Shown one piece after another: positions 1 through 64,000 of a DNA stretch of 64,000 bases. Both the position numbers and the translations under genes were made by a program. The stretch is from Sedimentibacter sp. MB31-C6 (GTDB taxonomy: Bacteria; Bacillota; Clostridia; Tissierellales; Sedimentibacteraceae). Every line of letters starts with the position of its first letter. Positions within the stretch are counted from its first letter, which is position 1. Under the pieces are notes generated by a model, which was given only the letters and a program-made list of their open reading frames with translations, was not told the origin of the DNA and did not search any database. Location of the stretch: contig NZ_CP142396.1 of assembly GCF_035934735.1 (NCBI RefSeq), positions 1,302,001 to 1,366,000 on the forward strand, given 5' to 3'.

Positions 1-78
1 TGTCTATCTAAATGTCCTCAACATATAAATATTCCAGAAGAATTAGAAAAGGTAAATACAGAGATTAATTCATTATAA
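1..78 (+). CDS. Aldo/keto reductase, C-terminal end (partial)
   Basis: Frame 1 is open from the window edge to TAA at 76-78 and encodes 25 residues beginning CLSKCPQHINIPEELEKV. This matches the C-terminal ferredoxin-like tail of clostridial aldo/keto reductases, where a CxxCxxxCP cluster is followed by 'QHI.IPEEL'. Only the last two cysteines of such a cluster are inside the window. The rest of the gene lies to the left, so the substrate cannot be inferred. Confidence 0.65.
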   Translation, partial: CLSKCPQHINIPEELEKVNTEINSL

Positions 79-85
79 ACATATT

Positions 86-112
86 GCGGGGCGCATACAA
101 TGCGTCCCCTAC
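86..112. repeat. GTAGGG-type palindromic repeat, copy 1
   Basis: Reads GCGGGGCGCAT-ACA-ATGCGTCCCCTAC on the plus strand. Arms of the GCAT/ATGC type form a hairpin around a 3-nt loop, with one imperfect pair near the base. It lies just downstream of the aldo/keto reductase stop. Other copies are at 135, 2494, 25312-25460, 26161, 63032 and 63057. Confidence 0.85.
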
Positions 113-134
113 AATCTGCTTTTACAGACGCGTT

Positions 135-161
135 GCGGTACGCATACAATGCGTCCCCTAC
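135..161. repeat. GTAGGG-type palindromic repeat, copy 2
   Basis: Same element and orientation as the copy 50 bp upstream: GCGGT, ACGCAT, loop ACA, ATGCGT, CCCCTAC. The 6-bp stem is perfect. The two form a direct pair between the reductase and spoVB. Confidence 0.85.
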
Positions 162-285
162 AGTGTAATGAAAATTTATCTTCTTAATTTAACTTTTTAG
201 CATATTATTATAACGAGGTGAAAATATAAACATGCCTAGTTGACAGGACACGTTTACACTCAAAAGTTATATTATGAGGTTAGTT

Positions 286-1827
286 ATGAAAAAGCAGAAC
301 ATTATTCTTGGAACATTAATATTGACTATTGCTACGACAATAGTGAGATTTGTTGGATTTTTTTTTCGTATTTATCTTGCTAATGTCCTTGGGTCTGAAG
401 GTATTGGACTATATCAACTAATTTTATCTTTTTATATGCTTATGGTAACTTTAGCAACATCAGGGATAAGAATAGCAGTATCTAGGTTAGTTTCTGAAGA
501 ACTTGCCTTAAATCACTACGCTAATGCAAAAAAATCTTTGCATCAAGCAATTGTTCTTTCTTTATTTACCGGTCTTTTAGCAGCTTTTATTATGTATTAT
601 TTTGCTAATTATATTGGTATTAATATATTAAATGATAAAAGAACTGTTCTATCACTACTGTATTTAGTACCAAGTTTACCAGTTATGGCTGTATCTTCAT
701 GTTATAAAGGTTACTTTTATGCGGTTGGAAAGATAATTAAACCTGCAATTGTTCAAATAACAGAGCAACTAGTTAGAATTTTTATTATACTTTCTATAAT
801 GAGTATCTATTTACCAAAAGGCTTAGAATATGGATGTGCTGCTGTTGCTATTGGTATGACAATTGAAGAAATATTTTCACTGTTATTTACATGGTTTTTA
901 TACATATTTGACAAAAAACCTTTTGCTAATAAATATATCAAACGAAAACCTAAAAATATGATATTTAAAATTCTTGGAATTTCAATACCACTATCTGGTA
1001 CGTCATACTTAAATTCAGTATTAAGAACTGTTGAAAATACTATGATACCAACTAGATTAATTTTATATGGTGCAACAGCTGAAGCTGCCATGAGCCTATA
1101 TGGAATGATAAAAGGTATGGTTTTACCACTTTTGTTTTTTCCATCATCATTTCTAACATCTCTTGCATCCATTTTAATTCCTTCGGTTGCAAGTGATAAT
1201 GTAAAATCAAATGAAAAAAAGGTAACTGCTACACTTTCAAAAGTTTTGCATTTTACAGCACTTTCAGGTATTCTTGTAGTTAGTGTATTCATAACTTTTC
1301 CAAACGAAATTGCTATGGCCGTTTACAATGACCCTCAAGTAGGATTAATGTTAAAAATTATTTCATTAGTATGTCCCTTTATGTATTTAAATATGGTAAT
1401 ATCTTCTATGTTAAATGCTTTAGGAGAACAAGTAAGTTCTTTTAAAATAAATATAATAGAATCTATTCTTAAAATTTCAATTATATATTTCCTTATTCCT
1501 ATATACGGTTTTGATGCTTACTTATTTGCCCTTTTTTTAACTACTGTATTAAATACTTTTTTATATTTAATTAAACTATTACAAGTATCATGTATTATTT
1601 TTGATGTATCAAATTGGATATTCAAACCAATACTAGTTGCAGGATTTTCCTGTCTAACTTCTAGGGTTTTATTTACAATGTTTATAAGAAATTCTTCTCA
1701 TAATATATTTGCTCTATTTTCAAGCATAATAATATTGTCATTGTTATATTTGATGGGGTTAATACTACTTAAAAGCTTCCACTTAATGCAAGTAAAAGAT
1801 TTAAAAAAACTAGTTAAAAATTTTTGA
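286..1827 (+). CDS. spoVB: Stage V sporulation protein B (MATE/MVF-type lipid flippase)
   Basis: The 513-residue protein is hydrophobic throughout, with about 14 predicted membrane segments, as expected for the polysaccharide biosynthesis/MVF flippase superfamily. The N-terminus (MKKQNIILGTLILTIATTIV then RFVGFFFRIYLANVLGSEG) is characteristic of SpoVB. Family members act in spore cortex synthesis, probably moving lipid-linked precursor across the forespore membrane. The ATG at 286 is preferred over the in-frame ATG at 274 because GAGG at 276-279 is spaced 6 nt from it. It is followed 96 bp later by a CmpB-type membrane protein on the same strand. Other flippases of the superfamily (MurJ-like) are the alternative, but length and N-terminus favour SpoVB. 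Confidence 0.85.
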   Translation: MKKQNIILGTLILTIATTIVRFVGFFFRIYLANVLGSEGIGLYQLILSFYMLMVTLATSGIRIAVSRLVSEELALNHYANAKKSLHQAIVLSLFTGLLAAFIMYYFANYIGINILNDKRTVLSLLYLVPSLPVMAVSSCYKGYFYAVGKIIKPAIVQITEQLVRIFIILSIMSIYLPKGLEYGCAAVAIGMTIEEIFSLLFTWFLYIFDKKPFANKYIKRKPKNMIFKILGISIPLSGTSYLNSVLRTVENTMIPTRLILYGATAEAAMSLYGMIKGMVLPLLFFPSSFLTSLASILIPSVASDNVKSNEKKVTATLSKVLHFTALSGILVVSVFITFPNEIAMAVYNDPQVGLMLKIISLVCPFMYLNMVISSMLNALGEQVSSFKINIIESILKISIIYFLIPIYGFDAYLFALFLTTVLNTFLYLIKLLQVSCIIFDVSNWIFKPILVAGFSCLTSRVLFTMFIRNSSHNIFALFSSIIILSLLYLMGLILLKSFHLMQVKDLKKLVKNF

Positions 1828-1923
1828 ATCTTATTGAAATAACAACAAATATTGGTATATAAACGTAAGCATATTTTTTCTTATTATCCAAAGAATATAT
1901 TAACGGGGATAAAGGAGAATTTT

Positions 1924-2475
1924 ATGCAATATAATCTAATTGACTTAACTTTATTTTTCATTATATATGGATTTGGAGGTTCCTTTTTTGAAACTTTATT
2001 TGGAAGTATTATCAATAAAAAATTAATCATACGAGGAGGATTTCTTACAAATTACTTTTGTCCATTATATGGTTTATGTGCTATTGTAATAATTTCTATT
2101 TATACATTTAGCGAAATATCTATTGACTCAAGATTTAATGCATTACTTATAGCTACTTTAGGAAGTATTATAGCTGTAACATTTTTAGAATATTTAGTAG
2201 GAAGAATACTAGATAAGGTTTTTAATCATAAAATGTGGGATTACAGTAAATATCCATTAAACCTTCATTCTTATATATGTTTGGACTTTTCTATGTTATG
2301 GGGAATTGTATCTCTGTTGCTTTCAAGCTTCATACATCCAATTATGGAAATTTTAGTATTTTCAATAAGTAATACAATTAAATATAATGTAATTTTAATT
2401 GTGTCTGCAATACTCTTTGTAAATGCCTCATACAATATCCGTAAAATGTTCCCAACACACATAATAAAATTATAG
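1924..2475 (+). CDS. CmpB-type membrane protein (putative ABC-transporter type IV, PF06541)
   Basis: The protein has 183 residues with about five hydrophobic segments. The pattern FFIIYGFGGSFFETLFGS, IIRGGFLTNYFCPLYG, FLEYLVGRI and KMWDYSKYPLN is typical of PF06541, annotated as a putative ABC transporter permease. No ATPase partner lies nearby and the function of the family is not established. The frame is open from 1852, but the ATG at 1924 has AAAGGAG spaced 6 nt upstream and starts right at the conserved region. It converges with ilvB, with a palindromic repeat in the 46-bp gap. Confidence 0.75.
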   Translation: MQYNLIDLTLFFIIYGFGGSFFETLFGSIINKKLIIRGGFLTNYFCPLYGLCAIVIISIYTFSEISIDSRFNALLIATLGSIIAVTFLEYLVGRILDKVFNHKMWDYSKYPLNLHSYICLDFSMLWGIVSLLLSSFIHPIMEILVFSISNTIKYNVILIVSAILFVNASYNIRKMFPTHIIKL

Positions 2476-2493
2476 TTTTGCAATATGCAAACT

Positions 2494-2520
2494 GCGGGAC
2501 GCATACAATGCGTCCCGTAC
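2494..2520. repeat. GTAGGG-type palindromic repeat, copy 3
   Basis: Perfect 9-bp stem GGGACGCAT / ATGCGTCCC with loop ACA, located between the convergent CmpB-type gene and ilvB stops. There is no T-tract on either side, but the hairpin is the only structured element in the gap and could help end transcripts. It ends one base before the complement of the ilvB stop. Confidence 0.85.
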
Positions 2521-2521
2521 A

Positions 2522-4174
2522 TTAGCCATTTAATAATAGTTCATCAATGGGTCTGCCTGGTGGAACTATTGGATAAACACTACAATCTATATTTATCTTA
2601 CACTCAATTAAAATAGGTTCATTAATATTTTTAGTTTCATTGAGTACTTCGTTAAGTTCTTTCAAAGATTCAGCTCTATAACCTTTTATTCCATAAGATT
2701 CAGTAAGCATTTGATAATTTACTTCATCATAATTATCGGTTTCTGAATATCTAGCATTACTGAACATTCTTTGCCATTGTCTTACCATACCAAGAGTATT
2801 ATTATTCAATAAAATTATCTTCACTGGAAGTTTGTATTTAGCAATTGTTACAAGCTCCTGACAATTCATTCTAAAACTACCATCACCAGTTACTAATATA
2901 GTATTTTTACTTGGATTTCCTATTTGTGCACCTATTGCTGCACCAATTCCAAACCCCATTGTTCCAAGTCCACCAGATGTTATGAATTCATTAGATTTAT
3001 TAAATTTCCAATATTGACCCGTCCACATCTGATGTTGCCCAACATCTGTTGCTACTATAGTATCTGCATTATATACTTCATTAATATTATTAAGAATGTT
3101 TTCTGGAACAAATTGATTTTCAATATCTACTTTTAACTTTTTTAACATTATTTCTTCAAGCCACTTACTTCTGTCTTTTTCTTCAGATTTTTCAATCAAT
3201 TTTTTTAAAATACCTTTCATATTTCCTATTAAAGGAATACTCTCATAAGTATTCTTATCTATCTCAGTTGAATCTATATCAATGTGTATAATGCTGGCAC
3301 TTGGTGCAAATTTATTTGGTTGACCTATAACCCTATCGCTAAACCGTGCTCCAATGGCAATTAATAAATCACAATTAGTTACTGCCATATTTGTTTCCAA
3401 TGAACCATGCATTCCAACAAACCCAAGAGATAATTTATTACTTCTTGGTATAGTACCTAGACCCATAAAACTATTACAAACTGGTATATCAGCTTTTTTT
3501 GCGAACTCTAATAAAAGTTCATCATTTTTTGATATTCTCACTCCTCCACCTGCATAAATTACAGGTCTTTCAGCTTTATTTATCAATTCGACCGCTTTAT
3601 TAAAATATTCTTCTTCTGGTACTTTAAATTTTCTTTCGTATTTAGTTTTACTTCCCTTATATACACATTCTTTTAAAAATACATCCTTTGGAATATCAAC
3701 TAAAACCGGACCAGGTCTGCCTTCTAAAGCAACATCTACAGCTTCTCTTATTACATCCTCTAGATTTTCAACATTTCGAACTAAATAATTATGTTTTGTT
3801 ACTGATAATGTTAATCCTGTTATATCTACCTCTTGAAAAGAATCTTTACCTATAAGAGTGTTTGCAACTTGACCTGAAACTACTAGTAATGGTACAGAAT
3901 CCATATATGCATTGGCAATACCAGTTATTGCATTTGTTGCGCCTGGTCCTGATGTTGCAATAAATACGCCTAACTTTCCTGTGCTTCTGGCATATCCATC
4001 TGCTGCATGAACACCATTTTGCTCATGGGCTGGTCTGTATACCTTGAAATGATCAAGATCATCGTATAGAGCATCAAAAAAAGGTATTACAGCTCCACCT
4101 GGATATCCAAACAAGGTATCTATGCCTTTTTCTTTTAAGACTTTTAAAATTATTTTTGAGCCTGATAGTTTCAT
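2522..4174 (-). CDS. ilvB: Acetolactate synthase, large (catalytic) subunit
   Basis: This 550-residue ThDP enzyme condenses two pyruvates, or pyruvate with 2-oxobutyrate, to start valine/leucine or isoleucine synthesis. Landmarks: N-terminal LFGYPGGAVIPFFDAL, the ThDP glutamate region HEQNGVHAADGYAR, the FAD/central region GMHGSLETN, and the C-terminal ThDP motif starting GDGSF and ending LLNNNTLG. The closing VPPGRPIDELL is typical of the large subunit. Start ATG at 4174 follows AAAGGTGAC. It is the last gene of the operon ACT subunit - ilvC - ilvB, 18 bp after ilvC, and falls under the T-box at 5592-5890. ilvD is not in the window. Confidence 0.95.
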   Translation of the reverse strand: MKLSGSKIILKVLKEKGIDTLFGYPGGAVIPFFDALYDDLDHFKVYRPAHEQNGVHAADGYARSTGKLGVFIATSGPGATNAITGIANAYMDSVPLLVVSGQVANTLIGKDSFQEVDITGLTLSVTKHNYLVRNVENLEDVIREAVDVALEGRPGPVLVDIPKDVFLKECVYKGSKTKYERKFKVPEEEYFNKAVELINKAERPVIYAGGGVRISKNDELLLEFAKKADIPVCNSFMGLGTIPRSNKLSLGFVGMHGSLETNMAVTNCDLLIAIGARFSDRVIGQPNKFAPSASIIHIDIDSTEIDKNTYESIPLIGNMKGILKKLIEKSEEKDRSKWLEEIMLKKLKVDIENQFVPENILNNINEVYNADTIVATDVGQHQMWTGQYWKFNKSNEFITSGGLGTMGFGIGAAIGAQIGNPSKNTILVTGDGSFRMNCQELVTIAKYKLPVKIILLNNNTLGMVRQWQRMFSNARYSETDNYDEVNYQMLTESYGIKGYRAESLKELNEVLNETKNINEPILIECKINIDCSVYPIVPPGRPIDELLLNG

Positions 4175-4192
4175 TTTGTCACCTTTTTTAAT

Positions 4193-5215
<1,023 letters not shown>

Positions 5216-5299
5216 CTAAGATTATATTTTATTATATTTAGCATGCTATCCTGACCATAATGAAAATGTCAAAATAACAAATTCTAATTTCTGATTTAC

Positions 5300-5530
5300 T
5301 TAAACTTCTGCAATATCATACACATCAACAAGTTTATTCATTTGTAATATAGCTTTATCTAATCCATTTTTATTTTCATCTTCTAATGTAACCTTAAATT
5401 CTGAATTACTTGAATCAATAGTTACCATGCTGAATTCCTTCACATCAAATTGTTTTCTTCTAAGCGTTGTTAACACTCTTACTGCTGAGTCCATACCACT
5501 TGAAACTTTAAAACTTACTGTTCTACACAT
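5300..5530 (-). CDS. Short ACT-domain acetolactate synthase regulatory subunit
   Basis: The 76-residue protein consists essentially of one ACT domain (MCRTVSFKVSSGMDSAVRVL, then RRKQFDVKEFSM). This resembles the short IlvM/IlvN-type small subunits of about 75-85 residues rather than the usual 160-residue IlvN, and would provide feedback control of the IlvB enzyme. It is the first gene after the isoleucine T-box leader and is followed by ilvC and ilvB. The C-terminal domain of long IlvN is absent and no remnant is visible downstream. Assignment rests on the ACT pattern and operon context. Confidence 0.75.
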   Translation of the reverse strand: MCRTVSFKVSSGMDSAVRVLTTLRRKQFDVKEFSMVTIDSSNSEFKVTLEDENKNGLDKAILQMNKLVDVYDIAEV

Positions 5531-5591
5531 TTTATTAACCTCCCTTTATAATTTAAATACTTATTGAAGTTGCTCTACCACCATTTTCAAA

Positions 5592-5890
5592 AAAATAAAA
5601 ACCTTTCATCTCTATATACATCTAACTATAGATATATATAGGGACGAAAGGTCTTTCGTGGTACCACCCTATTTTACGATAAAAAAATATCGCCTCATTC
5701 AAGTCGAAAAAACTATATAAGTTTTTTGAACTCTATCCTATTAACGCAGGAATACGTCCTTGTCTACTTTTATTCGACTTGGAAGCTCAGGAGTGATCAT
5801 TATATCATATAACACCGATTTTCACCAACCATCGGCTCTCTGAAGTTATTTGCAAGATATTTTTGTCTCCGTCAAAGCTTTTCTCTAACT
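5592..5890 (-). promoter_or_regulatory. T-box leader (Ile specifier) for the ilv operon
   Basis: On the minus strand the leader contains the AGAGAG and GGTGAAAATCGG elements of stem I, then specifier ATC (complement of 5795-5797) directly before ACTCCTGAG, and the antiterminator/T-box core AGGGTGGTACCACG (complement of 5657-5670). A terminator follows in which ACCTTTC near 5650 pairs with GAAAGGT near 5600, ending in a T-run. The ATC specifier indicates tRNA-Ile sensing. Uncharged tRNA-Ile would favour read-through into the ACT subunit, ilvC and ilvB. Confidence 0.92.
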
Positions 5891-5898
5891 TTTTACTA

Positions 5899-5927
5899 AT
5901 TATACACATGGCATTATATAATGTCAA
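5899..5927 (-). promoter_or_regulatory. Sigma-A promoter of the ilv T-box transcript
   Basis: On the minus strand TTGACA (complement of 5922-5927) and TATAAT (complement of 5899-5904) are both perfect and separated by 17 nt. It lies just upstream of the T-box leader. Confidence 0.85.
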
Positions 5928-5960
5928 TAATTATTTTTATAAATTTTCAAAATTTTTTTC

Positions 5961-5989
5961 TTGACAAAGTAATAATTAAATACTACAAT
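5961..5989 (+). promoter_or_regulatory. Sigma-A promoter of the ilvA T-box transcript
   Basis: TTGACA at 5961-5966 and TACAAT at 5984-5989 are separated by 17 nt. It diverges from the ilv operon promoter, whose -35 is only 33 bp away. Confidence 0.85.
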
Positions 5990-5997
5990 CATAAACA

Positions 5998-6240
5998 ATT
6001 ATAATTTCGTTGATGGAGAAAGTTAAGTATATTGTATTTATAGAGAGCTATTGTTTGGTGAAAAATAGTATTACAAGTATTTAAAAATCACTCCTGAGAA
6101 CTTTTCTGAAAACAGTAAGAAAAGCGTCTGGCACCGTTAGAAGGCCTATGTTTGTTAGAACAGATAAGAGGTGTATATACACAATTAAGGTGGTACCGCG
6201 GGTTTTCTCGTCCTTTGAGAATACTCGTTTTTTTTATATT
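5998..6240 (+). promoter_or_regulatory. T-box leader (Ile specifier) for ilvA
   Basis: The leader contains AGAGAG (around 6042), TTGGTGAAAAAT, specifier ATC at 6087-6089 directly before ACTCCTGAG, and the T-box core AAGGTGGTACCGCGG (about 6187-6202). A terminator hairpin follows (CGGGT...TTCTC, loop GTCCTT, GAGAA...ACTCG) with a run of seven Ts. Like the divergent leader it carries an isoleucine codon, in keeping with the role of IlvA in isoleucine synthesis. Confidence 0.92.
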
Positions 6241-6262
6241 AAATTATCAATTGGAGGAAGAT

Positions 6263-7498
6263 ATGACACAGAATAAAATATTAAATTTAGAGACAACCAA
6301 TCATGAAGAACACATTAGAAATGCATCACAAAACCTAAAAAGAGTACTTAAGAAAACAAACTTAATTTATAGTGAATTTTTCAGCAAAGAATATGGAAAT
6401 AATGTATATATTAAACCAGAAAATCTTCAAGTAACTGGATCATTTAAAATTAGAGGAGCTTTTAATAAAATTAACAACTTAACAAAGGAAGAAAGAAAAA
6501 GGGGTATTATAGCATCGTCAGCTGGAAATCACGCTCAAGGCGTAGCACTTTCAGCACAAAAACTAGGAATTCCTTCAGTAATTGTTATGCCTAACATAAC
6601 GCCTCTAATAAAAATTGAAGGAACTAAATCTTATGGTTCTGAAGTTGTTATTCATGGTGATGTATATGATGAATCTTATAAAGAATCAATGCGTCTATCT
6701 AAAGAAAAAGGATATACTTATGTCCATGCTTTTGATGATTATGATGTTATTTGTGGACAAGGTACTGTTGGGTTAGAGATAATTGAAGAATTAGAGAATA
6801 TTGACGAAATATTAGTACCTGTAGGTGGTGGTGGACTAATCAGTGGAATCGCTCTTATTGCCAAAAGCCTTAAACCGTCCATAAGAGTTACTGGCGTAGA
6901 ACCATCAGGTGCATTGACAATGAAAACATCTTTAAATAAGGGGAGAATTATGGAGCTTGACCATTGTCGTACTACAGCGGAAGGCGTTTCAGTTAAAAAA
7001 CCAGGAGAATTAACATACAATATCGCGAATAAATATGTAGATGGTATTATTGAAGTTACAGAAGAAGATATGACTGAAGCACTATTAATGCTTGTAGAAA
7101 AACATAAACTCATAGCAGAAACTTCTGGAATATTGCCATTAGCCGCATTAAGGAAATTAAATATTAAAAATAAAAACGTTGCTTGCGTTGTAAGCGGTGG
7201 CAATGTAGATGTTCTTACTATATCATCATTAATAAATAAAGGACTAGTTTCAAGAAGTAGAATATTTTGCTTTTCTGTAGATTTGCCAGATACTCCAGGA
7301 CAGTTAATGAAAATATCTCAAATTCTTTCATCAGTTAATGCAAATGTTATTAAACTAGAACATAATCAATTCAAAGCTACCGACCGTTATATGAATGTTC
7401 AATTAGAAGTAACTGCAGAAACAAATGGAGAAAAACATATACAACAAATAATCGAATTAATGAAAAAAGATAATTTTAAAATTAATAGAATATATTAA
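6263..7498 (+). CDS. ilvA: Threonine ammonia-lyase with C-terminal ACT domain
   Basis: This PLP enzyme of 411 residues deaminates threonine to 2-oxobutyrate, the isoleucine precursor. The PLP lysine lies in TGSFKIRGAFNK, the glycine-rich phosphate loop is PVGGGGLISG, and ASSAGNHAQGVA is also typical. Residues after about 330 form an ACT-type domain (FSVDLPDTPGQLMKISQIL), as in the roughly 400-residue Firmicute form. The frame is open back to 6152, inside the T-box, but the ATG at 6263 has GGAGG spaced 5 nt upstream. Regulation by an isoleucine T-box supports a biosynthetic rather than purely catabolic role. Confidence 0.92.
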   Translation: MTQNKILNLETTNHEEHIRNASQNLKRVLKKTNLIYSEFFSKEYGNNVYIKPENLQVTGSFKIRGAFNKINNLTKEERKRGIIASSAGNHAQGVALSAQKLGIPSVIVMPNITPLIKIEGTKSYGSEVVIHGDVYDESYKESMRLSKEKGYTYVHAFDDYDVICGQGTVGLEIIEELENIDEILVPVGGGGLISGIALIAKSLKPSIRVTGVEPSGALTMKTSLNKGRIMELDHCRTTAEGVSVKKPGELTYNIANKYVDGIIEVTEEDMTEALLMLVEKHKLIAETSGILPLAALRKLNIKNKNVACVVSGGNVDVLTISSLINKGLVSRSRIFCFSVDLPDTPGQLMKISQILSSVNANVIKLEHNQFKATDRYMNVQLEVTAETNGEKHIQQIIELMKKDNFKINRIY

Positions 7499-7523
7499 AA
7501 ACTACCATTTGTCACTGAAATAA

Positions 7524-7570
7524 AGCTAAAGAATTTCACATTATAATAAATGGATTCTTTGCTTTTTTCA
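7524..7570. terminator. Bidirectional terminator between ilvA and the pyrophosphatase gene
   Basis: AAAGAAT at 7528-7534 pairs with ATTCTTT at 7554-7560, extended by AGC/GCT, and is followed by TTTTTT on the plus strand. The two flanking genes converge here. Confidence 0.7.
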
Positions 7571-7583
7571 GAATAACATAATA

Positions 7584-9209
7584 CTAATTCATTTGTTTAA
7601 TAGCATTTATTACACTCGGTACTATTTGTTTTTTTCTTGAAACACATTTATCTATATAAATTCCTTGATGCACATCTTCTATATTAAAAATCAATTTTAC
7701 AATTTTCTCTTTGTCAGAGGTGTAAAATATGTACGATCCTTCATTTACTATATCAGTTACTGCCATAATTATCATAAAATAGTCTTTAGCTAATGTTATA
7801 TTGTCTATAAGATTGATATAATCATTTTCATTAATCATAATTTGATTTATATCCAATGTGAAAACTTGAGAAATACCTATATTCTTATATTCAAGATTAA
7901 ATTTCTTAAAATCTTGGTATAATACCTCTTCAATAGATTTTGATTCTAAAGAAGTACCTGCTTTAAACATATCCATCGCATATTTATACAAATCTAATTC
8001 TACTATTTTGCTTAAATTTTCTACTGCAATCTTATCAGCGTCAGTAGTAGTAGGAGACTTTAACAATAAAGTATCAGATATTATTCCTGAAAGCATAAGT
8101 CCAGCCATAGGCTTTTCTATTTTTATATTATTTTCCTTGTACATTTGATATATAATTGTATTAGTGCTACCTACTGGAGTATTTCTAAAGCTTATTGGAA
8201 TAGGAGTTTTAATATCACCAATTTTATGATGATCTATTACCTCAAGTATTTCTGCTTCCTCAATTCCATCTGCACTTTGCCCCATTTCATTATGGTCTAC
8301 TAAAATAACCTTTTTTCTAGATGGATTAATAAGATGATTTCTGCTAAGTAATCCTAGATACTTCTTATCTCTTGATATAATAGGAAATTTTGAATGTTTT
8401 GATTGTTCTATATCTTCCTTACAATCCTCAAGATAATCATCTTCTGTAAATATCATTAGTCCTGAAGTTTTCATTATATGATTTACATACTTAGATAATG
8501 ACACATTTTTAGCTGTATAGTACGTATGAAAAGGTGTTTTTATTAGATTAATCTTATTTTTCTTTGCTAAATCTAGTAAACTCAAAGGAATACTAAAATC
8601 TCCAGTAACTATTATTAACTTTACCCCTAATTCAATAGCATACTTTATAACGTCATACCTATCTCCAACTATTACAATTGAATTTTCATTTAATGTTTCT
8701 GAATTTCTTAATGTTTTTTCCTCAAAAGAAGCTACCGTAATATTTCCTTCTATAATATTGTCAAATCTAAGAAGTTCAGAGCCAATTAATGTTTCAATAA
8801 TATTATCATATGAAGTACATAAATATTTTTGATCTGTGTTGATTAAACTCATAGCAATATCTTTCATTGTTATGATACCTGCTAATTTTCCATCATCATC
8901 AATAATAGGAAGAGTTCTCAATTTATTTTCATTCATGAAAAAGTAAGCAAAATGTACAGACTGATTTAACTTAAAAGGTTTAACTTTATCATATGATAAA
9001 TCCTTTATTTGAATTTTAACATTTGTCAAAATATTAGGAGTTTTTACATTAAAATAATTTAATACAAATTCCGTTTCTTTTGTAATATTATCTAATATAT
9101 AAGGTATGGAAGGTTCATTTATTTTATTCTTTAAATTAGACAAAGTAATTGCTGAACATACACTGTCTGTATCTGGGGTTTTATGCCCAAATATCAAATT
9201 ATTTTTCAT
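7584..9209 (-). CDS. ppaC: Mn-dependent inorganic pyrophosphatase with CBS and DRTGG domains
   Basis: This 541-residue family II (DHH) pyrophosphatase hydrolyses PPi in the cytoplasm. The first catalytic motif GHKTPDTDSVCSAI is at the N-terminus. A regulatory insert of about 250 residues follows, with two CBS halves around a DRTGG domain (first CBS includes TLPIIDDDGKLAGIITMKD). The catalytic part then resumes with VDHNEMGQS, DHHKIGDIKTP and a DHHA2 domain. CBS-PPases of this layout are known to respond to adenine nucleotides. The ATG at 9209 is preferred over 9215: GGAG at 9217-9220 is 7 nt from the former but 1 nt from the latter. Confidence 0.93.
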   Translation of the reverse strand: MKNNLIFGHKTPDTDSVCSAITLSNLKNKINEPSIPYILDNITKETEFVLNYFNVKTPNILTNVKIQIKDLSYDKVKPFKLNQSVHFAYFFMNENKLRTLPIIDDDGKLAGIITMKDIAMSLINTDQKYLCTSYDNIIETLIGSELLRFDNIIEGNITVASFEEKTLRNSETLNENSIVIVGDRYDVIKYAIELGVKLIIVTGDFSIPLSLLDLAKKNKINLIKTPFHTYYTAKNVSLSKYVNHIMKTSGLMIFTEDDYLEDCKEDIEQSKHSKFPIISRDKKYLGLLSRNHLINPSRKKVILVDHNEMGQSADGIEEAEILEVIDHHKIGDIKTPIPISFRNTPVGSTNTIIYQMYKENNIKIEKPMAGLMLSGIISDTLLLKSPTTTDADKIAVENLSKIVELDLYKYAMDMFKAGTSLESKSIEEVLYQDFKKFNLEYKNIGISQVFTLDINQIMINENDYINLIDNITLAKDYFMIIMAVTDIVNEGSYIFYTSDKEKIVKLIFNIEDVHQGIYIDKCVSRKKQIVPSVINAIKQMN

Positions 9210-9219
9210 TGTCATTCTC

Positions 9220-10215
9220 CTACTTACTTTCCCATCTTAAATCTTTTCCATAAAATTTAAGTGGCGCATAATTACTAAAAACTCTGGACATTATTCTGTC
9301 TGAGTAAGTTTCAGCCATCTGCTCCAAAGATAAATTAGTTGATATAATTGTTTTCTTTTCTGTTATCAACCTTTCATTTAAAATATTAAATATTTCCGCA
9401 TTAGTAAAAGAATTATTGAATTCTGTACCAAGGTCATCTATTATTAATAAATCACAGTCAAAGATCATATTATAACTAATCCTATTTTCTTCTGTTTCAG
9501 TTTGTTTGTAAAACTTATGGTTCTCTACTATTTCAAACAAATGAAAAGCAGTCTGATAAAACACGGACTTTTCCATGTCTATAAGGGCTTTTGCAATACA
9601 ATTGCACATAAATGTTTTTCCTAAACCTGTTCCTCCATAAAAAAGTAAATTCATATTAACATCATCGAAGTTATTGCAAAAATCTTCGCAAGTTTCTAAT
9701 ATTTTGTACATATTTTGTCTTGGAGTTAATTTTTCTTTATTGTATAATTCATTACTGAAAATATTAATGTCAAATGTATCAAAGTTTTCCCTTTTAAGCA
9801 TATGTATCATATTTGAAATATCATATAGATAATTAATAATTTGCTTGTTCATGCAATTACACCGTTTCCCTTCTAACGTATAACCAGTGTCATTGCAATT
9901 ACTACATTGATAATTGGGTTCTGTGAAATTTTTCGGTATATTATACTTATTATAAAATTCATCTTTGTTTTTCTTAAGACAAGTTATTTTTTCCTTTAAT
10001 TCTAAAACCTGTTCTTCAATATCATCTGGTTTAGACAAATATAATTTTGATAATTCTATGCTTGCCAGGCTGATTTTTCTATTTATTTCTTCTAAACCAG
10101 GAATTCTTTCATAAAGCTCTTCTTTTCTCAAATCAGCTTCCCTTGCTGCCTTGAGCCTTTTTTTATTATATTCAGTTTTAATATTTTCAATTAATTGCTT
10201 TTTCACTATTTTCAT
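9220..10215 (-). CDS. DnaC/DnaI-type helicase loader ATPase
   Basis: The 331-residue AAA+ protein has an N-terminal coiled-coil region, a zinc-binding cluster CSNCNDTGY...CNCM (about residues 104-122), Walker A GGTGLGKT, and Walker B LLIIDDLGTE. The fold and cysteine cluster match the Firmicute DnaI/DnaC loader that places the replicative helicase on DNA. It overlaps the 3' end of the upstream dnaD-type gene by 29 bp, the usual primosomal pair. A GTG at 10206 (GGGG spaced 9 nt) is a plausible alternative start, since the ATG at 10215 has almost no spacing from its GGGG. Confidence 0.88.
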   Translation of the reverse strand: MKIVKKQLIENIKTEYNKKRLKAAREADLRKEELYERIPGLEEINRKISLASIELSKLYLSKPDDIEEQVLELKEKITCLKKNKDEFYNKYNIPKNFTEPNYQCSNCNDTGYTLEGKRCNCMNKQIINYLYDISNMIHMLKRENFDTFDINIFSNELYNKEKLTPRQNMYKILETCEDFCNNFDDVNMNLLFYGGTGLGKTFMCNCIAKALIDMEKSVFYQTAFHLFEIVENHKFYKQTETEENRISYNMIFDCDLLIIDDLGTEFNNSFTNAEIFNILNERLITEKKTIISTNLSLEQMAETYSDRIMSRVFSNYAPLKFYGKDLRWESK

Positions 10216-11284
10216 CCCCTTCTTCAGGTACTTGAAGTCCTAATTTATCAAGCTTTTTATTAAATCTATTTCTCACTATTTGCTCTAACTCTTCCTCAGA
10301 ATAATTTTTTATTTTTTGATCAAAATTATGAAACTTATTTTTAGTTTTAATAGTTTCCTTAATAACTTTTTGTTTATTTTCTGGCTTTTTATCATTCCTT
10401 AAATCATCAATAGTTTTATAGCCACTGTTATACCACTTATTTAAAATACTATCAAAATAATTTAAATTAGGATTTGAAATTTTGGTTGAATTTTCTAAAC
10501 ATTTTAAAATCATATCCATTGAAAATCCCCATTCGTCCACCCACTTGTCTATTGTTTTCATTTCAGCCTCTGTTAAAATTCTATTATTAAATCCCAGAGC
10601 TTTACTGATTCTAGAATAAACGAAAAATCTATCATTGCGATTTTCTAAGTATTCAGCCATTGTATCAATGTCACACACCCCAGCATCATGCCATCCAGAT
10701 ACAACAGATTCTATATAGTTAAATCTTTTGACCTTTTTATTATTAATACAGTAACTAAAAGCTTGAGACATAATTTCTGGTTTCATCTTATAATTGTTTA
10801 ACCATGATACAATTTTTTGTTTTTCTTTTATTTTTAATGGTCTTCCAAACATTTCCTCTATTTCTTGCATCATCTTTTTATTTTCAGCACCTCTGCTAGA
10901 AGAAATAAGTTTATCATTATCTACATAAATACCCTTTTCTTGATTTATTTTAGAAATATGCTTATAAACATTATCAACATAAAGTTGCTTAAGATTTACA
11001 AATTCAACTAAATAATTATAATCATCATCCGATTGATGCCTTATTACAATACCTTCTTTTTCCCAATGATCCCATGCGTTTAATACGTCTGCTAAGGGAA
11101 TTTTAAGATTTTTAGCTATAGTTTCGTTGTTAAATTTTTGTTGCTTATCCTTTGCATACTTATATCCTAAAAGATATACCTTTACATACGTTCCATCTGC
11201 AAAGGGCATATAGTCAGTAATAAATATATTTTCTATAGGGGTATCCCCCAAATCTATTTGCATTTCTTGTAAGAAAAAACTCAT
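10187..11284 (-). CDS. DnaD/DnaB-type primosome protein
   Basis: The 365-residue protein has an N-terminal winged-helix part (about residues 1-100) and two DnaB_2-type repeats; the first includes FGRPLKIKEKQKIVSWLNNY, the second RILTEAEMKTIDKWVDEWGF. The motif YI.S.V.GW.DAG-like (NYIESVVSGWHDAG) is diagnostic of the domain. Such proteins help recruit the helicase loader at origins or stalled forks. It overlaps the loader gene immediately downstream, suggesting translational coupling. Confidence 0.88.
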   Translation of the reverse strand: MSFFLQEMQIDLGDTPIENIFITDYMPFADGTYVKVYLLGYKYAKDKQQKFNNETIAKNLKIPLADVLNAWDHWEKEGIVIRHQSDDDYNYLVEFVNLKQLYVDNVYKHISKINQEKGIYVDNDKLISSSRGAENKKMMQEIEEMFGRPLKIKEKQKIVSWLNNYKMKPEIMSQAFSYCINNKKVKRFNYIESVVSGWHDAGVCDIDTMAEYLENRNDRFFVYSRISKALGFNNRILTEAEMKTIDKWVDEWGFSMDMILKCLENSTKISNPNLNYFDSILNKWYNSGYKTIDDLRNDKKPENKQKVIKETIKTKNKFHNFDQKIKNYSEEELEQIVRNRFNKKLDKLGLQVPEEGDENSEKAIN

Positions 11285-11396
11285 ATTTTACTCCTTTTAG
11301 GCAATAATAGTAATATATAATCAATTTGCCATATACTTGTAATATAATTGTAACATTTCTATTATATTTTTGTGAAAACATTTAACCTTAATTTTG

Positions 11397-11426
11397 TTGA
11401 CATAATATCATCTAATATACTATAAT
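11397..11426 (+). promoter_or_regulatory. Probable promoter of the cell-wall hydrolase gene
   Basis: TTGACA at 11397-11402 and TATAAT at 11421-11426 are separated by 18 nt, leaving a leader of about 130 nt before the ATG at 11563. No other structured element was recognised in this 278-bp divergent spacer. Confidence 0.55.
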
Positions 11427-11562
11427 ATTAAAAGATGATTTAATAAAAGAACAGTATTACACTTATATTTATTATATCATTATTTATGTGAAATGAAAAT
11501 TACAATTTTTGCACTGACATATATAATAAATATACTAACGAAAAAAATACAGGAAGTATAAT

Positions 11563-13050
11563 ATGAAAAATATAATTAGACCGTTATTAGAAAAATTGAA
11601 CCTTAAAAACAAAAATTCGAAAATTTTCAAACAACTACCCGATGAAGAAGAAAGACAAGCTATTTTCTTAAAATATAAAGATCAAATTATAGGCGCAGCC
11701 TCACTTCTAGCAGCCACTACATTAGTCTTAAGCAGTACATTTGCTTTAAACTATTTAAATACCCACGAAAATAACATATATTCAACTGAAAGCTATACAC
11801 TATTAGTTGATGGCGAAGAAATATGCAAAGTAAGAGACCCCAAAGTATTAGATAATATTATTTCTAAATTAGAAAATGACTTAGAAAGAAATAGTGAGTT
11901 AGATTTAGCATTCAATAATACATTTGAAGTTGTTAATTCAAAAGCTGTTGACAAAGAAATACTCTCTGAAAAAGAAATATATAATATATTAAAAAAAGAA
12001 GTTGATTATTCTACTCTAGCTTATGCTTTATACATAGATGAAGATATAATTGGAATAGTAGATTCAGAATACAAGGCTAGAAACATAATTGAAGAAGTTA
12101 AAAAATATTTTTCTGATAATTATGACAAAAATTCAATAATAGAAGTAACAACTGCGGAAGATGTAAAAATAAAACAAATTGAAGCTAATAGTTCAGAAAT
12201 ACAAGAATCAGATGACATAGTAAATTACATAATTAAAGGAACAAATGAAGAAAGAAAATATATAGTAGAAAAAGGCGATACCTATTGGACAATAGCAGAA
12301 TATTTTAACATGACTCTTGATGAATTAATTTCTGCAAATCCATCTGCAGATCCAGAAAGAATACAAATTGGTGATGAATTAAACTTAATTGTGCCAAAAC
12401 CTTTTATAAATGTACAAGTGAAAAGAAAAGTTGTTCAAGAAGAAAAAATTGCATATGAAACATCTTATGAATATGTATCATATATGTTCAATGATGAAGA
12501 AGTTATAAATAAGGCTGGTAAATATGGTATTTCTGAAATAGAGGCAATAGTAACTGAAGAAAATGGAATTCAAATAGCAAAAGAAGTTGTTTCAGAAAAA
12601 GTTATTTCAGAGCCATTAACTGAAATTGTAGTGACAGGTACACAGGATCCGCCACCAAAGCAAGGTACAGGATATTTTATTAATCCCTTACCTGGATCAT
12701 CTATATCATCACGTTATGGATCAAGAAGCGGAGGTTTTCATAGAGGGCAAGATATGGCAAAAGCTTCAGGATCATCTATAAAGGCAGCTGACGGTGGTAC
12801 AGTTATATTTGCAGGTTATAATGGAAGCTATGGTTATATGATAGATATAGATCATGGTGGAGGATTTACAACAAGGTATGCTCATTGTAGCGAACTTTAT
12901 GTATCATCAGGAGAAAAAGTGTATCAAGGTAAAATTATTGGAGCAGTTGGGTCAACAGGTGTATCTACAGGACCTCATTTGCATTTTGAAGTAAGAAAAT
13001 ACGGCTCTACTGTTAACCCTGCATCATATATAGGAATTCAATATAGATAA
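11563..13050 (+). CDS. Membrane-anchored LysM/G5/M23 peptidoglycan endopeptidase
   Basis: This 495-residue protein has a cytoplasmic N-terminus (about 45 residues), one membrane segment near 46-65, and a long extracellular region. A LysM domain (VEKGDTYWTIAEYFNMTLDE) lies near residue 240, then a G5-like domain, then the M23 (LytM-type) metallopeptidase. Zinc ligands are visible in FHRGQDMA and in GPHLHFEV near the C-terminus, with HCS also present. It probably cleaves peptide crosslinks in the wall. Similar architectures occur in several clostridial cell-division or sporulation hydrolases, so the exact role is open. Confidence 0.85.
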   Translation: MKNIIRPLLEKLNLKNKNSKIFKQLPDEEERQAIFLKYKDQIIGAASLLAATTLVLSSTFALNYLNTHENNIYSTESYTLLVDGEEICKVRDPKVLDNIISKLENDLERNSELDLAFNNTFEVVNSKAVDKEILSEKEIYNILKKEVDYSTLAYALYIDEDIIGIVDSEYKARNIIEEVKKYFSDNYDKNSIIEVTTAEDVKIKQIEANSSEIQESDDIVNYIIKGTNEERKYIVEKGDTYWTIAEYFNMTLDELISANPSADPERIQIGDELNLIVPKPFINVQVKRKVVQEEKIAYETSYEYVSYMFNDEEVINKAGKYGISEIEAIVTEENGIQIAKEVVSEKVISEPLTEIVVTGTQDPPPKQGTGYFINPLPGSSISSRYGSRSGGFHRGQDMAKASGSSIKAADGGTVIFAGYNGSYGYMIDIDHGGGFTTRYAHCSELYVSSGEKVYQGKIIGAVGSTGVSTGPHLHFEVRKYGSTVNPASYIGIQYR

Positions 13051-13073
13051 ATATAGATAAAATGGAATTCAGA

Positions 13074-13102
13074 AGACATTGATTGAGTCAATGTCTTTTT
13101 TA
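13074..13102 (+). terminator. Rho-independent terminator after the M23 peptidase gene
   Basis: AGACATTGA at 13074-13082 pairs perfectly with TCAATGTCT at 13088-13096, with a 5-nt loop and a following T-run. Confidence 0.88.
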
Positions 13103-13293
13103 CATCCTACCTTAATCATTATTATGTCCATTATTTTCTAAAAGGTGAAAAAATTTTAATCAAATTTTAACTTGCTTTTATCTGCCTTTTATAATACACT
13201 TGAAAAGAATTAAATTTTATTTAATATTTTCTTAGTGTGATGACAATGGATCATCCCCTAAAATCGCAGTTTTTTACTTAAAAGGATGGAATA

Positions 13294-13782
13294 ATGATAT
13301 ATTTTGATTATAGATTTATGGAAGTTGCAAGTCCTATTATTGAACATGAAGCTTATCAGGAGATGCGAAATATAAAACATCACGATGAAAGTGTTTTTGA
13401 TCATTCTTTAAAAGTTGCATATTACTCATACAAATTTGCATATAAACATGAATTAGATTGGGAATCAACTATAAGGGGAGCACTACTTCATGATTTTTTC
13501 TTATATAAGTTTAAAAAGAGTTTAAGTTTTAGACTTATAACAGATTCAATTAATCATGCCATGAGTCATCCCTTAATAGCCCTTGAAAATTCAAAGAAAT
13601 ATTTTAATTTAAATGAAAAAGAAGAAAATATTATTAAAGGACATATGTTCCCATTTGGAATTCCAAAAACAAAGGAAGCATGGATAGTGAGTTATGTTGA
13701 TAAATATATAGCCGTATTCGAATATGCTTCTAACTTCAAAAAGATGGCGTATAAAAAGCAAGCAGTTTATAACGTTGAATAA
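13294..13782 (+). CDS. HD-domain phosphohydrolase family protein
   Basis: The 162-residue protein has an HD metal-binding pattern: HHDESVFDHSLKVAYYS, then GALLHDFFLYKF, then INHAMSHPLIA. The family includes small nucleotide phosphohydrolases, and no substrate can be deduced. ATG at 13294 follows AAAGGATGG. It is a single gene between two terminators, about 240 bp after the M23 gene. Length suits a stand-alone HD domain. Confidence 0.8.
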   Translation: MIYFDYRFMEVASPIIEHEAYQEMRNIKHHDESVFDHSLKVAYYSYKFAYKHELDWESTIRGALLHDFFLYKFKKSLSFRLITDSINHAMSHPLIALENSKKYFNLNEKEENIIKGHMFPFGIPKTKEAWIVSYVDKYIAVFEYASNFKKMAYKKQAVYNVE

Positions 13783-13794
13783 ATTTCTATTGTA

Positions 13795-13829
13795 AATATT
13801 GACATAAACATAAATGTCAATATTTTTTT
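13795..13829 (+). terminator. Rho-independent terminator after the HD gene
   Basis: AATATTGACAT at 13795-13805 pairs with ATGTCAATATT at 13814-13824, an 11-bp stem followed by a T-run. Confidence 0.88.
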
Positions 13830-14005
13830 GTACAATCATTTTATCTAGATTAATATGCATGTAAAACATTCCGATAATTTTATACTAAAATATCCCATTA
13901 TTTTAATTAATTTTTTTAAAAATAAGTTAAATAAATGTTTATAAACTTCTTTTATGGGTAAAATTAGAATATATATAATATAAAAACTTGAAGGGAGCTG
14001 ATTGC

Positions 14006-14536
14006 ATGAAGGTAAGTATATATGGTAAAAACATGCAACTGACGGACGCATTAAAAGAGGCTACAATTAAGAAGATCAAGAGGCTTGAAAAATTTTTCCA
14101 ACAAGATGTGGATGCCAAGGTGGTATTAAGTATTGAGAATAAGGATCAAAAAGTTGAAGTAACCATTCCTTTCAATGGAAGAATTGCACGTGTTGAAGAA
14201 TCTTCAGATGATATGTACAATGCGATAGATGATGCAGTAGAATCATTAGAACAACAAATAAGAAAACATAAAACTAAACTTCTAGATAAAAGACAATCAA
14301 GTCAATCAATAAAATTTGAAAATATAGAACCTTTAGAAGATGATGATGATATAGAGTTTAAAGTAGTAAAAACTAAAAGATTTGCAATTAAGCCTATGGG
14401 TATTGAAGAAGCAATATTGCAAATGAATTTGCTTAAACACAACTTTTTTGTATTCTTAAATGCAGATACTGAAGAAGTTAATGTTGTATATAAAAGAAAA
14501 GACAACAATTATGGTCTAATAGAACCAGAATTATAA
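14006..14536 (+). CDS. hpf: Ribosome hibernation promoting factor, long form
   Basis: The 176-residue protein has an N-terminal ribosome-binding domain (MKVSIYGKNMQLTDALKEAT) and a C-terminal dimerisation domain (FAIKPMGIEEAILQMNLLKH, then FFVFLNADTEEVNVVYKRKD). This is the long HPF form that pairs two 70S ribosomes into inactive 100S particles in stationary phase. The frame extends upstream to a TTG at 13988, but the ATG at 14006 has AAGGGAG spaced about 9 nt and begins at the conserved N-terminus. An AT-rich -10-like TATAAT is at 13974-13979. Confidence 0.93.
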   Translation: MKVSIYGKNMQLTDALKEATIKKIKRLEKFFQQDVDAKVVLSIENKDQKVEVTIPFNGRIARVEESSDDMYNAIDDAVESLEQQIRKHKTKLLDKRQSSQSIKFENIEPLEDDDDIEFKVVKTKRFAIKPMGIEEAILQMNLLKHNFFVFLNADTEEVNVVYKRKDNNYGLIEPEL

Positions 14537-14587
14537 TACATAATACATACACAAAAAATCTCTAAATTATTAAAAATTGAAAATAGC

Positions 14588-14626
14588 AAAAAGGCGAATC
14601 GTTGAAGATTACGCCTTTTGCATTTT
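14588..14626 (+). terminator. Rho-independent terminator after hpf
   Basis: AAAAGGCG at 14589-14596 pairs with CGCCTTTT at 14612-14619; inner AATC/GATT extends the stem past a bulged A. TTTTGCATTTT follows. Confidence 0.8.
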
Positions 14627-15265
14627 AATGAAAAAAATTATACAAAATCAATCAAAAATTCCCCCAAATTTAATTTCTTAAACCACCCTAATTTATCTTT
14701 AGAATAATTATATTATAATCTATATAAAATTGTATGTATGTCGAATATTGTCTTATACCTTATATTATATTTTACCTAATATTTATACTCTATATACAAT
14801 TTTAATTTTTTGATAAGTTGTAAACAATTGTTAATAACTTGTGTACAAGTAGTATTTATTATTCATTGAAATTTCAACAAACAATTTTTTGTAGAATTTT
14901 TAAAAATTTACTTGACAAAAATACATGTTAGTTTTTACAAATTCCAAAGTTGTTAACAATTTTATCAACAGGTGTGGATAACTTTAAATTCTACAGAACA
15001 AAACTTCTATTTTTGATAGTTTATTAAACAAACTTAAATAAATTAAAAAATATTTAACTTGTCTTTTAATATATCTAAAATATGATTATAACAAATAGTC
15101 ATTATTCTATTCTATATTGTATATTTATGATTAAAAATCGCCTTTATTTAATATTCTTTTATATCATTTTTATACATTTAACTAATATAAAATTTATTTA
15201 AGCATAATTTAATTCATATTAAAACCAAAATTGAATATTTATGTAAAATTGTAAAAAATCTGTAG
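14627..15265. other. Long AT-rich non-coding spacer with DnaA-box-like sites
   Basis: No gene is supported between hpf and the HD-GYP gene. The spacer has TTATCAACA at 14962-14970 and a perfect DnaA box TGTGGATAA at 14973-14981, forming an inverted pair with a 2-nt gap. Nearby are small palindromes AACAATTGTT (14823-14832) and CTTGTGTACAAG (14838-14849), and TGTAGAATTT/AAATTCTACA arms at about 14890 and 14984. A Spo0A-box-like TGTCGAA occurs at 14739-14745. dnaA and dnaN are not adjacent, so this is not a standard origin. Confidence 0.4.
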
Positions 15266-15270
15266 ATATA

Positions 15271-15291
15271 TGTCGAATAGTATGCTATAAT
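15271..15291 (+). promoter_or_regulatory. HD-GYP promoter with Spo0A-box-like site
   Basis: TGTCGAA at 15271-15277 matches the Spo0A box core and sits 8 nt before TATAAT at 15286-15291, overlapping the -35 position where no good -35 hexamer is seen. Spo0A-activated sigma-A promoters often have this layout. The gene starts at 15328. Confidence 0.5.
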
Positions 15292-15327
15292 GTCTTAGTA
15301 TTTACAAATTATATAGGAGTAAATTAA

Positions 15328-16467
15328 ATGTTATATATCACCAAGAATCATCTAAAACCGGGTATGATTTTATCTAAAGATATTGTAATGTATACTAATG
15401 ATAATTATAGTAAATTATTACTAACAAAAGGACAAGTTCTAAACAATAAATTTATTAATAAAATAGAATTTAATAATATTGAAGGTGCATATATTGAAGG
15501 CGAAGCTTTTTATGACATAGACGTTGATTCTTATATTAATGAAAATTTAGTGACTAAATCATTATCACAAATAAAAGATGTTTATCTTGAATTTAAAATG
15601 AGTACAGGAAAAGTTGGAATATCGTCAATAAAAAAACTATCCTCCATAGTCGATAGTTTAATTATTGAATTGATATATAAAGAAAATCTATCATATAATA
15701 TAATTGATTTTAGGAATTATGATGATTATACATATCAGCACTGTCTCAATGTGGCTATCTTGAGTATATCCACTGGTATATCCCTTAAGTTAAGTGAACA
15801 TAAACTTCATGATCTCGGAATGTCTGGTATATTACATGACATCGGTAAAATGCTTATACCATTAGAAATAATTAATAAACCAGGTAAGCTTACAGATGAA
15901 GAATTCGAAATAATGAAAACTCACCCCCAAAATGCTGTTAATATGTTAGATGGTATTGTTTCAAATGATATATTAAGAGGTATTGAAAGTCATCATGAAA
16001 AATTAGACGGTACAGGGTATCCCTATGGAAGAAAAAGCAGCAATATTCATCAGTATGGTAAGATATTAACTGTTTGCGATGTATATGATGCATTAACTTC
16101 AGATAGATCATATAGAAAATCTTGCTTCCCTAGTGAAGTTATCGAATATATAATGGGCTGCGCTGATTCACACTTTGATTTTAATATATTAAATAACTTT
16201 TTAAAAGTTATAGTAGCATATCCTGTTGGAACCTTTGTTGAATTAAGTAATAATAAATTAGCTGTAGTCGTTAAAAACAACCCTGAAAATATTATGAGAC
16301 CTCTTGTACGTATTATTAAATCAGATGGAACAGTAGGAGAAGATATAGACTTACTATACGATATGGACTATATGAATACAACAATAGTCAATATGGGATA
16401 TGATTACGATAAAGACGGTTTTAAAGAAATTTTAAAAAGTACATACGATATAAAAATAAAAAAGTAA
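15328..16467 (+). CDS. HD-GYP domain protein, probable c-di-GMP phosphodiesterase
   Basis: The 379-residue protein has a non-HD-GYP N-terminal region (about 1-120, beginning LKPGMILSKDIVMYTN) and an HD-GYP domain. All signatures are intact: LHDIGKML (H170, D171), HHEKLDGTGYPYG (H222-H223-E224) and CDVYDALTSDR. It would hydrolyse c-di-GMP in the cytoplasm. No membrane segment is visible. The RBS TAGGAG is well placed before the ATG. A paralogue follows directly, so the pair is a tandem duplication, and its terminator overlaps its own stop codon region. Confidence 0.9.
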   Translation: MLYITKNHLKPGMILSKDIVMYTNDNYSKLLLTKGQVLNNKFINKIEFNNIEGAYIEGEAFYDIDVDSYINENLVTKSLSQIKDVYLEFKMSTGKVGISSIKKLSSIVDSLIIELIYKENLSYNIIDFRNYDDYTYQHCLNVAILSISTGISLKLSEHKLHDLGMSGILHDIGKMLIPLEIINKPGKLTDEEFEIMKTHPQNAVNMLDGIVSNDILRGIESHHEKLDGTGYPYGRKSSNIHQYGKILTVCDVYDALTSDRSYRKSCFPSEVIEYIMGCADSHFDFNILNNFLKVIVAYPVGTFVELSNNKLAVVVKNNPENIMRPLVRIIKSDGTVGEDIDLLYDMDYMNTTIVNMGYDYDKDGFKEILKSTYDIKIKK

Positions 16468-16497
16468 TTGCATGAGTTATATAACTCATGCAATTTT
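16468..16497 (+). terminator. Rho-independent terminator between the HD-GYP paralogues
   Basis: A perfect palindrome begins TTGCATGAGTTAT at 16468 and ends at 16493, followed by TTTT. It starts immediately after the TAA stop, so the two HD-GYP genes are probably separate transcripts. Confidence 0.85.
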
Positions 16498-16586
16498 ACT
16501 TCTATAACATTTTAATATATTATAGCAAAATAACACATTTTATGCTAAAATTAAGTATATTTGATAAATATATAGGAGTATTTTAT

Positions 16587-18068
16587 ATGTTATTTATTTC
16601 TACTGAGAATCTTAAACCTGGTATGATTTTAGCAATGGATATTTACATTTATAATAGAGAAACTTTTAAAACGTTGCTATTAAGAAAAGGACAAACATTA
16701 AATATTACATATATTAACAAAATTATATTTCATAATATTTCAGGTGCATATATTAAAAATCAAGATAACCTTGATTCAGCAAACCTCTGGAAAGAAGAAC
16801 TTGAAGCAAATTTACTTCCTGAAATTAGAGATATCTTTTTTAAATTTAAATACAATTTAGAAAAAATAGATACTACATGTATTAGACATATATCATATTT
16901 AGTAGATAATTTAATTATTGAAATTGTAAATAACAAGCATTTAGCATATCGAACCTTAGAATACAATAATTATGATGATTATATTTTTCAACATTGTATT
17001 AATGTAGGAATATTAAGCATATCTATTGGTAACACTCTTGGATTAAACTACAAAACACTTCATGAATTAGGTATCTCTGCATTACTACATGATATAGGAA
17101 TGATGCTAATACCTTTAGAAATACTCAATAAGCCTGAAAAATTAACACATAAGGAATCTTTAATTATAAGAGAGCATCCATTAAAAGCTGTTAATAAACT
17201 AAAACCCTTTGTATCTAATGATATTTTAATGGGTATCGCCTGTCACCATGAGAAAATAAATGGAACAGGATATCCTTATGGTCTTGTGGGAAATGAAATT
17301 CATTTATTTGGTAAAATAATATCTATATGCGATGTTTACAATGCATTAGCTACTAATCGTTATCGTGGAAAATCGTGGAATCCCATAGAAATATTTCAAT
17401 ACATAAACGAATGTAATTACTTTGATTATGATATATTAAGTGTTTTTTTAAAAAATATAATTGTATATCCTTTAGGTAATTATGTAAAGCTAAGTAATGG
17501 AAAAACAGCTATTACTACTAATATTAATTCTGATAACGTTTTAAGACCTACAGTTCAAATAATTAATTCAGATAATACTTTTGGGGAGGTTTTAGATTTA
17601 ATGAATAATCAAAATATTACAATAACAGATAAGGGACATGATTTTGAATATATTGTAAGTTCTTGCCTATGTGGAGTAAAATGTCGCTATGACGGTAAAG
17701 AAATAACTTCAGAAAAAATAAAGAAATTAGTTGACGAAGGTAAAGCAATTATGGTTTGTCCAGAAGTATTAGGAGGAATGCCTGTACCACGACTTCCATG
17801 TGAAATCAAAAATAATAGAGTATATACCATTACCTCAGATGACAAAACTTCATATTATATCTCCGGTGCAAAAAAAGCTTTAGAAATAGCCAAAAAATAT
17901 GGTATTAAAAAAGCTATATTAAAAGAAAAAAGTCCATCATGCGGAAGTAATCATATATACGATGGAACATTCAGCAGAACATTAATCTCTGGAGAAGGTT
18001 TAACTACAAAACTACTACGTCAAAATGGGATAGAAGTTATAAGTGATGAGGAATATAATAATGACTGA
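16587..18068 (+). CDS. Degenerate HD-GYP domain fused to DUF523
   Basis: The 493-residue protein begins as a paralogue of the preceding HD-GYP protein. Several conserved positions differ: HDIGK is HDIGM (H168-D169 kept), HHExxDGxGYP is HHEKINGTGYP, and CDVYDALTSDR is CDVYNALATNR. From about residue 357 the chain is a full DUF523 domain (SSCLCGVKCRYDGKE, VCPEVLGGMPVPR, LKEKSPSCGSNHIYDGTF). The frame is continuous with no frameshift. The ORF is open from 16488, but the ATG at 16587 has AGGAG and matches the paralogue start. The HD-GYP part may be a weak enzyme or a sensor; DUF523 has no known reaction. Confidence 0.85.
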   Translation: MLFISTENLKPGMILAMDIYIYNRETFKTLLLRKGQTLNITYINKIIFHNISGAYIKNQDNLDSANLWKEELEANLLPEIRDIFFKFKYNLEKIDTTCIRHISYLVDNLIIEIVNNKHLAYRTLEYNNYDDYIFQHCINVGILSISIGNTLGLNYKTLHELGISALLHDIGMMLIPLEILNKPEKLTHKESLIIREHPLKAVNKLKPFVSNDILMGIACHHEKINGTGYPYGLVGNEIHLFGKIISICDVYNALATNRYRGKSWNPIEIFQYINECNYFDYDILSVFLKNIIVYPLGNYVKLSNGKTAITTNINSDNVLRPTVQIINSDNTFGEVLDLMNNQNITITDKGHDFEYIVSSCLCGVKCRYDGKEITSEKIKKLVDEGKAIMVCPEVLGGMPVPRLPCEIKNNRVYTITSDDKTSYYISGAKKALEIAKKYGIKKAILKEKSPSCGSNHIYDGTFSRTLISGEGLTTKLLRQNGIEVISDEEYNND

Positions 18069-18131
18069 ATAATTGGTTTTAATATATAATATATGATATC
18101 ATATATATATATTAAAAATATGGAGGATATC

Positions 18132-19064
18132 GTGAATACAAAATTGACAGAACTTTTAAACATTAAATACCCAATCATACAAGGAGCCATGGCTTGGGTG
18201 TCTGAGGCAAACTTAGCTGCTTCAGTATCTAATTCAGGTGGTGCAGGAGTTATTGCAACAGGAGGACGTGATATATCATGGGTCAAAGAACAAATTGATT
18301 TAGCTAAATCATTAACTGATAAACCATTTGGAGTAAATATAGTACTTATGGATAAAGATAAAGAAGAAAAAATAGATTTAATATGTAAAGAAAAAGTATC
18401 TTTTGTTACTTTAGGAGCAGGAAATCCTGTTCCATACTTCGAAAAGCTAAAAAAATCAGGGATTATTTCTATACCAGTTGTACCTAGCCTAAAATTAGCT
18501 AAAAGGGTAGAAGAAAAAGGAGCAGATGCTATTATTATAGAAGGCTTGGAGGCAGGAGGACATATAGGAAGTTTAACAACTATGGCATTAATGACACAAG
18601 TTATCCCTGAAATAAATATACCTGTTATTGCGGCAGGAGGCTTTGCAGATGGCAGAGGATTAGCAGCTGCACTAGTAATGGGAGCATCAGGTATTCAAGT
18701 AGGTACAAGATTTTACGCTTCTAAAGAATGTACAGCTCATATTAATTCTAAAAATGCAATAATTAATGCCGGAGATACAGATACTGTTATAACCGGATAT
18801 CTTCATGGAACTTCTGTCAGAGGACTTAAAAATAAAATGACTGAAAAATACCTTGAATTAGAAAAAGAACATGCACAATATGAAAAATTACACAATTTAA
18901 TCGTTGGCTCAAGTAAAAAAGCACCTTTAGAAGGTGATGTCGAATGGGGCCACGTACAAGCAGGCCAAAGTCTATCAATTATTAAGTCTATCGATAGTTG
19001 TAAAGACATAATAAATAACATGATCTCCGAAGCAAAAGAGGCAATTAATAATATAGAAATTTAA
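18132..19064 (+). CDS. fabK: FabK-type enoyl-ACP reductase / nitronate monooxygenase family
   Basis: This FMN-dependent TIM-barrel protein has 310 residues. The start KLTELLNIKYPIIQGAMAWV, the region IIIEGLEAGGHIG and the phosphate loop VIAAGGFADGRGLAAAL are typical of FabK, which performs the last reduction of fatty acid elongation. The related 2-nitropropane dioxygenases share the fold, but the glycine/histidine stretch EAGGHIG and the length favour FabK. No other fab genes are adjacent. GTG at 18132 is chosen because GGAGG at 18122-18126 is spaced 5 nt and the protein then begins at the family's usual N-terminus; the frame is open to 18093. Confidence 0.78.
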   Translation: MNTKLTELLNIKYPIIQGAMAWVSEANLAASVSNSGGAGVIATGGRDISWVKEQIDLAKSLTDKPFGVNIVLMDKDKEEKIDLICKEKVSFVTLGAGNPVPYFEKLKKSGIISIPVVPSLKLAKRVEEKGADAIIIEGLEAGGHIGSLTTMALMTQVIPEINIPVIAAGGFADGRGLAAALVMGASGIQVGTRFYASKECTAHINSKNAIINAGDTDTVITGYLHGTSVRGLKNKMTEKYLELEKEHAQYEKLHNLIVGSSKKAPLEGDVEWGHVQAGQSLSIIKSIDSCKDIINNMISEAKEAINNIEI

Positions 19065-19075
19065 AGAACTATGTA

Positions 19076-19142
19076 ATTTATTCCTCTTATCATTATATGA
19101 TATATTCCTATACTACTTTTAGTTCTTGCTTGCCTTAGTAAT
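19076..19142 (-). pseudogene. Decayed 5' fragment of a RAYT transposase gene
   Basis: About 67 bp align closely with the first codons of the RAYT genes at 20562-22220. The shared blocks include ATGATATATTCCT and AGTTCTTGCTTGCCTT on the plus strand, with a handful of substitutions and the start codon lost. Nothing else of the gene remains. A degraded copy of the associated repeat lies about 60 bp to the right (19198-19223), so the transposase once sat in this spacer. Confidence 0.75.
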
Positions 19143-19147
19143 TAAAG

Positions 19148-19197
19148 AAACCTATAACTATTTACATATAATATGTTACCTAATAGTTATAGGTTTT
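19148..19197. terminator. Strong hairpin terminator between fabK-like gene and Fic gene
   Basis: A 15-bp perfect stem (AAACCTATAACTATT at 19148-19162 with its complement at 19182-19196) is followed by a T-run. It lies between convergent genes and inside the decayed RAYT remnant region. Confidence 0.75.
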
Positions 19198-19223
19198 TCA
19201 ATCAGAAAAAATCGTCTCTAAAT
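19198..19223. repeat. Degraded RAYT-associated repeat
   Basis: TCAATCAGAAAAAATCGTCT followed by CTAAA resembles the intact TCAATCAGAAAGAACCGTCC CCAAA at 22279 and 22321, with three C-to-T or G-to-A type changes. Together with the fragment at 19076-19142 it marks a decayed third RAYT locus. Confidence 0.6.
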
Positions 19224-19288
19224 TTTTTAAAGCCTTGAATGTTTTTGCCGCTGAGCTTTTATTCAATTATCGATAGACTTAGCATGTT

Positions 19289-20365
19289 TTACTTTTTAGC
19301 ACCAGCATCTTTAACTATCCTAAATAACTCTCTGTTAAGATATATTCTTTCTCTTCCTATTTTTTGAGAAGCTAAAAAACCTTCCTTTTCTAAATCAGAT
19401 AAATATTTAGCTGCAGTTTTTCTAGAAATATCTAGTCCATCTTCAATGTATGAAATCTTAGTATAAAATTCAAAGAATATTAACTCTACTAATTCTCTTG
19501 AGTATATTTTGGGAAGTTCATTCTTAATTTTTTCAGCAGTGTTTTCTAATAATCCATTTATTTCTTTAACTAACATTAAAGTTTCATTTGCTGTTTCCTC
19601 AATGCCCTGAAGTATAAAAAGTACCCAATCTTCCCACTTACCTTGAACTGTTACCTCTTGAAGTAGTCTATAATAAGCAGATTTGTTCCTAATAATAAAT
19701 TTACTCAAGTATAAAATTGGACTATCCAGAAGTTCCTTTAAAACTAAATATAAAACATTAACTATCCTTCCAGTTCTACCATTACCATCATAGAATGGAT
19801 GTATAGATTCAAATTGATAATGGATTATAGCAAGCTTTACAAGAGAATCAATATTATCATAATCATTGTTTATATACTGTTCAAGATTAGATAAAAGTGA
19901 TAGTATCTCCAGTTCTCCGCTAGGTGGAGTATAAACTACTTCTCCAGTAACTTCATTTTTTAATACTGTACCTGGTAATTTTCTAATACCAGCTTGATTG
20001 GACTCAATGAGCCTTTGTATCTCAATAATCATATTAGTTGATAAAAAATCGTTTTCTTTAACTAGCTTATACCCATGCCAAATAGCAGTCCTATAATTAA
20101 CAACTTCCTTTGCTGCAGGCGACTTATAATTTTCTCCACTCATTGCTTTAAATAATTCATCATGAGTAGTAATGATATTTTCTATTTCTGAACTATCTTT
20201 AGCCTCATTGATTGTTATGGCGTTAATTAGTATGTTTTTATTAGGTATCATATCCGCAAAGCCCTTAAGCTCAGCTAAAGCTCTATGTGACCTCGCCACT
20301 TGTTTTAATACGTGCTTTGTTTCAAGTTCAACATTTGGTGGTAGGTCTTGCAATAAATTACTCAT
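19289..20365 (-). CDS. Fic family protein (probable AMP transferase, class II)
   Basis: The 358-residue protein has a Fic/DOC N-terminal domain, the catalytic motif HPFYDGNGRTGR (His at about residue 189) and a C-terminal winged-helix-like part (IEDGLDISRKTAAKYLSDLE). The N-terminal SSEIEN sequence matches the (S/T)xxxE(G/N) inhibitory helix of class II Fic proteins, which self-restrain AMPylation of target hydroxyls. The target is unknown. ATG at 20365 has AGGAGT spaced 9 nt; the frame extends to a TTG at 20389. It stands alone beside the RAYT island, and an inverted repeat lies 70-100 bp upstream. Confidence 0.88.
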   Translation of the reverse strand: MSNLLQDLPPNVELETKHVLKQVARSHRALAELKGFADMIPNKNILINAITINEAKDSSEIENIITTHDELFKAMSGENYKSPAAKEVVNYRTAIWHGYKLVKENDFLSTNMIIEIQRLIESNQAGIRKLPGTVLKNEVTGEVVYTPPSGELEILSLLSNLEQYINNDYDNIDSLVKLAIIHYQFESIHPFYDGNGRTGRIVNVLYLVLKELLDSPILYLSKFIIRNKSAYYRLLQEVTVQGKWEDWVLFILQGIEETANETLMLVKEINGLLENTAEKIKNELPKIYSRELVELIFFEFYTKISYIEDGLDISRKTAAKYLSDLEKEGFLASQKIGRERIYLNRELFRIVKDAGAKK

Positions 20366-20433
20366 AATTTTTCCACTCCTATATTCCAATATGTATATAT
20401 TATATAAGTAATTCTTTCTTATTGCAATATAAT

Positions 20434-20462
20434 ATGAGTAATTTTTTTACTTTTTTACTCAT
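20434..20462. repeat. Inverted repeat upstream of the Fic gene
   Basis: ATGAGTAA at 20434-20441 and TTACTCAT at 20455-20462 form an 8-bp inverted repeat with 13 nt of T-rich spacer, about 70 bp upstream of the Fic start. It could be an operator or a weak terminator; the sequence does not decide. Confidence 0.4.
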
Positions 20463-20522
20463 GTTTTTAGAATATGGGTAGTTGTTTCCTATATTATTGC
20501 TAGGTGATTTTTGCATTTATTT

Positions 20523-20544
20523 GGTGACGGTTCTTCCTGATTGA
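20523..20544. repeat. RAYT-associated repeat, left inverted copy
   Basis: The complement reads TCAATCAGGAAGAACCGTC, almost the same as TCAATCAGAAAGAACCGTC on the right side of the island but in the opposite orientation. It lies 18 bp beyond the 3' end of the first RAYT gene, so the RAYT island is bracketed by inverted copies. Confidence 0.75.
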
Positions 20545-20561
20545 ACATTGGATTAAATATG

Positions 20562-21344
20562 TTACTTTTCTTTCAGTTTTTTTCTGATTTCAAATACATT
20601 ATAATAACTTAAATTACATAACTCTGCTACTTCTCTATAAGTAAGTAAATTTAATTTTAATAATTTTTCAGCCAACTCTATTTTTTGATCTTTAGTTATT
20701 TGACTTTGATCTACTATATAATTTTGTTCCATAAACTTTTCTATTATATTGTTTGTTATATTTTGTATGTTTTCTGATTCCTCTTCTTTCGTATCTATAT
20801 ATAAAATATCATCATAAATTTTATGAAATTCTATAAACTTATCATTATCTGCAAATATATTTATTACTTCATCTAAATATTTATCTAATATTATCTCTGA
20901 GCTTTTATTAATATAATCCTTTGCACTACTCCATGTATAATCTAATATATGTTTTGTTATTCTTGCTTTAACAGGATTGTTATGTATGTATCTTATTACG
21001 CCAAGCATATATTTATCATCTTCTACTGCTTCACTTCTAAACCTATCTTGAAATACATGTCCATATCTTCTTTTAACTTTATTGTAATATATCGCATATT
21101 TAATATTTATTTTCTTCATTAATATTTCCAGAATACTTTCATCTGCCTTAATCAATAAATGCAAATGATTATCCATTACACAATATGCTATTATTGAAAA
21201 TTCAATTTCTTCTTTAGTGTTTTTTAATATTTCTATTATCTTTCTTTTATCTAAATCCCCCTTAAATATCTGCTCTCTATTTATTCCTCTTGTCATTATA
21301 TGATATATTCCTGTACTGCTTTTAGTTCTTGCTTGCCTTGGCAT
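20562..21344 (-). CDS. REP-associated tyrosine transposase (RAYT), intact copy
   Basis: The 260-residue Y1/HUH-type transposase of the IS200-like Transposase_17 family starts MPRQARTKSSTGIYHIMTRG. The HUH histidines are in DNHLHLLIK. The conserved region YGHVFQDRFRSEAV leads to RYIHNNPVKA, where the catalytic tyrosine of RAYTs lies. A C-terminal helix-turn-helix (LTYREVAELCNLSYYNVFEI) is present. RAYTs act on short palindromic repeats by single-strand cleavage and are usually not mobile as standard IS elements. ATG at 21344 has GGAGG. Nearly identical to the gene at 21414-22220. Confidence 0.92.
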   Translation of the reverse strand: MPRQARTKSSTGIYHIMTRGINREQIFKGDLDKRKIIEILKNTKEEIEFSIIAYCVMDNHLHLLIKADESILEILMKKINIKYAIYYNKVKRRYGHVFQDRFRSEAVEDDKYMLGVIRYIHNNPVKARITKHILDYTWSSAKDYINKSSEIILDKYLDEVINIFADNDKFIEFHKIYDDILYIDTKEEESENIQNITNNIIEKFMEQNYIVDQSQITKDQKIELAEKLLKLNLLTYREVAELCNLSYYNVFEIRKKLKEK

Positions 21345-21400
21345 TTATTTTACCTCCAACCATTCACAACTATCTATATGTCATATATTACCAAATATTA

Positions 21401-21482
21401 GAATGCTTGTCAATCAAAAAGAACCGTCCCCAAAAACCAAAGAATGCTTGTCAATCAAAAAGAACCGTCCCCAAAAACCAAA
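21401..21482. repeat. Two tandem 41-bp RAYT-associated repeats
   Basis: Two identical 41-bp units start at 21401 and 21442 (GAATGCTTGTCAATCAAAAA then GAACCGTCCCC and AAAAACCAAA). They lie upstream of the first RAYT gene and overlap the 3' end of the second, replacing its normal C-terminus. Confidence 0.9.
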
Positions 21483-22220
21483 CAAAACCAAACATAACAC
21501 TGCTATTTCCCTATAAGTAAGTAAATTTAATTTTAATAATTTCTCTGCTAACTCTATTTTTTTGTCTTTAGTTATTTGACTTTGATCTACTATGCAATTT
21601 TGTTCTATAAACTTTTCTATTATATTATTTGTAATATTTTGTATGCTTTCAGATTCCTCTTCTTTCGTATCTATATATAAAACATTATCATCAATTTTAT
21701 GAAATTCTATAAATTTATCATTATCTGCAAATATATTTATTACTTCATCTAAATATTTATCTAATATTATCTCTGAGCGCTTGTTAACATATTCCTTTGC
21801 ACTACTCCACGTATAATCTAATATATGTTTTGTAATTCTTGCTTTAACAGGATTATTATGTATGTATCTTATTACTCCAAGCATATACTTATCATCTTCT
21901 ACTGCTTCACTTCTAAATCTATCTTGAAATACATGTCCATATCTTCTTTTAACTTTGTTATAATATATCGCATATTTAATATTTATTTTCTTCATTAATA
22001 TTTCCAGTATATTTTCATCTGCCTTAATCAACAAATGCAAATGATTATCCATTATACAATATGCTATTATTGAAAATTCAATTTCTTCTTTAGTGTTTTT
22101 TAATATTTCTATTATCTTTCTTTTATCTAGATCTCTCTCAAATATCTGCTCTCTATTTATTCCCCTTATCATAATATGATATATTCCTGTGCAGCTTTTA
22201 GTTCTTGCTTGCCTTGGCAT
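21414..22220 (-). CDS. RAYT transposase, second copy with altered C-terminus
   Basis: The 268-residue protein is almost identical to the RAYT at 20562-21344 up to LTYREIAVLC, including the HUH motif DNHLHLLIK and RYIHNNPVKA. After that the expected NLSYYNVFEIRKKLKEK is missing and the frame runs on through the 41-bp repeats, adding about 27 unrelated residues ending VFGDGSF. The catalytic domain is whole but the C-terminal helix-turn-helix is broken. GGGGG precedes the ATG. Likely a tandem duplication of gene plus repeat, followed by repeat invasion; activity is doubtful. Confidence 0.88.
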   Translation of the reverse strand: MPRQARTKSCTGIYHIMIRGINREQIFERDLDKRKIIEILKNTKEEIEFSIIAYCIMDNHLHLLIKADENILEILMKKINIKYAIYYNKVKRRYGHVFQDRFRSEAVEDDKYMLGVIRYIHNNPVKARITKHILDYTWSSAKEYVNKRSEIILDKYLDEVINIFADNDKFIEFHKIDDNVLYIDTKEEESESIQNITNNIIEKFIEQNCIVDQSQITKDKKIELAEKLLKLNLLTYREIAVLCLVLFGFWGRFFLIDKHSLVFGDGSF

Positions 22221-22267
22221 TTATTCTACCCCCAACTATTTATATGTCATATTTTACCAAATGGTTG

Positions 22268-22457
22268 GAAGCTTGTCAATCAGAAAGAACCGTCCCCAAA
22301 AAGTCCGAGTTGGAAGCTTGTCAATCAGAAAGAACCGTCCCCAAAAAGTCCGAGAACCGTCCCCAAAAAGTCCGAAAGAACCGTCCCCAAAAAGTCCCCA
22401 TCAGAAAGAACCGTCCCCAAAAAGTCCCCCGTCCCCAAAAAGTCCCCCAAAAAGTCC
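22268..22457. repeat. Nested array of RAYT-associated repeats
   Basis: Two near-full units (GGAAGCTTGTCAATCAGAAA then GAACCGTCCCCAAAAAGTCC) begin at 22268 and 22312. At least five shorter pieces follow, all ending CCCCAAAAAGTCC, the last reduced to that core near 22447. The steps are variable 3'-anchored truncations rather than a fixed period, suggesting slippage or repeated cleavage at one point. It lies upstream of the second RAYT gene. All three forward frames are open here because the unit lacks stops. Confidence 0.9.
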
Positions 22458-22497
22458 AATCCACGCAGTCTGCCGTCACCAAAGATCACAAAGATCA

Positions 22498-22550
22498 AAA
22501 GAGCTGTCTCTCTTAGTTTATTACTAAGTAAAACAGCTCTTTCTTTTATT
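22498..22550. terminator. Terminator after the S-layer gene
   Basis: AAAGAGCTGT near 22498-22507 pairs with ACAGCTCTTT at 22533-22542, with an inner CTTAGT/ACTAAG stem. T-rich sequence follows on both strands; on the minus strand it lies directly after the S-layer stop at 22572. Confidence 0.8.
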
Positions 22551-22571
22551 GATTCTTAATAATCAGCTAGA

Positions 22572-25004
22572 TTATTGAATAACTATATAGCCAATAATGT
22601 TTGTAGGATCACCATCTTCATCTTCATTAACTACATATTTGAATTCAGTTTCTTCTTCTTCAATAGCACTTAATTTATTTACTATTTCTACATCGCCATC
22701 TTCATCAAATCTAATTATAGTTGCTGCACCTTCATCAAAGTAATAAGTTGAACCACCTATTACTAATCTTCCAGCTTTTGCATCTATTGCTGAAGCTGTA
22801 ACAGTTGCGCTTAATGAAACAGTTGAAGCATCTTTAACTTCTCCATTATCATTTAAATCAAGTACATATAATTTATCAGTACCACTATTAACTATATCTT
22901 CATCATTTGTATATAGTTTTTCATTTTTAGAACCTTTGATATATGCTGTAAGTCTTTGGATTTCGTCACCGTCATCATCTGAATCTTTATCAATATCTGT
23001 GATATATGCAAAGTATTGAATTACATCTTCATCTATATTAGTAGCAAGAAGAGCAACTATTTTACCATTTCTGTATACTGCCATACCTTCAACTGAAGAA
23101 CCAAGATCGTCCTCATCAATTACATTTCCTTTTGCATCAAATATAACTACATTTGAAGCTAATTCGAAAGATGCATGGTTAGTCTTCATATCTATAGGTC
23201 TGCCAGCTGCAGCAAATTTAGTAATTTCAGCATCTTTATTCAAAGTATATGATACTAATTCTTCATAAACATCAGCACCATTATAGTTTATTTTACCTTC
23301 TCCATCTACTGGTACAGTAACATCAAATAGACCTTCAAATTCATCAACAACTTCTACAGTACCATCATCATTTTTTTCTAACTCAATATCAAAATCATAA
23401 GTTATTCTTTCATCTGCTGCTGTAGAAAGTTTTACTCTTGGAGCTGTTGTTATTTGAACTCCTCTACTTGTTACTCTATATTCACCAGGAATAATATCAT
23501 CATATACCATAGCATATGTTTTACTTCCATCTGATTCGCCAACAAATTCTATTATTCTACCGTCGTCATCTAAGAAGAATGTTCCTTCATCTCCAATATC
23601 TAAATCATCCATATTTAAAGCATCATTAACTTCATATTTAACTCTGTCTATAAGATAATCTGAACCATCTGTACCAGTTACTTTACCATCTAAAGTATCT
23701 CTTGAAACTACAAGTGTCAATTTATCAGGATCTTCAATTGTAGGATCTTCATTGTCAAAAGGTGCGTAAGCTGCAACAATATCATCTACTTCAATTTCAG
23801 ATAATTCTGTAGCATCGCCTTTAATAATTAAGTTCTTAGAATCAACTTTTTTGTCCTTAACAGGTAAATAGATTTCATCTATTTCAGTTGCATCATCTTC
23901 GTACTCTTCTTCAATCTGAACATAAGCTGAAGCTTTTTCAACTATAATTCCTGCTGCTTCTGCATCATCTTTAATTCTTGTTTCATCTGCTGCAAGTACA
24001 ACAGTAATTTTAGCATCTTCTAAATCTCCTGGTTCAAAATCGCCTATTTTTGCTTCAGCGTTATTGTAAGATACTAAAGCACTAGATACATCAAAAACAT
24101 AATCGCCAACTTCTAATGTTTCTAAATCACCATCATCAAAAGTTTCATCCTCGAATGTATCTTTGTAAGTTAAACTTTCTACATCTCCTACATAAACAAC
24201 TTCATCATCATTGTTTTTGTTGAAATATGCTTCAACAGTCTGGAATAAGTATCCTGATAAATCTACTTTATCTCCAGCATAGTTTTTGTCTTCAGGATTT
24301 ATATGTTCAAATCCAACTTCAAAAGCATAATTAGGAATAGCAATTCTAGATATTAAATTTACAGGAATATCTGTACGAGTACCTTTAGTTGTAAATTCTT
24401 TTACTATATCTCCATCACTATTAACTTTAACAAGTTGTTGATCCAAAGCATTAAACATAGCTTGAGCAACTCCGCCTCTATCAGCTCCTGTTGAATTTAT
24501 TGAAACATTTTTAGTGATATTAAGTTCTGCAGCTTTAACTTTGAAGTTTGTTGGCCAAGTCATACCTTTTAATTCATTACAATCATCAGTATAACCTAAA
24601 CCTCTAACCAACATTGTAAGTACTTCATCATATGTTACTGTGTCATCTGGTCTGAAATTTCCACTAGGATCGCCTATAGCTATTCCTCTTCCAGCAGCTA
24701 ATCCTATCCAAGAATCTCCCCAGTGTCCTTGAGTATCAGCAAAGTTACTCTTTGAACCTGCTACCAAATCTCCATAACCAAGAAGTTCTACCATTAACTT
24801 AGCCATTTCAGCTCTTGTTACAGTTCTTTCTGGTCTATAAGTTCCATCTTCATAGCCTGTAACTACACCTAAAGCAACTAATGTTTCAATTGCTTCTGCA
24901 TAATCAGTATCAGCTACGTCTTCGAATGATGTGCCTGCAAATGCAAAGCTCATGCTTGATAAAATCATTGATAATACCAAGACAAGTGATAATACTTTTT
25001 TCAT
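22572..25004 (-). CDS. S-layer protein with N-terminal SLH domains
   Basis: The 810-residue secreted protein has a Sec signal peptide (MKKVLSLVLVLSMILSSMSF, cleavage probably after AFA). SLH repeats follow: the first includes GYEDGTYRPERTVTRAEMAK, the second AIGDPSGNFRPDDTVTYDEV, and a weaker third ends at about residue 190. These bind pyruvylated wall polymers. The remaining 600 residues are strongly acidic, rich in Asp/Glu, Val and Thr, lack cysteine-rich or catalytic motifs, and probably form the surface lattice. A near-ideal promoter, GGAGG RBS and strong terminator suggest high expression. Confidence 0.9.
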   Translation of the reverse strand: MKKVLSLVLVLSMILSSMSFAFAGTSFEDVADTDYAEAIETLVALGVVTGYEDGTYRPERTVTRAEMAKLMVELLGYGDLVAGSKSNFADTQGHWGDSWIGLAAGRGIAIGDPSGNFRPDDTVTYDEVLTMLVRGLGYTDDCNELKGMTWPTNFKVKAAELNITKNVSINSTGADRGGVAQAMFNALDQQLVKVNSDGDIVKEFTTKGTRTDIPVNLISRIAIPNYAFEVGFEHINPEDKNYAGDKVDLSGYLFQTVEAYFNKNNDDEVVYVGDVESLTYKDTFEDETFDDGDLETLEVGDYVFDVSSALVSYNNAEAKIGDFEPGDLEDAKITVVLAADETRIKDDAEAAGIIVEKASAYVQIEEEYEDDATEIDEIYLPVKDKKVDSKNLIIKGDATELSEIEVDDIVAAYAPFDNEDPTIEDPDKLTLVVSRDTLDGKVTGTDGSDYLIDRVKYEVNDALNMDDLDIGDEGTFFLDDDGRIIEFVGESDGSKTYAMVYDDIIPGEYRVTSRGVQITTAPRVKLSTAADERITYDFDIELEKNDDGTVEVVDEFEGLFDVTVPVDGEGKINYNGADVYEELVSYTLNKDAEITKFAAAGRPIDMKTNHASFELASNVVIFDAKGNVIDEDDLGSSVEGMAVYRNGKIVALLATNIDEDVIQYFAYITDIDKDSDDDGDEIQRLTAYIKGSKNEKLYTNDEDIVNSGTDKLYVLDLNDNGEVKDASTVSLSATVTASAIDAKAGRLVIGGSTYYFDEGAATIIRFDEDGDVEIVNKLSAIEEEETEFKYVVNEDEDGDPTNIIGYIVIQ

Positions 25005-25086
25005 TCTTTATTTCCTCCTGTGATATTTGTTTTTTGGGTGTTTTAGGCCACCTATACCTTCATTGTGTCAGCACAATGACTATGTA

Positions 25087-25115
25087 ATTATAACACCATG
25101 ATAATATTCAGTCAA
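25087..25115 (-). promoter_or_regulatory. Promoter of the S-layer gene
   Basis: On the minus strand TTGACT (complement of 25110-25115) and TATAAT (complement of 25087-25092) are spaced by 17 nt. The leader to the ATG at 25004 is about 75 nt. The 190 bp further upstream, to 25311, show nothing recognisable. Confidence 0.78.
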
Positions 25116-25311
25116 GAATATGCCAAGTCTGTAACATTCTTGTAATAATCACAGCGTGTGCCAACATCGTTATGTATATAATATAGCATATGTTTTTGAT
25201 GTTAATATTACAGTAATGTTACATGTGATGGGGGGAACCCCTAGAAATCGACATAATATGATTGTGATGATAGGAATTGGATAATAGTTATGTTGAAATA
25301 AACGCGATGTT

Positions 25312-25460
25312 CGGTACGCATGCAATGCGTCCCCTACAATTGGTGTGCAAGCAGAAGGCTTTCCGGTACGCATGCAATGCGTCCCCTACGATTGGTGTGC
25401 AAGCAGAAGGCTTCGGTACGCATGCAATGCGTCCCCTACGATTGGTGTGCAAGCAGAAGG
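25312..25460. repeat. Three tandem ~50-bp units built on the GTAGGG palindrome
   Basis: Units start at 25312, 25364 and 25414. Each has CGGTACGCATGCAATGCGTC then CCCTAC, followed by a constant ~24-nt spacer (ATTGGTGTGCAAGCAGAAGG). They differ by one base (CAATTGG versus CGATTGG) and by junction length. The array lies between the S-layer promoter and the end of the DUF308 gene. A 75-codon frame through it is an effect of the repeats. Confidence 0.92.
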
Positions 25461-25471
25461 ATGTGAATGTG

Positions 25472-26029
25472 TTATTGTTCTTCTTGGGTGAAGCCGAATT
25501 CTGAGGTGTTGTCTGAATCTTGTGGTTTCTTATCTTTTTTTATGTCTAATGTTTCGTAGAATGTTAAACAGCCTAGGATTATAAAGGCTATTCCTAGGAT
25601 TATTATTACTGTATTGAGGGCTGCTTGTGAGTTTATTATACAGTAGAGAGCAAATAATGTTCCTATACCTGAAATAATCAACTTTAAAACATCTGAATAA
25701 TCTTTAGTTTTAATTGCTTCATAATTGACCGGAACAGTTAAAATTAATAATCCAATACCTATTACTAACATAATAAGTTCAGGTTTAATTAAACCTAAGA
25801 AAGCGGCTAGTATAATAATTGATTGGTTTATTTTTTCCTTGGTGGTAGAATATTGGTATGACATTTTTAAATTCATTAATGAGAAAATCAATATTGATAT
25901 CATTGCAAGTCGTATTGAAAAGCTTCCTATATATTTAGATGCTAGTATAAAGATAATACCTATTAATGTTATAATTAAGCTCATTATTTTTAGTTTTTTT
26001 GATTCGATATTAAGATTCGTAAATAACAT
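25472..26029 (-). CDS. DUF308 (HdeD-like) membrane protein
   Basis: The 185-residue protein has about six hydrophobic segments in pairs (for example LIITLIGIIFILASKYIG and VIIILGIAFIILGCLTFYET) and a charged C-terminal tail. This pattern fits the DUF308/HdeD family, whose role in Gram-positives is not established. The C-terminal end abuts the repeat array. A GGGGG precedes ATG at 26029. Assigned by topology and the G-I-x-F-I-x-x-G-type repeats, not by a catalytic motif. Confidence 0.55.
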   Translation of the reverse strand: MLFTNLNIESKKLKIMSLIITLIGIIFILASKYIGSFSIRLAMISILIFSLMNLKMSYQYSTTKEKINQSIIILAAFLGLIKPELIMLVIGIGLLILTVPVNYEAIKTKDYSDVLKLIISGIGTLFALYCIINSQAALNTVIIILGIAFIILGCLTFYETLDIKKDKKPQDSDNTSEFGFTQEEQ

Positions 26030-26123
26030 ATTCGACCCCCTTTGTTTTGATTAATTATAGCATTATATAGTTTGGTTAGCAATAGAATGGTTTGTAATTT
26101 TGGTTGATTTATTTATGTAAAAG

Positions 26124-26239
26124 GCTCGGGGCGCATGTGATGCGTGTTTTGTGGAGAATTGCGGGACGCATGCAATGCGTCCCCTACAGTAATGTCGTGT
26201 TTTTTGGAAATTGTGGTATGTGCGTGTGCAATGCGTGAT
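26124..26239. repeat. Cluster of GTAGGG-type palindromes (one good, two degraded)
   Basis: A good copy GCGGGACGCAT-GCA-ATGCGTCCCCTAC lies at 26161-26187. Degraded relatives flank it at 26124-26146 (GCTCGGGGCGCATGTGATGCG) and 26212-26239 (GTGCGTGTGCAATGCGTG). The cluster fills much of the divergent spacer between the DUF308 and M14 peptidase genes. Confidence 0.75.
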
Positions 26240-26324
26240 GTTGTAAACAAATTTTTTAATTGTTTGTATAATCAATAGTTTTTATATTATAATAGTTTTA
26301 TATAACAAATGATGAGGTGGTTTT

Positions 26325-27341
26325 TTGAGTAACTTTGTAGTTGATACATCGAATACTTATTTTTTAAATGATATTTATAAAGATATTGATATACTTTGTA
26401 ATAAATATAGTGAATTTTTGAGTAAAGAGATTATAGGAAAATCTGTTGAAGGTAGGGATATTGTTGCAGTTAGAATGTCGTCAGATGGAAATTCCAATCA
26501 TATGAAAAAGCCTTCTGTTTTATTGACAGGTGGAATTCATGCTAGGGAGGATTTTTCTGTAATGCTTTGTATGAAGATGATTGATTATTACTCTTATTAT
26601 TATAATGAAGAAAAACAATTTGAAAGTTATTATATTAGAAAAATAGTGAATGATGTTGATATATATTTTGTCCCTGTTTCTAATCCTGATGGATTAAATA
26701 TTATCCACAATGGGTTGGAATCTTCTCTAAATTATCCACAGCTAAAGGATATGAAAATATGGGGTGAAAATCATACATATTGGAAGGCAAATGCTAATGG
26801 AGTAGATTTAAATAAAAATTTTGACGATGGCAATTGGGATATTCGAACATGTGTACCAGGTACTGATGTGCCTTGTTCTGATAGATTTAAAGGTTATACT
26901 CCTAATAGTGAGCCTGAAACTAAAGCATTAGTCAGTTTTTGCAATAATCATAATTTTTCATTGATGGTGAGTTATCATTGTTCTGGTAATTGTACATTTT
27001 GGGCTGATAGTGGAACTCATAATATGTTTAATGGATTAGATGAAAAAATAATGAATGAATTAAATGAAAAATATATATACAGAAAAACTAAAATAAGTAC
27101 TAATCCAAAGATATATGGATGTGGTTTTGAAAATTGGTTTAGAGCAAAAATGAAAAGACCTGCATTTTGTATTGAGTTATCGCCTTTTGTTGAAGGTGGC
27201 AAGCAACATCCTGACAGTATGTTTGATGAATTGGTGTGGCAATATGCAAAGTCAACAGGGTTGTTTTTTGCTGAAAAGGCAAAAGAAGTGTATAATGAGA
27301 TTTATAGTGATGTTGAGAAGTATGCCGCATTAACAGAGTGA
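26325..27341 (+). CDS. M14-family zinc carboxypeptidase
   Basis: The 338-residue protein has the M14 zinc signature HAREDF (HxxE), the substrate-binding stretch VDLNKNFDDGNW, the third ligand in SYHCSG, and the catalytic glutamate region CIELSPFVEGG. It resembles gamma-D-glutamyl-L-diamino acid peptidases acting on cell-wall peptides. There is no signal peptide, so it may act in the cytoplasm on recycled peptides or in the forming spore. The start is a TTG at 26325 with GATGAGGTGG upstream; no closer ATG is available. Confidence 0.87.
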   Translation: MSNFVVDTSNTYFLNDIYKDIDILCNKYSEFLSKEIIGKSVEGRDIVAVRMSSDGNSNHMKKPSVLLTGGIHAREDFSVMLCMKMIDYYSYYYNEEKQFESYYIRKIVNDVDIYFVPVSNPDGLNIIHNGLESSLNYPQLKDMKIWGENHTYWKANANGVDLNKNFDDGNWDIRTCVPGTDVPCSDRFKGYTPNSEPETKALVSFCNNHNFSLMVSYHCSGNCTFWADSGTHNMFNGLDEKIMNELNEKYIYRKTKISTNPKIYGCGFENWFRAKMKRPAFCIELSPFVEGGKQHPDSMFDELVWQYAKSTGLFFAEKAKEVYNEIYSDVEKYAALTE

Positions 27342-27373
27342 AATTAGTAAATATGAATTTTGGAGGAATTGAA

Positions 27374-28624
27374 ATGAATGGTGAAATTTTATGTGTAGGT
27401 ACTGAGCTTTTGCATGGTGATATAGTAAACACAAATGCTCAATATATTTCTAAAAAGTTAGCTGAAATAGGTATTGATGTACATTATCAATCGGTTGTTG
27501 GCGACAATCCTGAAAGAATTAAAAATGCCTTTGGTATTGCATTTTCTAGGTCGGATATAGTTATTTGCACAGGTGGTTTAGGACCTACTAAAGATGATAT
27601 AACTAAAAATATATTAGCTGAATATTTTAATGTTGAAATGGTTTATGATGAAAATAGCTTTGAACATGTTAAAAAAATGTATGCTCGTTTTAGAAAAGAC
27701 TTTCCTAAAAACAATATGAGACAAACATATTTTCCTAAAGGTTCTATTATATTAAATAATCTTAATGGTACTGCAAATGCCTGTATATTAAGAGATAAGG
27801 ATGATAAAGGAGAATATAAAATTGGTATACTTTTACCTGGACCTCCTAAAGAAATGGAGCCATTAATGGATAATGAAGTTATTCCTTATTTAAAGCAATT
27901 CTCTAATGAAGTGGTATATGGGGAAAAAGTAATCGTTGTTAATATTGGTGAATCAGGTGCTGAAGAAATGGTAATGGATATTATAGATAATCAGACTAAT
28001 CCTACTATTGCACCCTATGCCAGTGCTGGAAAAGTAATTTTTAGAGTTACTGCTAAAGCCGAAAGTAAGGAAAAATGTATTGAACTGATAGAGCCTGTTA
28101 AAAATGAATTAATTAAACGTTTCGGAAAAAATAATGCATATATCTCTAAAACTGGTAAAGTAGAAGATAATGCAGCAGAACTATTAATTGAAAACAACCT
28201 GACTATAGCGATAGCTGAATCTTGTACTGGTGGAATGGTTTCTTCTAAATTAATAAGTTATCCCGGTATATCTAAGGTATTTAAGGAAGGATTTATTACT
28301 TACAGCAATGAAGCTAAAATGAATACTCTTAATGTAAAAAGAAATACTTTAGATAAATATGGAGCTGTTAGTGAGGAAACTGCAAAGGAAATGGCAATAG
28401 GCGCTGCTCAAGTTGCAGGGACTGATATTGGAGTTTCAACTACTGGCATAGCTGGTCCAGATGGTGGAACTGTGGAAAAACCTGTAGGACTATTTTATGT
28501 TTGTGTTTATTATAATGGAAAATTCAATCTTAAAGAAATTCAATCAACTGGAGCTCGTGATACAATAAGAGAAAGAGCATCAAATACAGTTTTGGATATG
28601 ATTAGAAGCGCTGTTGAAAAGTAA
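27374..28624 (+). CDS. cinA: CinA-family protein (CinA/PncC)
   Basis: This 416-residue protein has an N-terminal molybdopterin-binding-like domain (GEILCVGTELLHGDIVNTNA, CTGGLGPTKDD) and a C-terminal PncC-type NMN amidohydrolase domain (IAESCTGGMVSSKL, STTGIAGPDGGT). The full form links to NMN recycling and ADP-ribose hydrolysis; in some species it is competence-induced. The frame opens at 27338, but ATG at 27374 has GGAGG spaced 7 nt and starts at the conserved sequence. It follows the M14 gene by 32 bp, probably as one operon. Confidence 0.92.
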   Translation: MNGEILCVGTELLHGDIVNTNAQYISKKLAEIGIDVHYQSVVGDNPERIKNAFGIAFSRSDIVICTGGLGPTKDDITKNILAEYFNVEMVYDENSFEHVKKMYARFRKDFPKNNMRQTYFPKGSIILNNLNGTANACILRDKDDKGEYKIGILLPGPPKEMEPLMDNEVIPYLKQFSNEVVYGEKVIVVNIGESGAEEMVMDIIDNQTNPTIAPYASAGKVIFRVTAKAESKEKCIELIEPVKNELIKRFGKNNAYISKTGKVEDNAAELLIENNLTIAIAESCTGGMVSSKLISYPGISKVFKEGFITYSNEAKMNTLNVKRNTLDKYGAVSEETAKEMAIGAAQVAGTDIGVSTTGIAGPDGGTVEKPVGLFYVCVYYNGKFNLKEIQSTGARDTIRERASNTVLDMIRSAVEK

Positions 28625-28638
28625 GATAAAAAGGAATG

Positions 28639-28678
28639 ACATAGTCGGAGGGGTTCAGAATAACCCCCTCGACTATGT
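28639..28678. terminator. Bidirectional terminator between cinA and the ABC operon
   Basis: A long GC-rich hairpin (ACATAGTCGGAGGGGTT pairing with AACCCCCTCGACTATGT, one mismatch) with T-rich sequence after it on the plus strand. It separates convergent cinA and the ABC-2 permease gene. Confidence 0.85.
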
Positions 28679-29859
28679 TATTTTGAATTAGAAATACTGA
28701 GAGATTTTACTCCTATTGTAAAGTAAATTGCTCCCATAATTAATAGAACTATGGTTGGAAGTATTGCTGCTTCGAAACCCATACCCTTACTTGCAATATT
28801 CTCTATTCCTTGTATTGCCCATTTTTGTGGAGTTAACTCTGCTAAAAATAGTAATACTTTATTATTAACTATTTCTAATGGCCACATACAGCCTCCAATC
28901 ATTGCTGTACTTGTGAGTACAATTGGAGCTATTGAACCTAACTGTGCTTGGGTCTTAATAACTCCAGACATCATCAATCCTAATGATGTTACAGCAAATA
29001 CAAATGCTGCTGATACCATGATAACACCTGACAAACTATTGCCCCAATCTATTTTTAACAAATATTTTCCACAAAATATTAGTACACCTATTTGAACTGC
29101 ACCTGTTAAGTATGCTACAATCATACTTCCACCAAATATGGAAAACTTAGAAACAGGTGATATGACCATCCTTTCCCAAGTTTTATATTGCTTATCGTAT
29201 AATATAGTGCCTATTGCAAAAACCATTGTATACATAGAAAAGAATATTGTAAATCCTATCATAGAATGTATCAAACCATCGTAACCTGTATCTATACCAG
29301 TTAATGCAATTGTTGTTGTTACCGACATAGGATTTTTATATTTCCATGCATCCATAACATTTTCGTATGTTGATAATTTAATGGATTCCTTATTCATCTC
29401 AGGTTTTACTGAATATATAAATTCAGATGTTACATCTGCTATTTTTACGCTTCCTGACATTTTCATAGTTATACTGGATACAATTTCTTTAAGTGTAACA
29501 ATTACTGTATCATCTTTGATTTTTACTAAACCTAAATTTATATCACTACTATTTTCAATATCACTTTGGAATCCTTCGTTTATTATTAATGCAACAGTTG
29601 CACTACCTTCTTCGACTTCTATTACAGCATTATTTATATCAGAATCAATTAAATTGAAAGCATTGTTTTCCTTAAGTTCATTAATAAAATATTCTGAATA
29701 AGTACTTTTATCTTCATCAACTACTAACACCGTAGGTCTGTACGTATTAAAGGAAATACCAAATATTGCAGTTAATCCAATTGCCATTGCAGTCATAAAC
29801 ACAAACACTAAATAGTCATCTTTAAGCCTTAATATTCTCAATTTTATTATACTGAGCAT
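28678..29859 (-). CDS. ABC-2 type exporter permease (second of pair)
   Basis: The 393-residue membrane protein has one N-terminal membrane segment, a large extracellular domain of about 150 residues, and five or so C-terminal membrane segments, the ABC2_membrane_3 layout (YhgE/Pip/NatB-like). The C-terminal sequence PLEIVNNKVLLFLAELTPQKW resembles the usual 'P.e.mP..l....P..w' end of ABC-2 permeases. It overlaps the preceding permease gene by 38 bp, and the two probably form a heterodimer with the ATPase at 31195. Confidence 0.88.
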   Translation of the reverse strand: MLSIIKLRILRLKDDYLVFVFMTAMAIGLTAIFGISFNTYRPTVLVVDEDKSTYSEYFINELKENNAFNLIDSDINNAVIEVEEGSATVALIINEGFQSDIENSSDINLGLVKIKDDTVIVTLKEIVSSITMKMSGSVKIADVTSEFIYSVKPEMNKESIKLSTYENVMDAWKYKNPMSVTTTIALTGIDTGYDGLIHSMIGFTIFFSMYTMVFAIGTILYDKQYKTWERMVISPVSKFSIFGGSMIVAYLTGAVQIGVLIFCGKYLLKIDWGNSLSGVIMVSAAFVFAVTSLGLMMSGVIKTQAQLGSIAPIVLTSTAMIGGCMWPLEIVNNKVLLFLAELTPQKWAIQGIENIASKGMGFEAAILPTIVLLIMGAIYFTIGVKSLSISNSK

Positions 29860-31183
29860 CTGTATTTCCTCCTTTCTCTCTAAGTACTAACACTGCTAAT
29901 GTTGAAAATAATATTCCCGTAATAACTAACACAAAAATATAATTTATTACATCAGAAATTCCATATCCTGTTACTACCTTAAGATATGCCTTTAATGCTA
30001 TACCATTAAGAGATAAAAAACTAAATTTTTGCATAAATTCAGGCATTACATCTATTGGGAAAAAACTGCCGCCTAATAATGCCATTCCTTGTATAATTAT
30101 ATTTTCAAATATATTTGCCATCTTATAATTTCCTGCTTTATATGTTGCTGCTCCAATAAATGAGCCTAAGCCTGCTACAGCAAATGCTGCTGATAAACTA
30201 ATCAACATAATAGCACTTGATTCTCCCCACTGAACTTTTAATGCAAAATGAGAGAATGTAATCATAACTGTTATTTGAAAAATAGCAATTAGAAATATAG
30301 TAATTAACTTGCCTGATAATAAACCTAACTTAGAAGTACCGGCTATAATCATTCTTTGATAAGTTTGATTATCCTTTTCCTCTAAAAGCATCCTACCACC
30401 TTGACCGGCTGCAAACAATATAAACATAGTCATCATTGCAACAGCATAATATTCTGCACTGGTAATATGTTTTCTACCTTCAACCACAACATTATCAATA
30501 TTAATGTTAATTGACTTCATTACATTATTCATATCTTCCATAATGTCACTTATATTATCAAAACTTTCATTGCCAATGTCATTAGATAATGCAGTTTCAA
30601 TAAGTATATTTTTGCCAATAATTGATGAAGACATTGCATTAGAATATGACTCAAAAACTGACTTAACAATTTGACCATTAATACTTCTATCTGGATGTGT
30701 TAAAATTTTAATATCAACTTTATTTCTAAAAGGTGTAAGAAAATTGATATTCATATCATAAATAAATTTATTTGGAAGAAGAACTACTGCAGATACTTCC
30801 CCATTATCTAACAGCTTCAAAGCTTCGCTTTCCTTTTCTATGCTGTATGTTATTATTTTTTTTACTTCTTTACTATTTAAAAAGTCTTCAAAAAATATAG
30901 TTTCTGGATTAAATTCATCATCTGTTGGTAAATTTTCATAAGAAAAAAAACTACTATTTAAAATATTATCAAACATTTGCGAGTCTTCATTTTCATCATA
31001 AAGCTTTACAACAGCAATATTAACTGCCTCTATATTAAATTCATCACTACTCATAAATGATCCTTTCAAAGCAAAACTTAATATAGTGGTTAAAATCATA
31101 GGCATTAGGATTATTATAGCAAGAGCTTTTTTATCACTGAGTATAATTTTTAAATCTTTAATAATAACACTTATTATCTTCAT
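29822..31183 (-). CDS. ABC-2 type exporter permease (first of pair)
   Basis: This 453-residue protein has the same layout as its neighbour: membrane segment near residue 20, large external loop, then membrane segments containing GSFFPIDVMPEFMQKFSFLS, typical of ABC2_membrane_3. The ATG at 31183 is preferred to 31189, because GGGAG lies 7 nt from the former but only 1 nt from the latter. Substrate unknown; exporters controlled by NarL-type two-component systems often handle antimicrobial peptides or drugs, which is inference here. Confidence 0.88.
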   Translation of the reverse strand: MKIISVIIKDLKIILSDKKALAIIILMPMILTTILSFALKGSFMSSDEFNIEAVNIAVVKLYDENEDSQMFDNILNSSFFSYENLPTDDEFNPETIFFEDFLNSKEVKKIITYSIEKESEALKLLDNGEVSAVVLLPNKFIYDMNINFLTPFRNKVDIKILTHPDRSINGQIVKSVFESYSNAMSSSIIGKNILIETALSNDIGNESFDNISDIMEDMNNVMKSININIDNVVVEGRKHITSAEYYAVAMMTMFILFAAGQGGRMLLEEKDNQTYQRMIIAGTSKLGLLSGKLITIFLIAIFQITVMITFSHFALKVQWGESSAIMLISLSAAFAVAGLGSFIGAATYKAGNYKMANIFENIIIQGMALLGGSFFPIDVMPEFMQKFSFLSLNGIALKAYLKVVTGYGISDVINYIFVLVITGILFSTLAVLVLREKGGNTDAQYNKIENIKA

Positions 31184-31194
31184 ATTCATACTCC

Positions 31195-32127
31195 CTAATC
31201 CCTTAAAGCTTTTCCAGTCAAATGTAGAAATACAGCTTCAAGATTTGGCTTTTTAACATCTATTGATTCTATACGTCTTCCAAGTTCAGTTACTTTTGCA
31301 ATAATCTCTGCTAGTAATATATCTGCATTTTCACCAAATAAAGAAATATTCTCATCTTTAATTTTAGCATCATATACGCCATTAATTTCTTTCAAACTAT
31401 TTAAAATATCTAAATCCATTCTGTCTAGCTTAATATTTATTTGTGTTTTTTCTTTTACAAGTTCTATTAATTCCCGCTGACTTCCTGAGGCTATAACTTC
31501 CCCCTCATCCATAATACAAATTTCATTACACAAATACTCGACTTCTTCCATATAATGACTTGTATATATTATTGTTATTCCTTGTTTGTTAAGTTCTAAT
31601 ACAGTATCTAATATATGATTTCTTGATTGAGGATCTATACCTACAGTTGGTTCATCCATTATTAAAATTTCAGGCATATGCAAAAGTGCAGCTCCAATAT
31701 TTAATCTTCTTTTCATTCCACCTGAATATTTGTCAACTCTGTCCTTTAGTCGTCCGTTTAGCCCTATAATGTCTGATACTTCATTTATCCTTTTTTTAAG
31801 AGCTCCTCCCTTAAGTCCATAAATACTCCCCCAAAAGGATAAATTTTCATAACCAGTAAGAGTTGGATAAAGAGCAATATCCTGCGGTACTACACCTAAC
31901 TTTTGCCTTATTAAATTTGGTTCCTTAATAATACTCTTGCCTTCAAAAAGTATATCACCACTTGTTGGCTGTAATAAAGTTGATATAATAGATATTGTAG
32001 TAGACTTACCTGCACCATTTGGACCTAAAAGTCCAAATACTTCTCCCCTTTTTACCTCAAAATTTATACCTTCTACAGCTTTTACTTTATCAAAACTTTT
32101 ATAAAGATTCTCTACTTTTAACAACAT
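31195..32127 (-). CDS. ABC exporter ATPase (DrrA/CcmA type)
   Basis: The 310-residue ATPase has Walker A GPNGAGKST, signature YSGGMKRRLNIGAAL, Walker B ILIMDEPTVGIDPQS and the switch histidine in YTSHYMEEVE. A C-terminal extension of about 90 residues is usual in drug/lantibiotic exporters of this class. It starts 14 bp after the lipoprotein gene stop and is followed by two ABC-2 permease genes, forming an export operon. Confidence 0.93.
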   Translation of the reverse strand: MLLKVENLYKSFDKVKAVEGINFEVKRGEVFGLLGPNGAGKSTTISIISTLLQPTSGDILFEGKSIIKEPNLIRQKLGVVPQDIALYPTLTGYENLSFWGSIYGLKGGALKKRINEVSDIIGLNGRLKDRVDKYSGGMKRRLNIGAALLHMPEILIMDEPTVGIDPQSRNHILDTVLELNKQGITIIYTSHYMEEVEYLCNEICIMDEGEVIASGSQRELIELVKEKTQINIKLDRMDLDILNSLKEINGVYDAKIKDENISLFGENADILLAEIIAKVTELGRRIESIDVKKPNLEAVFLHLTGKALRD

Positions 32128-32141
32128 TCTTTATTCTCCAT

Positions 32142-33161
32142 CTAATTATTATTTTTGAACATGTCTTCTATAATAAATGGCATGTTGCTTTCCATATCAT
32201 CCATGTCTTCCATATCATTTATATTTAATGTATTGTCATCATTGAAAATTGGGAAGTTGAAATTTTGTTCTTTATTTAAATCCCAATTATTTAATTCAAG
32301 TTTATAATCAGCAGAAACAAGACCTTCATTTTCCGGATTCACAACACTTAAGTTCATTTCAAATATTTCATTAATTATATAACCGTCAATATCTACAAAT
32401 GCTGTATAGTTAAAGCTATCAACCTTAAATTTATTAATGTTTTCTTTTATACTGCTAAAAATCTCTTCATATGTTTTTTCATCTAAAACTTCAGCATTAT
32501 TTTTAATACTTTCTTCATAGAACTGTTTTAATTTAATATCTTTTGAAAGTATATCTAATACATCTACAACCAATGTCTTTATTTGTTCATCATTAAGTTT
32601 AATGTTATATTCTTTTGTTTTTACCTCTCCATCAGGAGTTGTAATAATAATATCTTTTCCTTTAAAAACATCATCTTTTTTCATTAGACCTAGCCATTTT
32701 TCAGTAATATTTTCTATTGATTCACTTGAAATTAATTCTTGTTCAACATCAATATCCTGTTCTGAATTAGTTGAATTTTGCACTTCATTAATATTCATGT
32801 ACTTTCCCAAGATTGGAAGCTTCATAAATATTTCATCACCATTTATATACATATCAAAGTCAAAACCTAAACCACCAAAATTAAGATAATACTTAAATAT
32901 TGCCTTTTCAGCTTCATCATCAAAGCTAATGTTAAAACTTCCTTTTGTTTCTTTAAAATAATTTAACTTTCTTATTTCTTCAGACGACATTCCATGAGTA
33001 TTGAATTCCATTAAAACATTAAATTCACCTGAAGATTGACCTTTAGTTACTTCTTCCGTTTTTTCTACTGCCTTTTTATATTCACTTAAACTATCTGTAT
33101 TGCACCCTACAAATGATAATGTAAGGAGCAGTGAAAGAATTAATATATATAATTTTTTCAT
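32142..33161 (-). CDS. Lipoprotein of unknown function, exporter-linked
   Basis: The 339-residue protein has a lipoprotein signal (MKKLYILILSLLLTLS, lipobox FVGC) and would be anchored outside the membrane. The mature part is rich in beta-strand-like alternation with no catalytic motif; it resembles LppX/DUF6612-like lipoproteins of Firmicutes in size and style, but no firm family is recognised. It sits first in the exporter operon, 137 bp downstream of the response regulator gene, and may present substrate or sense signals for the exporter. Confidence 0.7.
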   Translation of the reverse strand: MKKLYILILSLLLTLSFVGCNTDSLSEYKKAVEKTEEVTKGQSSGEFNVLMEFNTHGMSSEEIRKLNYFKETKGSFNISFDDEAEKAIFKYYLNFGGLGFDFDMYINGDEIFMKLPILGKYMNINEVQNSTNSEQDIDVEQELISSESIENITEKWLGLMKKDDVFKGKDIIITTPDGEVKTKEYNIKLNDEQIKTLVVDVLDILSKDIKLKQFYEESIKNNAEVLDEKTYEEIFSSIKENINKFKVDSFNYTAFVDIDGYIINEIFEMNLSVVNPENEGLVSADYKLELNNWDLNKEQNFNFPIFNDDNTLNINDMEDMDDMESNMPFIIEDMFKNNN

Positions 33162-33298
33162 GTTGATACCTCCACTTATTCTTATAGTATCATTTTATTA
33201 AATTTCAATTTATATATCTAGTATCTTAAATCACTTGTTTTTTTAAAAAAGCATGACTTTTTGCACAAAACAAAATAATATATTATATTGTTAAAATA

Positions 33299-33946
33299 TT
33301 ATAAATCATTTTTTATCGTAAATACTGCTAGTTGAGTTCTGTCTCTTAAATCTAACTTTATAAGAATTCTTGTTATATGATTTTTTACTGTACCTTGACT
33401 TAAATATAAATCATCAGCTATTTCTTTATTATTTTTTCCTTCTGCAATAAGTCTACATATTTCAATTTCCCTTTCAGTTAAAAGCTCTGTCTTTGGGTCA
33501 CGTTTATTCTCATAATTACCCTTTGCCATTTGAGAAAATTTATCTAAAACTTTTACAGCAATTTCTGATTGTATAAGGGCTCCACCATTATAAACTGTAC
33601 GTATTGCCTCTGCAATTTCAGTAGTTGTTGCATCTTTTAATAAATACCCAGATGCTCCATTTTTAAGAGCTTCATATATATATTCATCATCATTAAAGGT
33701 GGTAAGTACTATAATTTTAACATTTGGGAAGTCATTCTTAATAATTCCTGTAGCTTCTGCTCCGTTAAGCTCTGGCATTTTTATATCCATTAATATAACG
33801 TCAGGATTATTAAATTTACATTTTTCATAGGCTTTCTTGCCATTATTTGCAGTACAGCAAATTTCTATATCTTTTTCCTTGCCTAATATAAGTTTAAGTC
33901 CCTCTATTAAAATATCCTGGTCGTCAACTAAAAGTACTTTAATCAT
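33299..33946 (-). CDS. NarL/LuxR-family response regulator
   Basis: This 215-residue regulator has a receiver domain with the phospho-acceptor Asp in PDVILMDIKMPELNG (about residue 54) and Lys in YLLKDAT. A C-terminal LuxR helix-turn-helix (LTEREIEICRLIAEGKNNKE) follows. It overlaps the histidine kinase gene by 8 bp and precedes the lipoprotein and ABC exporter genes, which are its likely targets. Confidence 0.93.
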   Translation of the reverse strand: MIKVLLVDDQDILIEGLKLILGKEKDIEICCTANNGKKAYEKCKFNNPDVILMDIKMPELNGAEATGIIKNDFPNVKIIVLTTFNDDEYIYEALKNGASGYLLKDATTTEIAEAIRTVYNGGALIQSEIAVKVLDKFSQMAKGNYENKRDPKTELLTEREIEICRLIAEGKNNKEIADDLYLSQGTVKNHITRILIKLDLRDRTQLAVFTIKNDL

Positions 33947-35108
33947 TATTTCCCTCCAAATATAGAATACCTTTTATGGAAAATCCATCATCACTTCCAA
34001 ATTCAACGTTACCACTATATAACTCCACTCTTTCTCTAATACCCTTAATTCCATATCCTTCAGTTATGTTCTCTGCTCCTACTCCATTATCCTTTATGAA
34101 AAAACTTATAGATTTAAATGAATAATTAAGATTAATATTTATTTTTGTTGCTTTTCCATGTCTTACTGCATTAGTTATAGTTTCTTGTAATATTCTATAT
34201 ATTATATAATTTACATTAGAATTTTTTATTATCTGCTCATTTTCAATTTGAAGTTCAATATCAATACCAGTCTTTTCTGAAAATTCGTTTATAAGATTTT
34301 TTATTTCTTCACACGAAAGATTAGCATTATCTTTTATCCTTAGTGTTTCCACAACTTCCCTTATACCTATCATAGTATCTCTCCCAGTTTCAACTGCATC
34401 TGCTATAAGTTTTTCAGCTTGATTAGAGTCATTTTTAATAAGGTGTTCAGCCATTTGAAGTTGCATTATTAAAGCTGTCATTTTATGACCTAATGTATCG
34501 TGTATATCCCTAGCAATTCTATTCCTTTCTTCTACAATTGATAGTCTTTTTATTTCTTGTGTGTAAAGCTTTAATTGTCTGTTAACATCTAAAAGTTCCT
34601 TATATAATATGTCCTTCTTTTCTTTTTCTTCCTTATTATGTTGTGCAAAACCTGTAACAACAATTATTAATATATTTATCATCAAAAAAAAAGATAATTG
34701 AGAAACGTTAGAATAGTTTAATTTATAATAAATAAGATATACATATTTTATCATTGAGACAAAAAGAGTAAATAACCCAATTAATATTCCATTTCTGAAT
34801 CCCAATGTAAGAGATGCTTCTAAAAGTATTATAATATAAAAGGAATGAAAGAAGTAATTTATAAGTAGTCTAGAATTGTATTCCATAATATAAATAAATG
34901 CTACATCAAGAATAAAAAAAATAATATATAGCTTCTTTTCTTTTTTAAAAGAAGCTTTTACAAATCCTGTAGTTAAGTAAAATAAGAACACAACAACAAG
35001 TATATATAATCTTATTTGCTGTGGATTTTCAAAATATAGCGCTCCTAAGAATAAAAACAGTGATACAACTAATTTTAATAGATACAAAAGTCTTTTATCT
35101 TTTATCAT
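33939..35108 (-). CDS. Sensor histidine kinase (HisKA_3 type)
   Basis: The 389-residue kinase has about six N-terminal membrane segments (residues 1-155) with almost no external loop, a coiled linker, a HisKA_3 dimerisation domain with the phospho-His in NRIARDIHDTLGH, and a HATPase domain (NAVRHGKATK, GYGIKGIRERVELY). Short-loop kinases of this sort often sense envelope stress or an exporter state. It is the first gene of the six-gene operon with the response regulator, lipoprotein and exporter. Confidence 0.92.
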   Translation of the reverse strand: MIKDKRLLYLLKLVVSLFLFLGALYFENPQQIRLYILVVVFLFYLTTGFVKASFKKEKKLYIIFFILDVAFIYIMEYNSRLLINYFFHSFYIIILLEASLTLGFRNGILIGLFTLFVSMIKYVYLIYYKLNYSNVSQLSFFLMINILIIVVTGFAQHNKEEKEKKDILYKELLDVNRQLKLYTQEIKRLSIVEERNRIARDIHDTLGHKMTALIMQLQMAEHLIKNDSNQAEKLIADAVETGRDTMIGIREVVETLRIKDNANLSCEEIKNLINEFSEKTGIDIELQIENEQIIKNSNVNYIIYRILQETITNAVRHGKATKININLNYSFKSISFFIKDNGVGAENITEGYGIKGIRERVELYSGNVEFGSDDGFSIKGILYLEGNND

Positions 35109-35190
35109 AAACTACCCCTAAGAGTTTTTTATATATTCTACCATATTTATGTAATTTAAAAAACATATTTATTGTACATTTGTCGGATAA

Positions 35191-35216
35191 AAATTCTTAA
35201 CTTCGTTCAGAATGAC
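35191..35216. repeat. GTCATTCTGAACG-type repeat, copy 1
   Basis: The complement reads GTCATTCTGAACGAAGTTAAG AATTT, close to the GTCATTCTGAACGCAGTGAA copy at 40454. It lies in the 238-bp spacer between the histidine kinase and kamE, near a palindromic element and the kamE terminator. Confidence 0.65.
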
Positions 35217-35228
35217 AATAAAAAGAGA

Positions 35229-35267
35229 TTATATCGGAAAGGAGAACTTTCCTATATAATAAAAAAA
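35229..35267. repeat. GGAAAG...CTTTCC palindromic element, copy 1
   Basis: A stretch of 31 bases starting GGAAAGGAGAACTTTCC at 35236 is identical to the element at 51311-51342. Here the left arm has one mismatch (TATCGG for TATAGG). In both places it sits just beyond the terminator of a minus-strand gene. Confidence 0.75.
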
Positions 35268-35288
35268 AGAGGGTAACCCTCTTTTTTA
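35262..35288 (-). terminator. Terminator of the lysine operon
   Basis: GAGGGTAACCCTC at 35269-35281 is flanked by A- and T-runs, giving a stem extended by A-T pairs and a T-run on the minus strand. It lies about 60 bp after the kamE stop. Confidence 0.85.
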
Positions 35289-35346
35289 AATAACAACTGC
35301 TTAACATTGCTCGTCTATTAGCTTTATCTTTGCTCAACAATTGTTT

Positions 35347-36105
35347 TTAAACTAATTTTCGATTTACTACTTCTTCTACTACGAAAGTTGCTACGTGGTT
35401 TGCATAGCTGCCTGTTCCAAATCCTGCATCATAACCAAGTTCTTGTGCAAGTTCATGAGATAAACGAGGACCGCCACATATTAAAATAATTTTGTCTCTT
35501 AATCCTTCTGCTTCCATCATTTCAACTAATTGAGTTAAATTAGCTATATGAACATCTTTTTGTGTTACTACTTGTGATACTAAAATAGCATCTGCTTTTA
35601 CTTCTATTGCTTTTGCTATTAATTCTTCATTTGCAACTTGGCTCCCCATATTAATGGCTTCAATACCTTTATATCTTTCTAGCCCGTAATTACCGTCGAA
35701 CCCCTTCATATTCATAATAGCATCAATACCAACCGTATGTGCATCTGTACCCGTACATGCTCCAACAATAACGACATCTCTTTTAATCTTTTCTTCTATA
35801 AAATCTTCTACTCCATGCATATCCATAAATTCCATATCAACTTTAGGAACTTCAATTGATGTATAATCAACTGTATGAGTACATTTACCATACATTACAA
35901 AGTAAGTGTATCCTACACCTAAGTCTTTTGAATAAACAACTGCTGGATTTTCAAATCCCATTTTTATAGCAAGTTGTCTAGCTGCTTCACTAGCTTCATC
36001 ACCATAAGGTACTGGTAAAGTAAAGCTCATTTGTATCATTCCGTCATTTAACGTATCACCATAGGGTTTAACTTTTGTTAAATCTACTTTTTGCATATCT
36101 GACAT
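35347..36105 (-). CDS. kamE: Lysine 5,6-aminomutase, beta subunit
   Basis: This 252-residue subunit carries the B12-binding domain: D121-A-H123-T-V-G126 is the DxHxxG base-off motif, followed by GSQVANEEL and ICGGPRLSHELAQELGYDAGFG. Lys146 in LERYKGIEA corresponds by position to the PLP-binding lysine known in the clostridial enzyme. With KamD it moves the epsilon amino group of beta-lysine (or lysine) to the next carbon. ATG overlaps the kamD stop by one base (TAATG), with GGGAGG upstream. Last gene of the operon. Confidence 0.96.
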   Translation of the reverse strand: MSDMQKVDLTKVKPYGDTLNDGMIQMSFTLPVPYGDEASEAARQLAIKMGFENPAVVYSKDLGVGYTYFVMYGKCTHTVDYTSIEVPKVDMEFMDMHGVEDFIEEKIKRDVVIVGACTGTDAHTVGIDAIMNMKGFDGNYGLERYKGIEAINMGSQVANEELIAKAIEVKADAILVSQVVTQKDVHIANLTQLVEMMEAEGLRDKIILICGGPRLSHELAQELGYDAGFGTGSYANHVATFVVEEVVNRKLV

Positions 36106-37661
36106 TACTTTGCACCTCCCAACATTAATTCAATAAATGGGTTGAAGTAGTCTTCATCTTTTTTAATTACACCATCAAGGCCTTTTCCTCCAGTAAAGCT
36201 TCTCTTAACTCCGCCAAATTTACCTTTTTCAATAGTATCAAAAATTCCTTCCGAATCTATATCTTTAAGAAGTTCTTCGGCTTTAGAAAGTACTTCTTGC
36301 GCCCTTGACTGAATAATTCCATCTTTCTTAAATTCAACTTCATCTCCAATATTTTTCGCATTATTGAATATATATTGAGCATTTTCAATAGACAACATTC
36401 TATCTTGAAGATGAGGAGTGTGTATTGCTTCTGTTGGCATTCCTAATAGTTGTAATCCCTGATGCGTCCATATTGATATAAAGTTAAACATAGCATCTTG
36501 TAAATGACCTCTAAATATATTACCTGTCATAAATTTAGTAGGTGGCATATATTTCAAAGGAGCATTAGGGAATATTTCTCTTGCCATTTGAGCTTGTGCA
36601 AGTTCTAATAAAAATCCATTTTCTAATGTTGGGTTCATTTCAAAAGCATGCCCTAATCCCATTTGCTCTTCTGGAATTCCAGCTTTTAACGCAAATTGTT
36701 CATTTATAAACTGAGAAGCCAAAACTGTGTGAGCTTCCTCTACTGCATCAGCAGTAGTTAAATAATTGTCTTCACCAGTATTTATTATAATTCCAGCATA
36801 GCCATTAATTATTCTTGAGAAATATTGATCAACTAATGTTCTCTGCATATTAATATCTCTAAATAATATACCGTAAAGAGCATCATTAAGCATTACATCA
36901 AGTCTTTCAAGAGCTCCCATTGCTGCTATTTCTGGCATACATAATCCAGAACAATAATTACAAAGTCTAATGTATCTTCCTACTTCTTCTCCAACCTCAT
37001 CAAGAGCCTTTCTCATAATTCTAAAGTTTTCTTGAGTTGCAAAAGTACCACCAAACCCTTCAGTTGTAGGTCCATATGGTACATAGTCAAGTAAACTTTG
37101 AGCAGTTGTTCTAATAACCGCTATTATATCAGCTCCTTGTCTTGCAGCTGCTTGAGCTTGAATTACATCTTCATAAATATTTCCTGTTGCTACAATTACA
37201 TATAAATATGGCTTATTACCTTCTCCAATGGTATTAAGATAGTTGTCTCTTTTTTCTCTATTATTTTTAATTCTTTCTACCATTTGTTGAGCTATTGAAT
37301 AAACAGCATCCATGATTTTTTTCTCGTCAGCAATTGGTAACTTTGTTATATCAATTTCCCCTGAGCTGACTTTTTCTGCAACTTCTTGAGGGGTATTTCC
37401 TGTTTGTACCATTGCATTTCCAATCCAAAATGCTGCACCTTTTCCTAATCCGCCACCTTCTTTAATATTGTCAATTAATACATTTGGAAGGGGTTTTTCA
37501 ATTTCATCAACACCATCTACTCCCATTAATCTTGCAACAGTTCTTTCAACAGTTACAGTTGTGTGTACATCAATAAATTCTTGAACATTTTCTGCTATAT
37601 TATTGGCTGATGAACGTGCACTATCAATTAGCTGGGAGTTAAGATTTAATTTACTTTCCAT
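36105..37661 (-). CDS. kamD: Lysine 5,6-aminomutase, alpha subunit
   Basis: The 518-residue subunit forms the TIM barrel for substrate radical chemistry. Characteristic stretches are TVERTVARLMGVDGVD, LPNVLIDNIKEGGGLGKGAA, PYLYVIVATGNIYEDV and LMPTEAIHTPHLQD-like (GMPTEAIHTPHLQDRM). Length fits the family (about 516). The frame continues upstream to 37715, but ATG at 37661 has AAGGAGG spaced 5 nt and starts at the usual MESKLNL. It follows kamB after 84 bp and is coupled to kamE. Confidence 0.95.
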   Translation of the reverse strand: MESKLNLNSQLIDSARSSANNIAENVQEFIDVHTTVTVERTVARLMGVDGVDEIEKPLPNVLIDNIKEGGGLGKGAAFWIGNAMVQTGNTPQEVAEKVSSGEIDITKLPIADEKKIMDAVYSIAQQMVERIKNNREKRDNYLNTIGEGNKPYLYVIVATGNIYEDVIQAQAAARQGADIIAVIRTTAQSLLDYVPYGPTTEGFGGTFATQENFRIMRKALDEVGEEVGRYIRLCNYCSGLCMPEIAAMGALERLDVMLNDALYGILFRDINMQRTLVDQYFSRIINGYAGIIINTGEDNYLTTADAVEEAHTVLASQFINEQFALKAGIPEEQMGLGHAFEMNPTLENGFLLELAQAQMAREIFPNAPLKYMPPTKFMTGNIFRGHLQDAMFNFISIWTHQGLQLLGMPTEAIHTPHLQDRMLSIENAQYIFNNAKNIGDEVEFKKDGIIQSRAQEVLSKAEELLKDIDSEGIFDTIEKGKFGGVKRSFTGGKGLDGVIKKDEDYFNPFIELMLGGAK

Positions 37662-37745
37662 AATTACCTCCTTTTTTTCTTTAAGATTCTTCAATATATT
37701 TAAAGTTATAATCACTTACCACTTCAATTCTGCATTACCTATTAT

Positions 37746-39335
37746 TCAAATATACTTTTCTGCATCTTCTATAATTTTATCGTATATTCCTGCCATTTTT
37801 GCTATTCTCAAAGCATCCTTTGGTATGAAGTTTTGATATTGTACTTCGATTAATCTATAATCCATATACTTTGATATTTGATCAATATTGTTAATTGTTA
37901 TCATTCCAGTATCTTCAGGAAGTTTTAAACCTGCAACCTGTAAATTTTGTATATCACTATCATTAGCAACATTATCATAATGCGTTGTAAGTACTGTTAT
38001 ACAATCTTTGCTTTTCAAAAAATTTATTACAGCCTTTGTAATGGCATAACCTTCCTTTGGATTTGTACCTCCAGCAAGTTCATCAATTAAAATTAAAGAT
38101 CTTTCATCAGAATAATCTAACGCTTCTTTTAAATTTACTATTTCTGCCCCAAAGGTACTTAATCCCTTTTCAATAGACTGATCATCTCCCACTGATATAC
38201 TTATATGGTCGAATAAACATATTTTTGCATATTCACAAGGAACTAACATACCGTAACTTGCAGCTGCTACAATTTGTCCAATCATTCTAAGACTTACGGT
38301 TTTGCCCCCCATATTTGCTCCAGTTATACAAATAACTTTTTTATTTATGTTCAAATCTACTGGGATATATTCATTGTGTTTTTCTTTTAATGTTTTTTCT
38401 AATTTGAGGTTTCTACCACCTTTTATTATTATTTCAAGGTCAGATGTTATTTCTGGTTCAACTGATTTTGTTTTTTGCCCATAATTCGCTTTAGCAATAA
38501 TATAATCAACCCTTCCTATGATATGCATATTTCTTATAAATACATCATAGGAACTTTTTATTTCCTTGGAAATATTTTGTCGAATTTTATATTCTTCATT
38601 TTCTTCATCTATTGACAATACATCCAATTTATGCTCTAATTCATCTATTTCTTTATTGTTTTTAATTATATATATAATGTTTAAATAATTTTCACCTGAT
38701 ATTCTAAGATTTTGTTCTGCATTTAATGCTTCTATTTTATCTTTCTGTGATTTATTTACAATTACTTCATTTTTTAAATTAAGTTTAACGTTATACTTTT
38801 TTTCTATTTCTTCTTTTATTTGTTTTTTTAATATTCTAATTTTCTTATCTGTTTCTTTTTTATCTTTACGTATAATCCTTAATTTATCTGAATATTCATC
38901 ATAAATATAATAAGTATTCATTTTTTCATTTGCTGGATCTAATAATTCAAATAGATGTGGCAAAAGCGTTAATTTTAAATCTTCTATGGATAAAATGCCC
39001 CTTAAAATTCTCTCCATTTTTTCTACTTGTATTAGAAAGTTTTTAACTTCAAATAATTCAACTTCATCTAATACTTGATTATTTTTAGCCCGTTCTATAG
39101 TTTCGATTATATTTTTAGTATGTCTGAGAATATCTATAACATTTCGCCTTTTGCTTGTTTCAATAAATGCCCTAATTTTATTGAATTCTTGTTTTAGGTC
39201 CGCCTCTTGACCCTTTTTAAATGGTTTAGCTTCTAGCTTAGACTTAATGCCATATTCCGTTATTGGTCTTACTTCATTAAATATATAATCAAAATTTATA
39301 TTTTTTTTCGTATTATCTGTCATGAAAATTTTCAA
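37746..39335 (-). CDS. kamB: MutS-related protein KamB, aminomutase reactivase subunit
   Basis: The 529-residue protein has a MutS core/clamp-like helical region and a MutS ATPase domain with Walker A TGANMGGKTVSLR, LGTFGAEI-like STFGAEIVNLKEAL, Walker B SLILIDELAGGTNPKEG and TTHYDNV. It lacks mismatch-binding domains. KamB proteins are encoded in lysine aminomutase operons and, with KamC, are annotated as reactivating factors that replace damaged cobalamin; the mechanism is inferred from the family. The start is a TTG at 39335 overlapping the kamC stop (TTGA), with GGTGA upstream; an ATG 12 nt further in is an alternative. Confidence 0.88.
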   Translation of the reverse strand: MKIFMTDNTKKNINFDYIFNEVRPITEYGIKSKLEAKPFKKGQEADLKQEFNKIRAFIETSKRRNVIDILRHTKNIIETIERAKNNQVLDEVELFEVKNFLIQVEKMERILRGILSIEDLKLTLLPHLFELLDPANEKMNTYYIYDEYSDKLRIIRKDKKETDKKIRILKKQIKEEIEKKYNVKLNLKNEVIVNKSQKDKIEALNAEQNLRISGENYLNIIYIIKNNKEIDELEHKLDVLSIDEENEEYKIRQNISKEIKSSYDVFIRNMHIIGRVDYIIAKANYGQKTKSVEPEITSDLEIIIKGGRNLKLEKTLKEKHNEYIPVDLNINKKVICITGANMGGKTVSLRMIGQIVAAASYGMLVPCEYAKICLFDHISISVGDDQSIEKGLSTFGAEIVNLKEALDYSDERSLILIDELAGGTNPKEGYAITKAVINFLKSKDCITVLTTHYDNVANDSDIQNLQVAGLKLPEDTGMITINNIDQISKYMDYRLIEVQYQNFIPKDALRIAKMAGIYDKIIEDAEKYI

Positions 39336-40360
39336 TTTAAATCACCGCCTGACACCACATCAACTATTTTAATATTTGGAATGAAATGTTTTATTTTATT
39401 TTTAAAATCCTCACTGTCAAAAAAGTATCCTGATGGAGAAACTGGATTCAATGATACTGCTATTACTTTAATAGTATTAAATGTAGCAACTTTCAATCCT
39501 TTTCGTTTCAGTTCATTCCATATATTAATATCAACAAATACCTTTGTACCATCTTCAATTACTACTTCAAAGTTTTTTAAAAATTCATTTTGGCATAAAT
39601 CCCTTAACAAAATTGAGGTAACAGCTCCTTTAATAAAAACATGAGTTGTATTTTTATCGATAAGTTCACTGATTTTTTTGCCACCAGTAATGCTAGTTTC
39701 TATATCAGGTAGAATCACATCTCCTGTATTCTGAATAATACAAGATTTGTTTTTTATAGATATAAGTTTCTTTACATTTTCATCTACCTGCTTTAACGTA
39801 TAACATCCAACTGTATGAGCTGTCTTTTCAATTACCTTTTTCATATCTCTACTCAATACAGCACCTGTTGAAATAACACATGCATCTGTAATAACTGGTG
39901 AAGATACAGCCTTTCTGTCAATAGCACCGTCTATAAACACAACTTCTGCGCCATAATATTTAAGTTTTCTGCTAATATATTTCATATCTATAGCACTGAC
40001 AGGTCCTGCAATCTGCATATTGCCTCTCTGTCTAACTTTAACAATTATGACTTCTCCCATAGGAGTATTAATACCTGTTGTTTCTAATATTTCAACCTTA
40101 GCGTCTGATAGCATTAAGGCTTTTTTTGCGGTTGCTATGAACATACCTTCCGTTACAAGGATTGATGGCTTTTGTGTATCTGTTACAAGATCTAAGTTTT
40201 CTCCATCTCTACCTGTAGATGTTATGCCTATAATTATATTATTATTTTTTGCTTCTTCTATGAGATAATTGAGAGTAACAGTCTTGCCTGCATTTTTTGC
40301 TAATCCAATAATTGATATGGTTTTGTAATTTTCTTGTTTGATAATTTCAATTAGTCTCAT
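39332..40360 (-). CDS. kamC: KamC, P-loop ATPase of the aminomutase reactivase
   Basis: This 342-residue protein starts with a P-loop (ISIIGLAKNAGKTVTLNYL) followed by GITSTGRDGE and VEILETTGINTPMGE. No other common ATPase domain was recognised. Proteins of this type occur beside KamB in lysine 5,6-aminomutase operons and are named KamC. The stop overlaps the kamB start by 4 bp. It lies 132 bp after kamA, with a GTCATTCTGAACG repeat in that gap. Confidence 0.87.
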   Translation of the reverse strand: MRLIEIIKQENYKTISIIGLAKNAGKTVTLNYLIEEAKNNNIIIGITSTGRDGENLDLVTDTQKPSILVTEGMFIATAKKALMLSDAKVEILETTGINTPMGEVIIVKVRQRGNMQIAGPVSAIDMKYISRKLKYYGAEVVFIDGAIDRKAVSSPVITDACVISTGAVLSRDMKKVIEKTAHTVGCYTLKQVDENVKKLISIKNKSCIIQNTGDVILPDIETSITGGKKISELIDKNTTHVFIKGAVTSILLRDLCQNEFLKNFEVVIEDGTKVFVDINIWNELKRKGLKVATFNTIKVIAVSLNPVSPSGYFFDSEDFKNKIKHFIPNIKIVDVVSGGDLN

Positions 40361-40453
40361 AAAATCCCCTTTTTCATCAATAGAGATTCTACATCTGCGC
40401 CTCAGAATTATAACGTATTAGACATACTACGAAACCGAATATGCTCTTACCTT

Positions 40454-40481
40454 GTCATTCTGAACGCAGTGAAGGATCTCC
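40454..40481. repeat. GTCATTCTGAACG-type repeat, copy 2
   Basis: GTCATTCTGAACGCAGTGAA followed by GGATCTCC is a well-known type of dispersed bacterial intergenic repeat. It sits inside the lysine operon between kamA and kamC; the related copy at 35191 is in the opposite orientation, so the two bracket kamC-kamE. Confidence 0.75.
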
Positions 40482-40492
40482 ATTGTTTTTTA

Positions 40493-41743
40493 TTAATGTT
40501 TAGTTCTGTCTCTTCTTGCTAATTTTGTTGGTTCAAGAGCTAATTCATCACCTTGAAGTAATCCAGCAACTCCTGTTAAAGGATCCTCTTTTTTACCTTG
40601 ACATACATCACATGTACATTCTAATTCTGGTAAATGTGGCTCAGTATATGTTGTTATAACGCCTTCATAGTTTCTTAAAATAACTTTATCAGCTGATTGT
40701 GATAATACATAGTTTGGCATTACAGGTATTTTACCGCCACCACCAGGAGCATCGACAACAAATGTTGGTACTGCATATCCTGATGTATGACCTCTTAAAC
40801 TTTCAATTATTTCAATACCTTTTGCAACAGGTGTTCTAAAATGCTCAATACCTAAAGAAAGGTCACATTGATAAATATAGTATGGTCTTACTCTGTTCAT
40901 AACTAATTTATGAACTAAATCTCTCATAATATGAGGGCAATCATTTACTCCTCTTAACAATACTGATTGATTTCCTAAAGGTATACCTGCATCAGCAAGT
41001 TTTCTTAAAGCTTCCATTGATTCTTCTGTAAACTCATTTGGATGATTAAAATGAGTATTTAACCAAACTGGATGATATTTTTTAAGCATATTTACTAAAT
41101 CATCAGTGATTCTTTGTGGCAAAACAACAGGTGTTCTTGATCCAAGACGAATTATTTCAACATGTGGTATTTCTCTTAATTTCTTAAATATATATTCTAA
41201 CTTTTCATCAGAAACTAATAAACAATCTCCTCCTGATAATAAAACATCTCTTACTACTGGAGTATTTCTTATATATTCTATACATTTATCTATATTTTCC
41301 ATTGAAACTTCGTCGTCACATTGTCCAGCAAATCTTCTTCTAGTACAGTGTCTACAGTACATAGAACATTGATCAGTTATTAAAAATAATACTCTGTCTG
41401 GATATCTATGAGTTAAACCAGGTGCCGGTGAATCTGTGTCTTCATGCAATGGGTCTAACATATCAGCTGAACTTACATGAGTTTCGACGAATGTTGGAAC
41501 TGCTTGCATTCTAATTGGATCTCTTGGATCATCTTTATCCATGTGAGCTGCATAATATGGTGTGATACCCATTCTGAATTTTTCCAATACTTTTGCAATA
41601 TCTTCTTCTTCTTTTTTAGTAAAATTAATTACCTTTTTTAATTTTTCTACGGAGTCTAATCTGTTTTCAACTTGCCATTTCCAGTCATTCCATTGCTCAG
41701 GTTTTACATCTTTCCATAATTCAATCTCATTGTAGTAAGTCAT
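40493..41743 (-). CDS. kamA: Lysine 2,3-aminomutase (radical SAM)
   Basis: The 416-residue enzyme converts L-lysine to L-beta-lysine using SAM, a 4Fe-4S cluster and PLP. The cluster motif is C126-SMY-C130-RH-C133, followed by TRRRFAGQ. The region GGDCLLVSDEKL and the PLP-lysine region VVDAPGGGGKIPVMPNY match the family, as does a C-terminal zinc-type C-x-C-x2-C (ECTCDVCQG). Start ATG at 41743 has TGGAGG. It lies 82 bp after kdd in the same operon. Confidence 0.97.
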   Translation of the reverse strand: MTYYNEIELWKDVKPEQWNDWKWQVENRLDSVEKLKKVINFTKKEEEDIAKVLEKFRMGITPYYAAHMDKDDPRDPIRMQAVPTFVETHVSSADMLDPLHEDTDSPAPGLTHRYPDRVLFLITDQCSMYCRHCTRRRFAGQCDDEVSMENIDKCIEYIRNTPVVRDVLLSGGDCLLVSDEKLEYIFKKLREIPHVEIIRLGSRTPVVLPQRITDDLVNMLKKYHPVWLNTHFNHPNEFTEESMEALRKLADAGIPLGNQSVLLRGVNDCPHIMRDLVHKLVMNRVRPYYIYQCDLSLGIEHFRTPVAKGIEIIESLRGHTSGYAVPTFVVDAPGGGGKIPVMPNYVLSQSADKVILRNYEGVITTYTEPHLPELECTCDVCQGKKEDPLTGVAGLLQGDELALEPTKLARRDRTKH

Positions 41744-41825
41744 TTTAATACCTCCATAATTTTATTTATAAATAGGCAAAATACTAATTAAGTTCAAATA
41801 ATCTTAATTAGTATTTTATCTTAAA

Positions 41826-42866
41826 TTAAGCGTACAATTTAGTGTATAAATCTCTCATTTCCTTACTTTCTCTCATTATTTGAAGAGATGTATCTGCATG
41901 TCCTTTAGTATATCCATTACCTATAATCATATTTATGTCTTTTCCAACACCTTCAGCACCTAATGCTGCTTTAGTAAAGCTTGTTGCCATGCTGAAGAAG
42001 TATACTGTTCCTTCATCCTTAGTTGCAAGTATAGATGACATTTCACAATTAGGTCTAGATACACAGCTAATAACTAAATCACATAGTTTACCATCTGTAG
42101 CTTCCATTACTTTATCATAAACTTCCATAGCATTTGTTGCATCTCCTGATATACATACATCAGCTATACCTAATTTTTTTACTTTTTCAAGTGATACTTC
42201 TCTATGAGCCCAGCATATAACTTTTCCATTAGGACCAGCTAATTTCTTTGCTTCATATAGACACAATATACCTGATTTTCCTGCACCGCCTAATACTAAA
42301 ACAGTGTCTCCTTCTTTAACAAGTTTAACTGTTTGAGCTGGAGCTCCTGCTACATCTAGAACAGATAATGCAAGGTTTTCTGGTATATCATCTGGTAATT
42401 TTGCATAAATACCACTTTCAAATAATATAGCTTTACCTTTAATATCAACTTGGTCTATATCTTTTCTTACTGCAGTAATTTCTTCAATAACTAATGGAGT
42501 TAAAGATAATGAAACTAATGTTGCTATTTTATCTCCAACTTTTAAATCAGTTTTACCTTCTAATGCAGGTCCTATTTCTTCAACAGTTCCTATAAGCATT
42601 CCACCTGATCCAGTTACAGGGTTTTGATGTTTACCTCTATCAGCAACTATTCCCTTCATTATAACTTTAATTTTTCCTTCATCTCCACCAGCTTGATCTT
42701 TAATCTGTGTAAAACTAGCTGAATCAACATTTAATGTTTGTACATTAATTCGTATTTCGTTGTCATATATTTCCATAGAGTTGTCAATTTTTGTTGCTGG
42801 TTGTGGTAAAACACCTTTTGGTTCAATAACACGATGAGTTCCATATGGGTTTCCTTTTTTAATCAT
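41826..42866 (-). CDS. kdd: L-erythro-3,5-diaminohexanoate dehydrogenase
   Basis: The 346-residue protein has a zinc-alcohol-dehydrogenase-like fold with a Rossmann motif VLVLGGAGKSGILCLYEAKK. The start IKKGNPYGTHRVIEPKGVLP is characteristic of Kdd, which oxidatively deaminates 3,5-diaminohexanoate to 5-amino-3-oxohexanoate with NAD. It is the promoter-proximal gene of the operon kdd-kamA-kamC-kamB-kamD-kamE and lies about 65 bp from the start predicted by a sigma-54 promoter. kce and kal, often adjacent, are not in this window. Confidence 0.94.
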   Translation of the reverse strand: MIKKGNPYGTHRVIEPKGVLPQPATKIDNSMEIYDNEIRINVQTLNVDSASFTQIKDQAGGDEGKIKVIMKGIVADRGKHQNPVTGSGGMLIGTVEEIGPALEGKTDLKVGDKIATLVSLSLTPLVIEEITAVRKDIDQVDIKGKAILFESGIYAKLPDDIPENLALSVLDVAGAPAQTVKLVKEGDTVLVLGGAGKSGILCLYEAKKLAGPNGKVICWAHREVSLEKVKKLGIADVCISGDATNAMEVYDKVMEATDGKLCDLVISCVSRPNCEMSSILATKDEGTVYFFSMATSFTKAALGAEGVGKDINMIIGNGYTKGHADTSLQIMRESKEMRDLYTKLYA

Positions 42867-42943
42867 AGTACCTCCTAAAATTTACTTTCTTTTTAATTAA
42901 TTTTTGGTTGGGTTGAATATGGGTTTATTCATAAAACTAAGTT

Positions 42944-42958
42944 GCAAGTATTGTGCCA
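42944..42958 (-). promoter_or_regulatory. Sigma-54 promoter of the lysine fermentation operon
   Basis: On the minus strand TTGGCAC-AATAC-TTGCA is a full match to the -24/-12 consensus, with GG and GC 12 nt apart. The predicted start is near 42932, about 65 nt before kdd. A PAS-AAA-Fis activator gene lies 1.6 kb away at 44554. Confidence 0.88.
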
Positions 42959-42992
42959 ACTTTTTAATTAGTTGGCAAAAAAAATATTTAGC

Positions 42993-43052
42993 TAATTTTC
43001 AACATAAAAATATGTATTTCTTTTATATGTTTTTTTTAAGTGCCGAAAATTA
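42993..43052. promoter_or_regulatory. Candidate upstream activator sites for kdd
   Basis: TAATTTTCGGCAC occurs on the minus strand (complement of 43040-43052), and TAATTTTCAACAT on the plus strand at 42993-43005, giving an inverted pair. The first differs by one base from the direct repeats before the activator gene at 44506 and 44527. The sites lie about 40-100 bp upstream of the -24 element, a normal distance for enhancer-binding proteins. Confidence 0.6.
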
Positions 43053-43192
43053 ATCATGTATTAGTTTTTATGCTAATTCATCAGTTATAAATAGTATTAC
43101 ATTTAATTATATTTATCATTCAACTTATTTATTGATTTTTCATATAATATATGAAATAATAGTATTATATTTTAATAGAAAAGGATAATAAA

Positions 43193-43999
43193 ATGGATAA
43201 TAGACCTATTGGAATTTTTGATTCTGGCGTTGGCGGACTTACTGTAATGAGAGAAATTATAGAGCAACTTCCCTATGAAAATCTTATATATTTTGGTGAT
43301 ACAGCTAGAATACCATATGGATCAAAATCAGTTCAAACAATAAAGAAATATGCATTTCAATGTGCTTCTTTCTTGAAAAGCAAGGACGTAAAAACAATAG
43401 TTATTGCATGTAACACTGCTAGTTCAATTGCTCTTGAACACCTTCAAAACAATTTTGATTTACCCGTTATTGGAGTAATCGAGCCTGGTTCTAGAAGTGC
43501 TGCTTCTGCAACAAAAAATGGTCGTATTGGCGTAATTGGTACTATAGCTACTATTAACAGTAATGCTTACCAATCAAAAATCATGGAGTATAAACATGAT
43601 TCTGAAGTTATCGGTATACCTTGTCCACTTTTTGTTCCAATAATTGAGGAAGGTTGGGAATATTCAACTGTAGCAGAATTAACAGCTGAAAAATATCTTA
43701 CGGAATTAATTGAACATGATGTAGATTCATTAGTATTAGGATGTACTCATTATCCAATATTGAGATACACAATTAAAAAAGTTGTGGGACCAAATGTTAA
43801 ACTTGTAAATCCAGCCTTTGAAACTGCTCGAGATTTAAGAAAACTCCTAACAGATGAAAATATACTCAATGAAAACTATGAAATACCTAACTATGAGTAT
43901 TATACAAGCGATGCACCTGAACGGTTTAGGAGAATTGGAGGTAATTTTTTAAAAAAAGAAATAGATAATTTATATGAAATAGCTATAGATAATCTTTAG
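43193..43999 (+). CDS. murI: Glutamate racemase
   Basis: This 268-residue enzyme makes D-glutamate for peptidoglycan. The two catalytic cysteines lie in ACNTASS and LGCTHYPIL, with the N-terminal GIFDSGVGGLTVMREI and the PYGSKS loop. Length fits the family. ATG at 43193 follows AAAAGGAT. It is transcribed divergently from the lysine operon and is followed after 44 bp by a DUF1934 gene. Confidence 0.95.
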   Translation: MDNRPIGIFDSGVGGLTVMREIIEQLPYENLIYFGDTARIPYGSKSVQTIKKYAFQCASFLKSKDVKTIVIACNTASSIALEHLQNNFDLPVIGVIEPGSRSAASATKNGRIGVIGTIATINSNAYQSKIMEYKHDSEVIGIPCPLFVPIIEEGWEYSTVAELTAEKYLTELIEHDVDSLVLGCTHYPILRYTIKKVVGPNVKLVNPAFETARDLRKLLTDENILNENYEIPNYEYYTSDAPERFRRIGGNFLKKEIDNLYEIAIDNL

Positions 44000-44043
44000 T
44001 AAACTCTTTTAGATAAAACACAACAATAAGGATGTGAAACAAC

Positions 44044-44463
44044 TTGGAAAATGTTAAAATTAAAATAGTTACGATTCAAACAATTGATGATGCTGGTAAT
44101 GAAGATACTATAGAGCTTGTTACAGAAGCTAAGATTGATAAAACAGATGAATGCTTTATAATAGATTATGATGAAAGTGATATTACTGAAACTAAAGAAA
44201 GTAAAACTAGACTAAAAATATATAAAGATAAAATGCTTATGACAAAAATCGGAACTTTTTCTTCTAAAATGGAATTTGAAAAAGGGAAGAACTTTCAAAA
44301 CATTTATTCTACGCCCTATGGAACTTTTGACTTAAATTTTAGCACACTATGTTATGAATATAATCTGAATAACAAAGGAAAAGGTAGTGTTTATGTAGAG
44401 TATAAAATGGTTTTTGGTAAATCAAGTAAAAATTATAATAAATTAAAGATTGATATTTTATAA
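44044..44463 (+). CDS. DUF1934 (YwiB-like) beta-barrel protein
   Basis: The 139-residue protein resembles DUF1934/YwiB proteins: CFIIDYDESDITETKESKTR near residue 38, MEFEKGKNFQNIYSTPYGTF near 77, and LCYEYNLNNKGKGSVYVEY near 100. Its function is unknown; a calycin-like barrel is known for the family. The start is a TTG at 44044 with AAGGATG upstream; the nearby ATG at 44051 is in another frame. It is 44 bp after murI, probably co-transcribed. Confidence 0.8.
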   Translation: MENVKIKIVTIQTIDDAGNEDTIELVTEAKIDKTDECFIIDYDESDITETKESKTRLKIYKDKMLMTKIGTFSSKMEFEKGKNFQNIYSTPYGTFDLNFSTLCYEYNLNNKGKGSVYVEYKMVFGKSSKNYNKLKIDIL

Positions 44464-44505
44464 ACATACTTTTATGAAAAATATATAAATACGAACATTG
44501 TAGCC

Positions 44506-44539
44506 TAATTTTCGGCATTCTATGCATAATTTTCGGCAT
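44506..44539 (+). promoter_or_regulatory. Direct repeat TAATTTTCGGCAT x2, 21 bp apart
   Basis: Identical 13-bp copies at 44506-44518 and 44527-44539 are exactly 21 bp (two helical turns) apart, just before the RBS of the sigma-54 activator gene. The same motif, with one change, recurs upstream of kdd. Inferred to be the activator's own binding site, giving autoregulation. Confidence 0.65.
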
Positions 44540-44553
44540 ATGAAAGGAGCAGT

Positions 44554-45960
44554 ATGGAAAGAAAATATTTTGATTGTTTAATTCAGGCGATTGATCTAAT
44601 TAATGACGGAATACATATTGTTGACAGAAGCGGAAAAATTGTATATTACAATGCTGCAGCTAAACGTTTAGATGAAATAGATGTAGACAAAGCAATTGGC
44701 AGGCATATATTAGAAGTTTACCCATCACTTACTTTTGATACAAGTACATTGATAAAAGTATTAAATACAGGTAATCCAATTTTTAATATTGAACAAAATT
44801 TTATCAACTATAAAGGTGATAAAATTTCTACAATTAATTCAACACTTCCTATTATATATAACAATAAAATAGTTGGTGCAATGGAAGTATCTCGTAATAT
44901 TACTGAAGTAAGGGTTTTATCTGAAAAAATTATTAACCTTCAGAGGGAACTATATGAAACTAATAATACAAGTGTAGAAAAAATAAAAAAGCCTAAAGCA
45001 CATTATACTTTTATTGATATAATTGGTCAAAGTAAGGAAATGCTTAAGCTTAAGACTCTAGGATTGAAGGCTGCCATGTCAGATTCTCCTGTCATGGTCT
45101 GTGGAAATACAGGTACAGGTAAGGAGCTATTTGTACAATCTATACATAATTCTAGCAATAGAAAAAATAAACCCTTTATTGCTCAAAACTGTGCAGCTTT
45201 ACCTTCTAACTTATTGGAAAGCATTTTGTTTGGTTCAGTTAAAGGGAGTTTTACTGGTGCTGAAAATAGACCTGGATTATTTGAACTTGCAAATAATGGG
45301 ACATTGTTTTTAGATGAAATTAACTCTATGCCTCTAGAACTTCAAGCTAAGTTATTAAGAGTTTTACAAGATGGACGTATAAGAAGGGTTGGGTCAAGTA
45401 ATACTATTGATGTTGATGTAAGAATTATATCAGCTATTAATATAGATTTAAATGAAGTTATAGAAAGTAAACAACTAAGGCAAGATTTATTTTATAGACT
45501 AAATGTAATTACTTTAATAATCCCAGATTTATCAAAACGAAAAGAAGATATTTCAATTTTAATAGATTATTTTATAAAAAAGTATAATGATAAATGTAAA
45601 AAATTCTTTAACGGCGTATCTAAAGAGGTTTTAGATATTTTTATGGATTATAGTTGGCCTGGTAATGTAAGGGAACTCGAACATGCAATTGAAAGTGCAA
45701 TTAGTCTTTATGATGGTGACATAATTAGAGAAGAACATTTGCCATTTCAGTTTAAAAATTTTCACCCTACTAAAAATTTTACTTTAGATACAAATGTTAT
45801 TCAACCACTAAATACTGCTGTAGAAAAAGTAGAGAAGGAAATAATTACATCAGCCTTAGAACAGACAGATTATAATATATCAAAAGCTGCAAAAATAATA
45901 AATGTTCCACGTCAAACTTTACAATATAAAATAAAAAAATTAGATATACCTTTTAAATAA
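44554..45960 (+). CDS. Sigma-54 dependent activator (PAS-AAA-Fis), probable lysine operon regulator
   Basis: The 468-residue regulator has an N-terminal PAS domain (INDGIHIVDRSGKIVYYNAA), a central AAA+ domain with Walker A CGNTGTGKELF and Walker B GTLFLDEINSM, and a Fis-type helix-turn-helix at the C-terminus (ISKAAKIINVPRQTLQYKIK). The sigma-54 contact loop reads GSFTGA rather than the usual GAFTGA. It would bind upstream sites and activate -24/-12 promoters in response to a PAS-sensed signal. Position and shared 13-bp motif point to the kdd operon as target. Confidence 0.9.
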   Translation: MERKYFDCLIQAIDLINDGIHIVDRSGKIVYYNAAAKRLDEIDVDKAIGRHILEVYPSLTFDTSTLIKVLNTGNPIFNIEQNFINYKGDKISTINSTLPIIYNNKIVGAMEVSRNITEVRVLSEKIINLQRELYETNNTSVEKIKKPKAHYTFIDIIGQSKEMLKLKTLGLKAAMSDSPVMVCGNTGTGKELFVQSIHNSSNRKNKPFIAQNCAALPSNLLESILFGSVKGSFTGAENRPGLFELANNGTLFLDEINSMPLELQAKLLRVLQDGRIRRVGSSNTIDVDVRIISAINIDLNEVIESKQLRQDLFYRLNVITLIIPDLSKRKEDISILIDYFIKKYNDKCKKFFNGVSKEVLDIFMDYSWPGNVRELEHAIESAISLYDGDIIREEHLPFQFKNFHPTKNFTLDTNVIQPLNTAVEKVEKEIITSALEQTDYNISKAAKIINVPRQTLQYKIKKLDIPFK

Positions 45961-45965
45961 AAAAT

Positions 45966-46010
45966 CTAAGTCCGAACCTAATTGAAAAAAGTCCGGACTT
46001 AAATCTGTTA
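45966..46010. terminator. Possible terminator after the activator gene
   Basis: TAAGTCCG at about 45967 can pair with CGGACTTA at about 45996, and the compact palindrome AAGTCCGGACTT lies at 45991-46002. The region separates the activator from the convergent cupin gene. The T-run is weak. Confidence 0.45.
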
Positions 46011-46367
46011 TTTATGCTGTTCTGTATATAAAATTAAAGATACAAATTCCAAATCGCAATCACCAATATTTTCTATTCCGTGAAAATTACCATCAAAACA
46101 TACCATACAGTCGCCAGGTCCTAAAATTTCATCTTTCCCGTTATCACAAACTTTAGCAGTTCCCTTTAAAATATAATAAGTCTCATTATCACCCTTATGC
46201 TCGTGATAACCTATGGAACCTCCAACAGGAATTGTACTTACTCCAAAAAGCCTTCCAACTCCATTACTATCCTTTTCTTCTAAAAAATTAATAACTTTTA
46301 CTGTATCTCTTCCACCTTTTAGGTTGTGTTCTTCTTTTATTCTTAATTCCTTTGCCTTTTTTATCAT
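46008..46367 (-). CDS. Cupin-domain protein
   Basis: The 119-residue single-domain cupin has motif 1 GGSIGYHEHKGDNETYYILKG (metal-binding His/His/Glu) and motif 2 PGDCMVCFDGNFHGIEN with the final histidine. Such small cupins can be enzymes or metal/ligand-binding proteins; no substrate can be deduced. GAGGTG precedes the ATG at 46367. It stands between the activator gene and spoIIR. Confidence 0.85.
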   Translation of the reverse strand: MIKKAKELRIKEEHNLKGGRDTVKVINFLEEKDSNGVGRLFGVSTIPVGGSIGYHEHKGDNETYYILKGTAKVCDNGKDEILGPGDCMVCFDGNFHGIENIGDCDLEFVSLILYTEQHK

Positions 46368-46469
46368 ATCAATACACCTCTATCTTTTATAGTTTTTTAT
46401 ATTGTAATTACTTACTATATTTTTGTCAAGTGAACTAATTTATCTAAAGGTATTAAAATAATTTGCTAT

Positions 46470-47183
46470 TTATTTATCTGAAAGTGATTCTGCAAATATG
46501 TTTATTTCTTTACTGTAATTTACTCCACTATTTTCTACTCTTCCTTTTTCGATAAATTCAAATATTTTAGATTTAAGTTTTATATCCTCAACGCCCCTTT
46601 TTGTTTTAATTAACTCAATTTCTTCTTCAGTAAGAATTTCATTTAATTTTTTTTCAGTATCTACATCAAATACTGGCTCACCTTCTTTAATGCTTCCAAA
46701 ATCGACAAAACATAAAGGAGGAAACATAACACACCACCAATTATTACCTTCAGCTTTTCCAATCTCAATCCTTACAGCATCATAATTTCCTTCTGGTAAT
46801 ACTATTTCTTCATATTGTTTTCGAGGAAACTTATAATTACCATAATATACGTTTATTGGATAATTATATCCCTCTAATTTAATTGTTTCTTCTGATTTCT
46901 TTCTAATATCGCTTATTTTTTCTATAATTATTTTTTCGCTTTCATATTTTGTAGAAATCACTTGAAATTCCTTGTTAAAAGAATTTATAATATTATTTCT
47001 AATTTTATATTTAAGTTGCTGATCTTCAAAAGTATTAGAATTTGCAACTACATGAAGTCTAATAACTTTGTCGTTTATTTCGCACATACTAGAATAAACT
47101 TCTACTATATATGCGGTAGTAATAGCTAATATTACAAATAATATTGATAAAATCACTTTCTTTTTGTAATTAAAATATTGCAT
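46470..47183 (-). CDS. spoIIR: Stage II sporulation protein R
   Basis: The 237-residue protein has one N-terminal membrane segment or signal (ILSILFVILAITTAYIVEVY) and the SpoIIR core: KVIRLHVVANSNTFEDQQLK, GNYDAVRIEIGKAEGNNWWC and MFPPLCFVD. SpoIIR is secreted from the forespore and triggers SpoIIGA to activate pro-sigma-E in the mother cell. AGGAGG precedes the ATG. It lies 36 bp after the gerC-type gene, so it may share the germinant receptor transcript. Confidence 0.93.
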   Translation of the reverse strand: MQYFNYKKKVILSILFVILAITTAYIVEVYSSMCEINDKVIRLHVVANSNTFEDQQLKYKIRNNIINSFNKEFQVISTKYESEKIIIEKISDIRKKSEETIKLEGYNYPINVYYGNYKFPRKQYEEIVLPEGNYDAVRIEIGKAEGNNWWCVMFPPLCFVDFGSIKEGEPVFDVDTEKKLNEILTEEEIELIKTKRGVEDIKLKSKIFEFIEKGRVENSGVNYSKEINIFAESLSDK

Positions 47184-47219
47184 ACTTCCTCCTAATTTCG
47201 GGAATGTCCCCCTAATTTA

Positions 47220-48323
47220 TTATTTTACTAAACCTATACTTTTTATTTGCATATTATAATGAACATTAATATTTGCTTCAGCAAAGATATCATCGTATTT
47301 ATCTGATATTTTTTCATACTCACTTCGGTGATGTTTATATAATTTATCTTTTAATCTCAATAAATCTGTTTTATATATATCTTGTAATTTATCAATAGTT
47401 TTAGTTGTATTGTCAGATACATTTTTTATACCTTCTTGTCTAATTTTAGCTAGATAATTTTGATTACCTAAATTCGTATCACCTAAAATATATGATTCTA
47501 TATAACAATATAATGTTATATAATAATCTGCTGTTAATTTTTCATTTTCTAATTTAATATTATCGGTCATACTCACATTAACTGCACCTAAAGAAACAGG
47601 CTTATTATCAACTTCTATATTTATATTTTGCAAGTTTGACGATAATGGATCTAATAATAACATAATTATTTCTAGCTCTTCATTGTTTAAAAAACCAACT
47701 AATTTATAATCTTTAACAATTGCGGCGCTATTTATTTTTAAACTATCTTCATTTTGTTCTACAACAGGAACCATTACATTTCCTACTTGCCCTAAATGTA
47801 ATATAGCCTCATCAAAGGTAAATATATCTTGATAACCCTGCCTTTTAAGTTTAACTAACATATCACTCATAAACCTTCCTACAACAGGATTATTAGGTAT
47901 TTCTGTATTTATTATTTTTTCTGCTTCACCCTTAGCTATAGCAACTTTTACTCTACGGTTCATTTCAGGAGAACGCTGAATTTCATCAAATATTTTTTTT
48001 ACTGTATCAGGGTCCTTAGCAGCTTCCTCTCCAATTACAATTATTTGCATTAATCTATCTGATATTACCTTATCAGAACGTAAAAAACTACTTCTGTAAA
48101 AATTAGAGAAATTTTCACTTTCTTCACTAAATACTAATCTTTCTTGTTCATCACCTTCATTAATTTTTGGTATTTCTGCTGTGAATCTTAATGTATCTCC
48201 TATTTTATCTATTCCAATAGCTATTAAATACTCTCTATCATTTATTTCTATACTATCCCAACAACCCGTTAAAAGTAAAACAGTGGTTAATGTAATTATT
48301 ATTAAAATTATAATTTTTTTCAT
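47220..48323 (-). CDS. Spore germination receptor subunit C (lipoprotein)
   Basis: The 367-residue GerC/Ger(x)C-family lipoprotein has a signal and lipobox (LLTGC) followed by the family start WDSIEINDREYLIAIGIDK. The C-terminal part includes a GerAC-type domain with YKTDLLRLKDKLYKHHRSEY. It would be tethered to the outer face of the inner spore membrane in the germinant receptor. Third of the contiguous ger genes, 29 bp after the gerB-type gene. Confidence 0.93.
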   Translation of the reverse strand: MKKIIILIIITLTTVLLLTGCWDSIEINDREYLIAIGIDKIGDTLRFTAEIPKINEGDEQERLVFSEESENFSNFYRSSFLRSDKVISDRLMQIIVIGEEAAKDPDTVKKIFDEIQRSPEMNRRVKVAIAKGEAEKIINTEIPNNPVVGRFMSDMLVKLKRQGYQDIFTFDEAILHLGQVGNVMVPVVEQNEDSLKINSAAIVKDYKLVGFLNNEELEIIMLLLDPLSSNLQNINIEVDNKPVSLGAVNVSMTDNIKLENEKLTADYYITLYCYIESYILGDTNLGNQNYLAKIRQEGIKNVSDNTTKTIDKLQDIYKTDLLRLKDKLYKHHRSEYEKISDKYDDIFAEANINVHYNMQIKSIGLVK

Positions 48324-48352
48324 TATGTACCCCTTAAATTCTTCGTAACAAT

Positions 48353-49441
48353 TTAATTTTTAGCCTTTATTTGCCTTTTCCTGTCCATATATACTATTAG
48401 CAATGGCAATAATATGTTTAAACCACTTAATATATATGCCGGTATCTTAATATATGGATATAGCATATACATTCCAGGTAATACGGCAGCTACAATATAT
48501 AGTATAGGTATTTGAATATACATATAATATCCATTTTCTTTAGTTTTAAATGTTTCTTGCATTGCTTTATTTGTAAAATATGCAAGAACACAAATACAAG
48601 TAAAAGTTATTATAATTTGAAATGACAAACCTACTATTTCGGTATTTTCAAAGAAGAAACCTGGTATATTAACATATTTCATAATTGATAAAAATGGCCA
48701 AACTAATTTTACTGCTTCTTCCATACCAAATTTAATTACTATTAAGATATAACACGCTATATATAAAACCATACTAATAACTATAAATCTTTTATTAAGC
48801 ATTAAGTTTTTTTCTTTGTCTGATACTCTGTTATTAGAAAATAATAGAATAGAAAAACCTAAAAACCCAAATAATGTATTTGGGATTGCCCTTACAACAC
48901 CTTCAACATCTACTGGAAAAACAGGAAAAACATTTGTATAATCTGCATAGTAAGTTGAAAAAATTATTAATAACAAATATGGTATTAATGCTATTAAAAT
49001 AGTTATATGAGCAATTTGTGCAATTGATTGTATTCCCTTTTTAGCAGCATAGGAAGCAGTTAATAATATTACCATAATTATTGCACTTAACGGAGTATTA
49101 AATAACATTAATAGCTTTATTTGTTCAGCGAAATCCTTCATCAATATGCTATTTGCAATTAAAAATAGTAATATATAATATAACCCAATAATTCTCGATA
49201 TATATTTAGGTAACAATTTATTTGAAATACCTATAATAGTATCTTCTTTATATTTATTTAACACTTGATTTATAGGTCTCATCATCAAATATAAAATTAC
49301 TGCTCCGATAATTATTGAAATCCACCCAACAGGACCGTTAACCTCTGAAAGTATTATAGGCATCATCATAGTTTGAAAAATAAACGAAACAAGTACTAAA
49401 ATAGAAGTATTCTGATATGGAGTAATATCTTGATTGAACAT
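48353..49441 (-). CDS. Spore germination receptor subunit B (permease-like)
   Basis: This 362-residue protein has ten membrane segments in the GerB/APC-type amino acid permease layout. It begins MFNQDITPYQNTSILVLVSF and includes GVVRAIPNTLFGFLGFSILL. GerB subunits are thought to recognise the germinant. It lies 6 bp after the gerA-type gene. Confidence 0.92.
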   Translation of the reverse strand: MFNQDITPYQNTSILVLVSFIFQTMMMPIILSEVNGPVGWISIIIGAVILYLMMRPINQVLNKYKEDTIIGISNKLLPKYISRIIGLYYILLFLIANSILMKDFAEQIKLLMLFNTPLSAIIMVILLTASYAAKKGIQSIAQIAHITILIALIPYLLLIIFSTYYADYTNVFPVFPVDVEGVVRAIPNTLFGFLGFSILLFSNNRVSDKEKNLMLNKRFIVISMVLYIACYILIVIKFGMEEAVKLVWPFLSIMKYVNIPGFFFENTEIVGLSFQIIITFTCICVLAYFTNKAMQETFKTKENGYYMYIQIPILYIVAAVLPGMYMLYPYIKIPAYILSGLNILLPLLIVYMDRKRQIKAKN

Positions 49442-49447
49442 TTATAA

Positions 49448-50941
49448 CTATGCCCCTTTCTCTTTCTTACTTCTCATATAATGAGGTTTATTTACTAAAT
49501 TTTTCATTCTATGTCTAATTATTGTATCCTTTAAATCTCTTTTATTTTCAATAAAGCTTGAAAAAGGAGTCATATAAGGAACCCCAAAACTTTTCAGTGT
49601 ACATAAATGTATTATTAATACACATAAACCTATTGACATGCCAAAAATCCCAAATGTAGCTGCTAAAACTATAAATGCAAATCTCATCATTCTTAATGAC
49701 GTTCCAAAGTTATAGCTTGGTATAGCAAAGGAAGCTATCGCTGTTAATGCAACTATAATTACTGCTAAAGGAGTTATAAGACCTGCTTCAACAGATGACT
49801 GCCCAATTACCAAGCCTCCAACAAGACCAATTGTTGAACCTACTGGGCTTGTAATACGTAATGAAGCTTCCCTTACTAGCTCAATAACTAGCTCCATTAT
49901 AAATGCTTCAAAATAAGGAGGGAATGGCACATTAGCCCTTGAGGCAGCAACATAAAGTGCCAATTCTGTTGGTAACATGTTTGGATGAAATTCAGCAACT
50001 GCTACATATAATGCTGGTAATAGCAATGTTATTGGCAATGCCAAATATCTAATTAAACGAATCATACAAGCCGGAAGCCATCTTTCATAATAATCTTCTG
50101 AAGATTGCATAAAAGAAACAAATATGGCAGGTGCCATTAAAACAGAAGGAGTATTATCTACAGCAATTACAACTCTTCCCTCTAATAACGCCGAAGCTGC
50201 TGCATCAGGTCTTTCTGTATTTTCTATCTGTGGAAATGGTGAATATATATCATCCTCTATCATTTCCTCAATATAAGAGCTTTCCAGTATTGCTTCTATT
50301 TCTATATTATTAATTCTTTTTTCAACTGCATCTAATACCTTTTTGTTTACTATATCATCAATATATAAAATCGCTATATCAGTTTTTGACCGTTTTCCAA
50401 CTTGAGTATATTTTACCTTAAGTTTTGGATCCCTTATTCGTCTTCGAATGAGTGTTATGTTAACCTTCATAGTTTCATTGAAACCATCTCTCGCTCCCCT
50501 TATAAGCGTTTCAGCAGATGGTTCTTGTACACTCCTCATTGGCCAACCTCTTGAAGCTAACATAACAGCCTTTGAGCAAGTATCTATAAACAATACTGTT
50601 TCACCTGAAAGTAATTTATCAACACATTCTTCTATAGTAAGCAATGGTTTAACTTCAGATATAGCAATACTAGTTCTTACTATAGCTCCTTGCAGTTCTT
50701 TTTCTGGATTTTGTTCTAATTTAGCTAAATCTAAATTATTAAGGAGTTTTTCTATTGCATATTCACTTATTGCTTCCTTTGTAGTCATACCATCAACATA
50801 TAATAATGTCATTTTGATTTTTTGATTTTGTCCACCATCAAAATTTCTAAATACTATATCATCTGCATTCTTAAATATGTCCTTTAATACTTTAATATTT
50901 TTATTTATATCTTTTTCTATTTTTGTATTTATACTATTCAT
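49448..50941 (-). CDS. Spore germination receptor subunit A
   Basis: This 497-residue GerA-family protein has an N-terminal cytoplasmic domain (residues 1-270, including ISEVKPLLTIEECVDKLLSG and RGARDGFNETMKVNITLIRR) and a C-terminal membrane domain with signatures RLIRYLALPITLLLPALYVA and TSPVGSTIGLVGGLVIGQ. GerA subunits form the channel-like core of the germinant receptor. Its C-terminal tail is basic. Operon with gerB and gerC. Confidence 0.94.
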   Translation of the reverse strand: MNSINTKIEKDINKNIKVLKDIFKNADDIVFRNFDGGQNQKIKMTLLYVDGMTTKEAISEYAIEKLLNNLDLAKLEQNPEKELQGAIVRTSIAISEVKPLLTIEECVDKLLSGETVLFIDTCSKAVMLASRGWPMRSVQEPSAETLIRGARDGFNETMKVNITLIRRRIRDPKLKVKYTQVGKRSKTDIAILYIDDIVNKKVLDAVEKRINNIEIEAILESSYIEEMIEDDIYSPFPQIENTERPDAAASALLEGRVVIAVDNTPSVLMAPAIFVSFMQSSEDYYERWLPACMIRLIRYLALPITLLLPALYVAVAEFHPNMLPTELALYVAASRANVPFPPYFEAFIMELVIELVREASLRITSPVGSTIGLVGGLVIGQSSVEAGLITPLAVIIVALTAIASFAIPSYNFGTSLRMMRFAFIVLAATFGIFGMSIGLCVLIIHLCTLKSFGVPYMTPFSSFIENKRDLKDTIIRHRMKNLVNKPHYMRSKKEKGA

Positions 50942-50949
50942 AATACCAC

Positions 50950-51150
50950 CTACCTATTTATTACTATTGCTGCTGCAATTGCGAGCAATCCATAAACTAT
51001 TCCTGTAAATTTAACAATTTTACAGTCCCTGTGTAAATTATTTCTTTTTAACTCCTTACTCGTTCTAAATATTAAAATATAACTAATAATTAAAAAGATA
51101 ATTACTATATTATTATTAATAACTCTTTTTAAATCATTTATTAAAAACAC
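50950..51150 (-). CDS. Small two-helix membrane protein of the ger operon
   Basis: The 66-residue protein has two hydrophobic segments (IVIIFLIISYILIF and IVYGLLAIAAAIVINR) joined by a short basic loop. Start: GTG at 51150, with GGAGG spaced 5 nt; the frame runs on to a TTG at 51162 that would overlap the RBS. It lies 8 bp before the gerA-type gene. Small proteins with two membrane helices accompany some clostridial ger operons, so an accessory role in the receptor is plausible but unproven. Confidence 0.7.
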   Translation of the reverse strand: MFLINDLKRVINNNIVIIFLIISYILIFRTSKELKRNNLHRDCKIVKFTGIVYGLLAIAAAIVINR

Positions 51151-51267
51151 ATGCGCCTCCAACTATATACAATATTGTTACATTATTAGTAATATTTACA
51201 TAATTGAGGTATTTTATACTTACTTTTAAAAAATATGTTTATTATTTACTGAGCACCCCCCTTAACG

Positions 51268-51289
51268 GCAAGGACGTTCCGTCCTTTGC
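51268..51289. repeat. Hairpin GCAAGGACG-TTC-CGTCCTTTGC
   Basis: A 9-bp stem with a 3-nt loop, with one unpaired T, in the spacer between the small ger membrane protein gene and the activator gene. It is followed on the plus strand by T-rich DNA that belongs to the next palindrome. No gene reads into it from the left. Confidence 0.6.
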
Positions 51290-51297
51290 AATCCTCG

Positions 51298-51342
51298 TTT
51301 TTTATTATATAGGAAAGGAGAACTTTCCTATATAATAAAAAA
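51298..51342. repeat. Long palindromic element, copy 2 (20-bp perfect stem)
   Basis: A perfect 20-bp inverted repeat (left arm TTTTTTATTATATAGGAAAG at 51298-51317, loop GAGAA, right arm 51323-51342). The right-hand 31 bases recur exactly at 35236. It is placed directly beyond the activator terminator, sharing the T-run. Confidence 0.8.
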
Positions 51343-51362
51343 GCGATAGGCATACCTATCGC
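51337..51362 (-). terminator. Terminator of the second sigma-54 activator gene
   Basis: Perfect 8-bp stem GCGATAGG / CCTATCGC with a 4-nt loop at 51343-51362, followed on the minus strand by TTTTTT. Confidence 0.88.
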
Positions 51363-51397
51363 GAAGTTTATTTGCATAATTACATACATAACTAAAT

Positions 51398-53080
51398 TTA
51401 TAAATTGTATTTTTGTTTTTTTCGAACTAATGTAGAAATATCAATTCCTAATTTACTAGCAGCTTCTTTCATGTTTTTTGAGATAGCTAATGAATTTTCT
51501 ATTATTTCCCTTTCATATTCATTCATCTTTTCCTTTAATGTTTTATTATCAAACATTAACATATTAGAATCTTCCATACCTATTTCTGATTCATTCATCA
51601 TTAGATGCTCTCTATACATGTTTGCATCTATAAAAGCATCATCTGACATAAGGACTAACCTTTCAATAATATTTTTAAGCTCCCTAATATTTCCTGGCCA
51701 TTCATATAGTAAAAAACTTTCCAAACAACTAGTTGTAAAAAAACAGTTTTTACCATATTTATTATTATAATATTCTAAAAATTCATGAGCCAAAGGAATG
51801 ATGTCTTCCTTCCTAAGTCTAAGAGGCGGAATTACAAATCGAACTACATTTAACCTATAATATAAGTCAGCCCTGAATTTCTTATCTTCCACCAATTGTT
51901 TTAAGTCTGCATTAGTTGCAGCTATAATTCGTGCGTTAAATTCTACTGTTTTAGTACCACCTATACGATAAAATATCCTGTCGTTTATGGCACTTAAAAG
52001 TTTCACCTGCAAAGTATATGGCATATCACCTATTTCATCTAAATACAATATTCCACCATTTGCTTCTTCGAAAAGGCCTTTTTTACCACCTTTTTGAGCT
52101 CCTGTAAATGCCCCTTCCTCATATCCGAAAAATTCCGACTCTAAAAGATGTTCTGGAACTGCGCTACAATTTATTTTAATAAATTTACCATCTTTACAAT
52201 TACTAATATTATAAATATAAGTTGCTATAAAGTCTTTGCCAACACCTGTTTCTCCTAATATTAATATAGTGCTATCTACTGATGCAATTTTTTTAGCCCT
52301 ACTATAAATATTTTTCATCTTATCATTATTTAATATTAGTAATGGCTCCTTATTTATCTCTTTTGTCTTTAAATCATATTCATTATTTTTTATATAAAAA
52401 TTCTTTTCTTTAGTAATACTTTTCATAAGAACATCTAATTCTGATACATCTCGAATTACTGCAATTGTTTTAGATAATTTACCATTTTCATCAAAAATAG
52501 GCGACCCTGAAACTAAACATCTTTGGCCTTTATAGTAATTATTAATTGTGGATACTGGACCCTTTGTTTCTATGACCTTTGCACAACACGAATTTGGCAA
52601 AACATTTAAATTTCTTAGATTATAAACTGTTTTCCCAATAATTTGTTCTCTAGTTAATCCAGATAAATTTAAAAAAGCGTCATTAACATAAATTGTTGTA
52701 CCTTCTTCATTAGTAATATAAATTCCATCATTTAATTTATTAAACATTTCATTATATAAATATCTCTGTCTGTTTAATCTTTTAATTTGTTTTTCTAGTT
52801 CTTTATCAAGAGAAAAATCATAAAAGAAAAAAGCATATAATTCATATTTGTAAAGCTTAAGTTCTTCATGTATTACATAATATTCTGTATTATCAATATA
52901 CTTTACAGGATAAAGATAATTATCTTTGTCAACATCAATATTATTAAAATAAATAGTAATTTTCTTATTCAAATATTTTTTATTTTTGCATATATGTTTC
53001 TTAAAATATTCATTACTAAATAATACATTAAATTTATTGTCTGTTATAACAAATCCAGTATATATATGTTGAAGCTTCAT
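51398..53080 (-). CDS. Sigma-54 dependent activator (PAS-AAA-Fis), probable thl-atoDA regulator
   Basis: The 560-residue regulator has an N-terminal domain of about 115 residues, a PAS domain (LNDGIYITNEEGTTIYVNDA), a second linker, an AAA+ domain with Walker A GETGVGKDF, an intact GAFTGA loop and Walker B GGILYLDEIGDM, and a C-terminal Fis-like helix-turn-helix (KEAASKLGIDISTLVRKK). It is divergent from the thiolase/CoA-transferase operon, which has a sigma-54 promoter, and is thus the likely activator of that operon. The signal is unknown. Confidence 0.92.
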   Translation of the reverse strand: MKLQHIYTGFVITDNKFNVLFSNEYFKKHICKNKKYLNKKITIYFNNIDVDKDNYLYPVKYIDNTEYYVIHEELKLYKYELYAFFFYDFSLDKELEKQIKRLNRQRYLYNEMFNKLNDGIYITNEEGTTIYVNDAFLNLSGLTREQIIGKTVYNLRNLNVLPNSCCAKVIETKGPVSTINNYYKGQRCLVSGSPIFDENGKLSKTIAVIRDVSELDVLMKSITKEKNFYIKNNEYDLKTKEINKEPLLILNNDKMKNIYSRAKKIASVDSTILILGETGVGKDFIATYIYNISNCKDGKFIKINCSAVPEHLLESEFFGYEEGAFTGAQKGGKKGLFEEANGGILYLDEIGDMPYTLQVKLLSAINDRIFYRIGGTKTVEFNARIIAATNADLKQLVEDKKFRADLYYRLNVVRFVIPPLRLRKEDIIPLAHEFLEYYNNKYGKNCFFTTSCLESFLLYEWPGNIRELKNIIERLVLMSDDAFIDANMYREHLMMNESEIGMEDSNMLMFDNKTLKEKMNEYEREIIENSLAISKNMKEAASKLGIDISTLVRKKQKYNL

Positions 53081-53116
53081 ATTTTATCCCCCTCTACAAT
53101 TAAGGTTGTCTAAACA

Positions 53117-53150
53117 TTAAAAATTATCAATATATATTGATAATTTTTAA
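53117..53150. promoter_or_regulatory. 34-bp perfect palindrome in the divergent spacer
   Basis: A perfect dyad centred on ATCAATATATATTGAT extends to 34 bp, between the activator start at 53080 and the thiolase promoter. Because both genes diverge, a terminator makes little sense here; an enhancer/operator for the Fis-type activator is more likely. It lies about 215-250 bp upstream of the -24 element. Confidence 0.5.
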
Positions 53151-53365
53151 ACAATATGTTATCATGAATTGACTATATAAATTAATTAAATTATAATTTA
53201 TTAATTTATAATATCATAGCATATGCAAATTTGCAATTACTTATACTAAATATATGTAATCCTGCATATTATTTTATAAGTTTTATAATAATATATTATT
53301 ATATTTATACATATAAAAAAAATTTATATTAAAAAATCAATGTTTCAAGCGCATCCTTGTAATAT

Positions 53366-53380
53366 TGGCATGATTTATGC
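53366..53380 (+). promoter_or_regulatory. Sigma-54 promoter of the thiolase/CoA-transferase operon
   Basis: TTGGCAT-GATTT-ATGCTT matches the -24/-12 consensus with the correct 12-nt GG-to-GC spacing and one change in the -12 box (ATGC for TTGC). It is about 45 nt upstream of the thiolase ATG. Confidence 0.75.
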
Positions 53381-53424
53381 TTATAATACTTATATATAAG
53401 TAAAAATATAGGAGGAAATAGATT

Positions 53425-54603
53425 ATGAAAACAGCAGTAATAGCATCTGCAGTAAGAACACCAATTGGATCTTTTGGAGGAGCTTTGGCACCTTTATCAG
53501 CCGTAGACTTAGGAGTTATAGCAGCTAAGGAAGCAATAAAGAGAGCTAAAATAGAACCTTCAATGGTAGAAGAAGTATATTTAGGAAATGTTTTAGGAGC
53601 TGGATTAGGACAAAATGTAGCTAGACAAGTTACATTAGGAGCAGGTATACCTATTGAAACTCCTGCACTTACAATTAATATGGTATGTGGTTCTGGATTA
53701 AGAGCTGTTAGTATGGCAGCACAATTTGTTGAAAGTGGTCAATGTGATGTTATCCTTTGTGGTGGTACAGAAAGTATGTCAAATGCACCATACTTACTTC
53801 CTAAAGCAAGATGGGGACATAGAATGGGCGATGGAAAAATAGTTGACTATATGATTAATGATGGATTGTGGGATATCTTTAATGGATATCATATGGGAAT
53901 TACAGCAGAAAATGTAGCTGAACAATATGGTATATCTAGAGAAGAACAAGATAGAATAGCAGTTCAAAGTCAAAATAGAGCTGAAGCAGCACAAAAATCA
54001 GGTAGATTTGCTGATGAAATAGTACCAGTTCCTATTCCACAAAGAAAAGGTGACCCAGTTATAATAGATACTGACGAATTCCCAAGACATGGATCTACAG
54101 TTGAAAAAATGGCGAAATTAAGACCTGCATTCAAAAAAGATGGAACTGTAACAGCAGGTAATGCTTCTGGTATAAATGATGGAGCAGCAGCATTAATTAT
54201 AATGAGTAAAGAAAAAGCAGAAGAACTTGGTATTGATTATATAGCAGAAGTAGTTAACTACGGTTCAGCTGGTGTTGATCCTAGTATAATGGGTACAGGA
54301 CCTATTCCTGCTACTAAAAAAGCTTTGAAAAAAGCTAATTGGACAGTTGCTGATTTAGATTTAATTGAAGCTAATGAAGCTTTTGCTTCTCAAGCTATTT
54401 CTGTTTCTAAAGAACTAGGTTTAAATGAAGATATTACTAATGTAAATGGTGGAGCAATAGCATTAGGACACCCAATTGGAGCATCCGGAGCAAGAATTCT
54501 TGTTACACTATTACATGAAATGGAAAAAAGAGATTCTAAAAAAGGTCTTGCAACATTATGTATCGGTGGTGGAATGGGAACTTCTATACTAGTACAAAGA
54601 TAG
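53425..54603 (+). CDS. thl: Acetyl-CoA C-acetyltransferase (thiolase)
   Basis: The 392-residue biosynthetic/degradative thiolase has the nucleophile cysteine in [11 protein letters not shown] (about residue 88), the [11 protein letters not shown] histidine motif and the C-terminal cysteine in [12 protein letters not shown]. It interconverts two acetyl-CoA and acetoacetyl-CoA. AGGAGG precedes the ATG. Next to CoA-transferase genes it can split acetoacetyl-CoA produced from lysine-derived acetoacetate. A hairpin after the stop at 54620-54646 may reduce read-through into atoD. Confidence 0.95.
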
Positions 54604-54619
54604 TAAAATTAAAGATAAA

Positions 54620-54646
54620 TATAGAGAAAGGTTGCCTTTCTCTATA
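54620..54646. repeat. TATAGAGAAAGG hairpin after the thiolase gene
   Basis: TATAGAGAAAGG / CCTTTCTCTATA with loop TTG forms a perfect 12-bp stem. It is similar in style, but not identical, to the palindromes at 35229 and 51298. It may act as an attenuator or mRNA 3' end between thl and the CoA-transferase genes. Confidence 0.65.
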
Positions 54647-54703
54647 ATTTCGTCTATAATTTAATAAATTTATCAATTATTATATTAAGAAAGGATGAAT
54701 GAC

Positions 54704-55360
54704 TTGATTAACAAAATTATTTCTATTGAAAATGCTGTTGAAAAAGTACAAGATGACATGACAATTATGGTTGGTGGCTTTTTAGCAAATGGTTCACCTG
54801 AATCCTTAATTGATGCACTTGTAAAGAAAAATGTTAAAAACTTAACTCTTATTTGTAATGATACAGGCTTTCCTGACAGAGGCGTTGGTAAAATGGTAGT
54901 TAACAAGCAATTTAAAACAATGATTGCATCACATGTAGGTACAAATCCAGAAACTGCTAACCAAATGAATTCTGGCGAAACTGAAGTTATTTTAACTCCA
55001 CAAGGAACTCTTGCAGAAAAAGTTAGATGTGGTGGAAATGGACTTGGAGGATTCTATACTCCTACAGGAATAGGAACAGAGGCGGAAAATGGAAAAGAGA
55101 AAAAAGTAATAGATGGAAAAGAATATATCTTTGAACTTCCATTAAAAGCAGATGTTGCATTATTAAAAGCTTCTGTTGTAGATAAAAAAGGTAATATGGT
55201 TTTCGATAAAACAACAAAAAATTTCAATCCATTAATGGCTGCAGCAGCAGAAGTTGTTATAGTTGAAGCTGATAAAATAGTTGAAGTTGGTGAAATAGAT
55301 CCAGAACTAGTTATGTGTTCAGGAATCTTTGTTGACTATATTGTTGGAGGTGACAAATAA
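54704..55360 (+). CDS. atoD: Acetoacetate CoA-transferase, alpha subunit
   Basis: The 218-residue CoA-transferase I family subunit includes MTIMVGGFLANGSPESLIDA, NDTGFPDRGVGKM and GNGLGGFYTPTGIGTEAENG. With the beta subunit it moves CoA between acetate/butyrate and acetoacetate. An ATG at 54695 is in frame, but the AAAGGA ribosome site is directly against it; TTG at 54704 has proper spacing and starts at the usual MINKIISIENAV. It overlaps atoA through TAATG. Confidence 0.9.
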   Translation: MINKIISIENAVEKVQDDMTIMVGGFLANGSPESLIDALVKKNVKNLTLICNDTGFPDRGVGKMVVNKQFKTMIASHVGTNPETANQMNSGETEVILTPQGTLAEKVRCGGNGLGGFYTPTGIGTEAENGKEKKVIDGKEYIFELPLKADVALLKASVVDKKGNMVFDKTTKNFNPLMAAAAEVVIVEADKIVEVGEIDPELVMCSGIFVDYIVGGDK

Positions 55361-56016
55361 TGGATGCAAAAAAAGTAATCGCAAAAAGAGTAGCTCAATT
55401 ATTAAATGACGGTGATGTAGTTAATTTAGGCATTGGATTACCTACTATGGTAGCAAACTTCATTCCAGAAGGAATAGATATTACTTTCCAATCAGAAAAT
55501 GGATTCTTAGGTTTAGGACCTGCTCCTGCAGAAGGAAAGGAAGATTGGGATTTAGTAAATGCTGGTGGTATGCCTTCATCAATTGTACCTGGAGGAATGT
55601 TCTTTGACAGTGCTACTTCTTTTGGAATTATTCGTGGAGGACATGTTGACGCAACAGTTCTTGGCGCTATGGAAGTAGATGAAAAAGGAAGCTTAGCAAA
55701 CTGGAAAATACCAGGAAAAATGGTTCCAGGAATGGGCGGAGCTATGGACCTTGTTGTTGGAGCAAACACTGTTATTATTGCTATGGTACATACTCAAAAA
55801 GGAAAACCAAAAATATTAAAAGAATGTAGACTTCCTTTAACTGCTAAAGAGCAAGTTAACATTATAGTTACTGAAATGGCTCTAATAAAAGTTACTCCAG
55901 AAGGATTAGTTCTTGAAGAATTAGGACCAGAAGCTACTGTAGAAGATGTAAAAGCTGCTACAGAAGCTAATCTAATAGTATCACCTAATTTAAAAAGATT
56001 TGGTTTAGAAGATTAA
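55360..56016 (+). CDS. atoA: Acetoacetate CoA-transferase, beta subunit
   Basis: This 218-residue subunit has the catalytic glutamate motif SENGFLGLGP (CoA-transferase 'SENG'), preceded by NLGIGLPTMVANFIPEG and followed by GGHVDATVLGAMEVDEKG. Its ATG overlaps the alpha-subunit stop. Substrate preference (acetate or butyrate) cannot be read from the sequence. With thiolase it can recover acetyl-CoA from the acetoacetate made in lysine fermentation. Confidence 0.93.
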   Translation: MDAKKVIAKRVAQLLNDGDVVNLGIGLPTMVANFIPEGIDITFQSENGFLGLGPAPAEGKEDWDLVNAGGMPSSIVPGGMFFDSATSFGIIRGGHVDATVLGAMEVDEKGSLANWKIPGKMVPGMGGAMDLVVGANTVIIAMVHTQKGKPKILKECRLPLTAKEQVNIIVTEMALIKVTPEGLVLEELGPEATVEDVKAATEANLIVSPNLKRFGLED

Positions 56017-56023
56017 AAAATAT

Positions 56024-56050
56024 AAAAGGGCAAAAAAAGCCCTTTTTTTT
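56024..56050 (+). terminator. Terminator after atoA
   Basis: AAAAGGGC and GCCCTTTT pair around a poly-A loop, followed by a run of Ts. Confidence 0.88.
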
Positions 56051-56137
56051 GTATAATTTTTTCTTCACCTATTTATCACAATTATGTTATATTATTAATA
56101 ACAATAAAAAAACTTAACTCGATAAAATGGAGGGATT

Positions 56138-57646
56138 ATGAAATTTAAATATAGCTTGAAAAATAAACTTTTTTTAGTAATTCTTTGTGTGCTAATATTT
56201 AATATTGTATTATCCCTTATACTTGGAACTACTATGTTTGATAAATTATATACTTATGATAAAATTAATAACATTAAAAGTGGAGTAGACAATATTTCAT
56301 CAAATTATTTAAATGGTGACTTAAATAAAACTATTGAAGAGATAATTAATTATGAAGTGCAAAATATGACAATTTGCATATTTTCTATGAATACAACTAC
56401 AGGTGCTGGTAATATTGAATACTACTCAAGACAAAGATACTTTACCTTAAATCCATTTGACAATAAAGTGCTTTATTTATTAAGAAGATTATTTTTGGAA
56501 AATGCTTTTGATGAACTAACTAAAAATAATTATTATATTATAAATGATGAAGATAACGTCTCTGGTAACAACATAACGGTTATATCTAATATTACTGCTG
56601 ATAAGTATATTTTAATTCAAACACCTAAAAAATTTATAGAAGATATTTCTTATTCAGCAATTAAATATTCAATGATTATTTCTATTTTTACTTTATTAAT
56701 TGGTGCCATAATAATATATTTTGTTGCAGATCGTGCAACTAAGCCTATACGAAAAATACAAATTATAGCAGATAAAATTTCTAGTTTAGATTTTTCTAAC
56801 AGATGTGATATATTATCAAATGATGAAATTGGTTTACTATCAACCAGCATAAATAACATGTCCGAAAAACTTCAAGATTTTATATCACAATTAATGATTG
56901 CTAATAAAAAACTAAAAGATGATTTAATTAAACAAGAGAAAGCTGATAAAATGACAAAACAACTTTTTGTAAATGTTTCACATGACTTTAAAACACCTTT
57001 GACGTTAATCATGAGTTATTCAGAAGCCTTACTAGATATGAAAAATATAGATGAGAAAACCAAAAAAGATTATTTGAAAATTATAATTGATGAAGGAAAC
57101 AAAATGTCTAAGTTTGTTCAAGAGTTATTAAAATTATCTCAACTAGAAAGTGGAATAATTAAATTAGAAAAATCTAATTTTAGCATTAATGAAATAATAA
57201 ATGATACAATTATAAATAATTCTATTTTAACTAAAGAAAAAAATATAATTATAGAAAAATATATTTCTAATAATGACATCGTTTATGCAGACTATTATAG
57301 AATAGAACAAGTATTCCAAAATTTATATGAAAATGCTATTAAATATGCCTCTTACAATGGAATTATAAGAGTTTCTACTATAAATAGAAATAACCATTGC
57401 ATTATTAAAATTTATAACTCAGGTAATAGTATTTCAAAAGAAGATTTAGAAAATATATTTATTAGCTTTTATAAAGCTGACAAATCAAGAAAAAACTTAG
57501 GAAGTTATGGACTTGGTTTAGCAATTGTTAAAGCAATTATGGATATGCATAATGAAAAATATGGAGTTCAAAATGTTGATAATGGCGTTGAATTTTGGTT
57601 CGAACTTGAAAATTCTGAAATTAATCTTGAACTGGAGGATTATTAA
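56138..57646 (+). CDS. Sensor histidine kinase with HAMP domain
   Basis: The 502-residue kinase has two membrane segments (about 12-30 and 175-197) enclosing an external sensor domain, then HAMP (ADRATKPIRKIQIIADKISS), HisKA with NVSHDFKTPLTLIMSYSEAL, and HATPase with YENAIKYAS and SYGLGLAIVKAIMD. It pairs with the OmpR-family regulator that overlaps its stop by one base. Neither the signal nor the target can be inferred. Confidence 0.93.
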   Translation: MKFKYSLKNKLFLVILCVLIFNIVLSLILGTTMFDKLYTYDKINNIKSGVDNISSNYLNGDLNKTIEEIINYEVQNMTICIFSMNTTTGAGNIEYYSRQRYFTLNPFDNKVLYLLRRLFLENAFDELTKNNYYIINDEDNVSGNNITVISNITADKYILIQTPKKFIEDISYSAIKYSMIISIFTLLIGAIIIYFVADRATKPIRKIQIIADKISSLDFSNRCDILSNDEIGLLSTSINNMSEKLQDFISQLMIANKKLKDDLIKQEKADKMTKQLFVNVSHDFKTPLTLIMSYSEALLDMKNIDEKTKKDYLKIIIDEGNKMSKFVQELLKLSQLESGIIKLEKSNFSINEIINDTIINNSILTKEKNIIIEKYISNNDIVYADYYRIEQVFQNLYENAIKYASYNGIIRVSTINRNNHCIIKIYNSGNSISKEDLENIFISFYKADKSRKNLGSYGLGLAIVKAIMDMHNEKYGVQNVDNGVEFWFELENSEINLELEDY

Positions 57647-58323
57647 TGGAAATCAAAATTTTATTAGCTGAAGATGAAGATAATATTAGAAAACTTGTAT
57701 CAACTTACTTAATTAATGATGGATTTAAAGTTATAGAAGCAGCAAATGGTGAAGAAGCAATTGAATTGTTTGATAATAACAACTTTTCTCTTGTCATATT
57801 GGATATAATGATGCCAAAAATTGATGGATATGAAGTATGTCGCTATATTAGAGAAAACTCAGATGTACCTATTTTAATGTTAACAGCAAGAGATACTGAA
57901 TCTGATGAACTAACTGGATTTAATTCTGGAGCAGATGAATATATTTCTAAACCATTTAGTCCTAGAATACTAGTAACGAGGATAAAAAATCTTTTAAAGA
58001 GAACTTCTCAAAACAACATGCAGGATATCGAATTAAATGGAATTACAATTAAATACCGTGAACGTTTAGTTTTAGTAAATGGAATAAAAGCAATATTAAC
58101 TCCTAAAGAATTTGATTTATTTTATTATTTACTTCAAAATAAAAATATAGTTTTAACCAGAAACCAAATATTATCAACAGTATGGGGTTGGGATTACTTT
58201 GGAGATGACAGAACTGTAGATACTCACATAAAATGCTTACGTTCTAAAATAGGTAAATATGCTAAAAACATTGTAACAATACGTAAAGTTGGTTACAAAT
58301 TTGAATATGATGATAGCGAGTAA
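57646..58323 (+). CDS. OmpR/PhoB-family response regulator
   Basis: The 225-residue regulator has an N-terminal receiver domain with acidic pocket AEDED, phospho-acceptor in LVILDIMMPKIDGYE and Lys in YISKPFSP. A C-terminal winged helix includes LTPKEFDLFYYLLQNKN and DDRTVDTHIKCLRSKIG. It is translationally coupled to the kinase gene (TAATG). Confidence 0.94.
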   Translation: MEIKILLAEDEDNIRKLVSTYLINDGFKVIEAANGEEAIELFDNNNFSLVILDIMMPKIDGYEVCRYIRENSDVPILMLTARDTESDELTGFNSGADEYISKPFSPRILVTRIKNLLKRTSQNNMQDIELNGITIKYRERLVLVNGIKAILTPKEFDLFYYLLQNKNIVLTRNQILSTVWGWDYFGDDRTVDTHIKCLRSKIGKYAKNIVTIRKVGYKFEYDDSE

Positions 58324-58340
58324 GCAATTGTATAAACTAA

Positions 58341-58370
58341 AAACCAGGAATATTAAATCCCTGGTTTATT
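58341..58370. terminator. Terminator between the response regulator and htrA genes
   Basis: AAACCAGG and CCTGGTTT pair around a central AT-rich loop; the genes converge on this region. Confidence 0.75.
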
Positions 58371-58430
58371 ATAATGTCTTTCTAAGGCGTAACCTGAAGA
58401 ATCTTCATAGGACAAACATGAGATACTTCA

Positions 58431-59681
58431 CTAAAAGTCTGTTGGTTTTACTTTTAAAGTCATTTCTACCTTTTGTTCTTCGCCATTTCTGATTATAGTT
58501 AATTCAACCTTATCATCATTTTTATATTCATATAATTGTCTTTTTAAACTAGACATATTATCTAATTTATCACCATCTATTGCTACTATAATGTCTCCTG
58601 GCTTTAAACCAGATTCCGTTGCAGGAGAATTCTTTATTGTTTCAATTATTACTACACCGTAATCTGCACTTACATCTATACCTAAAGCCATTTCATATGT
58701 TTCTACATCAACTCCTGTAATACCTACATAAACTGTTGAAAAAGTTCCTTCGTTTATAAATTGTTCTATTATTGGTTTTGCAATATTTATTGGAATTGAA
58801 AATCCTAATCCTTCTGCAGTGTTTATTTTTGCTGTATTAATTCCTATTACTTTACCTTCTGCATTAAATAGTGGGCCACCGCTATTACCAGAATTTATAG
58901 AAGCATCTGTTTGAATTAAAGGCTCTATAACAGTTCCATCATCAAAGGCAATAGACCTGTTTAAGCCACTTATAATACCTTGAGTTACTGTACGTTCCAG
59001 GTCAAGTGTCATTGGATTACCTATTGCTACAGCAGGCTCCCCTATCATAAGTTCATCTGAATCGCCTAGTTCAACAGTTGGGAGTCCTGTTCTATTGATT
59101 TTTACGATTGCCAAGTCGAGAGTAGTATCATACCATAATACTTCTCCGATTTCTGTAGTTCCATCTATTAATGATACTGCAATATTTTCAACATTACCAT
59201 CACCAATAACATGCGAATTTGTTACAATATATCCATCTGAATCAACTATAAAACCAGAACCCATACTTTGTCCTCTCTGAGTTTGAGGTCCAAAAAATGT
59301 GTTATATTGTTCAACTACTTCTGAAGTAATTCCTACCACAGTTTTTTGTGACTTCTCGGCAACAGCTGCTGCAAAATATACGTCATCAGACAAATTAATA
59401 TTTACATCCTGAGCTGTAGCAGTTATATTATCATTATTTTGTTCGTATGCAATATTAAATTGAGTTGCAACAATGTAACCTCCAGCTAAACCTCCTAATA
59501 ATGCTGATACAATAGCTATAGCTATAAAACTAAAGAAAGACTTTTTCTTATTCCTACTCTTTTTCTTTTTTTCTGGTTCATTAAAATTTGGCATTATAAA
59601 GTTAATGTCATTACCTTTGCTATCTAAATTTGTAAAATCACAATTTTCATTTAAATTATTATTTCTTTCATAATTATCCAT
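58431..59681 (-). CDS. htrA: HtrA/DegP-type membrane serine protease
   Basis: The 416-residue protease has a hydrophilic N-terminus of about 45 residues, one membrane segment (FFSFIAIAIVSALLGGLAGG), a trypsin-like domain with His in VTNSHVIGDG, Asp in DLAIVKIN and Ser in NSGNSGGPLFNAEG, and one C-terminal PDZ domain (SGLKPGDIIVAIDGDKL). It degrades misfolded envelope proteins outside the membrane. AGGAGG precedes the ATG. It converges with the two-component system, which is unrelated by operon. Confidence 0.93.
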   Translation of the reverse strand: MDNYERNNNLNENCDFTNLDSKGNDINFIMPNFNEPEKKKKSRNKKKSFFSFIAIAIVSALLGGLAGGYIVATQFNIAYEQNNDNITATAQDVNINLSDDVYFAAAVAEKSQKTVVGITSEVVEQYNTFFGPQTQRGQSMGSGFIVDSDGYIVTNSHVIGDGNVENIAVSLIDGTTEIGEVLWYDTTLDLAIVKINRTGLPTVELGDSDELMIGEPAVAIGNPMTLDLERTVTQGIISGLNRSIAFDDGTVIEPLIQTDASINSGNSGGPLFNAEGKVIGINTAKINTAEGLGFSIPINIAKPIIEQFINEGTFSTVYVGITGVDVETYEMALGIDVSADYGVVIIETIKNSPATESGLKPGDIIVAIDGDKLDNMSSLKRQLYEYKNDDKVELTIIRNGEEQKVEMTLKVKPTDF

Positions 59682-59864
59682 AACTTTTCCTCCTCATAGT
59701 ATTATATATATTTTTTATATTTTAATAATATTATTTTAATGTGATGAAATTGTGTTTTTTGAGTGTTAGTTACATGAATTAATCTAACTATTATTTTGTA
59801 TTTACATATTTTACCTAATATTATCATTAATATCTTTATTTAAACTTAATTTAGTTTTAAATAG

Positions 59865-59913
59865 ATAAAAAAAGACTATACCAAGAGTTTAACTTTACTC
59901 TCAATATAATCTT
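59865..59913 (-). terminator. Terminator after the PII-like genes
   Basis: On the minus strand AAGATTATATTGAGAGT pairs (with a few mismatches) with ACTCTTGGTATAGTCTT, followed by TTTTTTT. It directly follows the stop at 59918. Confidence 0.8.
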
Positions 59914-59917
59914 ACTT

Positions 59918-60259
59918 TTATTTGTCTTCGATGTCAATTCCCATATGTACTATTCCGCATATTTCATCTACGGGTAAAGAAAATGATAAGCCTCTACCTT
60001 CCTTATTAAGACCTGCTTCTTTTTTTATAGCTTGCATAATAGGCTTCTTTAATTCATTCTCTGTCAAAATCAAAACTACATCTTTTTCTGGTTGTATAGT
60101 AATTCCAAAAAATTTCTCTGCTTCATGTATACCTGCTCCCCGGGCATTCAATACTGTACCGCCATTTGCTCCGGCTTTCTTAGCAGCATCCATTACAACA
60201 TCAGCAAAACCTCTATTAACTATAGTTAATATTAAATTAAAATCTTTATCAGCTTTCAT
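59918..60259 (-). CDS. PII-like nitrogen-regulatory family protein (GlnB fold), B
   Basis: The 113-residue protein has a GlnB-type fold: DFNLILTIVNRGFADVVMD, T-loop region LNARGAGIHEAEKFFG with IQPEKDVVLIL, and B-loop GRGLSFSLPVDEICGI. There is no uridylylated tyrosine of the classical T-loop. ATG at 60259 has AAGGAG spaced about 7 nt; the frame extends to 60277 but would overlap the neighbour. It is last in the DUF1538/PII/PII operon, and probably controls that membrane protein. Confidence 0.85.
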   Translation of the reverse strand: MKADKDFNLILTIVNRGFADVVMDAAKKAGANGGTVLNARGAGIHEAEKFFGITIQPEKDVVLILTENELKKPIMQAIKKEAGLNKEGRGLSFSLPVDEICGIVHMGIDIEDK

Positions 60260-60263
60260 TTTC

Positions 60264-60626
60264 TCACTCCTTTTCACTATTAAATAAACTACATAAATAA
60301 TCTAATGTGGTTGCACTGTCTATACTAGTTATAGGTATTGTAAAGGCTATACCATTACCAGGTTTACTTAAATGCATCTTTTCTCTTAAATTATTCATTA
60401 TTGTTTTAACATCATCTTCATGAACAATGCTTATTACTATATCTTTTTCAGTCTCTCCTAATCCTAAATAATCTAAAATTTCTGATTCTGCTGTTCCTGA
60501 CCCTAAAGCTATTAAATTGTATTTAACATTATTATTTTTATACATTTCAGTAAATTTTTGTCCCTTACCTCTATCAACAATTGAAATTAGCAGTTTTATC
60601 TTTTTAGGTATACATTTTTCATCCAA
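60264..60626 (-). CDS. PII-like nitrogen-regulatory family protein (GlnB fold), A
   Basis: The 120-residue protein has a divergent GlnB fold (KLLISIVDRGKGQKFTEMY, GSGTAESEILDYLGLGETEK, GNGIAFTIPITSIDSAT). Its T-loop differs from that of the neighbouring PII-like protein. The start is a TTG at 60626 with AAGGAGG spaced 9 nt; a nearby GTG is in another frame. It lies 14 bp after the DUF1538 gene and is followed after 4 bp by the second PII-like gene. Confidence 0.82.
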   Translation of the reverse strand: MDEKCIPKKIKLLISIVDRGKGQKFTEMYKNNNVKYNLIALGSGTAESEILDYLGLGETEKDIVISIVHEDDVKTIMNNLREKMHLSKPGNGIAFTIPITSIDSATTLDYLCSLFNSEKE

Positions 60627-60640
60627 TTCACAGTACCTCC

Positions 60641-62152
60641 TTAGAAATCAATAATATCATTATCTGAATCTATATCCATATTATCATTATTTTCTTCTTT
60701 ACTTTTTAATCTAATAGTATATACAAGACCTAAAATCTGGATTGTAATAAGTGGTGTCATAGCAACCATTGCAACTAAACCGAAGGCGTCTGTTAAAATA
60801 TTACCACCAACTGCTTTAGAAGCACCCATAGCGTAAGGTAACATAAATGTTGCAGTCATAGGACCTGAAGCAACTCCACCAGAGTCAAAGGCAACTCCTG
60901 TAAATATAGGAGGAACAAAAAATGTTAAAATTAATGCTAAAGCATAACCTGGTAAAACAAAATACCATAAACTTACACCTTTAAGCACCCTTATCATTGC
61001 AATTCCAATGGAAGCTGCTACTCCTATCGATAATGAAATAGACATTGCTCGTTTCGAAATAGATCCACCAGTTATTCCTTCTACCTGCTTTGTAAGAACA
61101 TGAACAGCAGGTTCAGCTGCTACTATAAAAAATCCCATAACCATTCCAACAGGAACTAAAATCCAGTTATAATTCAGTGAACCAATTGAATTTCCTATAT
61201 AATTACCAGCTGGCATAAACCCTACATTAACACTAGTTAAGAAAATTACAAGACCTATATATGTATATATTATACCTACTAAAATTTTAATTATTTGACT
61301 TTTAGGCAACTTTAAAAATGCGACTTGGAAAATAATAAATAATATTATCACAGGTGATAAGGCAATTGCAACTTCTTTTAAATATTCTGGAAATGCATGT
61401 TGAAAAACATAAAAAATTTCACTTAAATTATTAACTTCAGTAATTACTACATTTGAATAACTTCCTGATGATGTATTATAGAACATACCCAAAATTAATA
61501 CTGCTAATATTGGACCAACTGAGCATAATGCTACAAGACCAAAACTGTCATCATGAGAACTTTTACTACCTCTAACAGAAGCAACACCAATACCTAATGC
61601 CATAATAAATGGTACGGTAATTGGACCAGTCGTTACGCCACCTGAATCAAATGCAACAGAAACAAAGTCACTTGGTGTAAATGCAGCTATTATAAATACA
61701 ATTGCATAAAAAGACAATAGTATATAAGACAACTTAATTTGAAAAACAATACGTAATAAAGCTAATACTAAAAATATTCCTACACCAATAGCTACAGAAC
61801 TAATAATAATTAAATTTGGAACTGTAGGTACCTGTCCTGCTAAAACTTGAAGATCTGGTTCTGCAACAGTTACCATTACCCCCATTAAAAAACTAATAAT
61901 AATCAATAAAATTAGATTACGTGATTTAGTTAACTGTGCACCAACCTTTTCACCCATAGGCATCATAGACAAATCTGCTCCAAGAGTAAAAAGACCCATT
62001 CCAACTACTAACAAAATAGCCCCAATAATAAACAAGTTAAAAAGACTTGATGGCATTGGAGCTATTGTAAAATGTAAAACTATAACAATAGCTGTAATTG
62101 GAAATACTGATAATATCGATTCCCGTATTTTTTCTAAAAGCTTTCTATTCAA
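60641..62152 (-). CDS. DUF1538 membrane protein with internal duplication
   Basis: The 503-residue protein has about 12 membrane segments in two homologous halves. Each contains the family signature: FDSGGVTTGPITVPFIMALG in the first and FDSGGVASGPMTATFMLPYA in the second, and AEPDLQVLAGQV matching AEPAVHVLTKQV. This two-repeat layout recalls secondary transporters. The substrate is unknown. The start is a TTG at 62152 with GGAGG upstream. Two PII-like genes follow, so ligand- or nucleotide-dependent gating is a reasonable inference. Confidence 0.85.
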   Translation of the reverse strand: MNRKLLEKIRESILSVFPITAIVIVLHFTIAPMPSSLFNLFIIGAILLVVGMGLFTLGADLSMMPMGEKVGAQLTKSRNLILLIIISFLMGVMVTVAEPDLQVLAGQVPTVPNLIIISSVAIGVGIFLVLALLRIVFQIKLSYILLSFYAIVFIIAAFTPSDFVSVAFDSGGVTTGPITVPFIMALGIGVASVRGSKSSHDDSFGLVALCSVGPILAVLILGMFYNTSSGSYSNVVITEVNNLSEIFYVFQHAFPEYLKEVAIALSPVIILFIIFQVAFLKLPKSQIIKILVGIIYTYIGLVIFLTSVNVGFMPAGNYIGNSIGSLNYNWILVPVGMVMGFFIVAAEPAVHVLTKQVEGITGGSISKRAMSISLSIGVAASIGIAMIRVLKGVSLWYFVLPGYALALILTFFVPPIFTGVAFDSGGVASGPMTATFMLPYAMGASKAVGGNILTDAFGLVAMVAMTPLITIQILGLVYTIRLKSKEENNDNMDIDSDNDIIDF

Positions 62153-62264
62153 TTAATCCTCCTTTATTAAATATTATTTCAATATTGTAAAAATTATAAA
62201 TTTATCTTAATTATATAGTTAATAAAATCCCTAGTCAAGGCGATAAAGAAATATAAATTTTATC

Positions 62265-62888
62265 TTATTTATGCCTTTTTGTTAATTCTTCCTTTAAATC
62301 GTCAATAGTTACACCTTTATCCACCATTAAAACTAATGAATGGTAAATTAAGTCACATAGCTCATAAATAACTTCATCTTTTCCTTCGTTTTTTGCTCCT
62401 ATTATAACTTCACTAGTTTCCTCTCCAACTTTTTTAAGTATTTTATCTAAACCTTTATTAAATAAATAATTTGTATAAGATCCTTCTTTTGGATTATTTT
62501 TTCTATTTATTATTTGACTATAAACTTTATTTAATACTGCTTGGTCTATAACCTCTTCTTCAAAAACTTTATTAAAAAAACATGAATATGCTCCTGTATG
62601 ACAAGCATTACCTATCTGTTCTACCTTTATTAATATTGCATCTGCGTCACAATCATAATATAATCCCTTTAATATTTGTATATGTCCTGAAGTTTCTCCC
62701 TTTCTCCATAAACTTTGTCTGCTACGAGAATAATAACATACTCTTTTTTCATTTAAGGTAATTTCTAATGATTCTTTATTCATGTAAGCAACCATTAAAA
62801 CTTCATTTGTAACATAGTCCTGAGTAACTGCTACAACAAGACCTTTTTCGTCAAATTTTATTTCTTCTAATAATTTTTCTATATCCAT
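62265..62888 (-). CDS. hisIE: Bifunctional HisI/HisE (PR-AMP cyclohydrolase / PR-ATP pyrophosphohydrolase)
   Basis: The 207-residue fusion has HisI at residues 1-110 ([55 protein letters not shown]) with the catalytic zinc residues, and HisE at 115-205 ([20 protein letters not shown]). It performs steps 2 and 3 of histidine synthesis. It is the last his gene here, separated from hisF by 190 bp of palindromic repeats. Confidence 0.94.
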
Positions 62889-62938
62889 TTTAACAACCTT
62901 CTTTTCTTATATTCATTCTATTATTACCTATTTTTTAC

Positions 62939-62953
62939 TGCGTCCCCTACGAC
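62939..62953. repeat. Partial GTAGGG-type repeat in the his operon
   Basis: CTGCGTCCCCTACGA is the right-hand half of the GTAGGG palindrome, without the left arm. It lies between hisF and hisIE. Confidence 0.6.
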
Positions 62954-63031
62954 TATTGTTGAATTTCACATTAGGTGTTATTTTATATTTCCAATGTACA
63001 TACCCTCTACATGAAAATCTACGTTCGCAAT

Positions 63032-63083
63032 GTAGGGTTTGCATTGTATGCAAACCGCGTGACGCATGCAATGCGTCCCCTAC
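63032..63083. repeat. Head-to-head pair of GTAGGG-type palindromes (BIME-like)
   Basis: Copy A at 63032-63058 reads GTAGGG-TTTGCAT-TGT-ATGCAAA-CCGC. Copy B at 63057-63083 is inverted: GCGT-GACGCAT-GCA-ATGCGTC-CCCTAC. The stems are different in sequence but both pair perfectly, and they share a junction. The layout resembles bacterial interspersed mosaic elements. It lies at the 3' end of hisF and could stabilise or end the hisF part of the mRNA. Confidence 0.85.
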
Positions 63084-63838
63084 ATGCGTATTTCGATACC
63101 ATTGTCTTTTAAATATTTTTTTAAATCTTTAATATTAATTTCTCCAAAATGAAATACTGAAGCTGCTAAAATACCATCTACATTTGCATAATCAACTGCA
63201 TCTAAAAAATGCTCTATTTTACCCGCCCCTCCTGATGCTATTACAGGTACGCTTACAGCATCAGTTATACTTTTCAATAAATCTAAATCATATCCATTTT
63301 TCATCCCATCTTCATCGATGCTATTTACAACTATTTCTCCAGCTCCAAGATTTACACCTTCTATAGCCCATTGAATAGCATCTAATTCAGTTTTTATTCT
63401 TCCACCATTAATATATACACTCCATGAGTTAGAGTTGTTTTTTTTAGCATCTATGGACAATACAACACATTGATTGCCAAATCGTTCGGAAGCATCTTTT
63501 ATTAATTTTGGATTCTTTACTGCTGATGAATTAACTGATACTTTATCGGCACCACTTCTCAATATATATTTAAAATCATCTATAGTTGATACGCCTCCAC
63601 CAACAGAAAAAGGTATATTTATCTCATATGCAACACGTTTTACAAACTCAAGAGATGTTTTTCTTTCTTCATTAGATGCTGTTATATCATAAAAAACTAA
63701 TTCATCAGCACCAGATTCACTATAAAACTTACCTAATCTAGCTGGGTCATCAACATCCTGTATATCTTTAAATTTTTTTCCCTTTACAACCCGTCCGTTT
63801 CTAACATCCAAGCATGGTATAATTCTTGTTGTAATCAT
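63080..63838 (-). CDS. hisF: Imidazole glycerol phosphate synthase, cyclase subunit
   Basis: The 252-residue TIM-barrel enzyme begins with [19 protein letters not shown] and has the second active-site Asp and phosphate loops in [12 protein letters not shown] and [12 protein letters not shown]. It joins PRFAR and ammonia (from HisH) to give IGP. AGGAG precedes ATG at 63838. hisA ends only 2 bp upstream; the histidine operon continues to hisIE. Confidence 0.95.
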
Positions 63839-63840
63839 AC

Positions 63841-64000
63841 TTACTCCTTATAGGAAGCATCTAATGCTTCTTTAAAATTTAATTTATTATCATATAAAGC
63901 TTTACCAATTATAGCTCCATATAAATTCATACTGCTTAATTTTTCAATATCTTTTATAGTGGTTACTCCTCCTGAAGCTATAATATTTATGGTTGTTTGT
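63841..64000 (-). CDS. hisA: HisA (ProFAR isomerase), C-terminal end (partial)
   Basis: The minus strand from the right edge to the stop at 63841-63843 encodes about 52 residues, including [16 protein letters not shown] and [16 protein letters not shown], the second phosphate-binding loop and C-terminus of HisA. The rest lies beyond the window. It is the gene just before hisF in the same operon. Confidence 0.92.

Follow-up and report, generated by a model that had tools for sequence, protein, structure and literature searches.

The window analysed here, a 64,000-nucleotide stretch of Sedimentibacter sp. MB31-C6 (contig NZ_CP142396.1, positions 1,302,001 to 1,366,000), carries an uninterrupted frame of 493 codons plus stop in which an HD-GYP protein is joined to a complete PF04463 (TudS) domain, next to an unfused HD-GYP paralogue. 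The features of this locus are as follows.

15328-16467 (+): unfused HD-GYP paralogue, keeping three motif positions discussed below (ORF, Pfam, alignment)
16466-16495 (+): terminator-like stem of 13 pairs, lying between paralogue and fusion (consensus scan only)
16574-16578 (+): AGGAG, ribosome-binding-site-like, 8 nt before ATG 16587 (read by eye)
16587-18068 (+): fused coding sequence, HD-GYP-derived half plus TudS (ORF, Pfam, homologue start, ribosome site)
16587-16871 (+): N-terminal domain of the HD-GYP protein, residues 1-95 (alignment; boundary set by us)
16872-17456 (+): helical HD-GYP core, residues 96-290 (Pfam HD_5 at 141-278, alignment; boundary set by us)
17100-17102 (+): Met172, at the place of PmGH Lys225, the K of HDxGK (alignment)
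17340-17342 (+): Asn252, at the place of PmGH Asp308, the D of DALT (alignment)
17457-17636 (+): C-terminal part of the HD-GYP protein, residues 291-350, with the fusion joint beyond it (alignment)
17583-17603 (+): GGGGAGG and an in-frame ATG (codon 339), with 11 nt between them (sequence reading)
17652-18053 (+): TudS/PF04463 domain, residues 356-489 (Pfam, structure match, alignment)

The mechanically called ORF starts at 16488; we prefer ATG 16587 as the start because homologues begin there and the AGGAG lies just upstream. In the resulting protein, Pfam HD_5 scores 88 bits (cut-off 27.2) and PF04463, formerly DUF523, scores 150.6 bits (cut-off 34.7) over model positions 2-141 of 141, which agrees with the claim of the first-pass annotation that one frame joins an HD-GYP paralogue to a complete DUF523 domain. 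The structure predicted by AlphaFold from an alignment of five rows (mean pLDDT 62.7, pTM 0.54, TudS part poor) was too weak for a fold search, and no claim is based on it. The ATG at codon 339 could yield free TudS from the fused gene. GTG/TTG candidates for such a start occur in the fused copy of genome G015, and none was found in the G002 copy; as the S. hydroxybenzoicus copy has no such start, we call the idea speculative.

Several other elements were observed in the surroundings. Near the fused gene, no RNA family was matched. An ORF resembling enoyl-ACP reductase II or nitronate monooxygenase (18093-19064) begins 24 nt after the stop of the fused gene, and its best NCBIfam model, FabK, scores 392.7 bits, below the cut-off of 453.1. 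Further along lie two very similar adjoining ORFs (20562-21344 and 21414-22220, both on the minus strand), which we take to resemble REP-associated (Y1) transposases, followed near 22200-22500 by overlapping ORFs of short repeated peptides. On the other side, an AT-rich gap of 790 bases (14537-15327) precedes the HD-GYP paralogue and contains TGTGGATAA at 14973-14981, the reverse complement of the DnaA-box consensus.

In our search of the genus, PF04463 of any kind was found in 17 of 25 Sedimentibacter genomes, and the full-length fusion in three of these (G000, G002, and G015), including S. hydroxybenzoicus DSM 7310 (L082) and a Tissierellia metagenome assembly (L081). A search for the same domain pair elsewhere, as the first-pass annotation had proposed, thus returned two more Sedimentibacter fusions, which are 57-58% identical to the window's copy and share with it the identical junction GHxxEYIVSxCLCG. 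The HD-GYP half is absent from TudS in the remaining 14 genomes; in the other genomes of the genus tudS is a separate gene, and in several it lies near HD-GYP1, with the genes arranged as M23 peptidase, small HD protein, HPF, HD-GYP1, and then TudS. Beyond the genus, no other frame as long as the three fusions appeared among the PF04463 matches listed for 249 genomes of the order. With the three-fusion alignment as query, the only full-length match among those listed was the window's own genome, both for 391 genomes of the class and for 398 of the phylum, two overlapping samples drawn from larger groups. None of 613 plasmid records with a match covers 80% of the query, and viral contigs gave no TudS match and three distant HD-domain matches. 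In the open-access papers covered, we found none with both "HD-GYP" and "DUF523" or both "HD-GYP" and "TudS". As far as sampled, the fusion is confined to one genus.

The TudS half belongs to a family with a known reaction. PF04463 is now named 2-thiouracil desulfurase in Pfam, and phmmer matches the TudS half to the crystal structure 6z92 (2.2e-30), one of several TudS structures. TudS is a [4Fe-4S] desulfidase with measured activity on 4-thio-UMP, its preferred substrate, and in TudS_A roles are given to three cluster cysteines and to Glu45, Ser101, Ser103, and Arg17 (PMC10611767). The earlier description of DUF523 as a domain with no assigned reaction therefore does not hold, and the suggestion that the fusion might reveal its function falls away, since that function is already known. 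The window fusion keeps the cluster cysteines C360, C391, and C452 together with E393, S449, S451, and R367, and the equivalents of all of these are kept in 17 of 17 aligned TudS proteins of the genus, the three fusions included. In each of the three fused genomes, the fused domain is the sole PF04463 copy. From the conserved residues, TudS activity of the fusion is strongly expected. Its substrates are most likely 4-thio-UMP and related thio-nucleotides released by turnover of s4U-containing tRNA, and the presence of ThiI, of the s4U synthase family, in all 25 genomes of the genus makes such a source plausible.

The HD-GYP halves of the three fusions were compared with 18 unfused relatives from 16 genomes, with PmGH numbering transferred by us from alignments. 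The window copy carries the three substitutions noted earlier (K of HDxGK, D of HHExxDG, and D of DALT), and the neighbouring paralogue has none of them, as had been claimed. Two of the three positions are lost in all fusions: the place of Lys225 is M/M/L, as against K in 18 of 18 unfused proteins, and that of Asp308 is N/Q/Q, where 16 of the 18 unfused proteins have D and the other two H. By contrast, only one of the fusions, the window copy, has N for the D of HHExxDG, a change also seen in one of the 18 unfused relatives. In PmGH, K225A and D308A caused an activity loss as strong as that of metal-ligand mutants (PMC4159591). From these mutants and the loss of both residues in all fusions, we infer that c-di-GMP hydrolysis has been lost.

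The metal site presents a different picture. All seven ligands at the places of PmGH H189, H221, D222, H250, H276, H277, and D305 are kept in 3/3 fusions, as is the GYP motif (G228-Y229-P230 in the window copy). At the place of the eighth PmGH ligand, Glu185, which belongs to a trinuclear site, every one of the 21 sequences has Tyr, whether fused or not; by the grouping in PMC4159591 this suggests a two-metal site. The HD-GYP half probably still folds and holds such a site. The base contacts have fared less well. In PmGH, guanine is read by Arg314 and Lys317, which we matched, likewise by alignment, to DvhD R650 and R653; in the three fusions the first place is R, F, or a gap and the second G, R, or a gap, the loop being deleted in G015. 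R314A and K317A barely affected PmGH activity, so the loss of these residues is no proof of lost c-di-GMP handling.

It is worth noting how unevenly the HD-GYP half has changed. Of the 95 columns that do not vary in the unfused proteins, 47 are unchanged in every fusion, all seven metal ligands among them; the chance of this is 0.0057 if columns are treated as equal, although metal ligands are slow-evolving anyway. Between the fusions, second codon positions of the core differ at 0.24-0.26 of sites and third positions at 0.55-0.62, about twice as often or more, which argues that the protein sequence is still under purifying selection. Identity among the fusions is lower than among the unfused paralogues of the same genomes in the core (52-53% versus 65-75%) and in the C-terminal part (45-56% versus 77-80%), whereas the N-terminal part (52-66% versus 54-59%) has changed no faster. 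There is no stop or frameshift in the HD-GYP half across the three lineages.

With respect to origin, the stretches directly preceding the fused gene and the adjacent paralogue can be aligned with each other (score 29, reached by 0 of 300 shuffles), and the pair of HD-GYP genes therefore seems to stem from a duplication that took in the start region as well. After such a duplication, a single event in the genus would have joined the second copy in frame to the tudS gene beside it, and several lineages would later have dropped the HD-GYP half. In genome G001 (L057), an unfused HD-GYP gene with intact motifs (7345-8490) and tudS (6921-7355), both on the minus strand, overlap by about 11 bases at the tudS start, an arrangement that could give rise to a fusion.

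The trees are partly informative on this history. The fused HD-GYP halves fall on one side of a branch supported at 100/100, two of the three being long branches. In the rpoB tree of 18 genus genomes, the three fused genomes form no clade (p-AU 1.9e-73). The partners of G015 there are G004 and G016 (95/96), and those of G000 are G001 and G020 (99/98); the deep branches are weak. A single origin consequently needs at least six losses by our hand count, whereas unordered parsimony on the rpoB tree needs only three changes, which counts against it. The TudS tree has too little signal to be resolved, and a single fused clade is not rejected (p-AU 0.096). The G015 TudS half is nearer to stand-alone TudS of G011 (85.4%), G016 (83.0% over 100 columns), and G004 (78.1%) than to the fused TudS of G002 (75.2%), which fits vertical descent. 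G000 TudS, on the other hand, is closest to unfused G018 and G024 (77.4%) and not to its rpoB sisters, a further point against a single fusion. The tail of the stand-alone G011 TudS matches fused residues 322-352 with 48% identity (E 7e-5), and its DNA matches at 82% beginning about 70 nt before the TudS part; G016 has a shorter match of 17 residues (E 0.003). These tails are likely remnants of the HD-GYP half in G011 and possibly so in G016. Most simply, the fusion is old and arose once, and its HD-GYP half was afterwards lost several times, although gene exchange at this locus may have played a part.

As to function, the explanation that we favor, with moderate confidence, is a TudS-type [4Fe-4S] desulfidase with a non-hydrolytic, metal-holding HD-GYP accessory half. 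The latter would act not as a phosphodiesterase but as a module for dimerization, stability, or gating of TudS. A more specific version is a tentative suggestion: the metal site of the HD-GYP half would have been retained to serve a new task, and this half would gate TudS, or feed it, directly. The accessory module is favored because the residue pattern is opposite to that of DvhD, a non-hydrolytic HD-GYP protein shown experimentally to be a c-di-GMP receptor (PMC13090378), leaving sensing and a retargeted hydrolase as rivals.

The first of these, that the HD-GYP half is a sensor of c-di-GMP or another nucleotide that switches TudS on and off, we consider rather unlikely. The half has indeed lost its hydrolytic residues but retains the domain match and the GYP tyrosine, DvhD provides a precedent, and the 10 GGDEF matches in the window's genome suggest that c-di-GMP signaling probably exists there and that such a role is possible. 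However, DvhD lost its metal ligands, the reverse of the pattern seen here, and the R314 equivalent survives in just one of the three fusions and the K317 equivalent in just one other; in DvhD, R650A weakened the c-di-GMP effect (PMC13090378). A sensor would also be missing from most TudS proteins of the genus (14 of 17). With the base-reading residues largely lost, c-di-GMP sensing across the clade is weakly supported. The proposal in the first-pass annotation of a signal-binding or regulatory HD-GYP stands as regards the loss of hydrolytic residues, but the idea of a regulator that binds c-di-GMP is weakened.

A second possibility, to which we give a low probability, is a retargeted metal-dependent phosphohydrolase that would prepare short s4U oligonucleotides or 4-thio-UMP for TudS. 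It would account for the seven kept metal ligands, and two other TudS fusions in the same order suggest coupling to nucleotide-cleaving enzymes. One, with a histidine phosphatase, occurs in three genomes (G040, G041, and G039) of one other genus, and the other, with a GIY-YIG nuclease domain, in G111.

L117 2302-3303 (+), L118 2210-3280 (+), and L119 1779-2786 (-): TudS-histidine phosphatase fusions (PF04463 + PF00300)
L120 2205-2894 (-): GIY-YIG domain in front of TudS, G111 (PF01541 + PF04463)

Nevertheless, the equivalents of Lys225 and Asp308, needed for catalysis in PmGH, are lost in all three fusions, and we found no residues pointing to a new substrate.

The repeated loss of the HD-GYP half could also mean that it does nothing, i.e., that it is a decaying passenger without a role. 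The faster change of its core than in the paralogues, its absence with a relic in G011 and possibly G016, and the many relatives that carry TudS alone are all consistent with this, but we regard it as improbable in view of the frame kept intact in three lineages at 52-53% core identity, the codon-position pattern of purifying selection, and the metal ligands and GYP intact in every fusion. An assembly error or frameshift joining two genes, for which no point in favor was found, is ruled out, since three separate genomes, including that of a named culture-collection strain, share the frame and the junction; the continuous frame is genuine.

Overall, the fusion is conserved in a few species and brings two known families together in a rare new combination, without amounting to a new system. 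Its importance is modest: the partner has a known reaction, the genomes sampled place the fusion in a single genus, and repeated loss has apparently occurred. We found no description of the control of TudS in the literature examined, and if the HD-GYP half does gate or feed the TudS half, the protein toolkit of cyclic dinucleotides would be linked to the salvage of sulfur-modified RNA nucleotides, and thio-nucleotide turnover would have a control point not described so far. With S. hydroxybenzoicus DSM 7310 in culture, the fusion also offers a small, testable case of a TudS that carries a second module of its own.

Among known systems, stand-alone TudS shares with the fusion the whole domain, the cluster cysteines, and the proposed catalytic residues, but is a single small domain, whereas in the fusion TudS stands behind an HD-GYP protein. 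In the family, 58.9% of TudS proteins are single-domain and 40.1% are fused to DUF1722 (PMC11417400), which by our subtraction leaves about 1% for the remaining arrangements. RudS, a TudS-DUF1722 fusion, removes s4U from tRNA (PMC11417400); like our fusion, it combines TudS with a second domain, which can change the substrate, but its partner is DUF1722, for which the fused protein gave no match at E 0.001, and not an HD-GYP-derived half in front of TudS. The TudS-histidine phosphatase and GIY-YIG-TudS proteins also pair TudS with a second domain, although with partners other than HD-GYP, and no characterized member was found in the literature examined. PmGH (4MCW), an active HD-GYP c-di-GMP phosphodiesterase, has the seven aligned metal ligands and GYP in common with the fusion, which differs in lacking Lys225 and Asp308, in having mostly lost the base contacts, and in having Tyr for Glu185, as do the 18 unfused relatives. 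Finally, the HD-GYP domain of DvhD (9RBZ), like that of the fusion, is not expected to hydrolyze c-di-GMP, but DvhD lost the metal ligands and keeps its c-di-GMP contacts, whereas the fusion keeps the metal ligands and has mostly lost the contacts.

Follow-up and report, generated by a model that had tools for sequence, protein, structure and literature searches.

The lysine fermentation genes of Sedimentibacter sp. MB31-C6 raise the question of which promoter drives them and which regulator switches that promoter. The original prediction, made within a 64,000-nucleotide stretch of the genome (the window), was that sigma-54 controls these genes from a −24/−12 promoter before kdd. Sequence comparison was used to establish the promoter, the candidate regulatory sites, the partnership of the operon with a neighbouring activator gene, the conservation of this arrangement and a case of its joint loss. 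These comparisons make it very probable that the kdd operon is transcribed from a sigma-54 promoter switched by the neighbouring PAS-AAA+-Fis protein via dyad sites, and that this protein controls its own gene as well.

The operon, its promoter and the neighbouring activator gene

The operon genes were assigned with NCBIfam models, and all six scored above the respective cut-offs. The genes, their promoter, their terminator and the neighbouring activator gene are as follows.

42943-42959, minus strand: −24/−12 sigma-54 promoter of kdd, TTGGCACAATACTTGCA (exact match, conserved in relatives)
41826-42866, minus strand: kdd, L-erythro-3,5-diaminohexanoate dehydrogenase, first gene of the operon (NF052381, 279.7 bits; cut-off 200)
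40493-41743, minus strand: kamA, lysine 2,3-aminomutase (TIGR03820, 636.5 bits; cut-off 525)
39332-40360, minus strand: kamB, lysine 5,6-aminomutase reactivase subunit (NF052386, 385.6 bits; cut-off 210)
37746-39335, minus strand: kamC, lysine 5,6-aminomutase reactivase ATPase, MutS-like (NF052383, 557.3 bits; cut-off 300)
36105-37715, minus strand: kamD, lysine 5,6-aminomutase alpha subunit (NF052384, 953.7 bits; cut-off 600)
35347-36105, minus strand: kamE, lysine 5,6-aminomutase beta subunit (NF052385, 421 bits; cut-off 280)
35263-35287, minus strand: intrinsic terminator 3′ of kamE, the sole one found in 35000-46500
44554-45960, plus strand: enhancer-binding protein with a PAS domain, an AAA+ sigma-54 activation domain (GSFTGA, Walker A/B intact) and a Fis-type HTH (domain and structure matches)

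The order kdd-kamA-kamB-kamC-kamD-kamE differs from the one originally given, in which kamC was wrongly placed before kamB. Since the single terminator lies after kamE, the whole kdd-kamE operon would depend on one activator.

The promoter lies ~77 bp ahead of kdd. As predicted, it is a full match on the minus strand: TTGGCAC-N5-TTGC, with the −24 GG and the −12 GC, occupies 42944-42958 exactly, and a pattern search returned no other zero-mismatch −24/−12 in the window. Pattern searches of the 3.0-Mb genome, on which all genome-wide statements here are based, found six exact copies, the kdd promoter among them, and 49 matches with at most one mismatch, compared to five with the reversed control. 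One gene for RpoN (sigma-54) was identified in the genome (PF04552, E 1.8e-66). No lysine riboswitch or other Rfam element reached the gathering threshold in 34000-47000. By these patterns, kdd appears to start from a true sigma-54 promoter and to have a dedicated activator encoded nearby.

The PAS-AAA-Fis gene that had been predicted 1.6 kb away was found at the position listed above. Its AAA+ domain matched PF00158 with 219 bits, its C-terminal HTH was of the HTH_8 type, and the Walker motifs, G[SG]FTGA and the recognition helix PRQTLQYKIKK were conserved. The structure model (pLDDT 81, pTM 0.56) had sigma-54 activators among its top fold matches, which gave no hint of the PAS ligand. The protein therefore combines the features of an enhancer-binding protein, namely Walker A/B, a GAFTGA-type loop, a Fis HTH and dyads upstream of its target, to which it is predicted to bind. 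The best NCBIfam match was PrdR, the proline reductase regulator, with which the PAS side, the AAA+ domain and the Fis HTH align. The activator is not PrdR, however, as it scored 424.7 bits with NF041552 against a cut-off of 795 and is without the first ~130 residues of PrdR, the match starting at model position 135.

Orthologues of the activator adjoin kdd in at least 15 families. In the window and most congeners the two genes are divergent with murI and a DUF1934 gene between them; elsewhere they are divergent with DUF1934 alone or, in other families, co-directional with the activator directly upstream. The orthologues beside kdd scored at least 548 bits while the next activator scored at most 468, and 30 sampled kdd-linked activators formed one clade with 100/100 support. 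The intervening murI (43193-43999) and DUF1934 gene (44044-44463), present in most of the genus, stay put even in a congener without the activator (G009). A second sigma-54 activator domain in the window, at 51839-52336 on the minus strand, had no link to the kdd operon as far as examined.

Conservation of the promoter among relatives

The original prediction had proposed that absence of the −24/−12 motif from relatives sharing the operon would speak against it, and this comparison was carried out with 61 genomes of the genus, family and order. KDD was found in 49 of these genomes, and the stretch from activator to kdd was compared in 52 copies plus that of the window. Of the 53 copies, 49 had a perfect TGGCAY-N5-TTGC no more than 450 bp from kdd, compared to 0.05 expected from dinucleotide shuffles; this and the following counts ignore kinship, the genomes within the genus being close and this genome set overlapping the named collection used below. 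The motif was thus conserved and the prediction was not refuted. Outside the family of the window, 26 kdd copies from 14 families comprised 23 with a perfect −24/−12, two with one mismatch and one with none in range; the kdd promoter is therefore not merely a relic of recent ancestry.

The promoter and the activator gene also occurred together. In the named collection of 80 loci, the promoter was perfect in 55 of the 57 that had an activator next to kdd vs. 3 of the 11 that had none (Fisher p = 9e-7, kinship ignored). At least two of these three (L223 and L239) are second kdd copies, with the activator adjoining another copy in the same genome. Among the loci that lack the promoter are those of Porphyromonas levii, other Bacteroidales, a Peptoniphilus and a Riflebacteria bin. 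Congener G009 (L125, G009:C36:4000-9400) has kdd, kamA, murI and DUF1934 in place and has neither an activator orthologue nor a −24/−12 before kdd; judged by its gene content, it is a natural co-loss of the activator and the sigma-54 promoter of kdd. Together with the RpoN gene, the conservation and the co-occurrence support the predicted sigma-54 control of the lysine genes.

These observations bear directly on whether a housekeeping sigma-A promoter could drive the operon, with the −24/−12 having arisen by chance in AT-rich DNA. The region has many sigma-70-like matches (68, as in shuffles, with a mean of 69), but a −24/−12 conserved far above chance, found with the activator gene and lost jointly with it in G009 leaves this explanation exceedingly improbable. 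A secondary sigma-A promoter in addition to the sigma-54 one is possible.

Extra kdd copies at L131, L136, L141, L155 and L170 had no neighbouring activator or kamA in the stretch examined and kept the −24/−12, mostly along with a TGCC dyad of the kind described below. Their upstream regions suggest that these copies are controlled in trans.

Dyad sites before kdd and the activator gene

An inverted pair of TAATTTTC motifs upstream of kdd was part of the original prediction. Both motifs are present, at 42993-43000 and, as GAAAATTA, at 43045-43052, and they sit 33-92 bp upstream of the −24 box. They do not form a simple 13-bp inverted pair, however; when upstream regions of relatives were aligned on the promoter, the true unit was a 16-bp dyad, TGCC-N8-GGCA, three quarters of which is the core TAATTTTCGGCA. 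Two good dyads before the activator gene had been absent from the predicted set. The sites, none of which has a strand, are as follows.

43041-43056: predicted upstream activator site 1, dyad TGCCGAAAATTAATCA (minus strand: TGATTAATTTTCGGCA), centre 90.5 bp from the −24 box
42989-43004: predicted upstream activator site 2, degenerate dyad (minus strand: TGTTGAAAATTAGCTA), 52 bp from site 1, centre to centre
44502-44517: tandem dyad 1 before the activator, AGCCTAATTTTCGGCA, TGCC-N8-GGCA
44523-44538: tandem dyad 2 before the activator, TGCATAATTTTCGGCA; it follows dyad 1 at exactly 21 bp, and 15 bp separate its end from the ATG

In the window, site 1 matches six of the eight dyad letters and site 2 four of eight. 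The main kdd dyad lies 76-82 bp from the −24 box in nearly all congeners, compared to 90.5 bp in the window, and by inspection a sequence similar to site 2, gttgaaaattagct, is found at a like place in most of them. Perfect TGCC-N8-GGCA preceded 19 of the 53 kdd copies (0.12 expected), and with one mismatch allowed the dyad preceded 30 (2.8 expected). A clear dyad before kdd was not found in L149, L152, L153, L158, L162 and L167, where the activator and a promoter, perfect or with one mismatch, are present.

The exact core TAATTTTCGGCA occurs four times in the 3.0-Mb genome: once before kdd, twice before the activator and once, at C1:180585, inside a nicotinate phosphoribosyltransferase-like gene. 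This last copy was dropped as a further target given its position within a coding gene, as was a near-copy at C1:1444435 with an exact −24/−12 at 1443858, both inside coding genes. As far as these searches indicate, the regulon is small, consisting of one operon and the activator gene itself. Two further genes of the pathway, kce (C1:1177066, NF052387 above cut-off) and kal (C1:2593019), are unlinked to the kdd operon. No −24/−12 with fewer than two mismatches was found in the 3-4 kb examined for them, and no dyad lay near their starts in this genome; having neither promoter nor dyad, both were rejected as co-regulated targets. The predicted control of lysine fermentation would consequently apply to the first steps of the pathway, and does not extend to the later genes kce and kal, which lie elsewhere without a sigma-54 promoter.

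The distribution of the dyads also helps to identify the regulator. Since the genome holds 21 full-length sigma-54 activator domains, and recognition of the dyad by the neighbouring protein is itself inferred, kdd could be driven by another of its ~20 sigma-54 activators. Against this, the same dyad stands before kdd and before the neighbouring gene, the exact core is found nowhere else outside coding DNA, and adjacency and co-loss both point to the neighbour. We consider control by another activator very improbable.

The dyads before the activator gene are a strictly spaced pair. A pair spaced by 21 bp, with at most three mismatches in 16 letters, preceded 33 of 47 activator orthologues, compared to 0.02 expected from shuffles, whereas every other spacing from 16 to 29 was found in 0-4 orthologues. 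The pair ends close to the ribosome-binding site of the activator, and no −24/−12 was detected within 150 bp of the orthologue starts. From this placement, the activator probably controls its own gene. Self-repression would be the simplest form of such control, and the most likely one, because the sites are packed close to the ribosome-binding site, with no sigma-54 promoter in the vicinity. In other families (e.g., L147, L148, L160, L165, L221 and L241) a hairpin-capable palindrome, GGCAC-N4..6-GTGCC, was observed upstream of the activator; in L160, for example, it reads TTAGGCACGAAAGTGCCTAA. This palindrome and the left half of tandem dyad 1 overlap.

The tandem dyads might instead, or besides, serve as a distal enhancer of kdd, which lies ~0.8-1.8 kb away in the gene arrangements observed. 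Sigma-54 activators are able to act from more than 1 kb, and in many families, some without a clear proximal dyad, the tandem dyads are better conserved than those next to kdd. However, the tandem dyads hug the activator ribosome-binding site whichever way kdd points, and most kdd promoters have a proximal dyad at 48-150 bp. A distal enhancer is thus rather unlikely, and the tandem dyads could also combine the roles of operator and distal enhancer.

Under the preferred reading, with an autoregulatory operator at the activator gene, we infer a course that includes binding, ring assembly, activation, a single transcript and repression at the activator's own gene. Sigma-54 RNA polymerase would wait as a closed complex at 42943-42959, from where kdd-kamA-kamB-kamC-kamD-kamE would be transcribed. 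The activator would bind TGCC-N8-GGCA at 43041-43056, with support from the weak site at 42989-43004, and would assemble its AAA+ ring on these dyads. Once its PAS domain perceived a signal, presumably lysine supply or the state of the pathway, the promoter would be opened through ATP hydrolysis. Binding to the two dyads in its own leader, two helical turns (21 bp) apart, would allow the activator to control its own synthesis, most likely by repression.

A second activator type and relation to known systems

Ten loci (L218, L222, L228, L229, L244, L251, L258, L261, L270 and L273) have a perfect kdd promoter and no activator of the window type; these loci have therefore retained sigma-54 control under a different activator. 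Beside kdd, each encodes a protein of ~690-730 residues with an N-terminal KDD-like domain, an AAA+ domain and an HTH, which is HTH_50 in the two proteins scanned. The example at L228 is as follows.

2626-4704 of L228: KDD-type activator, a KDD-like domain fused to AAA+ and HTH

The N-terminal ~335 residues of the KDD-type activator are homologous to KDD (31% over 332 residues, E 2e-51), and the predicted fold is shared with 3,5-diaminohexanoate dehydrogenase (PDB 7dl0, 7dl1, 7dl3 and 7dl7; Foldseek E about 5e-24). Unlike the enzyme, the domain is fused to AAA+ and HTH and its glycine-rich NAD(P) loop is gone: GGAGKSG of KDD is replaced by GNNLLTN or similar, and GxGxxG was lost in 10 of 10. 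Three members scored 142-150 bits with NF052381, below the enzyme threshold of 200. The KDD-type activators formed a clade of their own apart from the window type (100/100). The same fused type was found beyond these ten loci in L284, L285, L287, L288 and L292, beside kdd or a kdd paralogue.

The DNA upstream of these genes carried a different dyad, GAACC-N6-GGTTC, which was present with at most one mismatch in 8 of 19 regions compared to 0.05 expected, sharply at N6. Eight of the ten loci (L222, L229, L244, L251, L258, L261, L270 and L273) have a perfect divergent −24/−12 upstream of the fusion gene. The gene opposite the fusion gene, where read, resembles kal, 3-aminobutyryl-CoA ammonia lyase, as we take it to be from sequence and context. 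Based on this layout, the two halves of the lysine pathway appear to lie on either side of the fused activator and to be under its control. In L284, L285 and L287 the KDD-type activator is clustered with a BKACE enzyme, a TRAP-type transporter and a KDD paralogue (~52-54% identical); these genes may encode a related diamino acid catabolic pathway that has yet to be described.

The KDD-like domain would sense a pathway intermediate. We lean toward a scheme in which lysine fermentation in Clostridia is a sigma-54 regulon with two activators, the PAS type and a KDD paralogue without the NAD loop, the latter reading 3,5-diaminohexanoate or its keto product and acting on kdd and often, via a divergent promoter, on kal.

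A lysine 2,3-aminomutase gene under sigma-54 control has been described before. In Bacillus thuringiensis HD73, as summarized in one published description (PMC4428206, citing Zhang et al. 2014), the PAS-containing sigma-54 activator KamR adjoins kamA, which has a −24/−12 of TTGGCATAACTATTGCT, and the early activity of the kamA promoter disappears when SigL is lost. By that description, the two systems share a lysine 2,3-aminomutase gene with a PAS sigma-54 activator next to it and a −24/−12; however, it concerns a spore-forming aerobe and includes no kdd or kamBCDE, whereas the window has an anaerobic lysine fermentation set with kdd first (PMC4428206). Lysine 2,3-aminomutase was also reported to be enriched among sigma-54 targets in Bacilli (PMC12316311).

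A reconstruction of sigma-54 regulons in Clostridiales (BMC Genomics 2019) distinguished 39 EBP groups (PMC6615313). Among those it describes, PrdR, OrdR, LeuR, HiaR and MdeR are likewise EBPs beside an amino acid fermentation operon, with dyads and a −24/−12. Its Table 1 and main text contain no lysine operon or EBP of one (no kamA, kdd or lys), and relative to these parts TGCC-N8-GGCA with its 21-bp autoregulatory pair would be a further EBP group. Sigma-54 with a PAS activator on a lysine 2,3-aminomutase gene is thus already known from the B. thuringiensis description, and the control of kdd is new to the literature searched, in which no report was found of sigma-54 control of kdd or of dehydrogenase-type sensor domains in sigma-54 activators.

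Many anaerobes ferment lysine, and its transcriptional control was undescribed in the literature searched. The comparison yields a specific regulator, a DNA site (TGCC-N8-GGCA) and a predicted regulon of one operon and the regulator itself, all of which are directly testable. The KDD-type activator is a more surprising by-product than the system in the window. If the scheme is true, it would show with unusual clarity how a catabolic enzyme can be recruited to sense its own pathway, with the sensor encoded beside the ancestral enzyme, and two activators would exchange places on a conserved kdd promoter.
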